Assembly: GCF_029910095.1 (NCBI RefSeq)
Contig: NZ_CP094526.1
Coordinates: 4,650,001-4,714,000 of the forward strand
From: Bradyrhizobium sp. ISRA464
GTDB lineage: Bacteria; Pseudomonadota; Alphaproteobacteria; Rhizobiales; Xanthobacteraceae
Length of the DNA: 64,000 nt
Direction of reading: 5' to 3'
Positions within the stretch are counted from its first letter, which is position 1. Every line of letters begins with the position of its first letter. Under the pieces are notes generated by a model. The model ran no database searches and was not told the DNA's origin. It worked only from the letters and a program-made list of their open reading frames with translations. A program made the position numbers and the translations under genes. Of the stretch, positions 1 through 64,000 are shown in pieces.

Positions 1-1
1 C

Positions 2-388
2 GACGGCCGCGACATCGTCATCATCCGCCAGGCCTCCGAATCCGGCCAGCTGTTCGGCTCGGTCTCGGTGCGCGACATCGTCGCCGCGCTGGCCGCCGAC
101 GGCGTCACCGTGACGCGTCCGCAGGTCTGGCTGGATACGCCGATCAAGGTGATCGGCCAGCAGAAGGTCACGATCGCCGTCCACCCGGAAGTCGAGGCCA
201 GCATCGTCGTGACGGTCGCCCGCTCCGCCGACGAGGCCGAGCGGATCAAGCGCGGCGAGGACATCTCGACCCGCCAGGAAGACCAGGACGCTGCCGCCGA
301 GGCGCTCGCCGCCGCCGGCGAATTCTTCGATCCGGAAGCGCAGCACGACGAGGTCGAGCCGGCGCCGGCAGCCGAAGAAGAGAAGTAA
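2..388 (+). CDS. rplI: 50S ribosomal protein L9, C-terminal part (5' end outside window)
   Basis: L9 binds 23S rRNA near the base of the L1 stalk of the large ribosomal subunit. The frame is open from base 2 with no start, so the N-terminal rRNA-binding domain lies mostly upstream. The visible 128 residues begin with the conserved [16 protein letters not shown] segment typical of the linker and start of the C-terminal domain, continue through the C domain ([17 protein letters not shown]), and end in a long acidic, alanine-rich tail (EEEK). Such acidic extensions are common in rhizobial L9. A strong hairpin follows the stop codon. The identification is firm; only the true start is missing. Confidence 0.97.
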
Positions 389-414
389 GCGTGTTTCCAA
401 CGTGCCACCGACTG

Positions 415-440
415 AAGCCCGGCCTGATCAGGCCGGGCTT
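415..440. terminator. Intrinsic terminator-like hairpin between rplI and the convergent thioesterase gene
   Basis: AAGCCCGGCC and GGCCGGGCTT form a perfect 10-bp stem around TGATCA. It lies 27 bases after the rplI stop and just before the stop of the convergent gene, so it could act in both directions. The run of T residues is short. Confidence 0.75.
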
Positions 441-889
441 TGGATTCGTGCCGCCGCCGCGTCGTCGAGCATCGCGATCGACGCCAGCGCCGTCGCGGTA
501 TGCCTTTCCTTGCCATCGATCACGCAGAACACGTCGGCTGCGACCACCGCGACCTGACGTCCCGGCTTGATCACCCGCGCGCGGCAGATCAGGCGATCGC
601 CCGACGCCGGCGACAGCAGGTTCAGCTTGTACTCCGCCGTCAGCGCGGGCTGGCCGCGCGACGTCGCGGCCGCGATCGTCGTGGCATTGTCGACCAGGAA
701 CGCCGTGACCCCGCCGTGAAACAGGCCGTGCTGCTGCAACAGTTCGGGCCGGCGGTCGACCGCGAGCGTGCAGGCGCCGCGCGACAGCTCCGCCAATTCC
801 GCGCCGACATGGCCCATGAAGCCCTGGCGGCCGACATTGTCGCGGATCCGTGTCGCAATCGGCGCAAAGTCCGGATCGGTTTCGCTCAT
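428..889 (-). CDS. PaaI-family hotdog thioesterase
   Basis: Hotdog-fold acyl-CoA thioesterase of 153 residues, usual for the PaaI/YdiI-like family. The motif HGLFHGGVTAFLVDNA (about residues 54-69) is the classic HGG-x-DxA active-site helix that hydrolyses acyl- or aryl-CoA esters. I chose the ATG at 889 because GGAGGG sits 5 bases upstream and because it overlaps the stop of the TetR gene (ATGA), implying translational coupling; a longer reading into the tetR region is out of frame with that gene and looks spurious. The CoA ester hydrolysed cannot be read from sequence. Co-transcription with a TetR regulator suggests induction by an acyl-CoA or aromatic compound (inference). Confidence 0.9.
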   Translation of the reverse strand: MSETDPDFAPIATRIRDNVGRQGFMGHVGAELAELSRGACTLAVDRRPELLQQHGLFHGGVTAFLVDNATTIAAATSRGQPALTAEYKLNLLSPASGDRLICRARVIKPGRQVAVVAADVFCVIDGKERHTATALASIAMLDDAAAARIQSPA

Positions 890-1491
890 GAAGTCCCTCC
901 TGCTCTGTGCGCCGCTCCCGGCGCCACCACCGCGCGGATCGCGCAGGCGATCAGCGTCTCGACCTGTTCCCGCGGGTCGCTGCGGTCGCGGCCCGACAGA
1001 TAGGCCCGGCAGAAGATCTGCGCCGGACCGATGATCTGGCTGAAGAACAGCACCGCGCTCATCGGCAGCAATTCGCCGCGGGCAAGCAGCGGCGCGCGCC
1101 AGCGCTCGATCCCGTCGGCGAGCCGCGCATTCTCGCTGCGCTGGGCGCCGCGCACCTCCTCGCTCCACTCGCTGCGCGAAATCTCGAACAGGAAACGCGC
1201 CTCGCGCCGGTTGCTCACGACCCAATCGAGATGGGCGCGGATCAGCCGCGCAACGCCCTCGCTCGCGCCGCAGGATGCATCGACCGAGGTCATGATCGCG
1301 GCGTGGTAGCGCTGCAGGATCTCCAGGAAGAGAGTTCCGGCCAGCTCCTTCTTCGAGGCGAAGAAGTGGAAGAAGCTGCCATTGGAGGCCCGCGCCCGGG
1401 TCCGGATCGCGGCAACCGTCGCGCCTTCGAAGCCATCCCGATCGAACACCGCCAGCCCCGCTTCCAGCAGATCCTCGCGCGCTGTGGTCAC
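886..1491 (-). CDS. TetR/AcrR-family transcriptional regulator
   Basis: One-component repressor of 201 residues. The N-terminal helix-turn-helix is clear (AGLAVFDRDGFEGATVAAI, then NGSFFHFFASKKEL, residues about 12-52); the rest is the variable ligand-binding domain. It starts at GTG with AGGAGGAG placed 6 bases upstream. Its stop overlaps the start of the downstream thioesterase gene, so the two form a two-gene operon. The promoter contains an inverted repeat (1522-1536) between the -35 and -10 boxes, consistent with autorepression. The ligand is unknown. Confidence 0.93.
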   Translation of the reverse strand: MTTAREDLLEAGLAVFDRDGFEGATVAAIRTRARASNGSFFHFFASKKELAGTLFLEILQRYHAAIMTSVDASCGASEGVARLIRAHLDWVVSNRREARFLFEISRSEWSEEVRGAQRSENARLADGIERWRAPLLARGELLPMSAVLFFSQIIGPAQIFCRAYLSGRDRSDPREQVETLIACAIRAVVAPGAAHRAGGTS

Positions 1492-1517
1492 CCGCTTCTC
1501 CTCCTGACTAGATCAAC

Positions 1518-1547
1518 ACTCTAGAGCATTACTCTAATTGGAGTCAA
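1518..1547 (-). promoter_or_regulatory. Promoter with embedded operator for the tetR-thioesterase operon
   Basis: On the minus strand TTGACT (1547-1542) is followed, after 18 bases, by TAGAGT (1523-1518). Overlapping the spacer and -10 box is the inverted repeat TAGAG-N5-CTCTA (1522-1536), exactly where a TetR repressor would block polymerase. Assignment to this TetR is inferred from position. Confidence 0.65.
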
Positions 1548-1553
1548 GAATTT

Positions 1554-1575
1554 GCCCGGCCTGTGAGGGCCGGGC
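1554..1575. terminator. Hairpin after the cytochrome-like gene
   Basis: GCCCGGCC and GGCCGGGC make an 8-bp stem with a 6-base loop, 9 bases past the stop of the minus-strand gene ending at 1584. The A/T tract after it is short. It resembles the hairpin at 415-440. Confidence 0.55.
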
Positions 1576-1583
1576 TTTGGGGA

Positions 1584-2534
1584 TTACTTCGACACCGGAG
1601 CTTCGGACGACCCGGCCGGCGTTGGAGCGGGCGCAGCTGCCGTGGCCGGCGGAGCTGCGGATGCCGGCGCTGGCGAAGCGGCCGCAGCCGGGCTCGGGGC
1701 CGGCGCGGCAGCCGCAGGAGCCGGCGAAGGCGATGGCGCGGCAGCCGGAGCGGGCGTCACCGGCGGCACGGGGTCAGAGCGCAGCGGGGTCGATTCACTG
1801 CCGGTGGCTTCCTTGGGAGCATCGGCCTTGGCGCTGTCGGACTTGTCCGACACAGGCTTGGCGTTCGCCGGCTTCTCGCTCTCGCCCTTCTCCTGGCGCC
1901 TGGCGGCCCTGGGCTCGTCGTTCGGCGTCTCGCCCTTTGCTGCCTCGCCGGGTTTCTCCTCAACAGGCTTGCCGCGACGACCGAGCTTATGGCGGGAGGG
2001 CTTGCCCTCGCCTGCGGCCGGCGGCTCGCCCTCGACGGGTCTAACGCCCTCGGGTGCCTCGCTCGGGCGCGCCATGCGCTTGCCCCTGCGGTGAGGATGA
2101 CCCTCGCCCGGCGTCAAGCCGTCCGCGTCCGGCCGGGCCGCCTCTTGCGGCGCTGCACCGGGATGCTGCCGGGGGCCCGGACGCTCCGCCTGCTCCGGCG
2201 ACTGCCTCGCCTCGTGCCGACCGTCCTTGGCTCCCTTGGGCTGATCCTTCGCCTGGTAGCGCGGGTCGTTGGCGCCGTTCGAAATCAGATAGGACGCGAG
2301 CACCCCGGCCATGTCGCTGGACGTCGTGTAGTGCTGGCGCAGGAAGCCCGGCAGCGAGGACGCCGGCACGGTCTTGAGCAGGCCGCGCGGGCTCTTGTGG
2401 CACGCCGTGCAGGTGCTCGAGAAGATTTGGGAGGGGCTCTTGCCGGCCTCGAGGTTTTGCGCTTGCGCGGTTGCTGCCGGAAGGCAGCCAATCAAAAGCG
2501 TCACCGCCGCCAGACTGAGGGCTCGGCTCAACAT
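1584..2534 (-). CDS. Secreted c-type haem protein with a long disordered Ala/Pro/Lys tail
   Basis: 316 residues. The first 26 form a signal peptide (hydrophobic LAAVTLLIGCLPA, then AQAQ). A single CxxCH haem site follows at residues 42-46 (CTACH), then about 40 residues that look like a short cytochrome c domain with a possible Met ligand (SSDMAGVLASYL). From about residue 95 the protein is low complexity: charged Lys/Glu/Arg/Pro, then Ala/Pro repeats to the C-terminus. I start at the ATG at 2534 because everything upstream in this frame is antisense to cfa, dnaB, alr and the exonuclease gene. Likely periplasmic; the partner and role are unknown. The fusion of a tiny haem domain to a 220-residue disordered tail is unusual. 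Confidence 0.75.
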   Translation of the reverse strand: MLSRALSLAAVTLLIGCLPAATAQAQNLEAGKSPSQIFSSTCTACHKSPRGLLKTVPASSLPGFLRQHYTTSSDMAGVLASYLISNGANDPRYQAKDQPKGAKDGRHEARQSPEQAERPGPRQHPGAAPQEAARPDADGLTPGEGHPHRRGKRMARPSEAPEGVRPVEGEPPAAGEGKPSRHKLGRRGKPVEEKPGEAAKGETPNDEPRAARRQEKGESEKPANAKPVSDKSDSAKADAPKEATGSESTPLRSDPVPPVTPAPAAAPSPSPAPAAAAPAPSPAAAASPAPASAAPPATAAAPAPTPAGSSEAPVSK

Positions 2535-2789
2535 TCCCTTAAGTCTCCAGATTCCGGAAAATCGCCGCCGGGGTCCATGGCGACGGTCACCTTTTATCCG
2601 ATTATCGCGCGAATGGAAGCGCGTCCATGATGCACACACGGTATTGTCACATTTCGGAATATCGGCTTTGACCACAATGCAATAGCGCGATCTAATTCCC
2701 TGCCTATGTTTGTAGCGATGGGGACACATCGGGGCACACCGCTCCGGTTGTGTCGGGCGCAAGCAGCTTGCCGTTCCGTTGGTGTATCG

Positions 2790-4043
2790 ATGGATCGATT
2801 GTTGCGATACTTCTTGGGGCACTTCGTTCGGCGCGGTTCGATCACGTTCACGACCGCAAGCGGAATGAAATTCACCTGCGGCGACGGAAGCGGCATACCG
2901 GTTGCCGTCCGTTTCACGAGCACCGCGGCTGAAGCCCGCGTTCTCCTCGATCCAGAGCTCTATCTCGGCGAAGCCTACATGGACGGCACGTTCGTGGTGG
3001 AACAAGGCACCATCGCGGATGCGCTGGCGGTCCTGATGGGCCAAGCCAAAATACTGCCGAACTATGCCCGACTGCAGTCGGGCCTGCGCTTCCTCGGACG
3101 GCGCATCCAGCAGCTCAATGTCCGGGGCCGGTCCAGGAACAACGTCGCCCGCCACTACGATCTCGATGGGCGCCTCTACTCGCTCTTTCTCGACGCCGAC
3201 AAGCAATATAGTTGCGCCTACTTCGAGACGCCCGATGCGACGCTGGACGATGCCCAGCTCGCCAAGAAGCGCCACCTCACCGCCAAGCTTCTGGTGCGGC
3301 CCGGCGACCGCGTCCTCGACATCGGCTCCGGCTGGGGCGGACTTGGGCTTTATCTCGCCGAAATGACCGGCGCCGACGTCACCGGCGTCACGCTGTCGAC
3401 CGAACAGCTGCAGATTTCCAATGCCCGCGCCGCCGAGCGCAACCTTGCCCAGTCGGCGCGTTTCCTGCTGCAGGACTATCGCGACATCCCCGGCCCGTTC
3501 GACCGCATCATCTCGGTCGGCATGTTCGAACATGTCGGGGTGGCCTTCTACGAGACCTTCTTCGAGCGCTGCGCCGAGCTCCTGAGCGACGACGGCGTCA
3601 TGATGCTGCATTCGATCGGCCGCTCGACCGGTCCCGACGTCACCAGCCCCTGGATCAGGAAATACATCTTCCCCGGCGGCTACATCCCGGCCCTCTCCGA
3701 GGTCATGCCCGCAATCGAGAAGGCCGGCCTCCTGGTCTGCGACATGGAAATCCTGCGCCTGCACTACGCGGAGACGCTGAAGGCGTGGCGCGACCGGTTC
3801 ATGGCGCGACGCGAGGAGGCCGTCCGCCTCTATGACGAGCGCTTTGCCAGGATGTGGGAGTTCTATCTGGCGGCGTCGGAGATGTCGTTCCGCGTGCAGA
3901 ACATGATGAACTTCCAGCTGCAACTCACCAAGCGGCAAGGCATCGTGCCGATGACGCGCGACTATATCGGCCGCGAGGAAGCGCGGCTGCGGCTCAAGGA
4001 GGCGGACGCCGCCACGCCCCGGCTGCAGCTCGCCGGCGAGTAA
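2790..4043 (+). CDS. cfa: Cyclopropane-fatty-acyl-phospholipid synthase
   Basis: Transfers a methylene group from S-adenosylmethionine to the cis double bond of membrane phospholipid acyl chains. The 417-residue product has the N-terminal lipid-binding domain and then a methyltransferase domain with SAM motif I (VLDIGSGWGGLGLYLAEM, from about residue 175), followed by GVTLSTEQ, SVGMFEHVG and the late F-Q-L motif (NFQLQLTKRQG). The ATG at 2790 gives a normal family length; the extra codons back to 2706 look non-coding. The gene is divergent from the haem-protein gene, sharing a 255-bp intergenic region. Rhizobia often carry several CFA paralogues, so the symbol is generic. Confidence 0.94.
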   Translation: MDRLLRYFLGHFVRRGSITFTTASGMKFTCGDGSGIPVAVRFTSTAAEARVLLDPELYLGEAYMDGTFVVEQGTIADALAVLMGQAKILPNYARLQSGLRFLGRRIQQLNVRGRSRNNVARHYDLDGRLYSLFLDADKQYSCAYFETPDATLDDAQLAKKRHLTAKLLVRPGDRVLDIGSGWGGLGLYLAEMTGADVTGVTLSTEQLQISNARAAERNLAQSARFLLQDYRDIPGPFDRIISVGMFEHVGVAFYETFFERCAELLSDDGVMMLHSIGRSTGPDVTSPWIRKYIFPGGYIPALSEVMPAIEKAGLLVCDMEILRLHYAETLKAWRDRFMARREEAVRLYDERFARMWEFYLAASEMSFRVQNMMNFQLQLTKRQGIVPMTRDYIGREEARLRLKEADAATPRLQLAGE

Positions 4044-4066
4044 GTCTGACGAAAAGACGAGAGCGG

Positions 4067-4387
4067 CTAATTGCGAAGGTTGTAGGCCGACCCGTATTGG
4101 GCGAAGGCCGATCCCGGGCGCGCCAGATGGGCCGAAACGGCTGAAATCAGGTTGGCATCGCAGGGAACGCTGCGGGTCTCCGGGCGGGCGGCCTGCTCCA
4201 TGGCCTCGATCAGCCTCGCCAGCCAGCGCCGGTCGAGGCTTTCCGCCCGGCCGACCACACACCGCGATGTCTGAAACTCCTGCGCCATCGTCGTCGTATC
4301 TTCGCTGAGCGACAACAACCCGGAAATCACCAGGTCGTTCCCGCGACCATGCCGCAAATAAAATGCGGCGGGTGTGACCTGCTTCAC
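4067..4387 (-). CDS. Hypothetical protein
   Basis: 106 residues starting at GTG; no recognised domain. The product has balanced composition, few low-complexity stretches and a distinctive C-terminus (FAQYGSAYNLRN), so it reads like a real protein rather than an antisense shadow, and no other gene overlaps it. An internal Met (MAQEF, about residue 34) could be the true start. It is convergent with cfa. Two Cys occur (CVVGR and PCDAN). Function unknown. Confidence 0.5.
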   Translation of the reverse strand: MKQVTPAAFYLRHGRGNDLVISGLLSLSEDTTTMAQEFQTSRCVVGRAESLDRRWLARLIEAMEQAARPETRSVPCDANLISAVSAHLARPGSAFAQYGSAYNLRN

Positions 4388-4421
4388 AGAGGCCCTGTCC
4401 GGTTCGTCGTAGTGGTCCGGT

Positions 4422-4544
4422 ATGAGCCGAGAAACATACCGATCGATGTTGGACCCGCAGCGCGATATCGTGACCGACTACGCCTTGATCGCAACCGGCG
4501 TGGCGGCAGCGTTGATCGCACTGGCCTTCCTCATCCTCGTCTGA
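4422..4544 (+). CDS. Possible 40-residue single-pass membrane protein
   Basis: A short open frame with a soluble, charged N-terminus (MSRETYRSMLDPQRD) and one strong hydrophobic segment (about residues 20-40, ATGVAAALIALAFLILV) running to the C-terminus. It lies alone between the hypothetical gene and dnaB. No convincing ribosome binding site precedes the ATG, so translation is uncertain. No family recognised. Confidence 0.35.
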   Translation: MSRETYRSMLDPQRDIVTDYALIATGVAAALIALAFLILV

Positions 4545-4835
4545 AGAATCTGAACGAACGGCCACCTCGCCTTCTGATGGGTGCGCCGGCCCGACAAAAG
4601 GTTCAGGCCGCGTCCAACTCTCACCAACGACACCGCTCCCCAGCCCCGCCCTCCCCGGTTTTCGACGAATCCCCGTCAAGCCGAATGCGTCCTGCCGTCC
4701 GGGATTCACACCATGCGTTGTGTGAATCGTGCATAAGGCACATCCCACCTTTCGCTTCGTGCCGGGCTGGCGCTTGATCGCGGCCCCACATCCGAAAATC
4801 CCAGTAACGACGAAATCAGAAGAATAAGCTCGTCC
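4545..4835. other. Intergenic region upstream of dnaB
   Basis: About 290 bases without a supported gene. I see no clear promoter boxes, hairpin or repeat apart from a loose GTGTGAA/TTCACAC-type inverted pair near 4706-4728. It presumably contains the dnaB promoter. Confidence 0.5.
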
Positions 4836-6338
<1,503 letters not shown>

Positions 6339-6404
6339 AGCGTTGTCGAGCGAAGTGGATACCGGTTCGCGTAAAGAAAACGCGTCAAAGCAAGAATCGA
6401 GAGC
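6339..6404. repeat. Dispersed palindromic intergenic repeat (GCGAAGTGG/ACCGGTTCGCG type)
   Basis: AGCGTTGTCGAGCGAAGTGG, ACCGGTTCGCG and AAAACGC form imperfect stems. Related sequence recurs at 31344-31390 and, inverted, at 36500-36533. This looks like a common rhizobial intergenic repeat; it separates dnaB from alr. Confidence 0.6.
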
Positions 6405-6488
6405 CCTGTGCCGATACCATCGGAACGGAAGTGGCTTTACCGACGTGACGCGGTTGAACGCCGGAAGCCCCGCGCGTACAACTGCTGC

Positions 6489-7709
6489 ATGAACATCGTG
6501 ACCGATGCGAAATCGCAACTGACGCTCGAAGCCAGCCTGGTGGCGGCCGATCCGGCCGCCACCGGCATCCTCACCGTCGACCTCGACGCCATCGTCGCCA
6601 ACTGGCGCAGGCTCGAGAAGACCGCGGTCCCGGCCGAATGCGCCGCCGTGGTCAAGGCCAACGCCTATGGCTGCGGCGCCGAGCAGGTTGCGCGCGCGCT
6701 CGCCAATGCCGGTTGCAAGACCTTCTTCGTCGCCACAGTGGATGAGGCCGCCGTCGTGCGCGCGGCAGCTCCCCAGGCCACCATCTATTCGCTCGGCGGC
6801 TTCTTCCAGAACACCGGCGACCGCTACGCCAAGATCGATTGCAAGCCTGTGATCGGCGACTTTAACGAACTCGCCGAATGGGACGTGTTCTGCCGCCGCT
6901 CCGGCTGGTCCGGCGGCGCGGCGATCCATATCGATACCGGAATGAACCGGCTCGGGCTTACAGTCAGCGAGGCGCAGGGCATCATCCCGCGCATCAACGC
7001 CGGCGACCACGGCATCACGCTGGTGATGAGCCACCTCGCCTCCGCCGAGTTGCTCAACAATCCCACCAATGCCAGGCAGCTCGCGACCTTCCGCGAAATC
7101 GCAAGCCTGTTCACGGGCGTGCCGGCCTCGCTCGCGAACTCGTCCGGCGTCTTCCTCGGCCCGCATTTCCAGTTCGACATCGTTCGTCCCGGCTGCGCGC
7201 TCTATGGCGTCAATCCGACGCCGGAGGCCGACAACCCGATGCAGCAGGTGGTCGACCTCAAGGCGCGCATCGTGCAGATCCGCAACATCGATCGCGGCGA
7301 GACCGTCGGCTATGGCGGCACCTGGACCGCACGACGGCCGACCCGCCTTGCGATCGTCGCGGCCGGCTATGCCGACGGTTATTTCCGCGCCGCCAGCGCC
7401 AATGACGGCACCCGCGGCGCCGAAGTGGTAGTCGCCGGCAAGCGCTGCCCGATCGCGGGCCGTGTCTCGATGGACCTGATCGCGGTCGACATCACCGATC
7501 TCGACAAGAACGCCGCGCGCCGTGGCCACATGGTAACGCTGATCGGCGAAGGCATCACGGTCGACGAGCTCGCGCATCATTTCGGCACGATCGGCTATGA
7601 GGTGCTGACTAGCCTCGGCCGCCGCTTCGCGCGGGTCTACAAGGGCGGCGGTGCCGCTGCCGAGCCGGTGGCGCCACCGCCGGCTGCGTCTGTCGCGGCA
7701 TCGAGCTGA
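6489..7709 (+). CDS. alr: Alanine racemase
   Basis: PLP enzyme interconverting L- and D-alanine for peptidoglycan. The PLP-binding lysine is K56 in VVKANAYGCG; the second catalytic base is the tyrosine in TVGYGGTW (about residue 275). Further family motifs are HIDTGMNRLG, RPGCALYG and GRVSMDLIAVD. I chose the ATG at 6489 (406 residues) over the frame's earliest start at 6408, because the family begins close to the TVDLDAIVANW strand; the Ala/Pro-rich last 25 residues are an extension. A separate promoter is likely because a repeat separates it from dnaB. Confidence 0.95.
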   Translation: MNIVTDAKSQLTLEASLVAADPAATGILTVDLDAIVANWRRLEKTAVPAECAAVVKANAYGCGAEQVARALANAGCKTFFVATVDEAAVVRAAAPQATIYSLGGFFQNTGDRYAKIDCKPVIGDFNELAEWDVFCRRSGWSGGAAIHIDTGMNRLGLTVSEAQGIIPRINAGDHGITLVMSHLASAELLNNPTNARQLATFREIASLFTGVPASLANSSGVFLGPHFQFDIVRPGCALYGVNPTPEADNPMQQVVDLKARIVQIRNIDRGETVGYGGTWTARRPTRLAIVAAGYADGYFRAASANDGTRGAEVVVAGKRCPIAGRVSMDLIAVDITDLDKNAARRGHMVTLIGEGITVDELAHHFGTIGYEVLTSLGRRFARVYKGGGAAAEPVAPPPAASVAASS

Positions 7710-7739
7710 CCGCGGAAGGGTTCGCGATCGCTTGGACGC

Positions 7740-8510
7740 ATGAAGATCGCGACCTTCAACATCAACAACATCAATCGCCGCCTGCCGAACCTGTTGCGCT
7801 GGCTGCACGCGGCGAAACCCGACGTCGTCAGCCTGCAGGAGCTCAAGGCGAGCGACGCCGAGTTTCCGCATGCAGCGATCGAGAAAGCCGGCTATGGCGC
7901 AGTGTGGCAGGGGCAGAAGACGTGGAACGGCGTCGCGATCCTCGCGCACAAGGCCGCGCCGGTCTTGATCCGCACCGCCCTGCCCGGCGACCGCGACGAC
8001 CATGAGGCGCGCTACATCGAGGCCGCCGTGCGCGGCATCGTGGTCACCAGCCTCTATCTGCCGAACGGCAATCCGCAGCCCGGACCGAAGTTCGACTACA
8101 AGCTCGCCTGGTTCAAGCGGCTGCGCACGCATGCCGCCAAGCTGCTCAAGCAAGACGTTCCGGTCGTGCTCGCCGGCGACTACAACGTCGCGCCCACGCC
8201 GTTCGACATCTATCCGACCCGCTCCTGGGACAAGGACGCGCTGATCCAGCCGAAGAGCCGCGCCGCGTTCAAGGCGCTGGTCGACCAGGGCTGGTGCGAT
8301 GCGATCCGCACGCTGCATCCTGACGCGCCGATGTTCACCTTCTGGGACTACAAGCGCAACCGCTGGCCGCGCGATGCCGGCTTGCGGCTCGATCATCTCC
8401 TGCTCAGCCCCGCGCTGGCGTCGCGGCTCGAAAAGGCCGGCGTCGATCGCGACATCCGCGGCGAGGACGGCGCCAGCGACCATGCGCCGGCGTGGGTGGT
8501 GTTGAAGTGA
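7740..8510 (+). CDS. xth: Exodeoxyribonuclease III-type AP endonuclease
   Basis: Base-excision-repair nuclease of the exonuclease-endonuclease-phosphatase superfamily, 256 residues. Visible active-site motifs are ATFNINNINRR (start), SLQELKA (metal-binding Glu, about residue 35), GDYNVAPTPFDIY (catalytic Asp/Asn) and the C-terminal SDHAPAWV (Asp/His). It starts 30 bases after alr and is probably co-transcribed. Rhizobia encode several paralogues, so the gene symbol indicates the family. Confidence 0.92.
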   Translation: MKIATFNINNINRRLPNLLRWLHAAKPDVVSLQELKASDAEFPHAAIEKAGYGAVWQGQKTWNGVAILAHKAAPVLIRTALPGDRDDHEARYIEAAVRGIVVTSLYLPNGNPQPGPKFDYKLAWFKRLRTHAAKLLKQDVPVVLAGDYNVAPTPFDIYPTRSWDKDALIQPKSRAAFKALVDQGWCDAIRTLHPDAPMFTFWDYKRNRWPRDAGLRLDHLLLSPALASRLEKAGVDRDIRGEDGASDHAPAWVVLK

Positions 8511-8522
8511 TGGGCTTCCACC

Positions 8523-8637
8523 GTCATTGCGAGAAGCGTTAGCGACAACTTGTCCGCCGAAGCCTCGGCGAAGGCGGAAGCAATCCATCGTTCCGCATAT
8601 GCAAAGCCCTGGATTGCGTCGCGTCGCTCGCAATGAC
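8523..8637. repeat. Palindromic intergenic repeat (GTCATTGCGAG type)
   Basis: Perfect 11-bp terminal arms, GTCATTGCGAG (8523-8533) and CTCGCAATGAC (8627-8637), with inner GCAATCCA and TGGATTGC arms. A degenerate relative lies at 40881-40960. I recognise the pattern as a frequent short repeat in Bradyrhizobium-type genomes. Confidence 0.75.
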
Positions 8638-8663
8638 AGGGAGAGCATTATCGCTCCGCCCCG

Positions 8664-8765
8664 CCGTCATACCCCGCGCATGCGGGGTATCCAGTACGCC
8701 GCGGCCTCTCGGTCAATCACTGCTGCCTCTGGAATACTGGATCGCCCGCTTTCGCGGGCGATGAC
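8664..8765. repeat. Palindromic intergenic repeat (GTCATACCCC...GGGCGATGAC type)
   Basis: Two hairpins, ATACCCCGCGCATGCGGGGTAT and TCGCCCGCTTTCGCGGGCGA, flank a spacer containing CCAGTA and TACTGG, with outer GTCAT/ATGAC ends. Related units occur at 16497-16650 and 27319-27418. Confidence 0.65.
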
Positions 8766-8789
8766 AGTCGTGGAGATATGGCTTCGCGT

Positions 8790-9262
8790 TCTCGCGACGT
8801 GAATCGTCCGAGGTTTGCATTTCGTTCCGCCCTCTCATCAAGCAGAGGGCGCAGAGAAAGCCGGGTGCCGATCGCACCCATGGGTCCCGAGCAAATGGAA
8901 AGCTCGGGAGGTAGGACCACAGGTGAAACCGGAGCAATCCCGGCTTTCCCTGCGCGATGGGCTACGGCTTATACGTGCTCTCCCTGGCGAGACTGGGCTT
9001 TGTTGTCACCGTCTTTGCAAAAGCGCTTCGCGCTTTGCAAGGAGACACCTGCCACTAGGGCGTCAGGCCTGCACGACTTCACCGTCCGCCTCACGCATGC
9101 TCGTCAGTCACACGCTCGGCGTCCACCGCATCTCGACCCAACACTCGTGACGATCGCGAAGCGCCCCTCAAGCGGGTGAGACGGGCAATTCATACACTAA
9201 GTTGCACTTCTGGAAAACAGAAATATTTTTGATGCGGGGTCTTGCGCCGTCGGGCAAATCAG
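8790..9262. repeat. Large structured repeat element, copy 1
   Basis: About 470 bp matching 63132-63583 in the same orientation. It contains a long arm pair (8849-8865 with 8939-8955, 16 of 17 bp), an inner hairpin (8885-8892 with 8902-8909), and a third hairpin (9015-9026 with 9030-9040) followed by GGAGACACCTGCCAC. Where the copies differ in the stems, the differences are compensatory. Several short open frames cross it but none is a convincing gene. The 3' end (GTCGGGCAAATC) lies just upstream of the TSUP gene. It could be a non-coding RNA, a leader, or a mobile-DNA relic. Confidence 0.7.
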
Positions 9263-9295
9263 CGCTAGGGGCGATCAACGGGTCGGAGTACGCGC

Positions 9296-10021
9296 GTGGG
9301 CTATCTCTTCGTCCCCATCGTCGGCCTGGTCGCAGGCACCATCTCCGGCATCGTCGGCACCGGCTCGTCGATCATGCTGATGCCGATCCTGGTCTATCAG
9401 TTCGGGCCGAAGCAGGCCGTGCCCATCATGGCGGTCGCGTCCGTGATGGCCAATCTCTCGCGCATCCTGGCCTGGTGGCGCGAGGTCGACTGGCGCCCCT
9501 GCGTGGCCTATTCCGTCACCGGCATTCCGGCCGCAGCGCTCGGCGCGCGGACGCTGCTCGCTCTGCCCTCGCGCGCGGTCGACGTCGCGATCGGCGTGTT
9601 TCTGATCGCGATGGTGCCGGTGCGGCACTGGCTGGCGCGGCACAGACTGAAGGCCAGGCTCTGGCATCTCGCGATCGGCGGCGCCGTGATCGGTTACCTC
9701 ACCGGCATCGTGGTCTCGACCGGGCCGCTCAGCGTGCCGCTGTTCCTGTTCTACGGCCTTTCGCGCGGCGCGTTCCTCGCCACCGAAGCGGCAAGCTCGC
9801 TCGGGCTCTATGTGAGCAAGTCGGTGACGTTCGAGCGCTTCGGCGCACTCACCGCCACTGTGGCGCTGAAGGGTCTGATCGCCGGCGCGTCGCTGATGGC
9901 CGGCGCCTTCATCGCCAAGCGCTTCGTGCTGCGCCTGAAGCCCGAGGCGTTTCGCTTGCTGATGGACGGCATCATGCTGATCGCCGGCGCATCACTGCTG
10001 TGGTCGGCCGTATTGCGCTAG
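9296..10021 (+). CDS. TSUP (TauE/SafE)-family permease
   Basis: Integral membrane transporter of 241 residues with about seven hydrophobic segments. TauE/SafE members export sulfite, sulfoacetate or other organosulfur and organic anions; the substrate here is unknown. The N-terminus (LVAGTISGIVGTGSSIMLMPIL) carries the typical Gly-rich first repeat, echoed by GYLTGIVVSTGPLSVPLFL in the second half. It starts at GTG with GGAG 7 bases upstream. The large structured repeat lies immediately 5' of it. Confidence 0.88.
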   Translation: MGYLFVPIVGLVAGTISGIVGTGSSIMLMPILVYQFGPKQAVPIMAVASVMANLSRILAWWREVDWRPCVAYSVTGIPAAALGARTLLALPSRAVDVAIGVFLIAMVPVRHWLARHRLKARLWHLAIGGAVIGYLTGIVVSTGPLSVPLFLFYGLSRGAFLATEAASSLGLYVSKSVTFERFGALTATVALKGLIAGASLMAGAFIAKRFVLRLKPEAFRLLMDGIMLIAGASLLWSAVLR

Positions 10022-10484
10022 GTCCCGCGTTGCGCGGCCGCTCGCGGTCGACACACGCGGACATTTCGCCATGACGATCGTCACTTGCGTTCGGTCGCCG
10101 ACGCCTGCACCGTGCAATCCACAACGTAATTCTACGGGCTTTTGCCGTTCGATGCTGGTTAACTCGAAAGAGTTTTGCCGCTCGTTCACTCCCGGTTGTT
10201 TTCCCGGTTGCCTACACCTGATCACTCCGATTATGACAATCGTATTACTTGCGTTCGATCGTTGCGGAAAAAGGACTTTGCTCAGGCGCGGATTGCGAGA
10301 TCGATCGTAGCCTTGGGTGCAGACCCAAGATCCAGGACGACACGCATCGTGCGCAAACGGCGGCGCCGCAAACTCAGCGGCAATTATTGTCGATGCCGCC
10401 CGAAGCCAAGGCCCGCGACGTATCGAACAGAATTTGGACGTCGCGGATTATTTGTCCGCGACAGGCAGGAAAGGTAGGCGCGTG
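10022..10484. other. Intergenic region with an imperfect direct repeat
   Basis: About 460 bases without a supported gene. ATGACGATCGTC..ACTTGCGTTCGGTCG (10071-10098) is echoed by ATGACAATCGTATTACTTGCGTTCGATCG (10233-10261). No hairpin terminator or coding frame is convincing. The promoter for the small exported protein downstream must lie here. Confidence 0.5.
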
Positions 10485-10772
10485 ATGCGCAAAATGATTA
10501 TTGCAGCGGCAATGACTTTGACGGTCGCCCTCGTCGGCTCGGCTCTCTGGCCGACGGCAAAACCCGACGTCGAACATTTCGGAGACAGCGTCTACGAGAC
10601 CATCTGGGTGTGGCGCATTCCGGCTTACGCGCACAATCCGTCCTGGCGCGTGCACTGGCGCTGGAGCGATCCGCTTCGCGCAGAAGCGAGATGTTGCCGC
10701 GCCCTGCCGACCGGCTTCACGCCGCGCGAGCACTCGCCGATGCTGCTGTCGACGCGCGCGCTGCGCAGCTAG
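10485..10772 (+). CDS. Small exported hypothetical protein
   Basis: 95 residues. The N-terminus is a good signal peptide or membrane anchor (MRKMIIAAAMTLTVALVGSALWP). The mature part is short and Trp/Arg rich (IWVWRIPAYAHNPSWRVHW) with a CC pair. AGGAAAGGTAGG lies just upstream of the ATG, supporting this start over the longer frame. No family recognised; periplasmic location inferred. Confidence 0.5.
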   Translation: MRKMIIAAAMTLTVALVGSALWPTAKPDVEHFGDSVYETIWVWRIPAYAHNPSWRVHWRWSDPLRAEARCCRALPTGFTPREHSPMLLSTRALRS

Positions 10773-11018
10773 TAAGGAGACGGCCGGACATTGACGGCGG
10801 TCGTCTCACCGGATGGCCTGCACCAACGTCTTCACAACACGCGTCGCCGTGCAAAAAATTCAGCGCTCACGAATCGGCATCGAGCGAATTTGATTCAAAC
10901 TGGATTGTAGTTGTCGTTACTTTTTATCCTTAACCAGAAATTGCATCTTTGATTTACATCTGCTCGATGCGGTTTACCTTGTCTTCGCGGACCAAGCGAA
11001 CTCAAGGACAACAACAAT

Positions 11019-11627
11019 ATGCCCCGGCCAAGCCTCACCCTGTCGCTGGCATTCCTTCTGGCTGCACCGGGCCTCAGCCTCGCTGCCGACGACATCAAAC
11101 CGGCGGCGCCGGATTCGACGGTTGCGGCGAACCGTGTTGCGTGTTCCCTGCACCGGAACGCTGAGGAACCTGCCGATCCATCGTCGACCTCGGCAATCCC
11201 CGAAAAGTTCGTCGCGCGGGAACATTTCGCCGAAGACTTTTCGTCAAGCGCCGCCGTCAAGATCTCGTGGCTCGGCGCGACCTTCGCGCGCCGGTTCGCG
11301 ACCAAGGTCGAGGACGATGTCGGCGGCACTTCGCTGCAGACCTATGTCCTGAGCGCCGCGTCAAGCGACAAGGAGATCCTGGCGAAGCTGGATCAGGATC
11401 ACGAGAGCCGGCTGGCCGATGTCTGGTGCCTGTTGAAGCAGCAGCCCAACGGGAGCAGCGGCCCCCTGGAAACCAACGCCAAGCCGAATGTCTTTTACGT
11501 CCGCGATATGGCCGGAGAGCTCGGCGCGGTCGACGTGCTCTGGGGCGGCGTCGGATGGGAGATCGGCGCAAGCCCGGTCGGCGACACGCCACGATGGTCG
11601 GCCGGAACGCGGATATTCTCCCGCTGA
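11019..11627 (+). CDS. Exported hypothetical protein
   Basis: 202 residues with a clear signal peptide (LTLSLAFLLAAPGLSLAADD, cleavage near residue 22). The rest is soluble, with two Cys (VACSL and DVWCLL) that could form a disulfide, and a Trp/Gly-rich C-terminal part (VLWGGVGWEIGASPVG). AAGGA lies about 12 bases before the ATG. No domain recognised; a periplasmic or secreted role is likely. It stands alone, codirectional with radA. Confidence 0.65.
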   Translation: MPRPSLTLSLAFLLAAPGLSLAADDIKPAAPDSTVAANRVACSLHRNAEEPADPSSTSAIPEKFVAREHFAEDFSSSAAVKISWLGATFARRFATKVEDDVGGTSLQTYVLSAASSDKEILAKLDQDHESRLADVWCLLKQQPNGSSGPLETNAKPNVFYVRDMAGELGAVDVLWGGVGWEIGASPVGDTPRWSAGTRIFSR

Positions 11628-11722
11628 TCCCCGCCGTCCGGCAGGTGCCCAATCATTGATGGATCGTGCTCGCCAGTCGAACCGTGTTATGCACGGTGCT
11701 CGACAGTGCGACTCACCTGCCC

Positions 11723-13213
11723 ATGGCCAAGAACACAATCTCCTTCGTCTGCCAGAACTGCGGCGTGGCGTATAATCGCTGGCAGGGCAAGTGCGACGCC
11801 TGCGGCGAATGGAACACGCTGGCCGAGGAAGATACCTCGGGTTCGGTGCCGGTCTCGATCCGCAGCAAGCGCAAGGGCCGGACGTTCGCGCTGGAGTCGC
11901 TCTCGGGCAAGACCCAGGACGCCCCGCGCCTCTCCTCTGGCATGGCCGAGCTCGATCGCGTTACCGGCGGCGGCTTCGTGCGCGGTTCGGTGCTGCTGGT
12001 CGGCGGCGACCCCGGCATCGGCAAGTCGACGCTGCTGACGCAGGCGACCAGCATGATGGCGCGCGCCGGGCATCGCGTGGTCTACATCTCGGGCGAAGAA
12101 GCGGTGGCGCAGGTGCGGCTGCGAGCGGACCGGCTCGGGCTCGCCGATGCGCCGGTGCAGCTGGCGTCGGAGACCTCGGTCGAGGATATCGTCTCGACGC
12201 TGTCGGAAGGCACCGTCCCCCGCCTGATCGTGATCGACTCGATCCAGACCATGTGGACCGACACCGTCGAATCGGCGCCCGGCACCGTCACCCAGGTCCG
12301 CGCCTCCGCGCAGGCGCTGATCAGATTTGCCAAGAAGACCGGGGCTGCGATCATCCTGGTCGGCCACGTCACCAAGGACGGCCAGATCGCAGGCCCCCGC
12401 GTGGTCGAGCACATGGTCGACGCGGTGCTGTCATTCGAGGGTGAAGGCTCGCAGCAGTTCCGCATCCTGCGCTCGGTGAAGAATCGCTTCGGCGCGACCG
12501 ATGAGATCGGCGTGTTCGAGATGACGGGGCTCGGCCTGCGCGAGGTCACCAATCCGTCCGAACTATTCCTCTCTGAACGCGACCTCGGCAGCCCCGGCAC
12601 GGCGGTATTCGCCGGCATCGAGGGCACGCGGCCGGTGCTGGTCGAATTGCAGGCGCTGGTGGCGCCGACCTCGCTTGGTACGCCCCGCCGCGCCGTGGTC
12701 GGCTGGGACCCGAGCCGGCTGTCGATGGTGCTGGCGGTGCTGGAGGCCCATTGCGGGGTGAAACTCTCCGGCCACGACGTCTATCTCAACGTCGCCGGCG
12801 GGTTGCGCATCCAGGAACCGGCGGCGGACCTCGCCGCGGCCGCCGCGTTGGTCTCCTCGCTGGTAAACGCCCCGCTGCCGACCGACGCGGTCTATTTTGG
12901 CGAGATTTCGCTGTCCGGCGCGGTCCGCCCGGTGGCGCAGACGCCGGCGCGGCTGAAGGAGGCCTTAAAGCTCGGCTTTGGCCGCGCCATCCTGCCCGAA
13001 TCGGCCCGCGGCGAGACCGGCGGCGACGCCGGGCTGTCGCTCAACAGCGTCGGCAATCTGACCACGCTGGTCGCCGAAATCGCCGCGCGCGGAACACCGA
13101 GGGGCAACCGGGGGGCGCCGAGGGGCGACCAGGGCGACTCTGGGAGCCCTGATCCGGTTGAGAAAAATGCCACCGGCCCGATTCCGTCGCGAGATCGGCT
13201 AAAGCGGGCGTGA
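11723..13213 (+). CDS. radA: DNA repair protein RadA
   Basis: Branch-migration helicase of recombination intermediates, also called Sms. The 496 residues contain the N-terminal zinc finger (CQNCG and CDACGEW, about residues 9-31), the RecA-like ATPase with Walker A GGDPGIGKST (about 94-103), the RadA-specific KNRFG motif (residues 253-257), and a C-terminal Lon-protease-like domain (AVVGWDPSRLSMVLAVLEAHCG onward) ending in a Gly/Arg-rich tail. The ATG at 11723 places the zinc finger at the start as in the family; upstream codons from 11666 are not conserved in style. Confidence 0.97.
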   Translation: MAKNTISFVCQNCGVAYNRWQGKCDACGEWNTLAEEDTSGSVPVSIRSKRKGRTFALESLSGKTQDAPRLSSGMAELDRVTGGGFVRGSVLLVGGDPGIGKSTLLTQATSMMARAGHRVVYISGEEAVAQVRLRADRLGLADAPVQLASETSVEDIVSTLSEGTVPRLIVIDSIQTMWTDTVESAPGTVTQVRASAQALIRFAKKTGAAIILVGHVTKDGQIAGPRVVEHMVDAVLSFEGEGSQQFRILRSVKNRFGATDEIGVFEMTGLGLREVTNPSELFLSERDLGSPGTAVFAGIEGTRPVLVELQALVAPTSLGTPRRAVVGWDPSRLSMVLAVLEAHCGVKLSGHDVYLNVAGGLRIQEPAADLAAAAALVSSLVNAPLPTDAVYFGEISLSGAVRPVAQTPARLKEALKLGFGRAILPESARGETGGDAGLSLNSVGNLTTLVAEIAARGTPRGNRGAPRGDQGDSGSPDPVEKNATGPIPSRDRLKRA

Positions 13214-13373
13214 CGCGCCCGCCCCCCGCCGCTATACATCCGCCGCGCGGGACAGGTGGCTCTCCGGCCTTGCCGGACGCACCCGATGCGCCTCAGTTAG
13301 GACGGCACCGACATGCCGATTCGCGAGAGCCATTAACAGCGTACCCAAACGTACCAGCGGACCTGACCAGCCG

Positions 13374-14009
13374 ATGCCCATAACAATACTTGATCTCGTC
13401 CTGCTCGGGGTGATGCTGATCTCGGGCCTGCTTGCCATGGTGCGTGGCTTCATGCGCGAGATCCTGTCGATCGCGGCCTGGGGCGCCGCGGCGCTGGTGA
13501 CGCTGTATGCGTTCTCGAAGCTGCTGCCGACCGCCAAGACCTATTTCAACAACGACACGGTCGCGGCCGTGGTCGTGGTGGCCGGCACCTTCATCGGCAC
13601 CCTGATCGTGGTCTCCATCATCACGGTGCGCATTTCCGACATGATCCTGGATTCGCGGATCGGCGCGCTGGACCGGACCCTCGGCTTCCTGTTCGGGCTG
13701 GCTCGCGGCCTCCTGATCGTGGTCGTGGCGTTCATGTTCTTCACCTGGCTGGTCCCGGACAAGCAGCGGCCGGACTGGGTGACCGGGGCGAAGTCGCGGG
13801 TGGTGCTGCAGGGAACCGGGGATTGGCTGATGTCGCTCTTGCCTGACGACCCCGAGAACACCATCTTAAAGAAGTTCAAAAAGAATAAGCCGGACGATGA
13901 TTCTGCTGCCGATCCCGATCAGGCTACCACGCCTGCGTCGGGCGACGGCTATAGTAAACCTGCCCGCGACAGCCTTAAAAAGCTGATCGAGAAACCTGCA
14001 GGCCATTGA
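13374..14009 (+). CDS. cvpA: CvpA-family membrane protein
   Basis: Inner-membrane protein of the colicin V production family, 211 residues, with four predicted hydrophobic segments within the first 130 residues (LDLVLLGVMLISGLLAMVRG; ILSIAAWGAAALVTLYAF; VVVVAGTFIGTLIVVSII; FGLARGLLIVVVAFMFFTW) and a hydrophilic, Lys/Asp-rich C-terminal tail. It lies 25 bases upstream of purF, a widely conserved adjacency. Confidence 0.93.
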   Translation: MPITILDLVLLGVMLISGLLAMVRGFMREILSIAAWGAAALVTLYAFSKLLPTAKTYFNNDTVAAVVVVAGTFIGTLIVVSIITVRISDMILDSRIGALDRTLGFLFGLARGLLIVVVAFMFFTWLVPDKQRPDWVTGAKSRVVLQGTGDWLMSLLPDDPENTILKKFKKNKPDDDSAADPDQATTPASGDGYSKPARDSLKKLIEKPAGH

Positions 14010-14034
14010 CTTTGACGGGCCCCAACGAGAGGCG

Positions 14035-15582
14035 ATGAACGAGATGCAGACCCCTTCCGATCACGCCGACCAACTGGATCTCGACCTCGGCCCGATCGAA
14101 TTGCAGGACCATCTCCGAGAGGACGATCTCCGACATCCGGATCTCGATGGCGACACGCTCCGCGAGGAATGCGGCGTGTTCGGCATCTTCGGCCACACGG
14201 AAGCCGCCGCGATCACCGCGCTCGGCCTGCACGCCCTCCAGCATCGCGGCCAGGAGGCCGCCGGCATTGTCTCCTTCGACGGCAGCCGTTTCCATTCCGA
14301 GCGCCGTCTCGGCCTCGTCGGCGACACCTTCTCCCGACGCGAGGTGATCGAGCGCCTGCCCGGCAGCGCCGCGGTCGGCCATGTCCGCTACTCCACGACC
14401 GGCGCCACCATCCTGCGCAACGTGCAGCCGCTGTTCGCCGAGCTCAATGCCGGCGGCTTCGCGGTCGGCCACAACGGCAACCTCACCAACGCCCTCACCC
14501 TGCGCCGCGAGCTCGTGAAGGGCGGCGCGATGATGCAGTCGACCACCGACACCGAAGTGATCCTGCATCTGGTGGCGCAGTCCAAGCGCGCCCGCTTCAT
14601 CGACCGCTTCATCGAGGCGCTGCGCGCGATCGAGGGCGCCTACGCGCTGGTCGCGCTGACCAACAAGAAACTGATCGGCGCGCGCGACCCGCTCGGCATC
14701 CGGCCGCTGGTGCTCGGCGATCTCGACGGCCGCCCGATCCTGACCTCGGAGACCTGCGCGCTCGACATGATCGGCGCCAAATATGTCCGCGACATCGAGC
14801 CCGGCGAGATCATCGTGTTCGACGAGAGCGGCGCACACAGCCACAAGCCGTTCCCGCCGAAGCCGCCGCGGCCCTGCATCTTCGAATACATCTATTTCGC
14901 CCGGCCGGATTCCATCGTCGGCGGCCGTTCGGTCTATGACGTGCGCAAGGCATTCGGTGCCCAGCTCGCGCGCGAGAGCCATCCCGATGTCGACGTCGTG
15001 GTGCCGGTGCCTGACTCGGGCGTGCCCGCCGCGGTCGGCTACAGCCAGTATTCCGGCGTGCCGTTCGAGCTCGGCATTATCCGCAACCACTATGTGGGCC
15101 GCACCTTCATCCAGCCGACCCAGAGCGTGCGCGAGCTCGGCGTGCGCATGAAGCATTCGGCCAATCGCGCCGCGATCGAGGGCAAGCGCATCATCCTGAT
15201 CGACGACAGCCTGGTGCGCGGCACCACCTCGAAGAAGATCGTGCGCATGATGCGCGACGCCGGCGCCCGCGAGGTGCACTTCCGCCTCGCCTCGCCGCCG
15301 ATCCTCTATCCCGACTATTACGGCATCGACCTGCCCGACCGCGGCGGCCTGCTGGCGGCCACCCATTCGGTCGAGGAGATGCGCGAGATCATCGGCGCCG
15401 ACTCGCTGGCATTCCTGTCGATCGACGGCATGTACCGCGCGATGGGCTATCAGGGACGCGATCCCGCCAACCCGAAATTCGCTGACCACTGCTTCACCGG
15501 CGCCTATCCGACCCACCTCACCGACCAGAGCGACGTCGAGCCCGCGCCGCGCCAGCTCTCGCTGCTCGCCGAGGCGAGCTGA
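14035..15582 (+). CDS. purF: Amidophosphoribosyltransferase
   Basis: First committed enzyme of purine synthesis: PRPP plus glutamine gives phosphoribosylamine. The glutaminase domain begins with the nucleophile Cys46 (REECGVFGIFGH), preceded by a 45-residue segment that would be removed as a propeptide. ALQHRGQEAAGI follows. The phosphoribosyltransferase domain carries the PRPP loop IILIDDSLVRGTTS. 515 residues. The codons before Cys46 are Asp/Leu-rich and longer than in enterics. GAGAGG precedes the ATG, and the gene is probably co-transcribed with cvpA. Confidence 0.97.
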   Translation: MNEMQTPSDHADQLDLDLGPIELQDHLREDDLRHPDLDGDTLREECGVFGIFGHTEAAAITALGLHALQHRGQEAAGIVSFDGSRFHSERRLGLVGDTFSRREVIERLPGSAAVGHVRYSTTGATILRNVQPLFAELNAGGFAVGHNGNLTNALTLRRELVKGGAMMQSTTDTEVILHLVAQSKRARFIDRFIEALRAIEGAYALVALTNKKLIGARDPLGIRPLVLGDLDGRPILTSETCALDMIGAKYVRDIEPGEIIVFDESGAHSHKPFPPKPPRPCIFEYIYFARPDSIVGGRSVYDVRKAFGAQLARESHPDVDVVVPVPDSGVPAAVGYSQYSGVPFELGIIRNHYVGRTFIQPTQSVRELGVRMKHSANRAAIEGKRIILIDDSLVRGTTSKKIVRMMRDAGAREVHFRLASPPILYPDYYGIDLPDRGGLLAATHSVEEMREIIGADSLAFLSIDGMYRAMGYQGRDPANPKFADHCFTGAYPTHLTDQSDVEPAPRQLSLLAEAS

Positions 15583-15605
15583 CGCGCAGGAACACGCCGT
15601 TTTCC

Positions 15606-15716
15606 GTCATGGCCGGGCTTGTCCCGGCCATCCACGTCTGTAATACCCGCCCCAAAGACGTGGATGCCCGGCGCGTCTGGCGCGAAGACGCGCTTCGCGC
15701 TACCGGCCGGGCATGA
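15606..15716. repeat. Palindromic intergenic repeat (GTCATGGCCGGG...CCGGGCATGAC type)
   Basis: Outer arms GTCATGGCCGGG and GGCCGGGCATGAC, with inner arms CCACGTCT/AGACGTGG around a GC-rich loop. It separates purF from the SDR gene and is one of several dispersed repeat families here. Confidence 0.65.
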
Positions 15717-15731
15717 CGAAGAGAGCGGCTC

Positions 15732-16472
15732 ATGACAAAACCCCTCGCCTCCCGTATCGCCCTCGTGACCGGCGCCTCGCGCGGCATCGGCTATGCCACC
15801 GCGGTCGCGCTCGCCAAGGCCGGTGCGCATGTCGTGGCGGTGGCGCGGACGCAAGGAGGGCTGGAGGAGCTCGACGACGAGATCCGCAAGGACGGCGGCA
15901 GCGCCACGCTAGTGCCGCTCAGCCTCACCGACTACGAGGGCATCACGCGGCTCGGGCTTGCGCTGCACGAACGCCACGGCAAGCTCGACATCCTCGTCGG
16001 CAATGCCGGCGTCGCCGGCCCCTCCTCGCCGCTCGGCCATATCGAACTGAATCCGTGGAACGACGTGATGGCGGTGAACGTCACCGCGAACTTCCAGTTG
16101 ATCCGCTGCATGGATCCGCTGCTGAAGCAATCCGATGCCGGCCGCGCGGTGTTCGTCACCTCGGGCGCGGCCTACAAGGCCAATGCCTATCTCGGCCCCT
16201 ATGCGGCATCGAAAGCCGCGCTCGAGGCGCTGGTGCGCTCCTGGGCCAACGAGACCGCCAACACCAAGCTGCGCGTCAACCTGTTCAGCCCCGGCCCGAT
16301 CCGCACCCGGATGCGCGCAGCGGTATTTCCCGGCGAGGACCCGATGACGCTGGACACGCCCGACATGGCCGCCGAGTTCATCGTGCCGATGTGCGGGCCC
16401 GACTGGACCGAGACCGGCAAGCTGTACGACTACAAGGCGCGCACGCTGCGGAATTTTCAGCCGCCGGCGTAG
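15732..16472 (+). CDS. SDR-family NAD(P)-dependent oxidoreductase
   Basis: Short-chain dehydrogenase/reductase of 246 residues. The Rossmann glycine motif is TGASRGIG (about residues 14-21), the NAG motif is VGNAGVAG, and the catalytic triad is complete: Ser in FVTSGAAY and YAASK (Tyr-x3-Lys). A proline-glycine SPGPIRTRM loop follows. Substrate unknown; SDRs next to purF are common in Bradyrhizobium-type genomes. It starts at an ATG 16 bases after the repeat. Confidence 0.9.
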   Translation: MTKPLASRIALVTGASRGIGYATAVALAKAGAHVVAVARTQGGLEELDDEIRKDGGSATLVPLSLTDYEGITRLGLALHERHGKLDILVGNAGVAGPSSPLGHIELNPWNDVMAVNVTANFQLIRCMDPLLKQSDAGRAVFVTSGAAYKANAYLGPYAASKAALEALVRSWANETANTKLRVNLFSPGPIRTRMRAAVFPGEDPMTLDTPDMAAEFIVPMCGPDWTETGKLYDYKARTLRNFQPPA

Positions 16473-16496
16473 TAATCCGAGGCGCGCCACGCCCTC

Positions 16497-16650
16497 GTCG
16501 TCTCCCCGCGAAGGCGGGGATCCAGTATCCAATAGCGATCGTCATTGAATCGCTGGATCACCCGGTCCCGTCTACGCCAAAGGCTTCGACGAGGCTCAGC
16601 TCTCAGGCGCGCCGAAGCATCTTTGCGGAGGCGGCAAGCCGGGCGATGAC
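16497..16650. repeat. Palindromic repeat abutting a truncated gene
   Basis: GTCTCCCCGCGAAGGCGGGGA hairpin with adjoining ATCCAGTAT, and a second part ending GCCGGGCGATGAC. It is of the same type as 8664-8765. Its right end coincides with the point where recognisable propeller coding sequence begins. Confidence 0.6.
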
Positions 16651-16969
16651 AGCTTTGTTCGGCATCTTCGTGAAGGAGTTCTTCTACGAGAAGAAGACGC
16701 TGGGCGACGGCGCGGTGTTCGATCTCGCGCTATGGCCCGATCCCAAGCAGACCTATCTCCTCAATGCCGACGGCGCCAACAACGAGATCAGTGTGGTCAA
16801 GCGCGAGGACGGCAGCGTGGTCGGAACCTTCGGTCACGGCGGCCGCAATGCCGGCCAGTTCGCGCTGCTGCACGTCATGGCGGTCGACCAGAACGGCAAC
16901 GTCTACATCGGCGAGGTCGACGGCAAGCGCATCCAGAAATTCAAGCTGACTTCCGACGCTCTGAAGTAA
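16646..16969 (+). pseudogene. C-terminal remnant of an NHL-repeat beta-propeller protein
   Basis: About 107 codons encode the last one to two blades of an NHL/SMP-30-like propeller: WPDPKQTYLLNADGANNEI, GTFGHGGRNAGQFALLH, VDQNGNVYIGEVDGKRIQKF. Full-length relatives are several hundred residues with a signal peptide; everything upstream is missing, replaced by a palindromic repeat. The remaining frame is intact, so the loss looks recent, but a 107-residue fragment is unlikely to fold as a propeller. Confidence 0.75.
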
Positions 16970-17199
16970 CGACGGGCTGGATGACGCTGCGACACCGCGG
17001 CCTCGGGCACGTCGCCGCAGCTCAACGGGAGCAACCATGATGCCGACGCCTCCCCGCCCGCGCTCCGGACTGTGCGGATTCGTCCGGCTTTATGCTGATT
17101 GCCGTTAGGCTTCAGAAAGGGTAAGCGGGAAACCCAACCGGCACGAAGGCTCCATCTCAAGAGGGCCGTCCGGATAATTCACAGTGGAGGGAATATTTC

Positions 17200-18426
17200 A
17201 TGACAACGACGTTCGCGCGGCGCTGTGCCGCGCTTCTTGCTTGCGCCGCACTCAGCCTTTCAACTTCTGCGTTCGCTCAGGACAAGACCGTCAAGATCGG
17301 CGTGCTGAACGACATGTCGAGCCTTTATGCCGACATCGGCGGCCCAAATTCGGTCGTCGCGGTCAAGATGGCGGTCGAGGATTCGGGTCTACTGAAGAAG
17401 GGCTGGAAGATCGACGTCGTGAGCGGCGATCACCAGAACAAGCCCGACGTCGGCGTCAATATCGCGAGGCAATGGATCGACAACGACAAGGTCGACGCGA
17501 TCGCCGATACGCCGAACTCCGGCGTCGCGCTTGCGATCAACAACCTGGTCAAGGAAAAGAACTCCGTCCTGCTCAATTCGGGTGCGGCCACCGCGGATCT
17601 GACCGGCAAGGCCTGCACGCCGAACACCGTCTCGTTCACCTACGACACCTACATGCTGGCCAATGGCACCGGCAAGGCGTTGACGAAAGCCGGCGGAGAT
17701 ACCTGGTTCTTCCTCACCTCAGACTACGCCTTCGGCCACGCACTGGAGCGGGACACCTCCGCGGTCGTCACCGCCAATGGCGGCAAGGTGCTCGGCAGCG
17801 TCAGGCATCCGCTCAACACAGCGGACTTCTCCTCCTTCCTGCTGCAAGCGCAGAGTTCGAAGGCCAAGGTCATCGGCCTCGCCAATGCCGGCGGCGACAC
17901 CACCAACGCGATCAAGCAGGCCGCGGAATTCGGCATCGTCTCCGGCGGCCAGAAGCTGGCGGCGCTGCTCTTGTTCATCAACGACGTGCATTCGCTGGGG
18001 CTCAAGACCGCGCAAGGCCTGACGTTCACGGAATCCTTCTACTGGGACATGAACGACAAGACCCGCGCATGGTCGAAGCGCTTCGCCGCCCTGGCTGCCA
18101 AGAACGCGATGCCGTCGATGACGCAGGCCGGGAACTACGCGATGGTGCTGCACTATCTGAAGGCGCTGGAGGCCCTCGGCGGGAATCCGCATGACGGCGC
18201 CAAGGTCGTGGCCAAGATGAAGGAGATCCCGACCGACGATCCCTTGTTCGGCAAGGGCCCGCTGCGGATCGACGGCCGCCGCATCATTCCGGCCTATCTG
18301 TTCGAGGTGAAGAAGCCCGAAGAGTCCAAATATCCCTGGGACTACTACAAGCTGATCGCCACGATCTCGCCGGACGACGCAGCCAAGCCGCTCTCGGCCA
18401 GCGAGTGCCCGCTGGTGAAGAAGTGA
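17200..18426 (+). CDS. ABC transporter substrate-binding protein, branched-chain amino acid (Leu/Ile/Val) type
   Basis: Periplasmic ligand-binding protein of the type I fold (Peripla_BP_6), 408 residues, with a signal peptide ending SAFAQD. Motifs: KIGVLNDMSSLYAD, GDHQNKPD, NTADFSSFLLQAQ, LANAGGDTTN. GTGGAGGGA lies just upstream of the ATG. It is a close paralogue of the protein at 33289-34518, sharing these motifs and length, but no permease or ATPase gene is adjacent. It may feed the liv transporter downstream or a distant one. The ligand could be an amino acid, amide or aromatic acid; sequence alone does not tell. Confidence 0.9.
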   Translation: MTTTFARRCAALLACAALSLSTSAFAQDKTVKIGVLNDMSSLYADIGGPNSVVAVKMAVEDSGLLKKGWKIDVVSGDHQNKPDVGVNIARQWIDNDKVDAIADTPNSGVALAINNLVKEKNSVLLNSGAATADLTGKACTPNTVSFTYDTYMLANGTGKALTKAGGDTWFFLTSDYAFGHALERDTSAVVTANGGKVLGSVRHPLNTADFSSFLLQAQSSKAKVIGLANAGGDTTNAIKQAAEFGIVSGGQKLAALLLFINDVHSLGLKTAQGLTFTESFYWDMNDKTRAWSKRFAALAAKNAMPSMTQAGNYAMVLHYLKALEALGGNPHDGAKVVAKMKEIPTDDPLFGKGPLRIDGRRIIPAYLFEVKKPEESKYPWDYYKLIATISPDDAAKPLSASECPLVKK

Positions 18427-18466
18427 CGGCGTAGGAAGCGGAACGATTTTGCTTACCTCGGCGACA

Positions 18467-18497
18467 GGGGTGGGTTGGCCCGCGGCTAACCCGCCCC
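18467..18497. repeat. Short GTGGGTT/AACCC inverted repeat
   Basis: GGGGTGGGTTGGCC followed by CGGCTAACCCGCCCC. Same family as the larger unit at 19041-19156. Confidence 0.5.
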
Positions 18498-18640
18498 GCG
18501 CCGTTTCGCGCGTCGCATTCACATCATCACGTCGTGGCCGCCTTGCCCGGCCGGCAAAACGACACATGTCCCCTATCGGATATTCGCCCTCGCCTTCGTC
18601 CTCGGAGCATCCATCAGCCAGCATTCGGAGCACGAGAGCG

Positions 18641-19033
18641 ATGACGCAACAGGGCCAATCGGCAGAAATCGAGATCAAAGCGCTGATCGACGCGTGGACG
18701 GACGCCGTCCGCAGACACGACTATGCGGGCGTTCTCGCCCATCATGATCAAGACATCGTGATGTTCGACGTTCCGCCGCCGCTCCAATCGCGCGGCTTGG
18801 ACGAATACCGGAAGACATGGGATCTGTTCTTCCGCTATCACAAACCCTCGTACGCGTTCGACATCGAGGACATCGCGATCACCGCCGGCAACGACGTCGC
18901 CTTCGCCGTCGCAGTGATGCGCTGCGGCCCTCCCGACGCCACGTTCCAGTTCAGGCTGACGGTCGGATTGCGCAAGGTCGACGGTGCCTGGCGCATCACG
19001 CACGAGCACCATTCGGTGCCCGCGACCGAGTAG
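18641..19033 (+). CDS. SnoaL-like / SgcJ-type NTF2-fold protein
   Basis: 130 residues with the alpha+beta barrel pattern of the NTF2-like superfamily: IKALIDAWTDAVRRHDYAGVLAHHDQDIVMFD at the start and LRKVDGAWRITHEHHSVP at the end, the latter typical of DUF4440/SgcJ-like members. Such proteins are small-molecule-binding domains or isomerase-like enzymes; no function can be assigned. The ATG at 18641 follows GGAG; earlier in-frame codons run through repeat-like sequence and are unlikely to be coding. Confidence 0.8.
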   Translation: MTQQGQSAEIEIKALIDAWTDAVRRHDYAGVLAHHDQDIVMFDVPPPLQSRGLDEYRKTWDLFFRYHKPSYAFDIEDIAITAGNDVAFAVAVMRCGPPDATFQFRLTVGLRKVDGAWRITHEHHSVPATE

Positions 19034-19040
19034 AATTGTA

Positions 19041-19156
19041 GGGTGGGTTAGCCAACGGGTCCGCGCAACGCGCGGCCCGATGATAAACTCCGCGTAACCC
19101 ACCGACCTGCTCACCTCGCAGATAACGGTGGGTTACGCCTTCGGCTAACCCACCCC
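19041..19156. repeat. GTGGGTTA/TAACCCAC palindromic repeat
   Basis: Contains GTGGGTTAGCC, CGCGTAACCCAC, and a tight hairpin GTGGGTTACGCCTTCGGCTAACCCAC. It lies between the convergent NTF2-like and MFS genes, where it may also act as a terminator. Confidence 0.7.
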
Positions 19157-19162
19157 ACGAAG

Positions 19163-20416
19163 CTACGATGTTATCTTCCGCGCCGCCGTCGCGCGCCACG
19201 CGATCGCGAGCGCCAGCAGCAACAGCGCACCCGCAAGGTAGAACGGCGCGCCGGGCATTTTCAGCGGCACGCTGTCGCAGATGAAATAGGCGAAGGTCAG
19301 CGTGAACAGGAACGGCCCGATCAGTTCCGAGACGCTCTGCACGCTGGTGGTGGCGCCCTGCAGCTGGCCCTGCTGGTCTGCTGCCACGAGCTGCGTCGTC
19401 AGCGCCTGGGTCGCGGCGCCCGAGACGCCCCACAGCGCCATCACGGGAATGCCGACCCAGAACAGGTGTCCGGTCGGCGCCGCGCCGAAAATCGCGAAGC
19501 CGGCGGCGCCGCACATGAGGCCGAGGAACAGCGCCTTGCGCTCGCCCAAACGCCGGACGATCGGGCCGATCGCCGCGCCCTGCACGATCATCGCGCAGAC
19601 GCCGACCAGCGCCAGCGTGGCGCCGACCGTGCCGGTGTCCCAGCCGTAGCGATATGTAGCGTAAAGCACGAACACCGAGGGCAGCACGACATGCGCGAGC
19701 TGCGCGAAGAAATTCGCCAGCGACAGGCCGGCGAGCGTCCGGTGCGAACGCAAGAGACGCAGCGCGCCGAGCGGATGGGCGCGCCGCCAGTGGAACGGCG
19801 AACGGCGCTCACGCGGCAGCGACTCCGGCAGGATGAACAGGCCGTAGAGACCATTGACGAAGCTCAACCCCGCCGCAACCCAGAACGGCAGCCGCGGATC
19901 GATCTCGCCGAGCAGGCCGCCCAGCGCCGGCCCGAGGATGAAGCCCGCGCCGAAGGCGACGCCGACCTTGCCGAACATCGCGGCCCGCTGCTCCGGCGCG
20001 GTGACGTCGGCGACATAGGCGAACGCGGTCGAGATGCTCGCCGACGTGATGCCTGAGATCACCCGCCCGATGAACAGCCAGACCAGCGTCGGCGCCAGCG
20101 CCATCACGACATAGTCGGCGGCAAGGCCGAAATTCGACAAGAGCACCACGGGCCGGCGGCCGAAGCGGTCGGACAGCGCACCCAGCACCGGCGAGAAGAC
20201 GAACTGCATCAGCGCCCAGATCGTGCCGAACAGGCCGAAGATGCGCGCCGCGTTCGCGGTGTCGTTGTTGACGAAGCCCTCGATCAGCTTCGGCAGGATC
20301 GGGATGATGATCCCGAGCGCCAGCATGTCGAGCAGAAGGGTGATGAAGATGAAGATCACCGCGCCACTGCGCGCCGGCGGTGCATCTGTCGTGCCGTTCA
20401 CCGCCTCCCCGCTCAC
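19163..20416 (-). CDS. MFS transporter (TetA-like, DHA1 type)
   Basis: Twelve-helix proton-driven exporter, about 417 residues. Motif A appears after helix 2 ([15 protein letters not shown]) and motif C-like glycine patterns in helix 5 ([16 protein letters not shown]); the opening [19 protein letters not shown] is typical of the TCR/TetA branch. The GTG at 20416 overlaps the der stop (GTGA), implying translational coupling; a second GTG five codons later has GGGGAGG close by and could be the true start. The substrate is not predictable; tetracycline resistance should not be assumed. Confidence 0.88.
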
Positions 20417-21801
20417 GACGGCCGTTTGCGCTTGTAGGCGAACGGATTGGCCTTCTCGCGCAGCGTGATCCGAACAGGTGTGCCCGGCAGATCGAACGCC
20501 TCGCGCAGCCCGTTGGTGAGATAGCGCAGATAGGATTTCGGGATCGCATCGGCGCGCGAGCAGAACAGCACAAAGCTCGGCGGGCGCGCCTTGGTCTCGG
20601 TGATGTAGTTCAGCTTCAGCCGGCGGCCCGAGACCGCGGGCGGCGGATTGGCCTGGATCGCCTGCTCGAACCAGCGGTTGAGCGCCGAGGTCGGCACGCG
20701 CCGGTTCCAGACCGCATAGGCGTCCTGGATCGCGCTCATCAGGCGGTCGATGCCCTCGCCCATCAGGCCGGACACCGCCACGATCGGCGCACCCTTGACC
20801 TGCGGCAGCCAGTGATCGGCGTCGGCGCGCAGCGCCGAGATCTGGTTCGGCTTGCGCTCGACGAGATCCCATTTGTTGACCGCGAGCACGATCGCGCGGC
20901 CCTCGCGCTCGATCAAGTCGGCGATGCGCAGGTCCTGCTCCTCGAACCTGTTCTGCGCGTCCATCATCAGCACGACCACCTCGGCGAAGCGCACCGCGCG
21001 CAGCGCGTCGGCGACCGAAAGCTTTTCCAGCTTCTCCTCGATTCGCGAGCGGCGGCGCAGGCCTGCGGTGTCGAAGATGCGGAATTGACGGCCCTGCCAG
21101 GTGATCTCGACCGCGATGGAATCGCGCGTGGTGCCGGCCTCGGGGCTGGTCAGCAGGCGTTCCTCGCCGAGCAGACGGTTGATCAGCGTCGACTTGCCGG
21201 CATTGGGCCGGCCGACGATCGCCACCCGGATCGGGCGCTGCGCGGCCTCCTCCTCCGAGACGTCTTCGTCATCGTCCTCCACCTCGTCATCATCCGCGTC
21301 GGCGCCTTCCGGCATCAGCGCACTCAGCGCCTCGTAGAGCTCGCCCATGCCCTCGCCATGCTCGGCCGAGATCTGCACGGGATCGCCGAGACCCAGCGCA
21401 TAGGATTCCATCGCCCCGATCTCGCCATGCTTGCCCTCGGCCTTGTTCGCGACCAGCACCACCGGCTTGTTGGCGCGGCGGGCGAAATCGGCAAAGGCGC
21501 GGTCGGTCGGCGTCAGGCCGACGCGGGCGTCGATCACGAACATCAGGGCGTCGGCAAGCTCGATCGCGGTTTCGGTCTGCTCCTGCATCCGGGCGGTCAG
21601 CGAGCCCTTGGCACCCTCGTCGAGGCCTGCGGTATCGATGATCGTGAAGTCGAGATCGCCGAGCCGCGCCTGGCCCTCGCGGCGGTCGCGCGTCACACCC
21701 GGCTCATCGTCGACCAGCGCGAGCTTCTGCCCGACCAGCCGGTTGAACAGCGTCGATTTGCCGACATTGGGCCGGCCGATAATGGCGATGGTGAAAGACA
21801 T
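20413..21801 (-). CDS. der: Ribosome-assembly GTPase Der (EngA)
   Basis: Essential GTPase with two tandem G domains that helps 50S subunit maturation. Both P-loops are visible: GRPNVGKST near the N-terminus and GRPNAGKST in the second domain, with DTAG switch motifs and NKxD/NKWD base-recognition motifs. An acidic linker ([17 protein letters not shown]) separates the domains, and a KH-like C-terminal domain ends in KRKRPS. I chose the ATG at 21801 (462 residues), where the protein begins [12 protein letters not shown] as in the family, over a TTG 18 bases upstream. Confidence 0.97.
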
Positions 21802-22009
21802 GAAACTATCCAAGCGCAACTTATCAGGCGCGAGTCAATGAGCTTCGGGTAGCCCGTGCCTGTTCTCGATCGGTGGCCTCATCCTTCGAGGCGGCGCTTC
21901 GCGCCTCCTCAGGATGAGGGGCTGGATCCTCATGGTGAGGGGCGCGGCAGCGCCGCGCATCTCGAACCATGAGGCCGTGGGATGTGCACCGGGCCCAGGT
22001 AGTTCGGCG

Positions 22010-22576
22010 CTAGTGGCTAAACGAGCCGCTCGGTAGCGGCGCGGGGAACGGCGCGGCGGATTGTTGCGTGGTCTGGGCCGGGGCCGCCGGCTGCGCGGCG
22101 GGCTGCTGCGCCTGCTGGTCATCGGGAGGCGGCGCCGTGGTCCGGCGGCGAACGACCTTTTTCTTCTTCGGCTCCGGCGGCAGCGCGACGGGAGCGCCCT
22201 CCTCGGACGCCGCGGCGTCGGGAGCGCCGGCCTGGCCCGCAGCAGGAGCCGGCTTGCCCCTGGCGTGCTTCTTGGCTGGTTTTGCCGGCTCGGCCGGCGG
22301 AGGCGTCGCCGCGGCGGCAGCCTCGGCGGCCTGCTGCTCCCGCTGCTGCTGCTCCACCTCGTTCTTGTACAATTCCTTCGGCACGCCCTGCTCGAGGCCC
22401 GGCACGCCCTCGGGGAATACCGGCTTGCGCTCGCCCGGCAGCTTCTTCTTGGTGTCGAGGAAGTCGAGCAGATCGGACGGATCGAAATTGGCCATGCCGC
22501 CGCCACCGCAGCCCGCCAGCACGCTGCAAAGCGAGACGAGAACTGCGGCTGCGATCAAGCGTTGCGAGCGGCGCAT
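22010..22576 (-). CDS. Putative lipoprotein with Pro/Ala/Lys-rich tail
   Basis: 188 residues. The signal peptide ends in a lipobox (VLAGC, Cys22), predicting lipid attachment. A short conserved-looking segment (FDPSDLLDFLDTKKKLPGER, then VFPEGVPGLEQGVP) is followed by a low-complexity Gln/Ala/Pro/Lys tail with RRR and KKKK patches. It lies between the membrane TPR gene and der in the same orientation. Function unknown. Confidence 0.75.
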   Translation of the reverse strand: MRRSQRLIAAAVLVSLCSVLAGCGGGGMANFDPSDLLDFLDTKKKLPGERKPVFPEGVPGLEQGVPKELYKNEVEQQQREQQAAEAAAAATPPPAEPAKPAKKHARGKPAPAAGQAGAPDAAASEEGAPVALPPEPKKKKVVRRRTTAPPPDDQQAQQPAAQPAAPAQTTQQSAAPFPAPLPSGSFSH

Positions 22577-22609
22577 GGTCGATCTCTCATTCAACTCAGG
22601 TTTGTCTGG

Positions 22610-22679
22610 GCATGATCTCCGCGCAAACGCTTCGCGTTTGTCGCGAGGGAAAACCGGTTCCCACTTTTCCGGATCATGC
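22610..22679. repeat. GCATGATC...GATCATGC palindromic repeat
   Basis: Terminal arms GCATGATC (22610-22617) and GATCATGC (22672-22679) surround a CAAACGCTTCGCGTTTG hairpin and the ACCGGTTCCCACTTTTCCG segment. A second member lies at 61393-61441. Confidence 0.7.
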
Positions 22680-22682
22680 CTC

Positions 22683-23336
22683 TCAGCTCTTGGCGGCCGG
22701 CGGCAGCAGGGCCTGCAGCGCCTCGGCGCGCGAGCGCAGGCTCGGAGGCGAGTCGCCGTCACTGGCAATCTGGTCAAGCCACTTGCGCGCGGCGGTAGCG
22801 TCGTTGGCCCGCCAGGCCGACAGCGCCAGCAGTTCGCGCGCGGTGTGACGGAAGGTCGAATCCTGGGCGGTCGCCGGTTCGAGCCGCTGCAGCATGTTCG
22901 GATAGGTCGTGGTTTCCATCAGGAGCTGAGCTGCGCGGATCCGGGCCAGGTCCTGCTCGGGCCGGCCGACGCTGCCGTCGGCCGCGATCTCGTCATACAG
23001 CTTGGCGGCGGCCTGCTGGTCGTGGGTCGCGACCTCGGCCGCCATGCGCAGCCGCGCCAGGGTCCGATAGCCGTACGGCGCCTTGGCCGCGAGGTCCGCA
23101 AAGGCCGCTTCCGCCTCGGCATGCTTGTTCTGCTCGGACAATTCGACGGCGCGATCGAATGCCGCACCCGCCTCGGCGGCCTTCTTCGCCTCCAGATACT
23201 GGTAGCCGCGCCAGCCACCGACGCCCGCGATGATCAGCACCACCAGCGCGATAATGAACAGCGAGTACTTGTCCCACAGCCTCTTGAGCTGTTCGCGACG
23301 GACTTCCTCGTTTACTTCATCAAATAATTCAGACAC
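22683..23336 (-). CDS. Membrane-anchored TPR-like protein (YfgM/DUF2659 type)
   Basis: 217 residues: a cytoplasmic N-terminus (MSELFDEVNEEVRREQLKRL), one transmembrane helix (YSLFIIALVVLIIAGVGGW, about residues 24-44), then helical repeats (AAEAGAAFDRAVELSEQ and similar). This is the architecture of YfgM-like proteins, which in E. coli associate with the SecYEG translocon and periplasmic chaperones. In many alphaproteobacteria the gene sits near der, as here. The role is inferred from the family. Confidence 0.8.
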   Translation of the reverse strand: MSELFDEVNEEVRREQLKRLWDKYSLFIIALVVLIIAGVGGWRGYQYLEAKKAAEAGAAFDRAVELSEQNKHAEAEAAFADLAAKAPYGYRTLARLRMAAEVATHDQQAAAKLYDEIAADGSVGRPEQDLARIRAAQLLMETTTYPNMLQRLEPATAQDSTFRHTARELLALSAWRANDATAARKWLDQIASDGDSPPSLRSRAEALQALLPPAAKS

Positions 23337-23490
23337 TTAAGGCTATCCCATCCCCTCGGGACCGCAATTGCGGGCTGGGCCCAGCCCACACCCGATCCCC
23401 ACACCGCCGCGGCGTTACCCTAATGGTGTGGCGGTGGCAAGGCAAAGCGAGGGGGATCAAAGTGTTAACCGTGGAGGTTTGCCTCGCCGA

Positions 23491-25089
23491 TCAGGTCGCG
23501 GCCGCCGCCAACGTCTCCCGCAACTGGCGCTTGATCACCTTGCCGTTGGCGTTGCGCGGCAGCGGGGTTGCGGTCAGCGCCATCGTCTCGGGCACCTTGT
23601 AATCCGACAGCCGCTCGGCGCACCAGGCGCGCAAGGCCTCCGCATTCACCTCGGCACGCGTCACAATCACGGCGTGCACCCGCTCGCCCAGGACCGGGCA
23701 CGGCTTGGCAATGATCGCGCTCTCGACGACGGCAGGGTGACCGGCCAACACCGATTCAACCTCGGCGGAATAGATCTTCAGGCCGCCGCGGTTGATCATG
23801 TCCTTCTGGCGATCGAATACGCGGACGAAGTTCTGCGTATCGACCGAGCCGAGATCGCCGGAATGCCAGAAGCCGGCCGTGAAGCTCTCGGCTGTTGCCT
23901 TCGGATTGTTCCAGTAACCCCGGATGACGGAGGCGCTGCGGATCCAGAGCTCGCCGATCTCACCGCGCGGCACTTCGCGGCCATCAGGCCCCATCACGAC
24001 GATCTCGGCGCCGGGGCATGGCAGGCCGACGCTGTCGATATGCGCCTCGGTCAGTTCGCCCGGCATCAACGTCGACGGCGACGTGGTCTCGGTGGCGCCG
24101 TAGCAGTTCGCGAGCTTCAACCCGGGAATCTTGGCGTCGAGCTTCTCTATGGTGGCGACCGGCATCGGCGCGCCGCCGAAGCCGCCGATGCGCCAGCTCG
24201 ACAGATCGTAGCTGTCGAAATCCGGCTGCAGCAGACAGAGATTGTACATCGCCGGCACCATCACCGTGAAGGTCACGCGTTCGCGCGCGGCGAGCTTCAG
24301 ATATTCTGATGCCTTGAACTCGGGCATGACGATCAGCGCGCCGGCGCAGCACACCATGGTTGTGATATTGGCGACGGCGCCGGTGACATGCGCGAGCGGC
24401 ACGGCGGCAACCGAGCGATCCGCTTTGGTCAGCTTCAGGCAGGACACGAACACCATCGAAGAATGGATGATGTTGCAATGGGCGAGCATCGCGCCCTTCG
24501 GCCGGCCCGTGGTGCCCGACGTGTAGAGGATCATCGCAGTGTCCTCTTCCCTCACCTCCGCGGGCGCGGATGCCGGCGGATTGTCGAGCAGGCGTGCAAA
24601 TTGCGACGCGCTGTCTTCGCTCACGGAGATCCGGTGCCGCAGATCGGGGATGTCGGCCGCGTCGGGCACGCGGTCGGCAAGCGTGGCCTCGTGGACGAGA
24701 AGCTTCGCGCCGCAATCGTTCAGCACAAAGGCGATCTCGGGCTTCTGCTGCCGCGTCGAGAGCAACACCGTCACCAGCCCGGCATGGGCGGCGGCGAACA
24801 TCGCCAACACGAACTCGATGCGATTGCCGAGCAGGATCGCGACGCGATCGCCGGGCACAAGGCCGAGCTTTTCGAAGCCGGCCGCGACCTTGGCCGAGCG
24901 CTGCGCGAGCTCGCGCCAGGTCAGGCGGGTATCTCCGCAGATCAATGCCTCGCCGTCGCCATTCTGTGCGACGGCTTGCGCGATCATCGCCCACAGGCTG
25001 CCCGGCCGCTCCACGAACGCCGGCACGACCCGGTCACCGAAGCGCGGCTCGAGCCGCATGGGCGGAAGTGCGTGCTGCGACCAGTCCAT
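23491..25089 (-). CDS. Class I acyl-CoA synthetase (AMP-binding, FadD-like)
   Basis: ANL-superfamily ligase of 532 residues that activates a carboxylic acid as its adenylate and then CoA thioester. The phosphate-binding loop is YTSGTTGRPKGAM, the A5 motif CYGATETTS, A7 HSGDLG, the hinge around FDRQKDMINRGGLKIY, and the A10 catalytic lysine lies in NANGKVIKRQL. The substrate may be a fatty, aromatic or short carnitine-like acid and is not predictable. It begins 10 bases after panB ends and is likely in the same transcript. Confidence 0.9.
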   Translation of the reverse strand: MDWSQHALPPMRLEPRFGDRVVPAFVERPGSLWAMIAQAVAQNGDGEALICGDTRLTWRELAQRSAKVAAGFEKLGLVPGDRVAILLGNRIEFVLAMFAAAHAGLVTVLLSTRQQKPEIAFVLNDCGAKLLVHEATLADRVPDAADIPDLRHRISVSEDSASQFARLLDNPPASAPAEVREEDTAMILYTSGTTGRPKGAMLAHCNIIHSSMVFVSCLKLTKADRSVAAVPLAHVTGAVANITTMVCCAGALIVMPEFKASEYLKLAARERVTFTVMVPAMYNLCLLQPDFDSYDLSSWRIGGFGGAPMPVATIEKLDAKIPGLKLANCYGATETTSPSTLMPGELTEAHIDSVGLPCPGAEIVVMGPDGREVPRGEIGELWIRSASVIRGYWNNPKATAESFTAGFWHSGDLGSVDTQNFVRVFDRQKDMINRGGLKIYSAEVESVLAGHPAVVESAIIAKPCPVLGERVHAVIVTRAEVNAEALRAWCAERLSDYKVPETMALTATPLPRNANGKVIKRQLRETLAAAAT

Positions 25090-25099
25090 GTCAGCTCCG

Positions 25100-25921
25100 T
25101 CAGGTCTTCTTCATCTCGTAGACATGCTCGGGCCCCGGGAAGGCGCGGCTCTTCACGTCCCGCGCATAGCCAGCGATCGCTTCCTCGATCGCCGGTCCGA
25201 GATTGCCGTAGCGGCGCACGAATTTCGGCGCGCGCGGCGACAGGCCGAGCATGTCCTCCAGCACCAGCACCTGGCCGTCGCAAGCCGCGCTGGCGCCGAT
25301 GCCGACGGTCGGCACGGCGATCGACTGCGTGATCTTGCGCGCCAGCGGCTCGGCCACCGCCTCGACCACGATCGAGAAGGCGCCGGCCTCCGCGATCGCC
25401 CTGGCGTCGTTCTCGATCGGCGCCCAGTTCGCCTCCTCGCGGCCCTGGGCGCGGAACGAGCCGAGCGTGTTGATAGACTGCGGCGTCAGGCCGATATGGC
25501 CCATCACCGGAATGCCGCGCTCCGACAGGAACGCCACCGTCTCCGCCATCCGCACGCCGCCCTCCAGCTTGACCGCGCCGCACAGCGTTTCCTTCATGAT
25601 CCGCACCGCGGACTGGAACGCCTGCTCCTTCGAGCCTTCGTAGGAGCCGAACGGCATGTCGACCACGACGAGCGCCTGCTGCGAGCCGCGCATCACCGCG
25701 CGGCCCTGCAGGATCATCATGTCGAGCGTAACAGGCACAGTGGTTTCGAAGCCGTGCATGACATTGCCGAGGGAATCCCCGACCAGGATGGCGTCGCAAT
25801 GCTTGTCGACCAGCGCCGCGGTGTGCGCGTGGTACGAGGTCAGCATCACGATCGGCTCGCCGTTCTTGCGGGCGCGGAGATCGGGCGCAGTCTTGCGCTT
25901 GATGGCGGATTGAACAGACAT
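25100..25921 (-). CDS. panB: 3-methyl-2-oxobutanoate hydroxymethyltransferase
   Basis: First step of pantothenate synthesis: transfers the hydroxymethyl group from 5,10-methylene-THF to 2-oxoisovalerate. 273 residues. The metal-binding and substrate residues lie in [38 protein letters not shown] and [10 protein letters not shown], all as in PanB. No panC is adjacent. It starts 2 bases after the upstream NnrU-like gene ends, so the two are tightly coupled. Confidence 0.96.
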
Positions 25922-25923
25922 CG

Positions 25924-26508
25924 TCAGGCTCCCATCACAGGCACGCCGATCACGACCGGATGGAACGCAAACGCCAGCGCCAGATAAGCGATGACACCGA
26001 CCGCGATCGCGATCAGGTCGTTGGTTGTCCCGCCCACCGGGATCGGCGGCGCGCCGGCATCCGTACGGCGTTTCAGCGAGATGCGGTCATAGACCGCCCA
26101 GCCGAGGAACGAGCCGAACAGGATGATCGAGCCGAGATCGCCGTTGGCGAGCAGATGCGCGAACGCCCACAGCTTCACGCCGGCAAGCATCGGATGCTTC
26201 AGCGTGGTGTAGATGCGGCCGCGGATATAGGAAGCCACCACCAGGATGACGGCAGGCAGCATCAGCGCCACCGTGATGTGCTTGAACGCCGTCGGCGGCG
26301 TCCAGACATCGATCCAACCTGTGGCGCGGTATTCGCCAAAGCCTCGGACGATCAGCACGAGGCCTGCGGCCGCTACGAGCGAATAGACGATCTTATAGCC
26401 GCCCTCGCCCATCGCCTTGACCAGGCCCGCGCGCATCCCGCGCAGGCTGGTCAGCACGTGGACGCCGAGGAACAGCACAAGACCCACGATCATGACGAGC
26501 AGTCCCAC
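25924..26508 (-). CDS. NnrU-family membrane protein
   Basis: 194 residues with about six hydrophobic segments and the NnrU signature ([53 protein letters not shown]). NnrU was first tied to nitric-oxide/nitrite reduction; many relatives, distant from denitrification genes as here, have no proven role and resemble isoprenylcysteine methyltransferase-like membrane proteins. I chose the GTG at 26508 because GGGGAGGG lies 5 bases upstream; the ATG 15 bases later lacks such a site. Confidence 0.85.
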
Positions 26509-26594
26509 GATGTCCCTCCCCTGATGTCCTTGGTTGATGCCTTCGGGTATCACCTTCGGGCGGCCGAACGCAATGCATCACCCGCGCGTCCAGC

Positions 26595-27206
26595 TCACGG
26601 CTTGTCGGCCGGCTTGGCAAGCTCGCGATTGTCGACATAGCGGATCATGATCGGGCGGCCGGCCAAGGCCCCACCGAGCCCGCCGGTGAACTTCAGCGGC
26701 AGGCACGCATCGAGCGAGGCATTGATCGCATTCAGATAGGTAGAGCGCGTATCGGCCGGAACGCCCGACGTGGCGAATGTCATCCGCGGAGCGCCGATCA
26801 TTTCACCCGACCGCTTGAAGCTGAACCGCACCGACATCTGCATGCCCTCGCGCGCGCTGTCGGCCGGCGGCGGCGACCAGCAGGCGCGCAGCGCGGCGAA
26901 CAGGTCGCCGATGGTATTGAGGTCATGATTGGGCTTGCGGTACCTGTCGGTCTGATCGTGCGGCGGCACCGTCAGGACCGTGAGCTGCAGATTTTCACCG
27001 TACGGATAATCGATCTCGGGGAGACAGGGCCCGTGATTGAACACGCTGCAATAGGACGGCGTGCAGGGCCTGTTGTCGAGCACGCTGCACGGCTCATGTG
27101 CGAACGGAATCGGGTTGCTCTGATGCCGCGGCCGCGCGTCAACGGTGCCGGCAGGGCCGATGGCCAGCAGTGCAAGAGCGAGACAGATGGCAACGCGCCG
27201 GAGCAT
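26595..27206 (-). CDS. Exported hypothetical protein with Cys-rich N-terminal part
   Basis: 203 residues. A signal peptide (MLRRVAICLALALLAIGPAGTVDA) is followed by a Cys/Pro-rich stretch (EPCSVLDNRPCTPSYCSVF, then HGPCLPE) and a C-terminal part resembling a TonB C-terminal fold (MSVRFSFKRSGEMIGAPRMTF, then INASLDACLPLKF). Probably periplasmic. I chose the ATG at 27206 because it begins the signal peptide; 19 extra upstream codons are basic and not signal-like. Confidence 0.7.
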   Translation of the reverse strand: MLRRVAICLALALLAIGPAGTVDARPRHQSNPIPFAHEPCSVLDNRPCTPSYCSVFNHGPCLPEIDYPYGENLQLTVLTVPPHDQTDRYRKPNHDLNTIGDLFAALRACWSPPPADSAREGMQMSVRFSFKRSGEMIGAPRMTFATSGVPADTRSTYLNAINASLDACLPLKFTGGLGGALAGRPIMIRYVDNRELAKPADKP

Positions 27207-27318
27207 GCGAGCGAACCCTGAACGCCTACCGGAGAAAATGGTACCGCAACCTGATCGCATCAAGCGGGAACGCGTTCACGTCCCCGCGTTTACGCGGAAA
27301 GTCTCTGTAATTTGCGCT

Positions 27319-27418
27319 GTCATCGCCCGGCTGGACCGGGCGATCCAGTATTCCAGAGTTGGCTGCGAGTGACGGAGGAGCCGCGGCGTACTGGGTCCCC
27401 CGCCTCCGCGGGGACGAC
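27319..27418. repeat. Palindromic intergenic repeat (GTCATCGCCCGG...GGGGACGAC type)
   Basis: TCGCCCGGCTGGACCGGGCGA and CCCCCGCCTCCGCGGGG hairpins joined by GATCCAGTATTCCAGAG and TACTGGG. Same family as 8664-8765, in the opposite arrangement. It follows prfC. Confidence 0.65.
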
Positions 27419-27433
27419 AACCGCGATGGGCCA

Positions 27434-29053
27434 CTACGCCCGCTTCTTTACGTCCTTGACGTTGGAGAAGGTGATGCCCTCGGCGCGCTCGCGGGTGTAA
27501 CCGAGATAGAACTCGTTCTTGGCCATGAACACGGGATCGCCATCGACATCGTCAGCGATGCCGGAATTGTTGGCAGCGATGAAGGCGTCGAGCTTCTTGC
27601 GGTCGTCGGAGGAAATCCAGCGCGCCAGCGAGAACTCGCTGACCTCGAACTCCACCGGCAGCGAGTATTCAGCATCGAGCCGCGCCTTGAGCACGTCGAG
27701 CTGCAGCGGGCCGACCACGCCGACCAGCGCCGGCGCGCCGTCGCGCGGGCGGAACACCTGGACGACGCCCTCCTCCGACATCTGCTGCAGGGCTTCCTTC
27801 AGCTTCTTGGCCTTCATTGCATCCGTCAGGCGGACGCGGCGGACGATTTCCGGCGCGAAGCTCGGCACGCCGACGAAGGTCAGCTCCTCGCCCTCGGTCA
27901 GGGTGTCGCCGATCCGCAGCGTGCCGTGATTGGGAATGCCGACGACGTCGCCGGCAAAGGCCTCATCGGCCACCGAGCGGTCCTGGGCGAAGAAGAATTG
28001 CGGGCTCGACAGGCTCATGTTCTTGCCGGTGCGCACCAGCTTGGCCTTCATGCCCCGGCTGAGCTTGCCCGAGCACAGCCGGGCGAACGCGATGCGGTCG
28101 CGATGGTTCGGATCCATGTTGGCCTGGATCTTGAACACGAAGGCGCTCATGCGCGGCTCCGCCGCCTCGACCTTGCGCAGATCGGAATCCTGCGCCCTCG
28201 GCGCGGGCGCGAATTTGCCGAGGCCTTCCAGCAGGTCGCCGACGCCGAAATTGCGCAGCGCGCTGCCGAAATACACCGGCGTCAGATGGCCCTCGCGAAA
28301 CGCCTCGAGCTCGAACGGCTTGCAGGCCTCCGACACCAATTCGAGCTCGTCCTTGACCCCGGCGACATCGAGATTGGGATTGCGCGCGCCGAGATCGGCG
28401 ATGTCGATCTGCTCGGCCTGCCCGGTCTTGGCGCCGCCGCCTTCGAGCAACCGCACGCCGCCATTGACGACGTCATAGGTACCGAGGAAGTCGCGGCCGC
28501 GGCCGACCGGCCAGGTCATCGGCGTGGTGTCGAGCGCCAGCGTCTTCTCGATCTCGTCCAAAAGCTCAAAGGTGTCGCGGCTCTCGCGGTCCATCTTGTT
28601 GATGAAGGTGATGATCGGGATGTCGCGCAGGCGACAAACCTCGAACAGCTTGCGCGTGCGCGCCTCGATGCCCTTGGCGGCGTCGATCACCATGACCGCG
28701 GAATCGACCGCGGTCAGCGTGCGATAGGTGTCTTCCGAAAAGTCCTCGTGGCCCGGCGTGTCCAGCAAGTTGAACACGAGGTCGTTGAACTCGAAGGTCA
28801 TCACCGAGGTGACGACCGAGATGCCGCGCTCGCGCTCGATCTTCATCCAGTCCGAGCGCGTGTTGCGCCGCTCGCCCTTGGCCTTGACCTGGCCGGCAAG
28901 GTTGATGGCGCCACCGAACAGCAGCAGCTTTTCGGTCAGCGTGGTCTTGCCGGCGTCCGGGTGCGAGATGATCGCAAAGGTGCGACGTCGGGCAACTTCA
29001 TCGGCAAGCGACGACCGGAACGGCGATTCGGCTGTAAGGGCGGTATCGGACAT
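27434..29053 (-). CDS. prfC: Peptide chain release factor 3
   Basis: GTPase that recycles RF1/RF2 from the ribosome after termination. 539 residues. G motifs: SHPDAGKTT (G1), ERGISVVTS (G2), DTPGHEDF (G3), NKMDR (G4). The EF-G-like domains II and III follow (PVYFGSALRNFGV and later), with a family-specific C-terminal domain. The ATG at 29053 gives a normal N-terminus (MSDTALTA); a 26-codon upstream extension overlaps the divergent promoter region. Confidence 0.95.
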   Translation of the reverse strand: MSDTALTAESPFRSSLADEVARRRTFAIISHPDAGKTTLTEKLLLFGGAINLAGQVKAKGERRNTRSDWMKIERERGISVVTSVMTFEFNDLVFNLLDTPGHEDFSEDTYRTLTAVDSAVMVIDAAKGIEARTRKLFEVCRLRDIPIITFINKMDRESRDTFELLDEIEKTLALDTTPMTWPVGRGRDFLGTYDVVNGGVRLLEGGGAKTGQAEQIDIADLGARNPNLDVAGVKDELELVSEACKPFELEAFREGHLTPVYFGSALRNFGVGDLLEGLGKFAPAPRAQDSDLRKVEAAEPRMSAFVFKIQANMDPNHRDRIAFARLCSGKLSRGMKAKLVRTGKNMSLSSPQFFFAQDRSVADEAFAGDVVGIPNHGTLRIGDTLTEGEELTFVGVPSFAPEIVRRVRLTDAMKAKKLKEALQQMSEEGVVQVFRPRDGAPALVGVVGPLQLDVLKARLDAEYSLPVEFEVSEFSLARWISSDDRKKLDAFIAANNSGIADDVDGDPVFMAKNEFYLGYTRERAEGITFSNVKDVKKRA

Positions 29054-29141
29054 AGCGGGGAGCGTTTGGCAGGGAAAACGGACGCAATCAAGGGCGATTT
29101 GTCGCAATGCGGAATGGTCACAGCAAGCCATATAGGTATGG

Positions 29142-29201
29142 GAAGGACGACCTTCACCTCACCACACCACCAGCGGGGACGACCCTGCCTTATCCGGAGG
29201 G
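29142..29201 (+). promoter_or_regulatory. Candidate guanidine-II (mini-ykkC) riboswitch
   Basis: Two short hairpins with identical ACGA tetraloops: GAAGG-ACGA-CCTTC (29142-29155) and GCGGGG-ACGA-CCCTGC (29173-29188), 17 bases apart, then GGAGGG (29196-29201) and the exporter's ATG at 29208. Twin ACGR-loop hairpins just before the ribosome binding site are the hallmark of guanidine-II riboswitches, where guanidinium stabilises a loop-loop contact and opens the RBS. The downstream gene fits. Confidence 0.85.
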
Positions 29202-29207
29202 TTCGTT

Positions 29208-29522
29208 ATGGCCTGGACCATTCTCTTCACCGCTGGCCTGCTGGAGATCGGCTGGGCGATTGGGCTGAAATATACCGAAGGTTTCTCGCGGATCGTACCG
29301 TCGGCGCTGACGCTGGCGGCGATGGCCGGCAGCATCATCCTGCTCGGCGTCGCGCTCAAGAGCTTGCCGATCGGAACCGCCTATGCGGTCTGGACCGGGA
29401 TCGGCGCGGTCGGAACCGCGGCGCTCGGTATCGTCCTGTTCGACGAACCGGCCACTGCGATGCGGCTTGCCAGCATCGGGTTGATCGTCGCCGGCATCGT
29501 CGGGCTCAAGCTCGTGACCTGA
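29208..29522 (+). CDS. sugE: SMR-family guanidinium exporter (SugE/Gdx type)
   Basis: Four-helix small multidrug resistance protein, 104 residues, acting as a dual-topology dimer. The essential membrane glutamate is E13 ([13 protein letters not shown]), and the SugE subgroup shows in GLKYTEGF and [16 protein letters not shown]. Members of the Gdx subgroup export guanidinium in exchange for protons. The guanidine-II-like leader directly upstream supports that substrate over general drug efflux. GGAGGG lies 6 bases before the ATG. Confidence 0.92.
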
Positions 29523-29526
29523 TCGA

Positions 29527-30531
29527 TCACCGCAGGATCAGCACCGCCCAATAGGTCAGCGCGGCAACCGCCGCGGATGCGGGAATCGTGATCACCCAGG
29601 CGTAGACGATCGAGCTCGCCACGTTCCAGCGCACGGCGGACAGCCGCCGTGCCGCACCGACGCCGACGATGGCGCCGGTGATGGTGTGCGTGGTCGAGAC
29701 AGGAACCCCGAGATAGGTCGCCATGAACAGGGTCGCGGCGCCGCCGGTCTCGGCGCAGAAGCCCTGCATCGGCGTCAGCTTCGTGATGCGCAGGCCCATG
29801 GTGCGGACGATCCGCCAGCCGCCCATCAACGTGCCCAGCGCCATCGCGCTCTGGCAGGCCAGCACCACCCAGAAAGGGATGTGGAACGTTTCGCCGGTGT
29901 GCCCCTGCGAATAGAGCAGCACGGCGATGATGCCCATGGTCTTCTGCGCGTCATTTCCGCCATGGCCGAGCGAATAGAGCGAGGCCGAGGCGAATTGCAG
30001 GATGCGGAACGCGCGATCGACCGCAAATGGCGTCGAGCGTACCGAGAGCCAGGACACGATCGCGACCAGCACCAGTGCCAGCACGAAGCCGACCAAAGGC
30101 GACAGCACGATCGCAAGCAGCGTCTTGGAGAGCCCGCTCCACACCGCCGCCGAAATTCCCGCCTTCGCCATCCCGGCGCCGACCAGGCCGCCGATCAGTG
30201 CGTGCGAGCTCGACGATGGAATGCCGAGTCCCCAGGTGAACAGGTTCCAGACGATCGCGCCAACCAGCGCCGCGAAGATCACGGTGGCATCTACGACCGA
30301 CGGCTCGATGATCCCGGTGCCGATGGTGTTGGCAACGTGCAGGCCAAACACCGTGAAGGCGACGAAATTGAAGAACGCCGCCCAGAACACCGCATATTGC
30401 GGCCGCAGCACGCGCGTCGAGACGATGGTAGCGATCGAATTGGCGGCGTCGTGCAGGCCGTTCAGGAAATCGAACAGCAGCGCGACCGCGATCAGGATGA
30501 CGAGAACGGGAAGACCCAACGTGGCGTCCAC
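29527..30531 (-). CDS. pit: Low-affinity inorganic phosphate transporter (Pit family)
   Basis: Integral membrane phosphate/metal-phosphate symporter, 334 residues. Both PiT signature repeats are present: FDFLNGLHDAANSIATIVSTRVL near the N-terminus and YSLGHGGNDAQKTMGIIAVLL plus GVPVSTTHTITGAIVGVG later. It lies 4 bases downstream of the DUF47 gene, the standard partner, forming a two-gene operon. This Pit is of the short rhizobial type. Confidence 0.94.
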   Translation of the reverse strand: MDATLGLPVLVILIAVALLFDFLNGLHDAANSIATIVSTRVLRPQYAVFWAAFFNFVAFTVFGLHVANTIGTGIIEPSVVDATVIFAALVGAIVWNLFTWGLGIPSSSSHALIGGLVGAGMAKAGISAAVWSGLSKTLLAIVLSPLVGFVLALVLVAIVSWLSVRSTPFAVDRAFRILQFASASLYSLGHGGNDAQKTMGIIAVLLYSQGHTGETFHIPFWVVLACQSAMALGTLMGGWRIVRTMGLRITKLTPMQGFCAETGGAATLFMATYLGVPVSTTHTITGAIVGVGAARRLSAVRWNVASSIVYAWVITIPASAAVAALTYWAVLILR

Positions 30532-30535
30532 GTGA

Positions 30536-31180
30536 CTAGACCTGCTCGATCACGATGGAGTTGATCTCGTTGGCGACGTCATCGAAGCGGTCGGCCACCT
30601 TCTCGAGATGATCGTAGATCTCCGCACCGACGATGAAGTCCATCGTGTTGGCGTCGCGATGCTTCAGGAACAATTCCTTCAGGCCGATATCGTGGAGATC
30701 GTCGACCCGGCCCTCGAGCTTGGTCAGCTCCTCGGTGATCTGGGTCAGCATCACGACATTCTGCCCGATCGATTGCAGCAGAGGCAGCGCGCGGCCGACC
30801 AGATTGGCGCATTCGATGATCAGGCTGCCGATCTCGCGCATCGGCGGTTCGAACGATCGCACCTCGAACAGCACGACCGCCTTCGCGGTCTGCTGCATCT
30901 GGTCGACGGCATCGTCCATCGACGTGATCAGGCTTTTGATGTCGCCGCGGTCGAACGGTGTGATGAAGGTGCGGCGGACGGCGGTCAGGACCTCACGGGT
31001 GATGTTGTCCGCGTCGTTCTCGAACTGATTGACACGTTGGCAGAAGACGGGCGTCTCCTCCCCGCCCTTCAGCATGTCCTGCAGCGCCATCGCGCACTGC
31101 ACGGAGGTCTGGGCGTGGCGGGCGAACAGGTCGAAAAACCGCTCTTCCTTGGGCAGAAAGGAGCGAAACCAGCGCAACAT
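30536..31180 (-). CDS. DUF47-family phosphate transport accessory protein (PhoU-like)
   Basis: 214 residues, all-helical like PhoU: LFARHAQTSVQCAMALQDML, NQFENDADNITREVL, SMDDAVDQMQQTAKAV. The ExxxD-type acidic clusters probably bind metal. Encoded immediately upstream of pit; in rhizobia this orfA-pit pair forms the low-affinity phosphate system, and DUF47 proteins are thought to modulate the transporter. Cytoplasmic, no signal peptide. Confidence 0.92.
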   Translation of the reverse strand: MLRWFRSFLPKEERFFDLFARHAQTSVQCAMALQDMLKGGEETPVFCQRVNQFENDADNITREVLTAVRRTFITPFDRGDIKSLITSMDDAVDQMQQTAKAVVLFEVRSFEPPMREIGSLIIECANLVGRALPLLQSIGQNVVMLTQITEELTKLEGRVDDLHDIGLKELFLKHRDANTMDFIVGAEIYDHLEKVADRFDDVANEINSIVIEQV

Positions 31181-31343
31181 TGTTCAGTTCCATCGTTTTG
31201 GACGGCCATCGGAAGCCGTCACAAAACTGTCATAGAACATTTCGCGAGGAAAGCATCCGGGGGCGACCGCCCGAATGGGCGGTCATCCACCGCTATGTCG
31301 GCTCTCGAAAGGGCAGCTCGCCCCTGCCCTGAATTCTGGTTTA

Positions 31344-31390
31344 ACGCGATTTCTTCGCGCGAAACCGGGGTCCACTCCGCTGGAAAACGC
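31344..31390. repeat. Dispersed intergenic repeat (ACGCGATTTCTTCGCGCGAAACC type)
   Basis: ACGCGATTTCTTCGCGCGAAACCGGGGTCCACTCCGC ends in AAAACGC, next to the livM stop. Related to 6339-6404 and 36500-36533. Confidence 0.55.
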
Positions 31391-32359
31391 CTACAGCGAG
31401 CGCCGGAGGTAATGGGCGAGCTCGCCGACGAGACCGCGCCGGAACAGCAGCACGCAGGCCACGAAGATGACGCCCTGGATCACCGTCACCCACTGGCCGA
31501 AGCCGGCAAGATATTGCTGCATGGCGATGATCACGAAGGCGCCGACCACGGGTCCGAAAATCGTGCCGAGACCGCCGACCAGCGTCATCAGCACGATTTC
31601 ACCGGACATCGACCAATGCACGTCGGTGAGCGAGGCGTTCTGCGCCACGAAGACCTTCAGCGAGCCGGCGAATCCCGCCAGCGTGCCCGACAGGATGAAG
31701 GCGAGCAGCTTGTACTGGTCGGTCTTGTAGCCCAGCGAAATCGCGCGTGGCTCGTTCTCGCGGATCGACTTCAGGACCTCGCCGAACGGCGAATTGATGG
31801 TCCGGTAGATCAGGAGGAAGCCGGCGAGGAATCCGACCAGCACGACGTAATAGAGCACCATCGGCTTGGAGAGGTCGAAGATCCCGAACAGGTGGCCCTG
31901 CGGAATGCCCTGGATGCCGTCTTCGCCGTGGGTGAACGGCGCCTGCAGATAGATGAAGTAGAGCAGCTGCGACAGCGCCAGCGTGATCATCGAGAAATAG
32001 ATGCCCTGCCGGCGGATCGAAATGTAACCGGTGATGAGGCCGAGCAAGGCCGCAGCAGCCGTGCCGACCACGATGCCGAGCGCGGGCGGCAGCCCCCACA
32101 CCTTCAGCGCATGCGCCGACACGTAGCCCGCGGTGCCAAGGAACATCGCGTGGCCGAACGACAGCAGGCCGCCATAGCCGATCAGAAGGTTGAAGGCGCA
32201 GGCGAGCAGCGCGAAGCACAGCGCCTGCATGACGAAGAAGGGATAGACCCCCGTCCACGGCACCACCGCCAGCAGCACCGCCATCACGGCGAACACAATC
32301 ATTTCGTCGCGCATCGCGCGCGGCGTCACCGGAATCGTATCGTCGGTCAATGCTGACAT
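31391..32359 (-). CDS. livM: Branched-chain amino acid ABC transporter permease LivM
   Basis: Inner-membrane permease, 322 residues, with about nine hydrophobic segments. LivM hallmarks: NLLIGYGGLLSFGHAMFLGTAGY near the start and the EAA-like loop GEVLKSIRENEPRAISLGYKTDQYKLLAFILSG. It is the last gene of the operon livG-livF-SBP-livH-livM, 1 base after livH. It pairs with LivH to form the channel. Ligand as for the operon's binding protein. Confidence 0.94.
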   Translation of the reverse strand: MSALTDDTIPVTPRAMRDEMIVFAVMAVLLAVVPWTGVYPFFVMQALCFALLACAFNLLIGYGGLLSFGHAMFLGTAGYVSAHALKVWGLPPALGIVVGTAAAALLGLITGYISIRRQGIYFSMITLALSQLLYFIYLQAPFTHGEDGIQGIPQGHLFGIFDLSKPMVLYYVVLVGFLAGFLLIYRTINSPFGEVLKSIRENEPRAISLGYKTDQYKLLAFILSGTLAGFAGSLKVFVAQNASLTDVHWSMSGEIVLMTLVGGLGTIFGPVVGAFVIIAMQQYLAGFGQWVTVIQGVIFVACVLLFRRGLVGELAHYLRRSL

Positions 32360-32360
32360 A

Positions 32361-33224
32361 TCAGGCCGCCCGTCCCGTCAGTCCCGTGGGTTTCACCAGC
32401 AGCACCAGCACCATCAGGACAAACACCACGGTGTTGGAGGCTTCGGGATAAAAATACTTGGTCAGTCCCTCGATCACGCCGAGCGCGAAGCCCGTGATGA
32501 TCGATCCCATGATCGAGCCCATGCCGCCGATCACGACCACCGCGAACACCACGATGATCAGATCGGCGCCCATCAGCGGCCGGACCTGGTTGATCGGCGC
32601 CGATAGCACGCCGGCAAGCGCCGCGAGGCCGACGCCGAGCCCGTAGGTCAGCGTGATCATGCGCGGCACGTTGATGCCGAAGGCGCGCACCAGCGTCGGG
32701 TTTTCGGTGGCGGCGCGCAGGTAAGCGCCGAGCTGCGTCTTCTCGATCAGGAACCAGGTCGCCAGGCAAACCACAAGCGAGAACACGACGACCCAGCCAC
32801 GATAGATCGGCAGGAACATGAAGCCGAGATTCATGCCGCCCCTGAGCTGATCCGGGATCGAATAAGGCAGACCGGACGAGCCGAAATAATTCTGGAACAC
32901 ACCCTGAATGATCAGCGCAATGCCGAAGGTCAGAAGCAGCCCGTAGAGATGGTCGAGCCCCGTCAGCCATTGCAGCATGGTGCGTTCGAGGATCATGCCG
33001 AAGATGCCGACCACGATCGGCGCGATGATCAGCGCCCACCAGTAGTTGATGCCGCCCAGGTTGAGCAGGAAATACGCCACGAAGGCGCCCATCATGTAGA
33101 CCGCGCCGTGCGCGAAATTGATGATGTTGAGCATGCCGAAGATCACGGCGAGCCCCAGACTGAGCAACGCATAGAACGAGCCGTTGATCAGTCCCACCAG
33201 GAGCTGTGCGTATAAAGCCTGCAT
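32361..33224 (-). CDS. livH: Branched-chain amino acid ABC transporter permease LivH
   Basis: Permease subunit of 287 residues. LivH hallmarks: LLVGLINGSFYALLSLGLAVIFGMLNIINFAHGAVYMMGAF and the coupling loop ATENPTLVRAFGINVPR. The ATG at 33224 begins MQALYAQLLVGL as in relatives; a TTG 27 bases upstream is a weaker option. It forms the membrane heterodimer with LivM. Confidence 0.94.
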   Translation of the reverse strand: MQALYAQLLVGLINGSFYALLSLGLAVIFGMLNIINFAHGAVYMMGAFVAYFLLNLGGINYWWALIIAPIVVGIFGMILERTMLQWLTGLDHLYGLLLTFGIALIIQGVFQNYFGSSGLPYSIPDQLRGGMNLGFMFLPIYRGWVVVFSLVVCLATWFLIEKTQLGAYLRAATENPTLVRAFGINVPRMITLTYGLGVGLAALAGVLSAPINQVRPLMGADLIIVVFAVVVIGGMGSIMGSIITGFALGVIEGLTKYFYPEASNTVVFVLMVLVLLVKPTGLTGRAA

Positions 33225-33288
33225 CGAATGAGCTTTCGCTTGGGTAGACAAAGCCCGCCGGTCACGCCGTGACCGGCGGGCACGATCG

Positions 33289-34518
33289 TTACTTCTTCAG
33301 CAATGGGCAGGTGCTTTTGTCGAGCGGGGTGAAAGCCTGGTTGCCCGGCACGGTGCCGACCAGCTTGTAGAAATCCCACGGCCCCTTGGACTCCGACGGC
33401 TTCTTCACCTCGAACAGATAGGCGCTGTGGGTGACACGGCCGTTGGGCTGGATCTCGCCCTTGCCGAACAGAGGATCGTCGGTCGGGATCGACTTCATCT
33501 TGGCGACCACCTTGACGCCGTCATGCGGATTGCCGCCGAGCGCTTCCAGCGCCTTGAAATAATGCATCAGGCCCGCATAGACGCCGGCCTGCACCATGGT
33601 CGGGGGAGCGCTGTTCTTCATCCGCTCCGAGAAGCGCTTGGAGAAGGCACGGGTCTGGTCGTTCAGATCCCAGTAGAACGTCTCGGTGAAGTTGAGGCCC
33701 TGCGCGGTCTCGAGCCCGATCGCCTTGACGTCGGTCAGGAACAGCAGGAGCGCGGCGAGCTTCTGGCCGCCCTTGACGATGCCGAACTCGGCGGCCTGCT
33801 TGATCGAGTTGGTGGTGTCGCCGCCGGCATTGGCAAGACCGATGATCTTGGCCTTGGAGGCTTGCGCCTGCAGAAGGAAGGAGGAGAAGTCCGCGGTGTT
33901 GAGCGGATGCTTGACGCCGCCGACCACCTTGCCGCCATTGGCGGTGACGACGGCGGTGGTGTCGCGTTCCAGCGCCGCGCCGAACGCATAGTCCGCGGTC
34001 AGGAAGAACCACGTGTCCCCGCCCGCCTTCACCAACGCCTGGCCGGTGGCGTGGGCGAGCATGTAGGTGTCGTAGGTCCAGTGCACCGTGTTCGGCGAGC
34101 ACTGCGCGTTGGTCAGATCCGAGGTCGCGGCGCCCGAGTTGATGTAGACGCCGTTCTTTTCCTTCACGACGTTGTTGACCGCGAGCGCGACGCCGGAATT
34201 CGGCACGTCGACGACCACGTCGACCTTGTCGACGTCGAACCACTGCCGGGCGATGGTGGTGCCAATGTCGGGCTTGTTCTGGTGATCGCCGGAGATGAGA
34301 TCGATGGTCCAGCCCTTGGCCTTCAGGCCGGAATCCTCGATCGCCATCTGCGCCGCCAGCGTCGAGCCGGGACCTGCGAGGTCGGCATAGAGGCCGGACT
34401 GATCGGACAGTGCGCCGATCTTGACCGTCTTGTCCATCTTGTCCTGGGCGGAGGCGACGCTCGCGGCGCTGAACACCATCGCGGTGCCGAGCAGAAGCGC
34501 TGAAATCGTATTCCTCAT
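33289..34518 (-). CDS. Branched-chain amino acid-type ABC substrate-binding protein of the liv operon
   Basis: 409 residues with a signal peptide (LLLGTAMVFSAASVASAQD). Peripla_BP_6 fold: KIGALSDQSGLYADLAGPGS, GDHQNKPD, NTADFSSFLLQAQ, GGDTTNSIKQAAEFG. Within the liv operon it lies between livF and livH, so it is the operon's own receptor. It is strongly similar to the orphan protein at 17200-18426. The ligand may be an amino acid, amide or aromatic acid; the family is broad in rhizobia. Confidence 0.92.
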   Translation of the reverse strand: MRNTISALLLGTAMVFSAASVASAQDKMDKTVKIGALSDQSGLYADLAGPGSTLAAQMAIEDSGLKAKGWTIDLISGDHQNKPDIGTTIARQWFDVDKVDVVVDVPNSGVALAVNNVVKEKNGVYINSGAATSDLTNAQCSPNTVHWTYDTYMLAHATGQALVKAGGDTWFFLTADYAFGAALERDTTAVVTANGGKVVGGVKHPLNTADFSSFLLQAQASKAKIIGLANAGGDTTNSIKQAAEFGIVKGGQKLAALLLFLTDVKAIGLETAQGLNFTETFYWDLNDQTRAFSKRFSERMKNSAPPTMVQAGVYAGLMHYFKALEALGGNPHDGVKVVAKMKSIPTDDPLFGKGEIQPNGRVTHSAYLFEVKKPSESKGPWDFYKLVGTVPGNQAFTPLDKSTCPLLKK

Positions 34519-34558
34519 CCGGTATTCCCTCGTCCTAAATTTTCTGGTTCAGGCGATC

Positions 34559-35294
<736 letters not shown>

Positions 35295-35302
<8 letters not shown>

Positions 35303-36071
35303 GACCCGCTCCCAGATAGGCTTCCTTCACGCGCTCGTCCTTGGAGAGGTCGGCGTAGTTGCCCTCCGCCAGCACCTGGCCGCGCGTCAGCACGGTGATG
35401 ACGTCGGAAAGATTGGCCACGACCGAGAGGTTATGCTCGACCATCAGGATGGTGTATTTGGCGGAAATCCGCTTGATCAGCGCCGCAATCTTGTCGATGT
35501 CCTCATGGCCCATGCCGGCCATCGGCTCGTCGAGCAGCATCATCTCCGGGTCGAGCGCGAGCGTCGTCGCAATTTCAAGTGCGCGCTTGCGGCCATAGGG
35601 CATCTCGACCGCCGGCGTGTTGGCGAATTCGCTCAAGCCGACGTCGTTCAACAGCTCATGGGCGCGCGGATTGAAGTGGTCGAGCACGGTCTTGGAGCGC
35701 CAGAAATCGAACGACGCACCGTGCTGGCGCTGCAAGGCCACGCGGACGTTTTCGAGCGCTGTCAGATGGGGAAACACCGCCGAAATCTGGAACGACCGGA
35801 CCAATCCGAGCCGCGCCACGTCGGCCGGCGGCATCGCGGTGATATCCTGCCCCTTGTAGCGGATCTCGCCCGCCGAAGGGTTCAGGAATTTGGTCAACAG
35901 GTTGAAACAGGTTGTCTTGCCGGCGCCGTTAGGCCCGATCAACGCGTGAATGTGACCGCGACGCACCTTCAGCGCGACGTCACGAACTGCGAAGAAACCC
36001 GCGAATTCCTTGGTCAATCCGCTGGTTTCGAGAATGAACTCATCGGCCAAATAGAATCCCCCATACGCCAT
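35295..36071 (-). CDS. livG: Branched-chain amino acid ABC transporter ATP-binding protein LivG
   Basis: First gene of the operon; 258-residue ATPase with Walker A GPNGAGKTT, the signature region MPYGRKRALEIATTLA (the LivG variant of LSGGQ), Walker B MMLLDEPMAGM and VEHNLSV. It starts at the ATG at 36071 with GAGAGG upstream; a TTG seven codons later, preceded by GGGGGA and giving the family-typical N-terminus ADEFILETSGLTKEF, is an equally plausible start. Confidence 0.94.
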
Positions 36072-36531
36072 CGCTGCGAGGCCTCTCGCCCGCGTGGCCA
36101 GTTCTTTTGATGTCCGACAGGTTGTCCGATGCGTCCTGGAAACCGTCCGGAGCCCGCCGCCTCCGGGCCGGAATATGCCGTCATCCGTGGCGGTTACGCA
36201 AGGTGGAAAGCTGTGCAGCGCGGCATCGCCAACACCGGTTCCGGTTCATCCTTAGTCGAATGGCATTCGCTCGCGCTTTGCGCATCGGAAAGCGGCCGTT
36301 AACGGTGTTTTGCTGCGAATCGGCGCCTTCATAGAATATTTCCGTCCCCGACCGAAGCCTGCCGATGTGCACAGAGGGCCCACGGCCTTGCAGTTCGAGA
36401 GCGCAAATCCCTCGATCGTCAAGTCGACAGGCAACGTGAGTTCCTGAACGCATGGCTGCGACTCCGTGGCAGCGGCCAGACGGTTCCGCGGATGGACGAG
36501 CGAACCGGTCTCCACTTCGCTCGAAAACGCT
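36072..36531. other. Intergenic region upstream of livG
   Basis: About 460 bases lacking a supported gene. It must contain the liv promoter. It holds an inverted copy of a dispersed repeat at 36500-36533 (GCGAACCGGTCTCCACTTCGCTCGAAAACGC). Short frames on both strands have no ribosome binding site or recognisable content. Confidence 0.5.
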
Positions 36532-36897
36532 TCAGCTCTTGCGCGCCTTCGCCGGCATTTCCTTGGCGTAGAGATCCGGCTTGAAGCCGACCACGCGCTT
36601 GGCCCCGAGGTCGAGCACGGGCCGCTTGATCATCGACGGCTGATCGGCCATCAGCGCCAGCGCCTTGCGCTCGTTCAATCCGTCCTTGTCGGCGTCCGGC
36701 AGCTTCTTGAAGGTAGTCCCGGCGCGATTGAGCAGCGTCTCCCAGCCGACTTCATCGCTCCACTGCTCGAGCTTGTCCTTGCCGATTCCGGCGATCTTGT
36801 AGTCGTGAAAATCATAGGCCACGCCGTGATCGTCGAGCCAGGCGCGGGCTTTCTTCATGGTGTCGCAGTTCTTGATGCCGTAGATGGTGATGGTCAA
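36532..36897 (-). CDS. ArsC/Spx-fold protein (YffB/MgsR-like)
   Basis: Thioredoxin-fold ArsC-like protein, 121 residues: TITIYGIKNCDTMKKARAWLDDHGVAYDFHDYK at the start, WSDEVGWETLLNRAGTTFKKLP, and IKRPVLDLG. The single cysteine in KNCDTM corresponds to the N-terminal thiol of the family; the second Spx cysteine is absent. YffB-like members are proposed glutathione-dependent thiol reductases. I prefer the TTG at 36897 because GGGGA lies 6 bases upstream and it yields the family N-terminus; the ATG 15 bases upstream is the alternative. Confidence 0.82.
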   Translation of the reverse strand: MTITIYGIKNCDTMKKARAWLDDHGVAYDFHDYKIAGIGKDKLEQWSDEVGWETLLNRAGTTFKKLPDADKDGLNERKALALMADQPSMIKRPVLDLGAKRVVGFKPDLYAKEMPAKARKS

Positions 36898-36996
36898 TGC
36901 CGTTCCCCGCATGCGATTGCTGCGGGAAATTATCCCCACAGCAATTACAGCGCCAGATCGGACCGGGTCTGTCTCCACACCGATATTCGCCGCGCT

Positions 36997-37246
36997 TCAG
37001 CGTGCGTAATGCGTGAAGACGAAGTCGTGATCCTTGGCGTGTGCCTCATGGCAGGCAAAGCAGGTCTCGTGCTGGGCCGCATCGACCGGCTTGCCGTCAA
37101 TGAAGCGGCCAAAGCCCCATCCGCCGGTCGAGGCATATTTGTCGGAGTCCTTGACCATGACCTGGACGGTGTCGCCGGTCCCGTGACGAAGGCGCCCTCG
37201 AGGCCGGCGACGGGCTTGCGCTTCCAGGCCAGCGTTCCGGACGGAC
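36997..37246 (-). pseudogene. Frameshifted, truncated cytochrome P460 gene
   Basis: The 3' end reads as the C-terminus of a cytochrome P460-family haem protein: GTGDTVQVMVKDS, GGWGFGRF, HETCFACHEAHAKDHDFVF, with the CxxCH haem site at 37048-37062. Upstream of about 37180 the homology continues only in another frame (LAWKRKPVAGLEGAFVTG), so one base has been lost there. The first half of the gene is missing; the fragment runs into the 3' end of dctA. Two independent lesions make it a pseudogene. Confidence 0.8.
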
Positions 37247-38572
37247 CTACCCCGTCCCGCCCGGCTCCAGCGCCTCGCCGAGTTCGAGCGGATGCGCCAT
37301 CGTCTCATGCAGCGCATCCTTGTCGAGCTCGCCTTCGGAAAGGCTGATCACCACGCAGGCGACGCCGTTGCCGACCAGGTTGGTGAGCGCGCGGCACTCG
37401 CTCATGAACTTGTCGATGCCGACCAGGATCGCGATCGACTGGATCGGAATGTCGGGCACGATCGACAGCGTCGCCGCGAGCGTGATGAAGCCCGCGCCGG
37501 TGACGCCGGAGGCGCCCTTCGAGGTGATCATGGCGATGCCGAGAATGCCGAGCTCCTGCCACATCGTCAGATGCGTGTTGGTGGCCTGTGCCAGGAACAG
37601 CGTCGCCAGCGTCATGTAGATGTTGGTGCCGTCGAGGTTGAAGCTGTAGCCGGTCGGGATAACGAGGCCGACCACCGAGCGCGAGGCGCCGAGATGCTCC
37701 ATCTTCTGGATCATCTGCGGCAGCACGGTCTCCGATGACGAGGTGCCGAGCACGATCAGGAGCTCGTCCTTGATATAGGCGATGAAGCGGAGGATCGAGA
37801 AGCCCGCGAGCCGCGCAATGGCGCCGAGCACGATCAGCACGAACAGCACACTGGTGAGATAGAAGGTACCGATCAGCGCGGCCAGGTTCCACAGCGAGCC
37901 GAGCCCGTAGGCGCCGACTGTGAAGGCCATGGCGCCGAACGCGCCAAGCGGCGCGACGCGAACGATGATGCGGATGATGCCGAAGAACACCTTGGCGGCC
38001 TTGTCGATCGCCGCCGCGATCGGCTCGCCGGCCTTGCCCATGAACGCGATGGCAAATCCGGAGAGGATCGAGATCAGCAGCACCTGCAGGAGGTCGCCGC
38101 GCGAAAGCGCCCCGAAATAGCTGTCCGGAATGATCGCCATCAGGTGGGCGACGATGCCCTCCTCCTTCGCCTTGCTGACGTAGGTCGCGACCGACTTCGG
38201 ATCGATCGTGGTCGGATCTATGTTGAAGCCGTGGCCAGGCTGCAGCAATTCGCCGACCAGAAGGCCGATCGCGAGCGCAACCGTCGACACGGTCTCGAAA
38301 TAGATCAGCGCCTTCAGCCCGACCCGGCCGACGCGCTTGAGGTCGCCCATCGAGGAGATGCCGTGCACCACCGTGCAGAAGATCACCGGCGCGATCATCA
38401 TCTTGATCAGCGCAATGAAGCCGTCGCCGAGCGGCTTCAGCGCCTTGCCGAGGCCGGGGTTGTAATGCCCGATCAGGATGCCGAGCGCGATCGCGATCAG
38501 CACCTGGACATAGAGAACCTTGTACCAGGGCTGATGACGGTGAACGGCAGGCCGGATCGCGTCTGTGGTCAT
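37247..38572 (-). CDS. dctA: C4-dicarboxylate/proton symporter DctA
   Basis: Glutamate-transporter-fold carrier for succinate, fumarate and malate, 441 residues. Signature elements: hairpin 1 serine motif [15 protein letters not shown]7 [15 protein letters not shown], hairpin 2 [13 protein letters not shown], and TM8 [16 protein letters not shown] with the aspartate/asparagine residues that bind substrate. In root-nodule bacteria DctA feeds bacteroid metabolism. No adjacent dctBD two-component genes are present, so regulation cannot be read from this window. Confidence 0.96.
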
Positions 38573-38677
38573 GGGCGGGCTCGAGGCAGGAATGGAAGGA
38601 CGGGCGGAACGATCATGGCGAAGCAGAGCGCGGCCGACAACGGGTTTTCTCGCTTACGAACTGCTCAATCGCGCGGC

Positions 38678-39382
38678 CTAGGGCCGCTTCGGAATATTCA
38701 GTCCACGCTGCACGGCAGGACGCGCGAGCCCGCGCTCCAGCCAGGCCGCAACGTCCTTGAACTGGTCGAACTCGACAAGCCCGCGTGCATCGTAGAAGCC
38801 GATCAGATTGCGCACCCAGCCGAGCATCGAGATATCGGCGATGGTGTACTCGTCATCCATGAACCACTGCCGCCCTGCGAGGTGTGTCTCCATCACGCCG
38901 AGCAGACGCTTGGATTCCGCGATGTAGCGCTGCAGCGGCCGCTTGTCTTCATAGTCCTTGCCGGCGAATTTGTTGAAGAAGCCGACCTGGCCGAACATCG
39001 GGCCGATGCCGCCCATCTGGAAATGAACCCACTGGATGGTTTCGTAACGGCGCGCCGGACCCGCCGGCAGCAGCTTGCCGGTCTTCTCGGCCAGGTATTG
39101 CAGGATGGCGCCGGATTCGAACAAGGGCAGCGGCTTGCCGCCGGGGCCGTCGGGATCGAGGATCGCCGGGATCTTGCCGTTCGGGTTCAGCGAGAGGAAC
39201 TCCGCTGTCTTCTGGTCGTCCTTGTTGAAGTCGACGAGATGCACTTCGTAAGGCAGCCCGATCTCCTCGAGCATGATCGAGACCTTCACCCCATTCGGCG
39301 TCGGCAACGAATAGAGCTGCAAGCGATCCGGATGCTGAACGGGCCAGCGTTTTGTAATCGGAAAGGCGGAGAGATCGGCCAT
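38678..39382 (-). CDS. Glutathione S-transferase (YghU/Ure2p-like)
   Basis: 234 residues. N-terminal thioredoxin-like domain (LQLYSLPTPNGVKVSIMLEEIGLPYEVHLVDF, then NPNGKIPAILDP and LFESGAILQYLAEKTGKLLP) and a helical C-terminal domain (FMDDEYTIADISMLGWVRNLIGFYD). The TPNG segment in place of a catalytic Tyr/Ser/Cys is characteristic of nu-class/YghU-type enzymes, which often act as disulfide-bond reductases. It is divergent from the SDR gene. Confidence 0.9.
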   Translation of the reverse strand: MADLSAFPITKRWPVQHPDRLQLYSLPTPNGVKVSIMLEEIGLPYEVHLVDFNKDDQKTAEFLSLNPNGKIPAILDPDGPGGKPLPLFESGAILQYLAEKTGKLLPAGPARRYETIQWVHFQMGGIGPMFGQVGFFNKFAGKDYEDKRPLQRYIAESKRLLGVMETHLAGRQWFMDDEYTIADISMLGWVRNLIGFYDARGLVEFDQFKDVAAWLERGLARPAVQRGLNIPKRP

Positions 39383-39459
39383 ATTGATGGTCTTTGCGTC
39401 GTTGTGATTGGCTAGCTAATGTACGGACCTCGATGCAAGCCGCAAGGGCCGGACCGACC

Positions 39460-40320
39460 ATGACAGATCAAGCGGAGTCTGAACGGCTCGGCCTCTCCGA
39501 CGACGAACTGGCGATCCATCCGACCGTGTTTGCATCCGATGCGCTGGCCGGTCAGGTGGCGGTCGTCTCCGGAGGCGCCGGCGGCATCGGCCGCGCCATC
39601 GCGTGGCTGTTCGCACGGCTCGGCGCTGATGTCATCGTGGTCGGCCGCAACAGCGACAAGCTCAATGCGCTGGTCGACGCTCTCAGGCGGCGCGGCCTGA
39701 CGGCCTCCGCGCATGTGGCCGACATCAAGGACCCCGACGCCGTCAACAAGATGTTCGAGGCGATCTGGGCCGCACATGGCCGCGTCGATATCCTGGTCAA
39801 CAGCGCCGGCGGCCAGTTCCCGCAGGCCGCGATCGACTTTTCGGTCAAGGGCTGGAACGCGGTCATCAATACCAACCTCAACGGCACCTGGTACATGATG
39901 CAGGCGGCGGCGCAGCTCTGGCGTGACCGCAAGCACCCGGGCAGCATCGTCAACATCGTCGTGGTCACCACCCACGGCCTCTACGGCATCGCGCACACGA
40001 TCGCGGCGCGATCCGGCGTGATCGGGCTGTCGCGCGCGCTCGCGGTCGAATGGGCGCCGCTGAACATCCGCGTCAACTGCATCGCCCCTGGTGCGATCGA
40101 AACCGAGGGCTGGAACGTCTACACCGCGGAAGCGCGCGCCGCCTATCCGCGCTCCAATCCGATGATGCGCCCGGGCTCGCCCTGGGACATCGCCGAGGCC
40201 AGCGCCTATCTCGCAGGCCCCTCCGGCAAATTCATCACCGGCGAGACGCTGACCGTCGACGGCGGCGGTCAGCATTGGGGCGAGACCTGGACCACCGGCA
40301 AGCCGGACTATTTCAAATGA
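39460..40320 (+). CDS. SDR-family oxidoreductase with atypical active site
   Basis: 286 residues. Rossmann motif SGGAGGIGRA (about residues 38-46), NSAGGQ as the NAG motif, and the C-terminal GETLTVDGGGQHWG typical of the 2,4-dienoyl-CoA-reductase/citronellol-dehydrogenase-like branch. At the usual Tyr-x3-Lys position the sequence reads T-I-A-A-R (180-184), so both catalytic residues are replaced; dienoyl-CoA-reductase-like SDRs also lack the canonical tyrosine there, though they usually keep a lysine. The ATG at 39460 follows AAGGG; upstream codons overlap the divergent gst promoter. Confidence 0.85.
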   Translation: MTDQAESERLGLSDDELAIHPTVFASDALAGQVAVVSGGAGGIGRAIAWLFARLGADVIVVGRNSDKLNALVDALRRRGLTASAHVADIKDPDAVNKMFEAIWAAHGRVDILVNSAGGQFPQAAIDFSVKGWNAVINTNLNGTWYMMQAAAQLWRDRKHPGSIVNIVVVTTHGLYGIAHTIAARSGVIGLSRALAVEWAPLNIRVNCIAPGAIETEGWNVYTAEARAAYPRSNPMMRPGSPWDIAEASAYLAGPSGKFITGETLTVDGGGQHWGETWTTGKPDYFK

Positions 40321-40392
40321 TGCTGTCACGTTGCGTGCGAAACCGCGGGGCGGGCAAAGGCGCCCTTCGCGCCTTTGCCACGGACCGACGCA

Positions 40393-40737
40393 TCATTTCC
40401 CATCATCGAAGCTGACGATGACCGCCGCATTTGCAATGAGGATCGGGTCATTGCCCTGGTCTGACGGGATTTCGAGCCCGCCTGCGATCGCCTTCACTGT
40501 TTTTGTGCCATATGGCAGCTCCTTGGCGACTTCAGCGGTGTCGACGCCCTCCGGATTCGGCACGGCGATCGTGACGTCGACGAACATGTCGTTCGCGGTC
40601 TTGCCGAGCATGCGGAAGAAGCCGAGGCTGGAGTGGCGGATGGCGTCGGAGACCGCGCGTTTGGCAGCCTTGGTGGCGTCGCGTCCGTGGACGTCGACGC
40701 CCATGCCCATTTCGGTGATGCAGCGCACGCGTGTCAT
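40393..40737 (-). CDS. Lin0512-family protein
   Basis: 114 residues matching the Lin0512 family as I recognise it: RCITEMGMGVDVHGRDATKAAKRAVSDAIRHSS at the N-terminus, then VDVTIAVPNP and VKAIAGGLEIPSD. The family is widespread, small and structurally compact, with no established biochemical role. It is convergent with the SDR gene. Earlier in the frame nothing precedes the ATG at 40737. Confidence 0.85.
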   Translation of the reverse strand: MTRVRCITEMGMGVDVHGRDATKAAKRAVSDAIRHSSLGFFRMLGKTANDMFVDVTIAVPNPEGVDTAEVAKELPYGTKTVKAIAGGLEIPSDQGNDPILIANAAVIVSFDDGK

Positions 40738-41139
40738 AAAAGCTTCCTGTTATTGTTGACGTGAAAGGCTTTCAATCCATCGACCGCGGCGCCCGCGACG
40801 TCAACCCACATGCGCCTCATGTCAGGTTCTTCATCTCAAGGCATCAAGGCCACTGAAGCGCCCCCGGCGCCTTCGACAACGTCATTGCGCGGAGCGTTAG
40901 CGACGAAGCAATCCATACCTCCGCAAGCAGTGACATGGATTGCCTCCGCCTTCGCCAAGGCGAGCGCGTGGCTCGCGCGCTCCACGACGACGGTCGAGGA
41001 CATACGTACGGTTCCTGTTCCTCGCTCATGAAATGAGCACGAAATGGTCGCATATGAGTCCGCAACCTTTTGCGCGCGAATGACTTTGTGGCCTGCGACG
41101 CTTTGCGTCGCGCCAAGCCAATCAAACAAAGGAGTTCAC
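40738..41139. other. Intergenic region upstream of the secretion locus
   Basis: About 400 bases with no supported gene. It contains a degenerate half of the GTCATTGCG repeat (40881-40960, including GAAGCAATCCAT and ATGGATTGC). The final part, 41005-41127, must contain the promoter of the type I secretion locus; no clear sigma-70 boxes are visible. Confidence 0.5.
40881..40960. repeat. Partial GTCATTGCG-type palindromic repeat
   Basis: GTCATTGCGCGGAGCGTTAGCGACGAAGCAATCCAT resembles the left part of 8523-8637. GCAATCCAT and ATGGATTGC form the inner stem, but the right terminal arm is lost. Confidence 0.6.
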
Positions 41140-41442
41140 ATGGCACTTCTCGGAAACCTGCTCGACACTGTCGACGGACTGCTCGGTTCTGCAACCGGCT
41201 CGCTCTCAGGCAGTGTCGGCGCAGGCGGCGGTGCATCGGCGGGCGCCAGCGGAACGGTCGATCTCTCGCACACGCTTGATCTCGGTGCGGTGGTCGAAAC
41301 CAATCCGAGCGTCAACCTTTCGGCATCCGGCCTGGCCGGAACCGGCGGCATCGACGCCTCAGTTTCCGCTCCGACCATGATCGGCGCCACGGCCGATGTC
41401 GGTCACCTTGATGTGGGTGGCCTGCTCCACGGGCTCGCCTGA
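41140..41442 (+). CDS. Small Gly/Ala/Ser-rich protein with glycine-zipper motifs; candidate T1SS cargo
   Basis: 100 residues with an ideal ribosome binding site (AAAGGAG, 5 bases before the ATG). The N-terminal amphipathic segment LLGNLLDTVDGLL leads into two glycine zippers, G16-x3-G20-x3-G24 and G27-x3-G31-x3-G35, then an Ala/Gly/Ser/Val-rich beta-prone region, ending VGGLLHGLA. There is no Cys, no Sec signal peptide and no double-glycine leader. It lies 127 bases upstream of a type I ABC exporter in the same direction. Caulobacter Cdz bacteriocins are small glycine-zipper proteins exported by a T1SS; that likeness is structural inference, not homology I can demonstrate. Confidence 0.75.
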   Translation: MALLGNLLDTVDGLLGSATGSLSGSVGAGGGASAGASGTVDLSHTLDLGAVVETNPSVNLSASGLAGTGGIDASVSAPTMIGATADVGHLDVGGLLHGLA

Positions 41443-41569
41443 GTCCGGAAAGTCTCACAACACGTGGCGTGGGGAGACTTCCCCACGCCATCGTCCCTGA
41501 TGCCGCTGGCCGCCGGAGCCGGCGGTTCCTGCATCGTGACCCTGCATGGCAGTTTGAGGACTTCTCCGA

Positions 41570-43306
41570 ATGCATTCGGACTCGCTGGCAGTTTTTGACG
41601 AAACTGTCGCACATTCGCGTCGAAGCGATGGTGTCCGCCAGGCGCTCGTCGCGCTATGGCCGCACTTTCTGTGGGCCGGCCTGTTCTCGAGCGGCATCAA
41701 CCTGCTTTATCTGAGTTCGCCGCTCTATCTGATGCAGGTCTATAACCGCGTCCTGCTCAACGAGAACATCTCGACCCTCGTCCTTCTCACCCTGATCCTC
41801 GCGATCGCGCTGCTTACCATGGCGCTGCTCGACGCGGTGCGCGCCTGGATCCTGATCCGCTGCGGCATCCGCCTCGACATGGACCTGTCGCGGCGCGTGT
41901 TCGAGGCGCTGGTGGTTCGCTCCGCGGAGCGCGGAGCCTCACGCGGTGCGCAGCAGCTGCGCAATCTCGACCAGTTCCGCACCTTCGTGACCGGACCCGG
42001 CATCTACTTCGCCTTCGACCTGCCGTGGATCCCGATCTACCTGATGCTGCTGTTCTTCATCCATCCGCTGCTCGGCATCGTCGCGACCCTCGGCGCGATC
42101 CTGCTGCTCGGCCTTGCCGGGCTCAACGAGGTCATGACGCGCGAGCCGATGAAGCGGGCGGAGGCCGCCGGCAACCAGTCCTATGTCTTCACCGAGAACG
42201 TGCTGCGTCATGCCGATGTCATCCGCGCCATGGGCATGCAGCCCGCGGTCGAGCACAACTGGCAGAGCCAACGCTCCTCGATGCTGGTGCAGCAGGCTCA
42301 TGCCAGCGACAAGAACGCGGTCATGACCTCCTCGATTCGTTTCTTCCGCCTGCTGCTGCAATCCCTGATGCTCGGCACCGGCGCCTGGCTTGCGATCGAT
42401 CATGCGATTGCGCCCGCGACGATCTTCGCCGCCAGCATCGTGATGGGCCGCGCGCTGGTGCCGGTCGAGCAGGCGGTCGGCACCTGGAAGCAGTTCATCG
42501 GCGCGCGCGAAGCCTATGTCGAGGTACGCGACCTGCTCGCCGAGGTCGACCTGACGCCGCCCCGCACCATCGTGCCGCGCGCCCGCAACACAATCGACGT
42601 GCGCGATGTCAGCTGCGTCCTGCCGGCGCGGCAGGAGCCGGTCATCAAGGGCCTGTCGTTCGAGCTCGCAGGCGGACAGGCGCTCGGCATCGTCGGCGCC
42701 AGCGGCTCGGGCAAGAGCACGTTGGCGCGCATGCTGGTCGGCGCGATCGCGCCCGCCGGCGGACGGCTGCGCTTCGGCGGGCTCGATTACAGCCATTGGG
42801 ATCCGCTCGAGTTCGGCCGCCATGTCGGGTACCTGCCGCAGGATGTCGGCCTGTTCGTCGGCAGCGTGCGCGAGAACATCGCGCGCTTCGGCAACGCCTC
42901 GACCGAGGAGATCATCGACGCGGCCAAGCGCGCCGGCATCCACGAGATGATCCTCGACCTGCCCAAGCAATACGACACGCAGCTCGGCGCCGGCGGCGTC
43001 GGCCTCTCCGGCGGACAGCGCCAGCGCCTCGCGCTGGCACGCGCGCTGCTCGGCCGCCCGCCTCTGCTCGTGCTCGACGAGCCTAACGCCAATCTCGACG
43101 GCCCCGGCGAGGAGGCGCTGAAGGCGGCGTTGCTGCAGGCCAAGACCGAGGGTGCGACCGTCATCGTCATCACCCATCGCACCACCATCCTCGACATCGT
43201 CGACGTCATGATGGTGCTGCGCAACGGCCTGCTCGACATGCTCGGGCCGCCCGGCGAAATCTATCAGAGCTTGCAGCAGCAGGCCGCCGCGCGAGGTGCC
43301 ACATGA
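41570..43306 (+). CDS. Type I secretion system permease/ATPase (PrtD family)
   Basis: Inner-membrane ABC exporter fusing a six-helix domain to an ATPase, 578 residues. The membrane part begins LFSSGINLLYLSSPLYLMQVYNRVL, diagnostic of PrtD-type exporters. There is no N-terminal C39 peptidase or C39-like domain. The ATPase has Walker A GASGSGKST (about 378-386), signature LSGGQRQRLALARAL, Walker B LLVLDEPNANLD and H-loop VITHR. The stop overlaps the next gene's ATG (ATGA). The cargo is probably encoded in this locus. No outer-membrane TolC gene is adjacent, so a TolC encoded elsewhere would complete the channel. Confidence 0.93.
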   Translation: MHSDSLAVFDETVAHSRRSDGVRQALVALWPHFLWAGLFSSGINLLYLSSPLYLMQVYNRVLLNENISTLVLLTLILAIALLTMALLDAVRAWILIRCGIRLDMDLSRRVFEALVVRSAERGASRGAQQLRNLDQFRTFVTGPGIYFAFDLPWIPIYLMLLFFIHPLLGIVATLGAILLLGLAGLNEVMTREPMKRAEAAGNQSYVFTENVLRHADVIRAMGMQPAVEHNWQSQRSSMLVQQAHASDKNAVMTSSIRFFRLLLQSLMLGTGAWLAIDHAIAPATIFAASIVMGRALVPVEQAVGTWKQFIGAREAYVEVRDLLAEVDLTPPRTIVPRARNTIDVRDVSCVLPARQEPVIKGLSFELAGGQALGIVGASGSGKSTLARMLVGAIAPAGGRLRFGGLDYSHWDPLEFGRHVGYLPQDVGLFVGSVRENIARFGNASTEEIIDAAKRAGIHEMILDLPKQYDTQLGAGGVGLSGGQRQRLALARALLGRPPLLVLDEPNANLDGPGEEALKAALLQAKTEGATVIVITHRTTILDIVDVMMVLRNGLLDMLGPPGEIYQSLQQQAAARGAT

Positions 43307-44631
43307 CGGTGATCGGCGAGGATTTTGCCCCGATCCGCGACCGCGCCTCGTACTCGCGGCCCGAGCGGCCGGCATGGCTCGGCGCCGGCGTGGTCGCAGC
43401 CTTTGCGGGCGCGATGACGATGTGGGGCACGCTGGCACCGATCTCCGGCGCGGCGATCGCCAACGGCAACCTCCAGGTCGAGGGACGGCGGCAGAGCGTG
43501 CAGCACCCCTACGGCGGCGTGGTGCGCCAGCTCCTGGTGCGCGACGGTGCCCATGTCGAGAAGGGGCAGCTCCTGATCGCACTCGACGACAGCGACCCGC
43601 GCGCCAAGCTCGACGTCCTCGTCGCCGATCGCGACGCCGCCCTCGCCGCGGAGGCGCGGCTGGTCGCCGAGCGTGACGGCCAGGACGCGCCTGCCTTTGG
43701 CGACGACCTGCGCGCACGGAGCGACAAAGCCACCGTACGCCAGGCGATGGCCAACGAGACCGCGATGATGGCCGCGCGGAAACATCAGTTCGAAGCCGAG
43801 ACCGCGGTGCTGCGAGGCAAGATCAAGGAGCTCACCGCGCAGATCGGCGGGACGCAGGCGCAACTGACCGGCACGCAGAAGCAGCGCGAGCTGCTGACGG
43901 ACGAGATGAATGGCGCGCAGCATTTGTACGAACAGGGCTATACGCCGAAGACCCGGATCCTGGCGCTGCAGCGCGAGGATGCCAAGCTGCAAGCCGACAT
44001 CGGCGCGCAACAGGCCAACATAGCCGGCATGCAGCAGCAGATCGCGCAGAACGAGCTCGAGATCGCCAAGGCGGAGCGCGCGCGGATGAGCGAGATCACC
44101 GACCAGCTCCGCTCGACCGAGACCAAGCTCGCCGAGCTCGCCCCCAAGATCGACGCCGCGAGCGACGTGGTGGCGCGCACCAGGATCACCGCGCCTGCGA
44201 CCGGTTCGGTGGTCGGCCTCGACGTCTTCACCGAGGGCGGCGTGATCCAGCCAGGCGCCAAGCTGATGGACGTCGTGCCGTCGGACAATCCGCTGATCGC
44301 CGACGCCAGGCTCAAGCTCTCCGACATCAACGACGTCACCACCGGCCGTCGCGCCGAGGTCAGGCTTATCGGCGTGAACTATGCCGAACGGCCGCGCCTC
44401 TACGGTACCGTCAAGACGGTGTCTGCGGACCGGTTGACCGATGACAAGTCGTCGCCCGGCTACTACGCGGTCGAGGTCGCGCTCGATCCTGATGACGTCA
44501 GGAAATCGCATATCGAGCTGCAGCCAGGCATGCCGGCCGAGGTGATCGTGCCGACACGCCAGCGCACGCTGTTCGAATATCTGCTCGGACCGCTGCGCGA
44601 CGAGATTACGCGCGGTTTCCGGGAACGTTGA
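43303..44631 (+). CDS. HlyD-family type I secretion periplasmic adaptor
   Basis: Membrane-fusion protein, 442 residues. One transmembrane helix near residues 24-45 (WLGAGVVAAFAGAMTMWGTLA) precedes the barrel/lipoyl half-domain (NLQVEGRRQSVQHPYGG), a long alpha-hairpin (about residues 100-260, rich in Gln/Glu/Ala, with KTRILALQREDAKL) and the returning lipoyl/beta-barrel part (RITAPATGSVVGLDVFTEGGVI). It bridges the ABC exporter to TolC. Its start is translationally coupled to the exporter gene. An 11-base direct repeat (TTCCGGGAACG, 44617-44627 and 44634-44644) straddles its stop. Confidence 0.93.
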   Translation: MTVIGEDFAPIRDRASYSRPERPAWLGAGVVAAFAGAMTMWGTLAPISGAAIANGNLQVEGRRQSVQHPYGGVVRQLLVRDGAHVEKGQLLIALDDSDPRAKLDVLVADRDAALAAEARLVAERDGQDAPAFGDDLRARSDKATVRQAMANETAMMAARKHQFEAETAVLRGKIKELTAQIGGTQAQLTGTQKQRELLTDEMNGAQHLYEQGYTPKTRILALQREDAKLQADIGAQQANIAGMQQQIAQNELEIAKAERARMSEITDQLRSTETKLAELAPKIDAASDVVARTRITAPATGSVVGLDVFTEGGVIQPGAKLMDVVPSDNPLIADARLKLSDINDVTTGRRAEVRLIGVNYAERPRLYGTVKTVSADRLTDDKSSPGYYAVEVALDPDDVRKSHIELQPGMPAEVIVPTRQRTLFEYLLGPLRDEITRGFRER

Positions 44632-44657
44632 CGTTCCGGGAACGCTGAGGAGCTGCC

Positions 44658-45575
44658 ATGGCTATGTCAGACAAGGACAACACGCGACGCGCACATGCCG
44701 CCGAAACCGCGCGCCAGATTGCGTCCGGTGAGACCGCGGCCTTCTTCACGACGTTGCTCGCCGTCCTGAACGAGGCCGAAGCCGCGCCGCGCGTCATCCA
44801 CCACGACCCGGAGCGGCCCGCGCCGGAGCCCGCCTTGCACCCCGCGCAGCCCGCCGATCCGTCCGCGAAGGAGCCTGCGCCGCCCGATCCTCATCTCCAC
44901 GAGCAACACGCAGGCAGCGCCGATACGCCGCCGGCGCAGCCCACAGCGATGGATCACGCTGATGCCGGCCCTTCGCCCGAGCCAGACCATGCGACGGCGA
45001 CGACGGCATCGGCTGGCACCGCCTCCGCCGCGCATGCCCCGACCTCGTCTATTCCAGCGGAGACTCCCGGCACATCGGCCGATCATGCATCGCCGCACGA
45101 CGCCGCCGGAAGCCATGTCATTGTCAGCGCGCCGCCGACCACAGATCTTGCGGCTTCCCTCATGCAGCCCGTCGACACCATCAAGAACCTGGTCGACAGC
45201 TCCCTTGCGACGGTGTCGCACGTGATCTCGGATGTCAGCGCCACGATCGGCCAGGTGACATCGTCACTGTCTGATTCGATCAACCATCTCACCGACGGCC
45301 TGACCGGCATGGTGTCGAGCGTTGTTCATGACTCGCCGGTCACGACCGTCGTCGAACCTGTCCTGACTGATATCCTCGGCTCGACCCAGGACAGCTCAGC
45401 GCATTCGCCTGCGAGCACACCCTCCAGCATTCCGTTGCTTGACACCGCCGGCGCGATCCCAATGGCCCCGCTCCATCCGCTTCCGCTCCACCTCGGCTTC
45501 CTCGGCCAGCCGACGACCGACGGCCATGAGACACACGACGCGGCCTTCTCGGCGCTCGGTATCCATCATTTCTGA
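44658..45575 (+). CDS. Low-complexity protein of the T1SS locus; candidate second cargo
   Basis: 305 residues; GAGGAG lies 5 bases before the ATG. Residues 1-45 are a charged helix (HAAETARQIASGETAAFFTTLLAVLNE); about 46-160 is Pro/Ala/His/Thr rich and disordered; about 165-245 is a run of amphipathic helix-like units (DTIKNLVDSS, TVSHVISDVSATIGQVTSSLSDSINHLTDGLTGMVSSVV) recalling the LLDTVDGLLGSATGSLSG segment of the 100-residue protein. The last residues, DAAFSALGIHHF, have the acidic-then-hydrophobic look of an uncleaved C-terminal T1SS signal. No RTX nonapeptides. It may be cargo, an adhesin-like filament or an accessory; function is inferred from position only. Confidence 0.75.
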   Translation: MAMSDKDNTRRAHAAETARQIASGETAAFFTTLLAVLNEAEAAPRVIHHDPERPAPEPALHPAQPADPSAKEPAPPDPHLHEQHAGSADTPPAQPTAMDHADAGPSPEPDHATATTASAGTASAAHAPTSSIPAETPGTSADHASPHDAAGSHVIVSAPPTTDLAASLMQPVDTIKNLVDSSLATVSHVISDVSATIGQVTSSLSDSINHLTDGLTGMVSSVVHDSPVTTVVEPVLTDILGSTQDSSAHSPASTPSSIPLLDTAGAIPMAPLHPLPLHLGFLGQPTTDGHETHDAAFSALGIHHF

Positions 45576-45835
45576 TCGGCCGCTGGCCCCGTTCAGGTCA
45601 CCGCGACCGCCGAAAATGATGCGGTGAAATGCCCGCACCCTTGCGATGAAGCCATCATCGCCAACCAAAAGGCTGCCGACCGGTGGCGCCACAGGCGCCG
45701 CGTCACGCCACCTTCAAGCACAGACCGTGCTGCCCTTGAGCGGCATTCGCCCAAATGGTCACCACTTAAGGCTTGTCGACCTTTACGCACCCAGACTAAG
45801 CATGCGCGCACGTCTCTCCGCCGCTAGCCGATGCC

Positions 45836-46192
45836 ATGAGCCCGAAGGCTTTCGAAAAGCACTGCCTGAGCCTGCCCGCCACCACCAAGGTGGTGCAATG
45901 GGAAGGCACGTCGGTGTTCAAGGTCGGCGGCAAGATGTTTGCGCTGGGTGGCGGCTTCGTCGAACGGCTCGGCGGCGGCTTCATGTTCAAGACCTCGAAC
46001 ATGGCCTACCAACTCCTGATCGAGCAGGGCCTGGCGCGGCCGGCGCCCTATCTGGCGCGCGCCAAATGGGTGCAGCTTGTCGGCAACAACGCGCTGCCCG
46101 ACGCCGAGCTCAAAGCCTATCTCGACCAGGCGCACGCGCCGATTGCGGCGAGGCTGACGCGAAAGTCGCGCAAGGCGCTCGGGCTCGCGTAA
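45836..46192 (+). CDS. MmcQ/YjbR-family protein
   Basis: 118 residues of the YjbR fold, a small double-wing DNA-binding-like domain: CLSLPATTKVVQWEGTSVFKVGGKMFAL at the start and AKWVQLVGNNALPDAELKAYLDQAH in the second half. Biochemical function is not established for the family. It stands alone, 260 bases after the secretion locus, which contains nothing else I can support. Confidence 0.88.
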   Translation: MSPKAFEKHCLSLPATTKVVQWEGTSVFKVGGKMFALGGGFVERLGGGFMFKTSNMAYQLLIEQGLARPAPYLARAKWVQLVGNNALPDAELKAYLDQAHAPIAARLTRKSRKALGLA

Positions 46193-46282
46193 CGCTCCGC
46201 GTCATTGCCGCCTGGCGTGGCGACAGTGGCGGCGCGCCGTGCGGATTCCAGCGGAGGCGCGCGCGTCCTTGCATGCGCGGTG

Positions 46283-46741
46283 TCAGGCGCGGCGGTGTGG
46301 ACCGTGATCCGGACCAGGATCCTGGCCCGCGGCCACCAGCGCGAGCCGGCCGAGATAGTGCGCCCATCCCTTGTCATGGCTGGCGCACTGCGCCGCATTG
46401 GGCAGGCCGCTGTGGGTCATGCGCAACAGGGTGCCGCTGTCCTTGTCGATCAGATCGATCTCGATCAGGCTCGATCCCGGCGGCACCTCCTCGCCTCCTT
46501 CCCAGCCGAAGCTGTAGGCGAGCCGGTGCACCGGCACGACCTCGCGGAACGCGCCGCGCGCGGCGCGTTCATGATCGTCGCCGACGCCCTTGAGGAAGAA
46601 CAGGCCACCCGGATGCAGCTCGGTCTTTGCCTCGAGGCCCATCCAGCTCACGATCTTCTGCGGATCGGTCAGGAAGGCGAACACCGAAGCTGGCGGGGCT
46701 GCGATCTCGATTTCACGCCTGACGACGAAGGGTTCACTCAT
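46283..46741 (-). CDS. SRPBCC-family (AHSA1-type) protein
   Basis: 152 residues with the START-like fold of activator-of-Hsp90 homologues: VVRREIEIAAPPASVFAFLTDPQKIVSWMG, PGGLFFL, HRLAYSFGWEG, MTHSGLPNAAQCASHDKGWAHYLGRLA. These bind hydrophobic ligands; in soil bacteria they cluster with YjbR, DUF899 and similar small stress-related genes, as here. Convergent with yjbR and divergent from the cyclase gene. Confidence 0.9.
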   Translation of the reverse strand: MSEPFVVRREIEIAAPPASVFAFLTDPQKIVSWMGLEAKTELHPGGLFFLKGVGDDHERAARGAFREVVPVHRLAYSFGWEGGEEVPPGSSLIEIDLIDKDSGTLLRMTHSGLPNAAQCASHDKGWAHYLGRLALVAAGQDPGPDHGPHRRA

Positions 46742-46830
46742 CGATCGATCCTCCCATGGCCGCGAACTTAACCGATGAACTTAACGGATAACGCGTGACA
46801 AGAGTGAGGCGTCACCCCCATGATGCCGCG

Positions 46831-47922
46831 ATGCAGTTGTCTTCGACGTTGAGCTGGCTGGTCGACGCCGCAGCCGAGACCGCGGGCGCCAGCTGGCTGC
46901 TGGCGGAACTCGGTGCGCATCTGCTTGCGGACGGCCTGCCGCTCGCCGGCGGCGCCCTCACGCTCGAGGTTCCGCATCCCCTGATCGCGAGGCGCACCTG
47001 GCTGTGGCGCGCCGACAACGGTGAGGTCATCGAGGCGCTCGGCTTCGCGCCGCAGCAGCCCTTTGGCATGTTCGACACGGCCGCATCCGGCGATGCCGGC
47101 CGCCGCTGGCTCAGCGGGCTCGCGCCGGGCCCGGTGCATGAAGACACCATCGGCCCGCGCCCGGATGGGCCGACGCTCGGCTGGATCGGGACCCGCCCCT
47201 TCACGCCCGACGAGGCGGATCAATTGCGCGATGCAGCGCGCTTCACCGCGGCGCCGCTGGCCGCGCTCGCCACGCGAGCCACGCTGGCCGCGGCGCTGGA
47301 AGCCTATCTCGGCCGGCGCAGCGCGGCGCGCGTGTTGGCATCGCCGTTGCGGCGCAATACCGGCGAGACCATCAAGGCCGCGCTGTTGTTTGCCGACCTG
47401 CGCGGCTTCACCGCACTCTCCGAGAGCCATCCTCCCGCCGAGGTGATCGCCGCGCTCGACGCCTGGTTCGATCGCATCGCCGGCGCGATCCACGCCTTCG
47501 GCGGCGAAGTGCTGAAATTCATCGGCGACGGCCTGCTCGCGATCTTTCCGGTCACGACCAGCCCGCGCAGCGCCTGCGAGGCCGCGCTGCGCGCGGTCTC
47601 GGCCGCACGCCTCGGCATGGCGCATCTCGATGCCGAGCGCCGCAAACAGGGTCTGCCGCCGCTGCCGTTCGGCGCGGCGCTGCATCTCGGCGACATGCTC
47701 TGGGGCAATATCGGCGCCGCCGATCGTCTCGACTTCACCGCGATCGGCTCCGCGGTCAATCTGGTCAGCCGGCTCGAAGGGCTGTGCAAGCCGCTGCAGA
47801 AAACCGTGCTGGTGTCGGGCGCGCTGGCCGCCGAGACCGAGATGCCGCTGGTCGCGCTCGGCACGCATGAGCTGCGCGGCATCGTGCGGCCCTGCGCGGT
47901 GTTCGCCCTGCCGGAAGATTGA
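46831..47922 (+). CDS. Class III adenylate cyclase
   Basis: About 363 residues. The N-terminal half (residues 1-180) is an unassigned soluble sensor-like region. The cyclase domain holds both metal aspartates (ALLFADLRGFTAL at about 186-198; KFIGDGLLAIF at about 230-240), the purine-selecting lysine before FIGDG, and the transition-state Asn/Arg in DFTAIGSAVNLVSRLEG. All catalytic residues appear intact and adenylate specificity is likely. GTG codons up to 36 bases upstream are alternative starts. Rhizobia have many such cyclases; no cognate receptor is nearby. Confidence 0.9.
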   Translation: MQLSSTLSWLVDAAAETAGASWLLAELGAHLLADGLPLAGGALTLEVPHPLIARRTWLWRADNGEVIEALGFAPQQPFGMFDTAASGDAGRRWLSGLAPGPVHEDTIGPRPDGPTLGWIGTRPFTPDEADQLRDAARFTAAPLAALATRATLAAALEAYLGRRSAARVLASPLRRNTGETIKAALLFADLRGFTALSESHPPAEVIAALDAWFDRIAGAIHAFGGEVLKFIGDGLLAIFPVTTSPRSACEAALRAVSAARLGMAHLDAERRKQGLPPLPFGAALHLGDMLWGNIGAADRLDFTAIGSAVNLVSRLEGLCKPLQKTVLVSGALAAETEMPLVALGTHELRGIVRPCAVFALPED

Positions 47923-47927
47923 ACCGG

Positions 47928-48170
47928 TCATCGCAGCAGCCGCATCCATGGCGCCAGATGGAACGCGCTCATCAGCGCATACATCGGGACCATGCCCTGA
48001 AGCGAAATCGGCCCTTGCGTGGCGACACACAGAATGTCGGCCGGCGCGGCCACCGCGATCAGCGCCATGATCGCGAAGGTCGGCGCGGCCGCCAGCGACA
48101 GCCAGCGCGCTGCTGTCTGGCCGTATCCGCGCGGCCGCGCGCCGACGATTGATGTGGTCTGATCGCTCAT
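47928..48170 (-). CDS. Small two-helix membrane protein
   Basis: 80 residues: cytoplasmic N-terminus, one hydrophobic segment (LSLAAAPTFAIMALIAVAA, about 26-44), a short loop with one Cys, and a second (LQGMVPMYALMSAFHLAPWM, about 57-76). GGGGAG precedes the ATG by 7 bases. It lies 20 bases downstream of a DUF899 gene in the same direction and is almost certainly co-transcribed. Function unknown. Confidence 0.7.
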   Translation of the reverse strand: MSDQTTSIVGARPRGYGQTAARWLSLAAAPTFAIMALIAVAAPADILCVATQGPISLQGMVPMYALMSAFHLAPWMRLLR

Positions 48171-48190
48171 CACCCGTCTCCCCGAATGGA

Positions 48191-48967
48191 TCAGGCCGCG
48201 TCGTACTCGTCGTGGCGACGCCACCAGGCAGGGCCGGTCTCGTTGCGTCCTTTGGGCGCGCGATCGAGCCAGGGATACATGCCCCAGATGCCGTCGAGGC
48301 CGCGGGCGTAGGTCGAATAGGTGTGATAGATCGCGCCGTCCTCGCGGACGAAGGCACTCATGCCCGGCCGCTCGCGAAGGAAGGTTGCGCGGTCGGTCCC
48401 GCACATCGCGGAGTGGGACACGGACCGCGGGGCCTCGCCGCCCTGCGGCTCGTCGCGCCGCACGAATGGCGGTTCGCGCCGGTAGTTGTAGTCGATGCCA
48501 ATGTTCTGCTGATCCTCGGTGAACCAGACATTGAAGTCGGCGTTGAAGTCGCTCGGAGACGACGACACCCATGGAAACGTCCAGCCCATCCGCCGCTTGT
48601 AGGCCTGCAGCTTTGCGAGCGGCGCCCGCGAGACCGCTGACAGCATCACGTCGTGATGAGCGAGATGGACCGCAAATCCGTTGAAACCGTCGGCGATCAT
48701 CGAGCAGGACGGACAGCCGGCGGCGTAATCGGGGCCGAACATGAAATGGTAGATGAGGAGCTGCGAGCGGCCCCGGAACAGGTCTGCCAGCGAAGCGCTG
48801 CCGTCGTCCGTATCGAACCGGTAGTCCTTGTCGATCCGGACCCACGGCAGGCCCTGCCGCTGCCGGGCTACGGCGTCACTGCGCCGCGTCAACTCCTTCT
48901 CGGCCTGCAGCAGGTCCAGCCGGGCCGCAAGCCATTGCTCGCGCGTTCCTATTTGGTGACTGGTCAT
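48191..48967 (-). CDS. DUF899-family thioredoxin-like protein, copy 1
   Basis: 258 residues. DUF899 proteins have a thioredoxin-like fold: WVRIDKDYRFDTDDGSASLADLFRGRSQLLIYHFMFG, then a redox-type CPSC motif (GCPSCSMIADGF), and WTFPWVSSSPSDFNADFNVWF. The C-terminal part ends in a Trp-rich segment (GPAWWRRHDEYD). I chose the ATG at 48967 because AAGGAG precedes it; an ATG 21 bases upstream has no such site. It is divergent from the winged-helix regulator, and a 23-bp motif shared with the second DUF899 locus lies between them. Redox function is inferred. Confidence 0.88.
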   Translation of the reverse strand: MTSHQIGTREQWLAARLDLLQAEKELTRRSDAVARQRQGLPWVRIDKDYRFDTDDGSASLADLFRGRSQLLIYHFMFGPDYAAGCPSCSMIADGFNGFAVHLAHHDVMLSAVSRAPLAKLQAYKRRMGWTFPWVSSSPSDFNADFNVWFTEDQQNIGIDYNYRREPPFVRRDEPQGGEAPRSVSHSAMCGTDRATFLRERPGMSAFVREDGAIYHTYSTYARGLDGIWGMYPWLDRAPKGRNETGPAWWRRHDEYDAA

Positions 48968-49036
48968 CGTATAGATCTCCTTGGCCATGGCGTTCCGCCG
49001 TCATGTGCTAGATTAGGCTCGGGACTCGGATGGAGA

Positions 49037-49059
49037 GAGTGACAAGTGTGTCGGGATTC
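49037..49059. promoter_or_regulatory. 23-bp conserved motif, copy 1 (candidate operator)
   Basis: The sequence from GAGTGACAAGTG to TGTCGGGATTC is identical, base for base, to 62334-62356. It contains the inverted repeat GACA-N4-TGTC. It lies 70 bases upstream of DUF899 copy 1 and ends 2 bases before the regulator's ATG. A shared operator is the simplest reading. Confidence 0.65.
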
Positions 49060-49061
49060 GG

Positions 49062-50282
49062 ATGGACTCGCTGATAACGGCTGCGGCGCGCGCGCTCGCG
49101 GCGGGTGACCCCCTCGGCGCACTGAAACGGGTGGCGCTGCGCGACGACGCGCCGGCGCTGGCGTTGCGTGGCATTGCGATGGCCCGCCTCGGCGATTTCG
49201 CCCGGGCCAAGGAGCTGTTGCGGCGCGCGGGACGCGCGTTCGGCCCGCGAGAGGCCGTTGCGCGTGCGCGCTGCGTCGTGGCCGAGGCCGAGATCGCGTT
49301 GGTGTCGCGCGACCTTTCTTTTCCGAAGCGAGCCCTCGCCGCGGCGCGCACGACCCTTGCGGCGCATGGTGATGCGCTCAACGCCGCACATGCCGGCTAT
49401 CTCGAAATCCGCCGCCTGCTGCTGATCGGGAGCCTCGATGCGGCCGAGCGCATGCTGGCCGACCTCGACCCCGCGCCGTTCCCGCCGGCGCTGCGGGTCG
49501 GCCATGAGCTCGTCGTGGCCGGCATCGCTATGCGGCGGCTGCGGACGAAACCGGCACGCGACGCGCTGGCACGGGCAAAGGAGGCCGCGCGCCGCGCCGG
49601 CATCGCGGAACTTGCGGCCGAGGTCGAGAGCACCGCGCGTCTGCTCGCCACGCCCGCGGCGCGTGTGATCGCACGGGGCAGCGAACGGCCGCTGCGGCTC
49701 GAGGAGGTCGAGGCCCTGATGGTGTCGAAGGCGCTTGTCGTCGATGCGTGCCGCTACGTCGTGCGCGACAACAGCACAACGGTCTCGCTGACGCGCCGGC
49801 CGGTGTTGTTCGCGCTCGCCCGCGCGCTGGGCGAGGCCTGGCCGCGGGACGTGTCGCGCGGCACGCTGATCGCGCGGGCGTTTCGCGGCAAGCACGCCGA
49901 TGAATCGCACCGTGCGCGACTGCGGGTCGAGATCGGGCGGCTGCGCCACGCGCTGCGGCCGCTCGCCGACCTGCGCGCGACGCCCGACGGCTTTGTGCTG
50001 GAGCCACACGGCCGGCGCGAGGTTGCCGTGCTGGCGCGCCCGGTCGAGGAGGAGCACGCCGCCGTGCTCGCCTTCCTCGCCGACGGCGAGGCGTGGTCGA
50101 GCTCGGCGCTGTCGCTTGCGCTCGGCGCCAGCCAGCGCACCGTGCAGCGCGCGCTCGACGCGCTGGCCGCCGCAGGCAAGGTGCGGTCCGTCGGCCGCGC
50201 CCGCGCACGGCGCTGGATGACGCCGCCGGTGCCGGGATTCACGACGACCTTGTTACTCCCTGCCCCGCTGCCGAATGGCTAG
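49062..50282 (+). CDS. Transcriptional regulator with TPR-like N-terminus and two winged-helix segments
   Basis: 406 residues, very Ala/Arg rich. Residues 1-200 look like helical TPR-type repeats (ALRGIAMARLGDFARAKELLRRAGRAFG and similar). About 235-310 resembles an OmpR/PhoB-type winged helix (SLTRRPVLFALARALGEAWPRDVSRGTLIARAF, then RLRVEIGRLRHALRPLADL). About 340-385 is a second HTH (ASSALSLALGASQRTVQRALDALAAAGKVRSVG type). No receiver domain. Divergent from the DUF899 operon and probably its regulator. The family is not one I can name precisely. Confidence 0.75.
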   Translation: MDSLITAAARALAAGDPLGALKRVALRDDAPALALRGIAMARLGDFARAKELLRRAGRAFGPREAVARARCVVAEAEIALVSRDLSFPKRALAAARTTLAAHGDALNAAHAGYLEIRRLLLIGSLDAAERMLADLDPAPFPPALRVGHELVVAGIAMRRLRTKPARDALARAKEAARRAGIAELAAEVESTARLLATPAARVIARGSERPLRLEEVEALMVSKALVVDACRYVVRDNSTTVSLTRRPVLFALARALGEAWPRDVSRGTLIARAFRGKHADESHRARLRVEIGRLRHALRPLADLRATPDGFVLEPHGRREVAVLARPVEEEHAAVLAFLADGEAWSSSALSLALGASQRTVQRALDALAAAGKVRSVGRARARRWMTPPVPGFTTTLLLPAPLPNG

Positions 50283-50315
50283 CATCAGGCCGCAATCAAA
50301 CGACAGGAGCGAAGC

Positions 50316-50960
50316 ATGAAGACATCGCCGGCCCAGATCATCAGGGAATACGCCTTCGAAGGCGTCGAGAGCGTGGGCGGCGTCAGCTTCGACGGCGAGC
50401 AGGTCTGGTTCGCCGCGGGCGACCAGATGATCGCCTTCGATCCCGACAGCGGAAAGACCACCCGCACCATCGAGGTCGCGGCTCATGCCGGCACCGCCTT
50501 CGACGGCAAGCACCTCTATCAGATCGCAGAGGACCGCATCCTGAAGATCGATCCGAAGAGCGGCCGCGTGGTGTCGACGATCCCATCGCCCGGCGGCGGT
50601 CGCGACTCCGGCCTCGCCTGGGCTGAAGGCACGCTCTGGGTCGGACAATATCGCGACCGCAAGATCCTCCAGATCGATCCGGACACCGGCGTGATCCTTC
50701 GCAGCATCGAATGCAACCGCTTCGTCACCGGCGTCACCTGGGTCGACGGCGAGCTCTGGCACGGCACCTGGGAAGACGACGCGAGCGAGGTGCGGCACAT
50801 CGATCCGCAAACCGGTGAGGTTCTGGAGCGGCTCGAGATGCCGAAGGGCACGAACGTCTCCGGACTGGAGTCCGATGGCGGCGACCGCTTCTTCTGCGGC
50901 GGCGGACACACCAAGAACACGGTGCGCGCGATTGCACGGCCGAAGCGACGCCGTGCGTGA
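50316..50960 (+). CDS. Glutaminyl-cyclotransferase-like / PQQ-like beta-propeller protein
   Basis: 214 residues built of repeated propeller units: GVSFDGEQVWFAAGDQMIAFDPDSGK, AFDGKHLYQIAEDRILKIDPKSGRV, LAWAEGTLWVGQYRDRKILQIDPDTG, VTWVDGELWHGTWEDD. This is the five-bladed pattern of plant-type glutamine cyclotransferases, but no signal peptide is present, so it may act in the cytoplasm. GACAGGAG lies 6 bases before the ATG. It follows the winged-helix regulator by 33 bases and may share its transcript. Confidence 0.8.
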   Translation: MKTSPAQIIREYAFEGVESVGGVSFDGEQVWFAAGDQMIAFDPDSGKTTRTIEVAAHAGTAFDGKHLYQIAEDRILKIDPKSGRVVSTIPSPGGGRDSGLAWAEGTLWVGQYRDRKILQIDPDTGVILRSIECNRFVTGVTWVDGELWHGTWEDDASEVRHIDPQTGEVLERLEMPKGTNVSGLESDGGDRFFCGGGHTKNTVRAIARPKRRRA

Positions 50961-51013
50961 TGCGCCTGGCGTGATCCACCCTGAGCGGATCACGCCACGC
51001 CTCAACTCACGTC

Positions 51014-52228
51014 TCAGGCCAGCACCGGAGCCGCGCTCCTCACCGCCGGGAACGGCCTGAAGGTCATCATGATCAGGAACGCACCGAGGCCGACCGCCCA
51101 GGACCCGACATAGAGCCACGTGTAGCTCGCGAAGGTGTCGTAGATCAGGCCGCCGGCCAGCGGCCCGGTCGCCATGCCGAGGCTACCGGCCATCGCGGTG
51201 CCGCCGATTACGGTGCCCATCATCCGCAGCGGGAAGTTCTCGCGCACAAGCACGGAATAGAGCGGCATGGTGCCCGCATAGATGAAGCCGAACACCGCCG
51301 CCACCGCGTAGAACGCGGCGAGCTCGCGCACGAAGACGTAGCCGAGCGCGCCGAACGCCTGCGCGAGCAGGCCGAGCACGAGGACGCGCTTGGCGCCAAA
51401 GCGGTCGCCGAGCAGGCCGAACACGATGCGGCCGCCCATGCCGGCCAGTCCTTCCACGCTGTAGATCGTGACCGCGGCGATCATCGGAATGCCGCAGGTG
51501 ATTGCATAGCTGACCGTGTGGATGATCGGGCCCGAATGGGTGGCGCAGCAGAAGAAATTGGTCGCGATCAGGATGATGAATTGCGGCGAGCGCAGCGCCT
51601 GCGCCATCGACATCGCCGGCTCGCCATTGTCGGCCGCCACGGCCGCCTGCGGGTTCTGCAGCGCGGGCGGCCTTCGCACCAGGAGCGAGACCGGGATCAT
51701 GATCGCGCCGACCACGCTGGCCACGATCAGCATCGAGGTGCGCCAGTCATGATGCGAGACGAGCCATGCGGCGAACGGCGACATGGTCATCGGCGCCATG
51801 CCCATGCCCGCCGACACCAGCGAGACGGCCAGGCTGCGATGGGTGTCGAACCAGCCGGTGACGCAGGCCATCATCGGCGCGAAGATCGCAGCGGTCGCGA
51901 CGCCAACCAGCACCCCGAACAGGACCTGAAACGCCAGCAGCGACGGCGCCCGGCTCGCGAGCGCCAGGCTCGCGGCCAGCACGACCGAGCCGGTCAGCAC
52001 CACCGGAAGCGGACCGAAGCGGTCCGACAGCGTGCCCCACATCATGCTGGTGAAGGCCATCGCGAGGAAGCCGATCGTCATCGCGCTGGAAATGCCGGTC
52101 ACCGACCAGCCGGTCTCCCGCGCCATCGGCTGCAGGAACACCGGCAGCGAAAACATGCCGCCGATCGCGACACAGCCCAACAGGCCGCCGGCGGCGACGA
52201 TCACCCAGCGATAGGTCGAATTGCTCAT
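51014..52228 (-). CDS. MFS transporter
   Basis: 404 residues, twelve hydrophobic segments. Motif A between helices 2 and 3 reads GTLSDRFGPLPVVL, with a second-half echo GLLGDRFGAKRVLVLG. The start YRWVIVAAGGLLGCVAIGGMF and overall pattern suit the oxalate/formate- or monocarboxylate-like MFS branch; no substrate can be named. I chose the ATG at 52228 because GGGAG precedes it and because upstream codons are Arg/Ser-rich and not membrane-like. Confidence 0.87.
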   Translation of the reverse strand: MSNSTYRWVIVAAGGLLGCVAIGGMFSLPVFLQPMARETGWSVTGISSAMTIGFLAMAFTSMMWGTLSDRFGPLPVVLTGSVVLAASLALASRAPSLLAFQVLFGVLVGVATAAIFAPMMACVTGWFDTHRSLAVSLVSAGMGMAPMTMSPFAAWLVSHHDWRTSMLIVASVVGAIMIPVSLLVRRPPALQNPQAAVAADNGEPAMSMAQALRSPQFIILIATNFFCCATHSGPIIHTVSYAITCGIPMIAAVTIYSVEGLAGMGGRIVFGLLGDRFGAKRVLVLGLLAQAFGALGYVFVRELAAFYAVAAVFGFIYAGTMPLYSVLVRENFPLRMMGTVIGGTAMAGSLGMATGPLAGGLIYDTFASYTWLYVGSWAVGLGAFLIMMTFRPFPAVRSAAPVLA

Positions 52229-52361
52229 TCCTGATCTCCCAGTGCACCTCGTTCTGGTGGAAGACGATCGGGATGTGCCGGAACCGACAGCCGACGGAGG
52301 AAACCAGTCGATTCTGCGACGGGCCGATGGGGCGCGCGTCAAATGTGGGCACGAAGCTCAC

Positions 52362-52406
52362 TTGCAACCGTTCGCTCTCGGATATACATTACGAAATGTG
52401 TATATC
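52362..52406 (+). promoter_or_regulatory. Promoter and operator of the vapBC operon
   Basis: TTGCAA (52362-52367), 17-base spacer, TACATT (52385-52390). The -10 box lies inside an inverted repeat with perfect 8-bp arms, GATATACA (52381-52388) and TGTATATC (52399-52406), and a nested ACATT/AATGT pair. Type II antitoxins bind such palindromes to autoregulate. Confidence 0.75.
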
Positions 52407-52425
52407 CTTACACGGAGCACCAAAA

Positions 52426-52656
52426 ATGCAAGTCGCCAAATGGGGCAACAGCCTCGCGATCCGGCTTCCCGCGTCTGTGGTCGAAGCGCTCAAACTCAAG
52501 GAAGGCGACGAGATCGAAATCCACGTCGCCGACGAGCGGAACTTCGGCGTCGCGCGCAAACCGGGGCGCGAGGAGTTACTGGCACGACTGCGCGCCTTTC
52601 GCGGACGCCTGCCGGCGGATTTCAAATTCGACCGGGACGAGGCAAATGCCCGGTGA
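52426..52656 (+). CDS. vapB: AbrB/MazE-fold antitoxin of a VapBC module
   Basis: 76 residues. The swapped-hairpin DNA-binding domain reads MQVAKWGNSLAIRLPASVVEALKLKEGDEIEI; the C-terminal tail (about 50-76, RLRAFRGRLPADFKFDRDEA) would wrap the toxin. GGAG lies 8 bases before the ATG. The stop overlaps the toxin start by 11 bases, the usual arrangement ensuring antitoxin excess. Confidence 0.9.
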   Translation: MQVAKWGNSLAIRLPASVVEALKLKEGDEIEIHVADERNFGVARKPGREELLARLRAFRGRLPADFKFDRDEANAR

Positions 52657-53047
52657 CTTCTTCGACACCAACGTGCTCGTCTACCTCGCGTCCGGCGATC
52701 CCTTGAAGGCCGATCGTGCAGAAGCCGTGATTGCCCGCGGCGGCGCGATTAGCGTGCAGGTGCTCAACGAAGTCACCAACGTCGCGCGCCGCAAGATGCG
52801 GATGTCATGGACGGAGACGCGCGCATTTCTGACGATCTTGCGCAATCTGCTGACCGTTCATCCCCTTACGCTGGAAAGCCACGACACCGGCCTCGACTTG
52901 GCTGAACGCTACAGCCTGTCGACCTTCGACGCCATGATCGCGGGGTCCGCACTTCACGCCGGTTGCGACAGGTTATGGTCTGAGGACATGCAGCACGGCC
53001 TCGTGCTCGACGGCAGCCTTCGGATCGCCAATCCGTTTCGGGCTTAA
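52646..53047 (+). CDS. vapC: PIN-domain ribonuclease toxin VapC
   Basis: 133 residues. The four acidic residues of the PIN active site are present: D7 (FFDTNVLVY), E42 (VLNEVTN), D95 (STFDAMIAGSA) and D114 (WSEDMQHG). VapC toxins cleave tRNA or rRNA; the target cannot be predicted. The reading frame overlaps vapB and appears intact, so the module should be functional. Confidence 0.92.
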   Translation: MPGDFFDTNVLVYLASGDPLKADRAEAVIARGGAISVQVLNEVTNVARRKMRMSWTETRAFLTILRNLLTVHPLTLESHDTGLDLAERYSLSTFDAMIAGSALHAGCDRLWSEDMQHGLVLDGSLRIANPFRA

Positions 53048-53271
53048 GCTGAATACGCATCACCGCGGTGCTGTTCATTCCCGCCACGACGATCCATGCG
53101 GCGAAGAATGTCGGCAGCGCGACCGCGAGCGAGCTTGCGACCTACATCGGTTGAAGAAGGCAAGCCGCTCCTCACATTGCAGAAGTGATCGGCCGCGGCG
53201 CGCCGTGGCGGCATCGCGACCGCATCTGCACACAGGCATCGAGCGGGTGCGGCGTTCCCTGCATGATCGGA

Positions 53272-54789
53272 TCATTCCGGGCACTGAACCCTTGGCTGCC
53301 GAACCGGCCGCGCGTTGAAGATCACGAAGCTGATGCCGGCCATGATCCACACGCCGATCCCGCCATAGAGCATCACCCAGCCAAATCCGCTCTCCAGCGC
53401 CTCATGCACGACCGGAGTCGTCAGCTCGGGCATGGATACAGTGTTGCCCGCGGCGATTGTCTCGGCGAGCGCGCGCAATTGGGCTCCGTCGAACCCAAGC
53501 AGCACGGACTTGAGATGCGCCAGCGCGCCGCTCGCAAGGATGAAGCCCATCAGTGCGATGTTGACCGCAAGCGAGACCATCCGGGCGCTCATGTCGATGC
53601 CGGAGGCCATGCCGGCGCGGTCGCTCGAGACCGAGCCCGTCGTCGTGTTGGTGACCGGCGTATTGGTGATGCCGAGGCCGATTCCGGCGATCAGGCAGCC
53701 TGGCAGCATCGTCGACCAATCCGGATGTGCGGCGGCGCTGCCGAACTTCATCAGCATGAAGCCCATGCCGATCGTAAACAACCCCGCGGGAATGATCAGA
53801 CCAGGCTGGTAACGCAGCGACAGCCGCTCCGCGAACGGCGGCATCACCAACGTCGGCAGCGTGTAGGCGAGTAGCGCAAGACCGGCCGACACGCTGTCAT
53901 AGCCGAGACCGGCGTGAAACCAGATCGGCAGATAGATCATGAAAGGCCAATAGCTGAGGTTCATCGCGGCCGAGCCGACGATCGAGCCGGAGAACGCGGG
54001 AATCCGGAACACCGAGAAGTCGAACATCGGCCGCCGGCTGACCTTCTCGGCAACGAGGAAGGCGATGAGGCTCGCCGCGAAGACGCCGAGGATCGCAAGC
54101 GCGGCCGGGCTGGCGAAGCCGAGATCCGGTCCCTGCGTGATGTAGAAGGCCAGGCAGAACACGGCGAGCGAGAGCGTCACGATGCCTGCAAGGTCGAGCG
54201 TGCTCGCCTTCGGGTCCTTCGATTCGTGCACGCCGCCGATGGTGAGCACGAGCGCCACTGCCGCGAACAGCACGTGGACGAGGAACACCCATTCCCAGCT
54301 CAGGACCGCGGCGACCGCACCGCCGATGATCGGTCCGAATCCAAGCCCGATGCCGAAGATCACGCCCCACCAGCCCCAGGCGATGGCGCGCTCCCGTCCG
54401 CCCTGGAATTCATGCGACAGGACCGCGATCTGGCAGATCAGCAGTGCGCCGCCGCTCGCGCCCTGCAGGAAGCGGGCGACGATCAGCGTCACGACGTTGT
54501 CTGCCACCCCGCACATCAATGACGTGAGGCCGAATCCGGCGATCGCGATGACGAACATACGCTTGCGCCCAAAGCGGTCCGCCAGCGTTCCGACCGCCAT
54601 CAGCACGGTCGTGACGGCGATCGTGTAGGCGTTCATGATCCACTGCAGCTGCTTGAAGTCGGCGTGCAACACTTGCTCCAGCGTCGGCAGGATCGAGGGA
54701 ATGCTGGAAATCTCCAGGCCGAACATCAGGCAGGACAGACATACGGCGGACAGGACGACGACGCCTCGGCGGCTCAGTTCATTGGACAT
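53272..54789 (-). CDS. DHA2-family MFS drug exporter (14 TMS)
   Basis: 505 residues, about fourteen hydrophobic segments. Motif A is GTLADRFGRKRMFVIAI; motif C is GIGLGFGPIIGGAVA. The N-terminal LSCLMFGLEISSIPSILPTLEQVLHAD, with Glu replacing the usual Asp-based D1 motif, is typical of EmrB/QacA-like exporters. The adjacent divergent LysR gene is its likely regulator. No membrane-fusion partner (EmrA) is present. Confidence 0.9.
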   Translation of the reverse strand: MSNELSRRGVVVLSAVCLSCLMFGLEISSIPSILPTLEQVLHADFKQLQWIMNAYTIAVTTVLMAVGTLADRFGRKRMFVIAIAGFGLTSLMCGVADNVVTLIVARFLQGASGGALLICQIAVLSHEFQGGRERAIAWGWWGVIFGIGLGFGPIIGGAVAAVLSWEWVFLVHVLFAAVALVLTIGGVHESKDPKASTLDLAGIVTLSLAVFCLAFYITQGPDLGFASPAALAILGVFAASLIAFLVAEKVSRRPMFDFSVFRIPAFSGSIVGSAAMNLSYWPFMIYLPIWFHAGLGYDSVSAGLALLAYTLPTLVMPPFAERLSLRYQPGLIIPAGLFTIGMGFMLMKFGSAAAHPDWSTMLPGCLIAGIGLGITNTPVTNTTTGSVSSDRAGMASGIDMSARMVSLAVNIALMGFILASGALAHLKSVLLGFDGAQLRALAETIAAGNTVSMPELTTPVVHEALESGFGWVMLYGGIGVWIMAGISFVIFNARPVRQPRVQCPE

Positions 54790-54994
54790 GGTTCAGCCTT
54801 TCGACATTGCGACGCCAACGCCATAGCCCACACTGCTGCCAGGGTACTGGCAGCAGTGGCGCGCGCGGTCGGCACACAATCAATTGAAGCGGCGACGGAA
54901 TGGCCGTGCGCCGCGCTTGACCTGTCGCGAAGCTAGGCGGCGCTTGAACATCTTGGAACTGGATGACTAGATATTTCAGAGACAACAAATTCGG

Positions 54995-55933
54995 ATGATT
55001 GACGTGACCACACTCGATGTCGATGCAGTCAAGGCATTCGTTGCGATTGCCGATCTGCAGAGCTTCACCCGCGCGGCCGACGCGCTCGGCACCACGCAAG
55101 GCGCGATCAGCGTCAAGCTGAAGCGGCTGGAAGCGCGGCTCGGCCACAGACTGGTCGAACGGACGCCGCGGCTGGTGCGCCTGTCGGCCCAGGGCGCGGT
55201 GTTCCTCGACTCCGCACGCGCCTTCCTTGCCGCGCACGACCGCGCCGTCGCCGAACTGTCTTCGGCTCGCCGCCGCTTCTCGCTGGGGATCGCCACCCAT
55301 GTCGGCGCACCCGAGCTTCCGACATTGCTGGCGCGGCTGAATGCGCATGATCCGGCGCTCACCATCGAAGTGCGGCTCGACGATGCCCGCGACCTGCTCG
55401 ACGCGTTCGATCGCGGCATCATCGACGCGGTGATCATCTTCCGCGAGGATGATCGCCGCGACGGCGAGGTGCTCGGCCCCGATCATTTCGGCTGGTTTGC
55501 CACGCCGGACTTCGTCCATCGCGCCGGAGAGCCGATCCGCCTGGCGGCGTCCTCGCCGTCCTGCGGTATTCTCAACACTGCAACCCGCGCGCTCGACGCG
55601 GCGGGACTGCCGTGGACCGAAACATTCCTGGGGTGCGGGGCATTCGCCGTCGCCGAAGCCGTCTCGGCGGGCCTCGCCATCTCGGTCTTCTCTTGCCGGG
55701 TCGCCCCGCCCGGCACGATCGAGGTTAGCGAGCGGTTCGGCCTTCCCGCCCTGCCCCCGTCAGAGATCATGCTGCTGTCGACGCTCTCGGATCCGCGGTC
55801 GCGCGCCGCGCTGAAGACCCTCACGAGTGCCTTTCGCGAGCATCGTGCCCCCGGGATCGCCGGCAACGCGGCCGGACGCGGGCGCGCCGGTCATCACGCT
55901 CAGAAGACCCTGAACGGCGCATCGCGCGCCTGA
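54995..55933 (+). CDS. LysR-family transcriptional regulator
   Basis: 312 residues. N-terminal HTH (VKAFVAIADLQSFTRAADALGTTQGAISVKLKRLEARLGHRLVER) followed by the periplasmic-binding-protein-like effector domain. Divergent from the DHA2 exporter across a 205-bp gap that carries a repeated GCGCTTGA; it probably controls that exporter in response to a co-inducer. No strong ribosome binding site precedes the ATG. Confidence 0.92.
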   Translation: MIDVTTLDVDAVKAFVAIADLQSFTRAADALGTTQGAISVKLKRLEARLGHRLVERTPRLVRLSAQGAVFLDSARAFLAAHDRAVAELSSARRRFSLGIATHVGAPELPTLLARLNAHDPALTIEVRLDDARDLLDAFDRGIIDAVIIFREDDRRDGEVLGPDHFGWFATPDFVHRAGEPIRLAASSPSCGILNTATRALDAAGLPWTETFLGCGAFAVAEAVSAGLAISVFSCRVAPPGTIEVSERFGLPALPPSEIMLLSTLSDPRSRAALKTLTSAFREHRAPGIAGNAAGRGRAGHHAQKTLNGASRA

Positions 55934-55959
55934 TCCATCTACGATGACGCGCCGGTCGT

Positions 55960-56871
55960 CTATCGTCGCGCGGCATCCGCGCGCTTCCCCTCGAACAATG
56001 CGCGCTCTGCCGCTAGGGCCTTGGCGAGAAAGTCGAGCGTGGCGCGGATGCGCGCGGTGCGCTTGAGATCGTCATGCGTCAGCAGCCACAGCGCCGACCG
56101 GGGCTCGGCAAGCGTCTTCGGCATGACCCGGCGCAGTCCGGGCGCGCGGTCGCCGACGTAGCAAGGAAGCAGGGCAAGCCCCAATCCGGCAACCGCCGCG
56201 TCGCGCAGCGCAGGAAGTGCATCGACGCGACAAACAACGCGCGCCGCGTGCAGGTTCTCGCGCATCCAGCCTGCAATCACCGTCCCCGCCAGTACATCGT
56301 CGAGCCCGATCCAGTCGTGCGCGGACAAATCCTTGTCGCTGCGCCGGCCGAGATAGGCGCGCGATCCATAGATGGCGTGCGCGATCTCGGCGACGCGCCG
56401 CCCGACCAGCAATTCGGACGGCGCCGGCGTCGGGCGGATCGCGATCTCGGCCTCTCGCCGCGTCAGGTTCGCCATCGTGTTCGAGATCGTGATCTCGGGT
56501 TCGATCTCCGGATGGGCGGCGCGCATCGCAGGCAAATGCCGCATCAGGATCGCGCCGAGCGTATCCGTCGTCGTGATCCTGACCGGGCCTGACGGCCTGA
56601 GATCCTGCCCGGAGAGTTTGCGTTCGAGTGCGAGCACCTCGTCCTCGAGACGGGCCGCAGACGCAGCCGCCGTCTCGCCGGCTGGGGTCGGCGCATACCC
56701 GTCGCGGAAGCGTTCGAACAGGCGCGTTCCGATCGTGGCCTCGATCGCGCCAAGGCGGCGAAACACCGTCGAATGCGTGACGCTCAGCCTGCGTGCGGCT
56801 CCCGAGAGGCTGCCCTCGCGCGCGACCGCCAGGACGAGGCGAAGATCATTCCAGTCGATCGCATTGTGCAT
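55960..56871 (-). CDS. LysR-family transcriptional regulator
   Basis: 303 residues. The HTH reads LRLVLAVAREGSLSGAARRLSVTHSTVFRRLGAIEATIGTRLFER. It belongs to the LysR branch with a DWNDLR-like opening, often linked to transporter genes. It is divergent from the next MFS gene (127-bp gap) and its likely regulator. The effector domain contains HAIYGSRAYLGR and GLALLPCYVGD segments. Confidence 0.92.
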   Translation of the reverse strand: MHNAIDWNDLRLVLAVAREGSLSGAARRLSVTHSTVFRRLGAIEATIGTRLFERFRDGYAPTPAGETAAASAARLEDEVLALERKLSGQDLRPSGPVRITTTDTLGAILMRHLPAMRAAHPEIEPEITISNTMANLTRREAEIAIRPTPAPSELLVGRRVAEIAHAIYGSRAYLGRRSDKDLSAHDWIGLDDVLAGTVIAGWMRENLHAARVVCRVDALPALRDAAVAGLGLALLPCYVGDRAPGLRRVMPKTLAEPRSALWLLTHDDLKRTARIRATLDFLAKALAAERALFEGKRADAARR

Positions 56872-56998
56872 TTTTGCAAACTCGATTGGCGGTGCTGGAC
56901 AATATCATATCGCAGATGGACAGGCCATCTTCCTCTGCATGGTTCGATCGACCGAGCGCGCCGCGCCAAGGCATCCGGCGATACAGAGGAGTTGGAAG

Positions 56999-58435
56999 GT
57001 GACGACCGAAACTGCCGATACGCTGCGCTTCAACCATACCGGACACGCGATGGGAGATCCGCGGCGGTGGCTCGCTTTGCCCGTCCTGCTCACCGGCGCC
57101 TTCCTGCCGATCCTCGACTTCAACGTCGTCAACCTCGCTTTGCCGGCCATTCGCCAGGATCTAGGCGCAACCGCAAGCGAGGTGCAGTTCGTCATCTCCG
57201 CCTATGCCGCAACTTACGCAGTGTTCCTGATCACGGGCGGCCGGCTCGGCGACCTGTGTGGACGGCGGCGCATGTTCTTGGGCGGCGTTGCCGGCTTCAC
57301 GATCGCCTCGGTGCTGTGTGGCATCGCGTGGTCGCCTGCCGTGCTTGTCGCCGGGCGGATTCTCCAGGGCCTCACCGCGACCGCAATGGCGCCGCAAGTG
57401 CTCGCCTCGATCCGCGTGCTGTTTCCGGCCGCCGAGCAAGGCCACGCCCTCGGCTACTACGGGGCGACCTTCGGCCTCGCCAACATCTGCGGCCAGGTGC
57501 TCGGCGGCGTGCTGGTGTCGGCCCATCCGTTCGGACTTGCCTGGCAGGCGATCTTCCTGATCAACGTACCGATCGGGCTTGCCGCCTTCATCGGCGGGCT
57601 GCTGTTCCTGACTGATTCGCGTGCAGAGCACGCCCAGCGGATCGACATCGGCGGCGTGATCCTGCTGTCGCTCACGCTCGGTCTCCTGGTCTATCCGCTG
57701 ATCCAGGGTCGCGAGACGGGATGGCCGGTATGGATCATCGCCATGCTGCTGGCCTCACCGCTGATGCTCGCGGTCTTCGTCCGCTTCGAGGCGAACCTGT
57801 CGGCCCGTGGCGGCGATCCGCTGGTCGCCCTGCATCTCCTGCGCAACAGCGACTTCGTGATCGGGCTCGTGATGGCGCTCGCCTTCTACATGCTGTCGTC
57901 GTTCTACCTGACGTTTGCGGTCTATCTGCAAAACGGCCTGCACGAGTCGCCTTTGACCGCCGGGCTCGCCACCCTGCCCTTCGCCGTCGGCTTCTTTATG
58001 GCCTCGCTGGTGTCATCTTATGTCATGCAGTGGCTCGGCGTGCGTACGCTGACGCTGGGCTTCGCCCTCCAGGTCGTCGGCTTCGGTGTCGTGATGCTCT
58101 CGGTCGGCGGCGTGCTGTCGCAGAGCCTTGCGATCGGCCTGGTGTGCGGCGGTCTCGGCTTCGGCACCGTGATGCCGTCGGTCATCAAGGCCGTCATCGG
58201 CAGCATCGATCCGCGTCACGCCGGGCTGGCGTCGGGGATGATGATCTCGACCTTCCAGATCGGCGCCGCGCTCGGCGTTGCGATCATCGGCGGCGTCTTC
58301 TACAGCCTGCTTGGGCCGCATCCCGACGCCGACGATTACGCGCACGCCTTCACGATCGCGCTCGGCTGCAACGTGGCCCTGCTGGCGCTCGGCGGCTGGC
58401 TATCGCTCTGGCTGCCCCGCGAGCAGGCCGCTTGA
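56999..58435 (+). CDS. DHA2-family MFS exporter
   Basis: 478 residues, about fourteen hydrophobic segments. D1 motif LPILDFNVVNLALPAIRQDLGA is intact; motif A GGRLGDLCGRRRMFLGG; motif C-like GLANICGQVLGGVLV. It starts at GTG with GAGGAG 7 bases upstream. It is divergent from the LysR gene. It has the architecture of drug or metabolite exporters such as Hsr/Stp types; substrate unknown. Confidence 0.9.
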   Translation: MTTETADTLRFNHTGHAMGDPRRWLALPVLLTGAFLPILDFNVVNLALPAIRQDLGATASEVQFVISAYAATYAVFLITGGRLGDLCGRRRMFLGGVAGFTIASVLCGIAWSPAVLVAGRILQGLTATAMAPQVLASIRVLFPAAEQGHALGYYGATFGLANICGQVLGGVLVSAHPFGLAWQAIFLINVPIGLAAFIGGLLFLTDSRAEHAQRIDIGGVILLSLTLGLLVYPLIQGRETGWPVWIIAMLLASPLMLAVFVRFEANLSARGGDPLVALHLLRNSDFVIGLVMALAFYMLSSFYLTFAVYLQNGLHESPLTAGLATLPFAVGFFMASLVSSYVMQWLGVRTLTLGFALQVVGFGVVMLSVGGVLSQSLAIGLVCGGLGFGTVMPSVIKAVIGSIDPRHAGLASGMMISTFQIGAALGVAIIGGVFYSLLGPHPDADDYAHAFTIALGCNVALLALGGWLSLWLPREQAA

Positions 58436-58525
58436 GAACCAGCGCCGCGAGACAGCCCTTGATCGGCGGAGTCATGTTCTTCTGCCTCCCATGTTTTTCT
58501 TGAAGAGATGTCGTTGGGCGCGACG

Positions 58526-59704
58526 TCAAGACGGTCTCGGAAACAGTACCTTCAGCAGCACCGCCGCGAGCAACGTCATCATGGCAAGGCCGAACGAGAG
58601 ATACAGCGCGCCCGCATTGCCCACGTGGTCAATGACGATCGCGTAGATTAACGGCGCCGCCGCGGGCAGGACGAAGCTTGGCACGATCAGGCGGCCGACG
58701 ATCGTCCCGTAGCTGCGATGGTCGAACAGGATGAGCGGCAAGGTCCCCCTGGTGATGGTCAGGATGCCGTTGCAGGCGCCGTACAGCAGCGCGAAGACGA
58801 TCCCCATCTCCTTCGAGGTCCCGCTGAACAGCCCGGCGATGAAGGAGAGCGGCATGACTAGGCAGGCCAACAGGTTGAGCACGAGCGGATCGATCCGTCC
58901 GCCGAACAGGACTTCGCAAAGACGGGCCGCCGACTGGCCGATTCCCCGCAATGTCGCGATCCAGACGGCGACCGTCGCGCTGAGCCCGAGGCCGGCGAGA
59001 ACGGCGATCATGTGCGCCGACATGCCCGCGTTCAGGAAATTCGCGCCCGTCGTGATCACGGCATAGAGCCCGCCTCCAACCAACACCTGCCGGGGATTGG
59101 ACGCGAGCGGCTGCCTGGGCGCCGCCGCGCCGGAGTCGGGCCGACCGGCATAGCGCCGGTTCGGGGTCACGAGAGAGAGCGGGATCGTCACAAGCGCGAA
59201 GCCTGCATAGACGAGCAGCGCGATCCGCCAGCCGAAATGCTCCGAGAGGATGTGTCCGAGCGGCCAGAACACGGTGGCCGCCAATCCACCCAGCAGCGTG
59301 ATCCCGGACATCGCCCGGCGCGCCTCCGGTCCGCCGATCCGCGCCAATGCCGCGAAGGCAGCGTCGTAGAGCGTCAGCCTCATCCCGAGGCCGAGGACGA
59401 TCCACGCCGCGAAGTACGTTGCGACCGCATGCGAGACGGCAAGACCGGCGCATCCGGCGGCATTCACCACCGCGCCGGCGACCATGACGTCGCGGCCGCC
59501 GCGGCGATCCACCAGCCTTCCCGCCAGCGGCGACGTCAGCCCCATCACCAGCAACGCGACGGCAAAGCCGCCGTAAACGATGTCGCGGCTCCAGCCGAGG
59601 TCGGCGCCGATCTGCTCGCCAAAACCGCCGATCAGATAGTAGGTGGCGCCCCAGGAGATCAGTTGGCCAAGTCCGAGGGCGACCACGACTCGGCGCGCGA
59701 TCAC
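58526..59704 (-). CDS. MFS transporter translationally coupled to a GNAT acetyltransferase
   Basis: 392 residues with about twelve hydrophobic segments; motif A variant SPLAGRLVDRRGGRDVMVAG. The opening VVVALGLGQLISWGATYYLIGGF is distinctive for a small MFS branch common in Burkholderia- and Bradyrhizobium-type bacteria. The GTG at 59704 overlaps the GNAT stop (GTGA). Coupling to an acetyltransferase suggests a detoxify-and-export pair (inference). The substrate is unknown. Confidence 0.85.
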   Translation of the reverse strand: MIARRVVVALGLGQLISWGATYYLIGGFGEQIGADLGWSRDIVYGGFAVALLVMGLTSPLAGRLVDRRGGRDVMVAGAVVNAAGCAGLAVSHAVATYFAAWIVLGLGMRLTLYDAAFAALARIGGPEARRAMSGITLLGGLAATVFWPLGHILSEHFGWRIALLVYAGFALVTIPLSLVTPNRRYAGRPDSGAAAPRQPLASNPRQVLVGGGLYAVITTGANFLNAGMSAHMIAVLAGLGLSATVAVWIATLRGIGQSAARLCEVLFGGRIDPLVLNLLACLVMPLSFIAGLFSGTSKEMGIVFALLYGACNGILTITRGTLPLILFDHRSYGTIVGRLIVPSFVLPAAAPLIYAIVIDHVGNAGALYLSFGLAMMTLLAAVLLKVLFPRPS

Positions 59705-60258
59705 CGCGGCGTCTCCGTGATTCCTGATGGAGGTGCACCATCGCCGCGACCAAGCGACCGCTGCATCAGCACGGTGTCGACCCATTGCCCGAGCTTGAAG
59801 CCGACCGATCTCAGCGTCCCGATCATCTCGAATCCCATACGACGGTGCAGCGCGATCGAACCGGCGTTGCCGCTGTTGCCGATCACGGCGACCATTTGCC
59901 GCCACGGCCCCGCCTCTGTCCGTTCGATCAGCGCCTGGAGCAGCGCCGCGCCGACGCGGCGGCCGCGCAGGGTTTCCGACACATACACCGAGTCCTCGAT
60001 GGTGTGGCGGTAGGCCGGACGGGGTCGGTACGACGTCGCGTAGGAGTAGCCGGCTACGCATCCGTCGACATCGGCCACGAGATACGGCAACCCGGCAGCC
60101 AGCACGGCGTCGCGGCGCCTGAGCATCTCATCCAGCGTCGGCGGCACTTCCTCGAAGGTCGCAAGTCCCGTCAGCACGTGGTGCGCGTAGATGCGCTGCA
60201 CCTCCGCCATGTCGACCTCTGTCGCGTCGCGGATCACGGTGTCCCTGTCTCCTCTCAT
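59701..60258 (-). CDS. GNAT N-acetyltransferase (phosphinothricin-acetyltransferase-like)
   Basis: 185 residues. Features of the PAT/YwnH branch: VIRDATEVDMAEVQRIYAHHVLTGLATFEEVPPTLDEM, SYRPRPAYRHTIEDSVYV, and the acetyl-CoA loop RGRRVGAALLQALI, then NAGSIALHRRMGFE. These enzymes acetylate amino acids or analogues such as methionine sulfoximine and phosphinothricin. The ATG at 60258 follows GAGGGGAAGG; upstream codons overlap the divergent LysR promoter. Forms an operon with the MFS gene. Confidence 0.9.
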   Translation of the reverse strand: MRGDRDTVIRDATEVDMAEVQRIYAHHVLTGLATFEEVPPTLDEMLRRRDAVLAAGLPYLVADVDGCVAGYSYATSYRPRPAYRHTIEDSVYVSETLRGRRVGAALLQALIERTEAGPWRQMVAVIGNSGNAGSIALHRRMGFEMIGTLRSVGFKLGQWVDTVLMQRSLGRGDGAPPSGITETPR

Positions 60259-60382
60259 CCTTCCCCTCTCGTCCGGCGCCGTCGCGCCTGCGCTGCGACG
60301 GCACGTCGGCGCATGGTGAACCCGGACGCTGTCGTGTTGCCCGAGCATGCGCCTTGGCGCTATATAAGGGAAGCTTTGACAG

Positions 60383-60408
60383 CTTATGCAAAGCATAAGA
60401 GATGCTTT
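60383..60408. promoter_or_regulatory. Nested palindromes, LysR-type binding site
   Basis: CTTATGC-AAA-GCATAAG (60383-60399) is a perfect 7-3-7 palindrome containing the LysR T-N11-A core TATGCAAAGCATA. It overlaps a second perfect palindrome, AAAGCAT-AAGAG-ATGCTTT (60390-60408), ending 1 base before the chosen LysR start. TATATA lies at 60361-60366. Confidence 0.75.
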
Positions 60409-60409
60409 G

Positions 60410-61309
60410 ATGAAGGACCTCAACCTCAGCTATCTCGAGAGCTTCCGGGTCGTGATCGAGAGCGGCAGCTTCTCCGCCGCCGCCGAACGGCTGCAGCTCA
60501 CGCAGCCCGCGGTGAGCCTGCAGGTGCGTCAGCTCGAACGGAGCCTCGGCGCGATCTTGATCGAGCGCGTCGGGCGAAGGGCGCGTCCGACGGCGGCCGG
60601 AGCGGCGTTGCTGACGCATGCCGAGCAAATTAATGCAGCCGTCACATCGGCCGTCGACGCCGTCGCGCAGCAGACGGTCGGCACGGCCGGGCGCGTGCGG
60701 CTCGGGACCGGCGCGACCGCGTGCATCTTCCTGCTTCCGCCGATCCTGAAAGAGCTGCGGGCAACGCTTCCGGGCCTTGAGATCACGGTCACGACGGGCA
60801 ATACCCCGGAGATCGCCAAGGCGGTCGAGGACAACACGATCGACATCGGGCTCGTCACGCTGCCGGTGTCGGGGCGAAGCTTCGAAATCACGCCGGTGCT
60901 GAACGACGAGTTCGTTTTGATCGCACCTCCCGACATGCCGTTGCCGGCGCGGATCACGCCGGCGGTGCTGGCGACGCGGCCAGTCGTTCTGTTCGAGCCC
61001 GGCGGCAACACGCGACGCACCGCCGACGAATGGCTGGCGCGCGGCGGCGTCTCGCTGAAACCGTTGATGTCGCTCGGCAGCGTCGAGGCCATCAAGGAGA
61101 TGGTGCGCGCCGGCCTCGGCTGCGCCATCCTGCCGGGCATGGCGGTCTCGGCCAAGGGCAAGCACCGCGACCTGGCCGTTCGCTCGCTGTCGCCGAAGCT
61201 CTACCGCCGGCTCGCCGTCGTGATCCGCCGCGACAAGCGCCTGGATCGCGGACTGCGACAGACCTTGTCCGCGCTGAAGGCGATCCCGGCAAAGCACAAC
61301 GACCGCTAG
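60410..61309 (+). CDS. LysR-family transcriptional regulator (CynR/GltC-like)
   Basis: 299 residues. The HTH reads YLESFRVVIESGSFSAAAERLQLTQPAVSLQVRQLERSLGAILIER; the effector domain begins about residue 90 (GRVRLGTGATACIFLLPPILKELR). I chose the ATG at 60410 because an upstream ATG at 60386 lies inside a perfect palindrome that is probably the operator. Divergent from the GNAT-MFS operon, which it likely controls as well as itself. Confidence 0.92.
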   Translation: MKDLNLSYLESFRVVIESGSFSAAAERLQLTQPAVSLQVRQLERSLGAILIERVGRRARPTAAGAALLTHAEQINAAVTSAVDAVAQQTVGTAGRVRLGTGATACIFLLPPILKELRATLPGLEITVTTGNTPEIAKAVEDNTIDIGLVTLPVSGRSFEITPVLNDEFVLIAPPDMPLPARITPAVLATRPVVLFEPGGNTRRTADEWLARGGVSLKPLMSLGSVEAIKEMVRAGLGCAILPGMAVSAKGKHRDLAVRSLSPKLYRRLAVVIRRDKRLDRGLRQTLSALKAIPAKHNDR

Positions 61310-61341
61310 GGAGGACGCTACGTCCTCCCTATCTGGCTTCT

Positions 61342-61380
61342 AAAGCGCGATGAGATTGGGTTGAATCGTCATCGCGCTTT
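61342..61380. terminator. Long hairpin after the LysR gene
   Basis: AAAGCGCGATGA (61342-61353) pairs perfectly with TCATCGCGCTTT (61369-61380) across a 15-base loop. It lies between convergent lysR and DUF899 genes and may serve both, although it also resembles a dispersed repeat. Confidence 0.55.
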
Positions 61381-61392
61381 AGCCTCTTGTTT

Positions 61393-61441
61393 GAGCATGA
61401 TCTTTTCGGAAAACCGCTTCACACTTTTCCGGATCATGCTC
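61393..61441. repeat. GAGCATGATC...GATCATGCTC palindromic repeat
   Basis: 10-bp arms GAGCATGATC and GATCATGCTC enclose TTCGGAAAACCGCTTCACACTTTTCCG. Same family as 22610-22679. Confidence 0.7.
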
Positions 61442-62229
61442 TATATGGCCTTGCGCTCCTCCTCGGCGATCTTGCGGAACGCGGCTTCGCCGGCGTCGGT
61501 GACCGCAGCCCACTTCGCGTTCGGCGCGGTCTCGGCCTCGTAATTGTCGTGCCAGTTCCACCATTTGTACGTCGGGCCCTGCGGATATCCTGCCGGCGAG
61601 TCCTCCCAGAGCTCCTGCCGGCCGAGCGGGGTGATGTCGAGATAGCTCCACACCGTTCCCATCGCCTCGTCGCCGCGGCTGTTGACGAAGTAGGTGCGGA
61701 AGATCCGGTCGCCGTCGCGGAAGAACACGTTGTGGCCGTGCCATTCGCCGACGCCGAAATCCGCGTCAAAACTGTCCGTGATCGTGTACCAGGGCATCTC
61801 CCAGCCCATCCGCGCCTTCAGCCGCGCGATGTCGGCCTGTGGCGCACGCGAGGCATAGACCAGCGTGGTGTCGCGCTGGTTCAGATGCGCGAGATGGCCG
61901 ACCTGGTCGGCGCCGAGCGAGCAGCCGCGGCAGGCATGATCCGGCCAGCCGAACACGCCGGGCTCGAAGAAGGCGCGATAGACGATGAGCTGCCGGCGGC
62001 CCTCGAACAGGTCGAGCAGGCTCATCTTGCCGTTCGGTCCCTCGAACACATACGCCTTCTCAACGGCCATCCACGGCATCCGCCGGCGCTCGGCGGCAAG
62101 CGCATCGCGCGCCCGCACTTGCGCCTTCTCCTTGGCCAGCATCTGCAGCCGCGCGGCCTCCCAGGCCTCCGGCGATACCACCGGCGGTGTCTGCATGGCG
62201 GCGCGGGCGTTTTCGGGTGATTTGCTCAT
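61441..62229 (-). CDS. DUF899-family thioredoxin-like protein, copy 2
   Basis: 262 residues. Same architecture as the protein at 48191-48967: MPWMAVEKAYVFEGPNGKMSLLDLFEGRRQLIVYRAFF, a CxxC in HACRGCSLGADQ, WEMPWYTITDSFDADFGV, and a Trp-rich KWWNWHDNYE. The order of motifs matches copy 1 but the sequences are well diverged. AGGAGG lies 9 bases before the ATG at 62229; a TTG three codons upstream is less likely. A 23-bp motif identical to that at the first locus lies 105 bases upstream. The neighbour is an AhpD-like protein, again suggesting thiol/peroxide chemistry (inference). Confidence 0.87.
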   Translation of the reverse strand: MSKSPENARAAMQTPPVVSPEAWEAARLQMLAKEKAQVRARDALAAERRRMPWMAVEKAYVFEGPNGKMSLLDLFEGRRQLIVYRAFFEPGVFGWPDHACRGCSLGADQVGHLAHLNQRDTTLVYASRAPQADIARLKARMGWEMPWYTITDSFDADFGVGEWHGHNVFFRDGDRIFRTYFVNSRGDEAMGTVWSYLDITPLGRQELWEDSPAGYPQGPTYKWWNWHDNYEAETAPNAKWAAVTDAGEAAFRKIAEEERKAI

Positions 62230-62333
62230 GATGTTCAACCTCCTGAAAGGACGAACGCCGGGGGCGAAACGCTGTTCCCCGTCCCTCGTCTTGGTTCGTG
62301 CGCTCAGTCTGGCGCGGCGGCGGCGGACGATGG

Positions 62334-62356
62334 GAGTGACAAGTGTGTCGGGATTC
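62334..62356. promoter_or_regulatory. 23-bp conserved motif, copy 2 (candidate operator)
   Basis: Identical to 49037-49059, including GACA-N4-TGTC. It lies between the divergent DUF899 copy 2 and AhpD-like genes, 174 bases upstream of the latter. Flanking bases differ completely from copy 1, so the identity is not part of a larger duplication. Confidence 0.65.
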
Positions 62357-62529
62357 CTTTCGCGGCGCTATTGCTGCCATCAATTGCAGGTTTCCGCGAG
62401 CAGAAACTTTCTGTGGCATCGACCGTGCCGCCACTCCAGCCGCTCGCCGTCAGCAAGAAATATTTGTCCGGCATGTCACTTTCGCCGTTCCTCGCTCGTC
62501 AGGATGTATCCACCATCGAGGACCCCATC

Positions 62530-63003
62530 ATGACTGCCAGACTTGACCCTCTCGCCGCCGCGCCCAAGATGATGAAGATCTGGTTCGAGGCAGCGGTCGC
62601 GATCGCTTCGAGCCTCGATCCGAAGCTCGCCGAGCTCGTGAAGATCCGCGCCTCCCAGATCAACGGCTGCGCCAACTGCATCAACCTGCACACGACATTT
62701 GCCCGCGAGAAGGGGGAAACCGAGCAGCGCATCTATTTGCTGTCGGCCTGGCAGGAGGCGCCCTGCTTCACCGACCGTGAGCGCGCCGCGCTCGGCTGGA
62801 CCGAGGCGTTGACGCGAATTTGCGAAGCACACACGCATGTCGCTGCCTACGATGCCTTGAAGGCGCATTTCACGCCGGAGGAGCAGGTCAAGGTGACACT
62901 ACTGATCAACATCATCAACGGCTGGAACCGGATCGCGGTGGGCTTCGGCGGATTCGTCGATCCGCAGGCCGTCAAGGCGTCGATGGCCGACGGGGAGAGG
63001 TGA
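62530..63003 (+). CDS. Carboxymuconolactone decarboxylase / AhpD-like protein
   Basis: 157 residues, all-helical. The AhpD redox motif CxxCxxxH is present (NGCANCINLHTTFAREKGE), with LAELVKIRASQINGC before it and ALGWTEALTRI after it. AhpD-like proteins reduce peroxiredoxins or act as alkylhydroperoxidases. I chose the ATG at 62530 (MTARLDPLAAAPKMMKIWFEA), the family N-terminus; earlier codons from 62371 are not protein-like. Confidence 0.9.
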   Translation: MTARLDPLAAAPKMMKIWFEAAVAIASSLDPKLAELVKIRASQINGCANCINLHTTFAREKGETEQRIYLLSAWQEAPCFTDRERAALGWTEALTRICEAHTHVAAYDALKAHFTPEEQVKVTLLINIINGWNRIAVGFGGFVDPQAVKASMADGER

Positions 63004-63131
63004 ACCGAAGCAGCCGCGAATCGATTCAACCAATTCCGCTTTAGGTCGCTGGCCATCGATCCGGCTCTCGTAGCGATGACAATCAGATCTCCTATTGAGC
63101 CATTGCGCAGCGTGAGGGCACAGAACCGCGA

Positions 63132-63583
63132 TCTCGCGACACGATCTGCCCGAGTCTTGCATCTCGCTTCGCCGCTCTGAAATCAGAGGGCGCAGGGAAA
63201 GCCGGGTGCCGATCGCACCCATGGGCCCTGTGCAGTGAAAAAAGCACAGGGGGTAGGACCACAGGTGAAACCGGAGACATCCCGGCTTTCCCTGCGCGAT
63301 GGTTTACGGCTTACTTCGTGCTCTCCCCGGCGAGACTTGGCTTTTTTGTCACCGTCTTCGCAAACACGCGTTCGCGTGCCTAGCGAGGAGACACCTGCCA
63401 CTGGGGCGTCGGAACCACACGACTTCACCGTCCGCCTCATGCGCACTCGTCAGTTGCGCACTTAGCGTCCACCGCATCCCACACCGCGTTCGTGACGATC
63501 GCGATCCGCCCCTCATCGGGTGAGACGGGCGGAGTCGTAGTGCTGAGTTGCCCGACGACGGAAGCAGAATTTTGCCCGTCGGG
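63132..63583. repeat. Large structured repeat element, copy 2
   Basis: Aligns with 8790-9262. Outer arms 63190-63206 and 63281-63297 pair over 17 perfect bp (GCGCAGGGAAAGCCGGG). The inner hairpin is CCCTGTGC/GCACAGGG (63226-63233, 63244-63251). A third hairpin has CACGC/GCGTG (63365-63369, 63374-63378) and TCGC/GCGA, followed by GGAGACACCTGCCACT. Shared unpaired blocks such as TAGGACCACAGGTGAAACCGG are strongly conserved. The element lies between the AhpD-like and marR genes. Confidence 0.7.
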
Positions 63584-63633
63584 TTGATATGTCGCAGGCG
63601 GCGCCGCCCGATTTGACTCGCGCCGGCGGCTAA

Positions 63634-63669
63634 TTGACGAGGAGATAATATCTGACTAAAGTCAGATAT
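63634..63669 (+). promoter_or_regulatory. Promoter and operator of the terminal marR gene
   Basis: TTGACG (63634-63639), 17-base spacer, TAAAGT (63657-63662). Over it lies a perfect palindrome ATATCTGAC-TAAA-GTCAGATAT (63648-63669), ending just before the ATG at 63670. A start site near 63669 would give a leaderless mRNA. Confidence 0.7.
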
Positions 63670-64000
63670 ATGCTCGACCCTGTTTCCCGCGTCCGTCGAT
63701 TCAACCGTGCCGTGACATCAGCCGTCGGCGCGCTCGACACGTCGTTTCTGGGGCGCGGCCGGCCGCTTGGGGCGGCGCGCGTGCTGAACGCGATCGGGCA
63801 TGGATGCTCTGAGGTCAGCGACATCAGGGATTATCTCGGCCTCGATTCAGGCCTGATGAGCCGGCTGTTGCGGAGCCTCGAAGACGAAGGGTTGATCGAG
63901 ACGACGGCGCATGGCAGCGACGCCCGCCGCCGCATCTCCCGGCTGACGCCGGCCGGCCGGCGCGAGTTCAACGCCTATGAAGCGATCTCCAATCGGCAGG
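63670..64000 (+). CDS. MarR-family regulator, N-terminal part (3' end outside window)
   Basis: The frame stays open to the window edge (about 110 codons). It shows the MarR winged helix: AARVLNAIGHGCSEVSDIRDYLGLDSGLMSRLLRSLEDEGLIET, then GSDARRRISRLTPAGRREF. The opening (DPVSRVRRFNRAVTSAVGAL) is typical of the MarR-GNAT fusion proteins in which a C-terminal acetyltransferase follows; that half would lie outside the window. No ribosome binding site is close to the ATG. A strong palindrome overlaps the promoter. Confidence 0.85.
   Translation, partial: MLDPVSRVRRFNRAVTSAVGALDTSFLGRGRPLGAARVLNAIGHGCSEVSDIRDYLGLDSGLMSRLLRSLEDEGLIETTAHGSDARRRISRLTPAGRREFNAYEAISNRQ

Follow-up and report, generated by a model that had tools for sequence, protein, structure and literature searches.

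Large structured RNAs such as HEARO (omega RNA), OLE and GOLLD extend over several hundred bases, adopt a nested fold and in some cases occur in many copies per genome. Smaller repeats are described within the genus Bradyrhizobium. Br-REP1 and Br-REP2 of Bradyrhizobium japonicum are presented in PMC5082802 as intergenic or 3'-UTR repeats able to fold as RNA, and Br-REP2 is said there, with data not shown, to be part of a larger repeat. The GTAG and CGTC REPs and BIMEs, palindromes of 20-40 bp, are given as present in Bradyrhizobium (PMC3733652). The suhB RNA is described as a multi-copy non-coding RNA of alpha-proteobacteria, with five copies in B. japonicum and one short conserved helix besides its terminator (PMC1273637).

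The element analysed here lies twice, as copies A and B, in a window of 64,000 nucleotides (the whole stretch of DNA under analysis), which covers positions 4,650,001-4,714,000 of the 8,462,457-base single-contig genome of Bradyrhizobium sp. ISRA464. It shares with Br-REP1 and Br-REP2 the genus, the intergenic setting and the capacity to fold as RNA, but the consensus sequences printed for those repeats in PMC5082802 are short palindromes, unlike an element of ~490 bp. Br-REP1 and the 19-base piece of Br-REP2 taken from that source have no match in the window, both copies included, at up to 3 mismatches; an overlap of the element with the larger Br-REP2-containing repeat is possible. The REPs of PMC3733652 resemble the surroundings of the element, in that REP-like palindromes flank many copies (by eye) in the same genus, whereas the element itself has a nested multi-helix fold of ~490 bp in place of the tagged palindrome of 20-40 bp that marks a REP or BIME in that account. 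Like the element, suhB RNA is multi-copy and alpha-proteobacterial, but the suhB Rfam family has no match at the element. The element differs from HEARO/omega RNA, OLE and GOLLD in having no Rfam match and no nuclease or reverse-transcriptase gene among 10 neighbouring genes tested. A literature search, mostly outside subscription journals, returned no recognisable description of the element, the available part of PMC2443382 likewise being without one, and the ~490-base family is apparently undescribed.

Limits, fold and strand of the element

The initial annotation placed the two copies at 63132-63583 and 8790-9262; both are present and near full length, and both are slightly longer than this (Table 1). 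Matches to TAGGACCACAGGTGAAACCGG (up to 3 mismatches) and to GGAGACACCTGCCACT (up to 2 mismatches) in the window are confined to copies A and B, and in neither case do any of 100 shuffles contain two matches. The inner hairpin is formed by CCCTGTGC and GCACAGGG in copy B (63226-63233 and 63244-63251) and by TCCCGAGC and GCTCGGGA in copy A, and the letters of both copies bear out the three compensatory pairs described between them. Beyond that description, the minus strand is the one that folds best, the fold comprises more than three hairpins, and the copies number in the dozens.

Table 1. Features of the element in window coordinates. Helices are those of copy B; motifs are written as on the plus strand.
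Feature	Position	Strand	Remarks
Copy B, candidate folded RNA	about 63112-63601	-	Fold z-score -6.86 (minus), -2.78 (plus); limits from BLAST span, profile match 63114-63595
Copy A, candidate folded RNA	about 8770-9270	-	Fold z-score -5.20 (minus), -2.56 (plus); profile match 8772-9270
Terminal hairpin, 3' end of folded strand	63133-63154	-	Alignment columns 24-41; helices 10 and 11, double changes at 3 of 4 pairs
Core helix arm, GCGCAGGGAAAGCCGG	63190-63205	-	Pairs with 63282-63297; helix 8, 98.5% of cells paired, double changes at 5 of 16 pairs
Apical (inner) hairpin with three compensatory pairs	63226-63251	-	Columns 118/136: CG57, GC16, TA6; columns 120/134: TA46, AT23
Core helix, other arm, CCGGCTTTCCCTGCGC	63282-63297	-	Helix 8
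Outer closing helix arm, GATGG	63298-63302	-	Pairs with 63469-63473; helix 1, 90.2% of cells paired, zero double changes
Long-range helix arm, ACGGC	63306-63310	-	Pairs with 63427-63431; helix 2, 94.0% of cells paired, double changes at 1 of 5 pairs
Variable hairpin (third hairpin of the initial annotation), limits approximate	63356-63389	-	Helix 6, 85.5% of cells paired, double changes at 8 of 8 pairs
Long-range helix partner arm, ACCGT	63427-63431	-	Helix 2
Outer closing helix partner arm, CCACC	63469-63473	-	Helix 1

The stems covary among 85 copies of the same genome (pair counts of the apical hairpin in Table 1). In this 85-copy table high scores also fall on some columns that form no pair, because the copies split into sub-families, and a test across lineages is therefore the stronger one. 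Among 47 divergent copies, taken in the minus orientation, 95.4% of the cells at 64 pairs are paired, and double-sided changes occur at 30 of the 64 pairs, against a shuffled mean of 16.1, with none of 500 shuffles as high. The 47 copies are a subset of 59 representatives, reduced by 5 with long inserts and by 7 from the own genome (that of the window), mostly cut-looking or divergent at the written 3' end. Structures slid out of register reach only 37-48% pairing, a control that favours the structure, as this was derived from the same 47 sequences. The outer closing helix is the least certain of the helices because it lacks any double change.

Folding of both strands over ~330 bases each gives the minus strand (window orientation) the better fold in 152 of 160 copies, with a mean energy of -162.0 vs -139.4 for the plus strand; flanks of equal length show a weaker skew, with the minus strand better in 108 of 161. 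The consensus energy of the 59-sequence alignment is -225.5 for the reverse complement vs -191.8. In the same alignment 741 G-U cells stand against 212 A-C cells, a count biased towards the minus strand, on which the structure was predicted; the energies and the z-scores of Table 1 are the fairer test. Both the representative set and the two-strand folding comparison exclude loci L035 and L036.

Selection on the fold of the element is strongly supported: covariation goes beyond the controls in a conserved fold, the mark of a structured non-coding RNA. The earlier proposal of selection on a folded structure stands on covariation, strand energies and z-scores, but its strand does not, the plus strand having been described where the minus strand folds better. 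The minus strand is predicted to form a large multi-helix RNA-like structure, as RNA or as single-stranded DNA; folded lagging-strand DNA would likewise account for the strand asymmetry.

A protein-coding element is ruled out, the mean number of stops per frame being 3.1-4.6 over 85 copies with no conserved reading frame; deletions of 1-2 bases are the commonest among these copies, and 5 copy-frames are free of stops. The longest frame of copy A has no match in Pfam or NCBIfam, and by the same two observations no transposase is encoded inside the element. A protein search with this frame returns only 13 database proteins, of which the named ones are all 'hypothetical', so current annotation hides the family. 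A known RNA is likewise rejected. Rfam 15 has zero families at the element at the gathering threshold, in agreement with the initial annotation, which recognised no named RNA family; three sub-threshold hits (E 1.6 to 6.3) lie over or next to copy B, and sub-threshold hits also occur near two foreign copies. The single gathering-level hit in the window lies elsewhere than the element, at 29139-29187 on the plus strand, and corresponds to a Guanidine-II (mini-ykkC) riboswitch (32.6 bits, threshold 32). In foreign locus L110 a chrB-b RNA match is seen at 267-316 on the minus strand, distant from the element. Simple scans of the minus strand, themselves uninformative, give no promoter-like site and one terminator-like site, inside copy A.

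Distribution, neighbours and turnover

The own genome (8.46 Mb) contains at least 86 copies. Allowing up to 2 mismatches, a core of 17 bases marks 85 places, its reversed control 0; once aligned, the 85 copies define an element of ~490 bp in which pairwise identity averages 0.79. The 86th copy, L322 at 762.2 kb, emerged from ten 20-kb samples taken between known copies, and further copies may therefore be missing; L322 and its neighbour lie close together and follow the orientation rule described below, and the addition of L322 changes little. In 464 kb sampled from this genome, 3 full-length copies and no relic are found, though relics are present in other genomes. Between 5.58 and 7.01 Mb a single listed copy is seen in 1.4 Mb, and ten 20-kb samples from this region hold no copy and vary in GC from 0.57 to 0.65, an unevenness as in acquired DNA.

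Outside this genome, an exact 21-base core retrieves 12 stretches from a named genome collection, all from Bradyrhizobium species. Hits to core model R1 under strict filters occur in 94 of 98 genomes from the genus (own genome included), leaving 4 without a match, and in 31 of 119 genomes from the family, in 14 of 47 genera (own genome and four more of the genus included). The highest per-genome R1 counts in these samples, 31 for the genus and 26 for the family, stand for at least 31 and at least 26. Seven more fully searched genomes carry 32 to 129 matches each, the number per genome elsewhere ranges from 1 to 129, and lineage-specific core variants occur among the copies. From the 4 of 98 genomes without a match and the spread of 1-129 it follows that the element is dispensable. 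No match is present in the plasmid and phage collections, which speaks against carriage by either.

By a simple purpose-made gene caller, 57 of 83 copies have a nearest gene on the written left side that points toward the element, and 9 lie between divergent genes; flank and gene comparisons reach 1-2 kb to either side. A flank in common with an own copy is found for 13 of 76 foreign loci, which makes 14 locus pairs, 12 of them with the same side and direction. Ten of the 85 own copies share a neighbour protein with a copy in genome G053 at 60% identity or more, a cut set afterwards on 23 locus pairs listed in all; 8 have it on the same side and strand and 2 do not. At shared sites, the site partner ranks 7th to 79th in sequence closeness among 83-85 own copies. 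Shared-site copies are not each other's nearest in sequence, which is most simply read as homogenisation of the copies within a genome, like that of rRNA genes.

The site of copy A holds the element in G006, a 3'-end piece of it in G010, and pieces in G003 and G004 that look remnant-like by eye. At the site of copy B, G010 has a diverged empty site with no visible target-site duplication, and no clean duplication is found at either of these two sites. The positions of the element are partly conserved and partly turned over.

Two candidate sponsors of dispersal are rejected. For a composite transposon between close pairs the reason is the gene content of two close pairs, out of ten fetched stretches: their 9 proteins are ordinary metabolic, transport and regulatory proteins or proteases. 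For a sponsor gene in low-copy genomes it is the 10 neighbours tested from 19 fetched loci, all ordinary, 7 of them in other genera. Loci L180 and L184, from two other genera, each lie near an SLT_2 transglycosylase gene, a neighbourhood that is possibly an old shared site.

Other sequences are joined to some copies. One is attached to the written 3' end of seven copies (L004, L005, L017, L022, L023, L093 and L097) and another to that of nine (L010, L014, L027, L029, L044, L058, L069, L073 and L079), and by eye both start at the same spot in the element. Beside joined or otherwise cut copies, 6 of 10 frames match transposases: DDE_Tnp_1_6 (L004, L027), IS481-like (L082, L087), IS110 (L072) and DDE_5 (L070). 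Several insertion sequences seem to use the element as a landing site. In L043, L047 and L074 the sequence departs abruptly from the family consensus after TTATAC in the core, likely through insertions.

Orientation and spacing along the chromosome

Clusters of parS-like sites place the replication origin at ~0.187 Mb in the own genome, at ~8.694 Mb in G053 and at ~2.864 Mb in G070; the origins rest on these sites, with G070 having two further single sites elsewhere and its length taken as 10.4 Mb. Within 2 Mb of the origin, the folded strand has the direction of the fork in 32 of 42 own copies, 34 of 42 in G053 and 16 of 21 in G070 (uncorrected p 9e-4, 7e-5 and 0.027), and in all three genomes it is the lagging-strand template for most of these copies. 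Over the whole chromosome the counts are 54 of 85, 65 of 89 and 34 of 56; beyond 2 Mb the own genome has no orientation bias (22 of 43).

The relative orientation of neighbours is also uneven. In four genomes, neighbours less than 40 kb apart have folded strands that point toward each other in 37 cases, away from each other in 1 and the same way in 21. The toward:away ratios are 8:0 (own), 10:0 (G053), 2:0 (G070) and 17:1 (G065), with 3, 12, 1 and 5 same-direction pairs, respectively. The minimum gap between toward-pointing neighbours is 7, 9, 22 and 8 kb in the same order, and between away-pointing neighbours 49, 58, 98 and 32 kb. This 40-kb limit was set with the data in view; permutation of orientation labels over fixed positions, which does without that limit, gives p 0.002 for the own genome (0.003 with L322 added), 0 of 20000 for G053 and 5e-4 for G070, and the observed value is reached by 1 of 84, 0 of 88 and 0 of 55 circular label shifts. 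The G065 figures rest on 92 listed of 129 matches. For G070, 58 hits enter the spacing analysis and 56 the permutation, picked by eye from 83 pattern hits against a reversed control of 65, and many of them, not all, are confirmed by core model R1.

Spacing is regular in part of the own chromosome. Between 0.6 and 5.6 Mb, 66 copies have a coefficient of variation (CV) of 0.57 (0.56 before adding L322) vs 0.98 for random placement, with 0 of 20000 as low; the whole chromosome has a CV of 1.13. Regularity is weaker in G053 (CV 0.81) and absent from G070 (CV 1.01). A full search of 800 kb at 3.3-4.1 Mb recovers all 12 known copies and no other; inserts of 3.2-3.6 kb split two of them, and a single 78-nt fragment is also present. 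The mean spacing of the 12 copies is 66 kb with a CV of 0.26 (P 4.5e-5), in a stretch picked because its known copies already looked regular.

Possible roles of the element

Action in cis over tens of kilobases is suggested by the fork-wise orientation and the one-sided spacing. The reading we prefer, with a probability of roughly 0.4, is that both window copies belong to one dispersed, long-lived family of ~490-bp intergenic elements, each retained, as folded RNA or as lagging-strand DNA, for a role on the scale of the chromosome as a polar boundary acting in cis; the role in cis is our own choice of mechanism. The minus-strand structure would act in the form of RNA or of folded template DNA on the lagging strand. 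Every copy would be a polar chromosome-scale element in cis, for example a boundary that anchors or halts something that moves outward from the origin over tens of kilobases, which might be loop-extruding SMC complexes or fork machinery. Copies facing each other could then sit close, and the side upstream of a copy would tend to stay free for ~40 kb. A polar boundary against a process from the origin would give both the orientation and the spacing rules, and the rarity of relics in the searched own stretches is unlike an ordinary decaying mobile family. Against this reading stand the dispensability of the element, the few neighbour genes shared with G053, the weaker or absent regularity in G053, in G070 and over the whole own chromosome, the 21 same-direction pairs (12 in G053), the even orientation beyond 2 Mb in the own genome, an own copy list with gaps, the relics in other genomes and the outcome of the promoter and terminator scans. 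It is rather doubtful that the family goes further and forms a bacterial counterpart of polar chromosome-domain boundaries, made of homogenised folded RNA or single-stranded DNA copies every 60-100 kb and polar towards origin-side traffic.

The main rival, a tentative but real possibility, is a non-autonomous mobile element that would move as a folded RNA or as single-stranded DNA with the help of an enzyme acting in trans. Insertion would prefer the lagging-strand template and gene 3' ends, existing copies would block nearby insertion and so set orientation and spacing, and the covariation would reflect successive active source copies. The wide range of copy number with its lineage-specific core variants, the few sites found in common with G053, the fork-wise orientation near the origin, the left-side genes pointing toward the element and the empty site of copy B in G010 all suit such an element. 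It sits less well with the few truncated copies in the searched own stretches, the ordinary genes beside the tested loci, the lack of a clean target-site duplication at the two sites and the lack of a match in the phage and plasmid collections; to our knowledge there is also no example of one-sided insertion immunity over ~40 kb. Folded single-stranded DNA on the lagging strand might instead serve as a priming or replication-restart site of the primosome-assembly type, loading a helicase in the fork direction. Although the lagging-template position of most copies near the origin in three genomes and the polar spacing agree with it, this is unlikely: nested folds of many helices are more usual in RNA, and the excess of G-U over A-C cells, counted on a structure predicted for that strand and so biased in its favour, points the same way. 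An ordinary multi-copy small RNA or REP-like 3'-UTR element, acting as a terminator or in RNA stability, would account for the intergenic position close to the 3' ends of genes, with REP-like palindromes frequently adjacent. It is nevertheless quite improbable, since the element is far larger than a REP, in 57 of 83 copies the gene that lies 3' of the folded strand is directed against that strand, and spacing rules over tens of kilobases are left unexplained.

In conclusion, if the copies are mobile, their one-sided spacing would amount to a kind of insertion control that is not known from any described element. If the copies are functional, as in the preferred reading of a polar boundary in cis, they would constitute an overlooked large RNA-like family in a widespread soil and symbiotic genus, with spacing and orientation rules that are directly testable.
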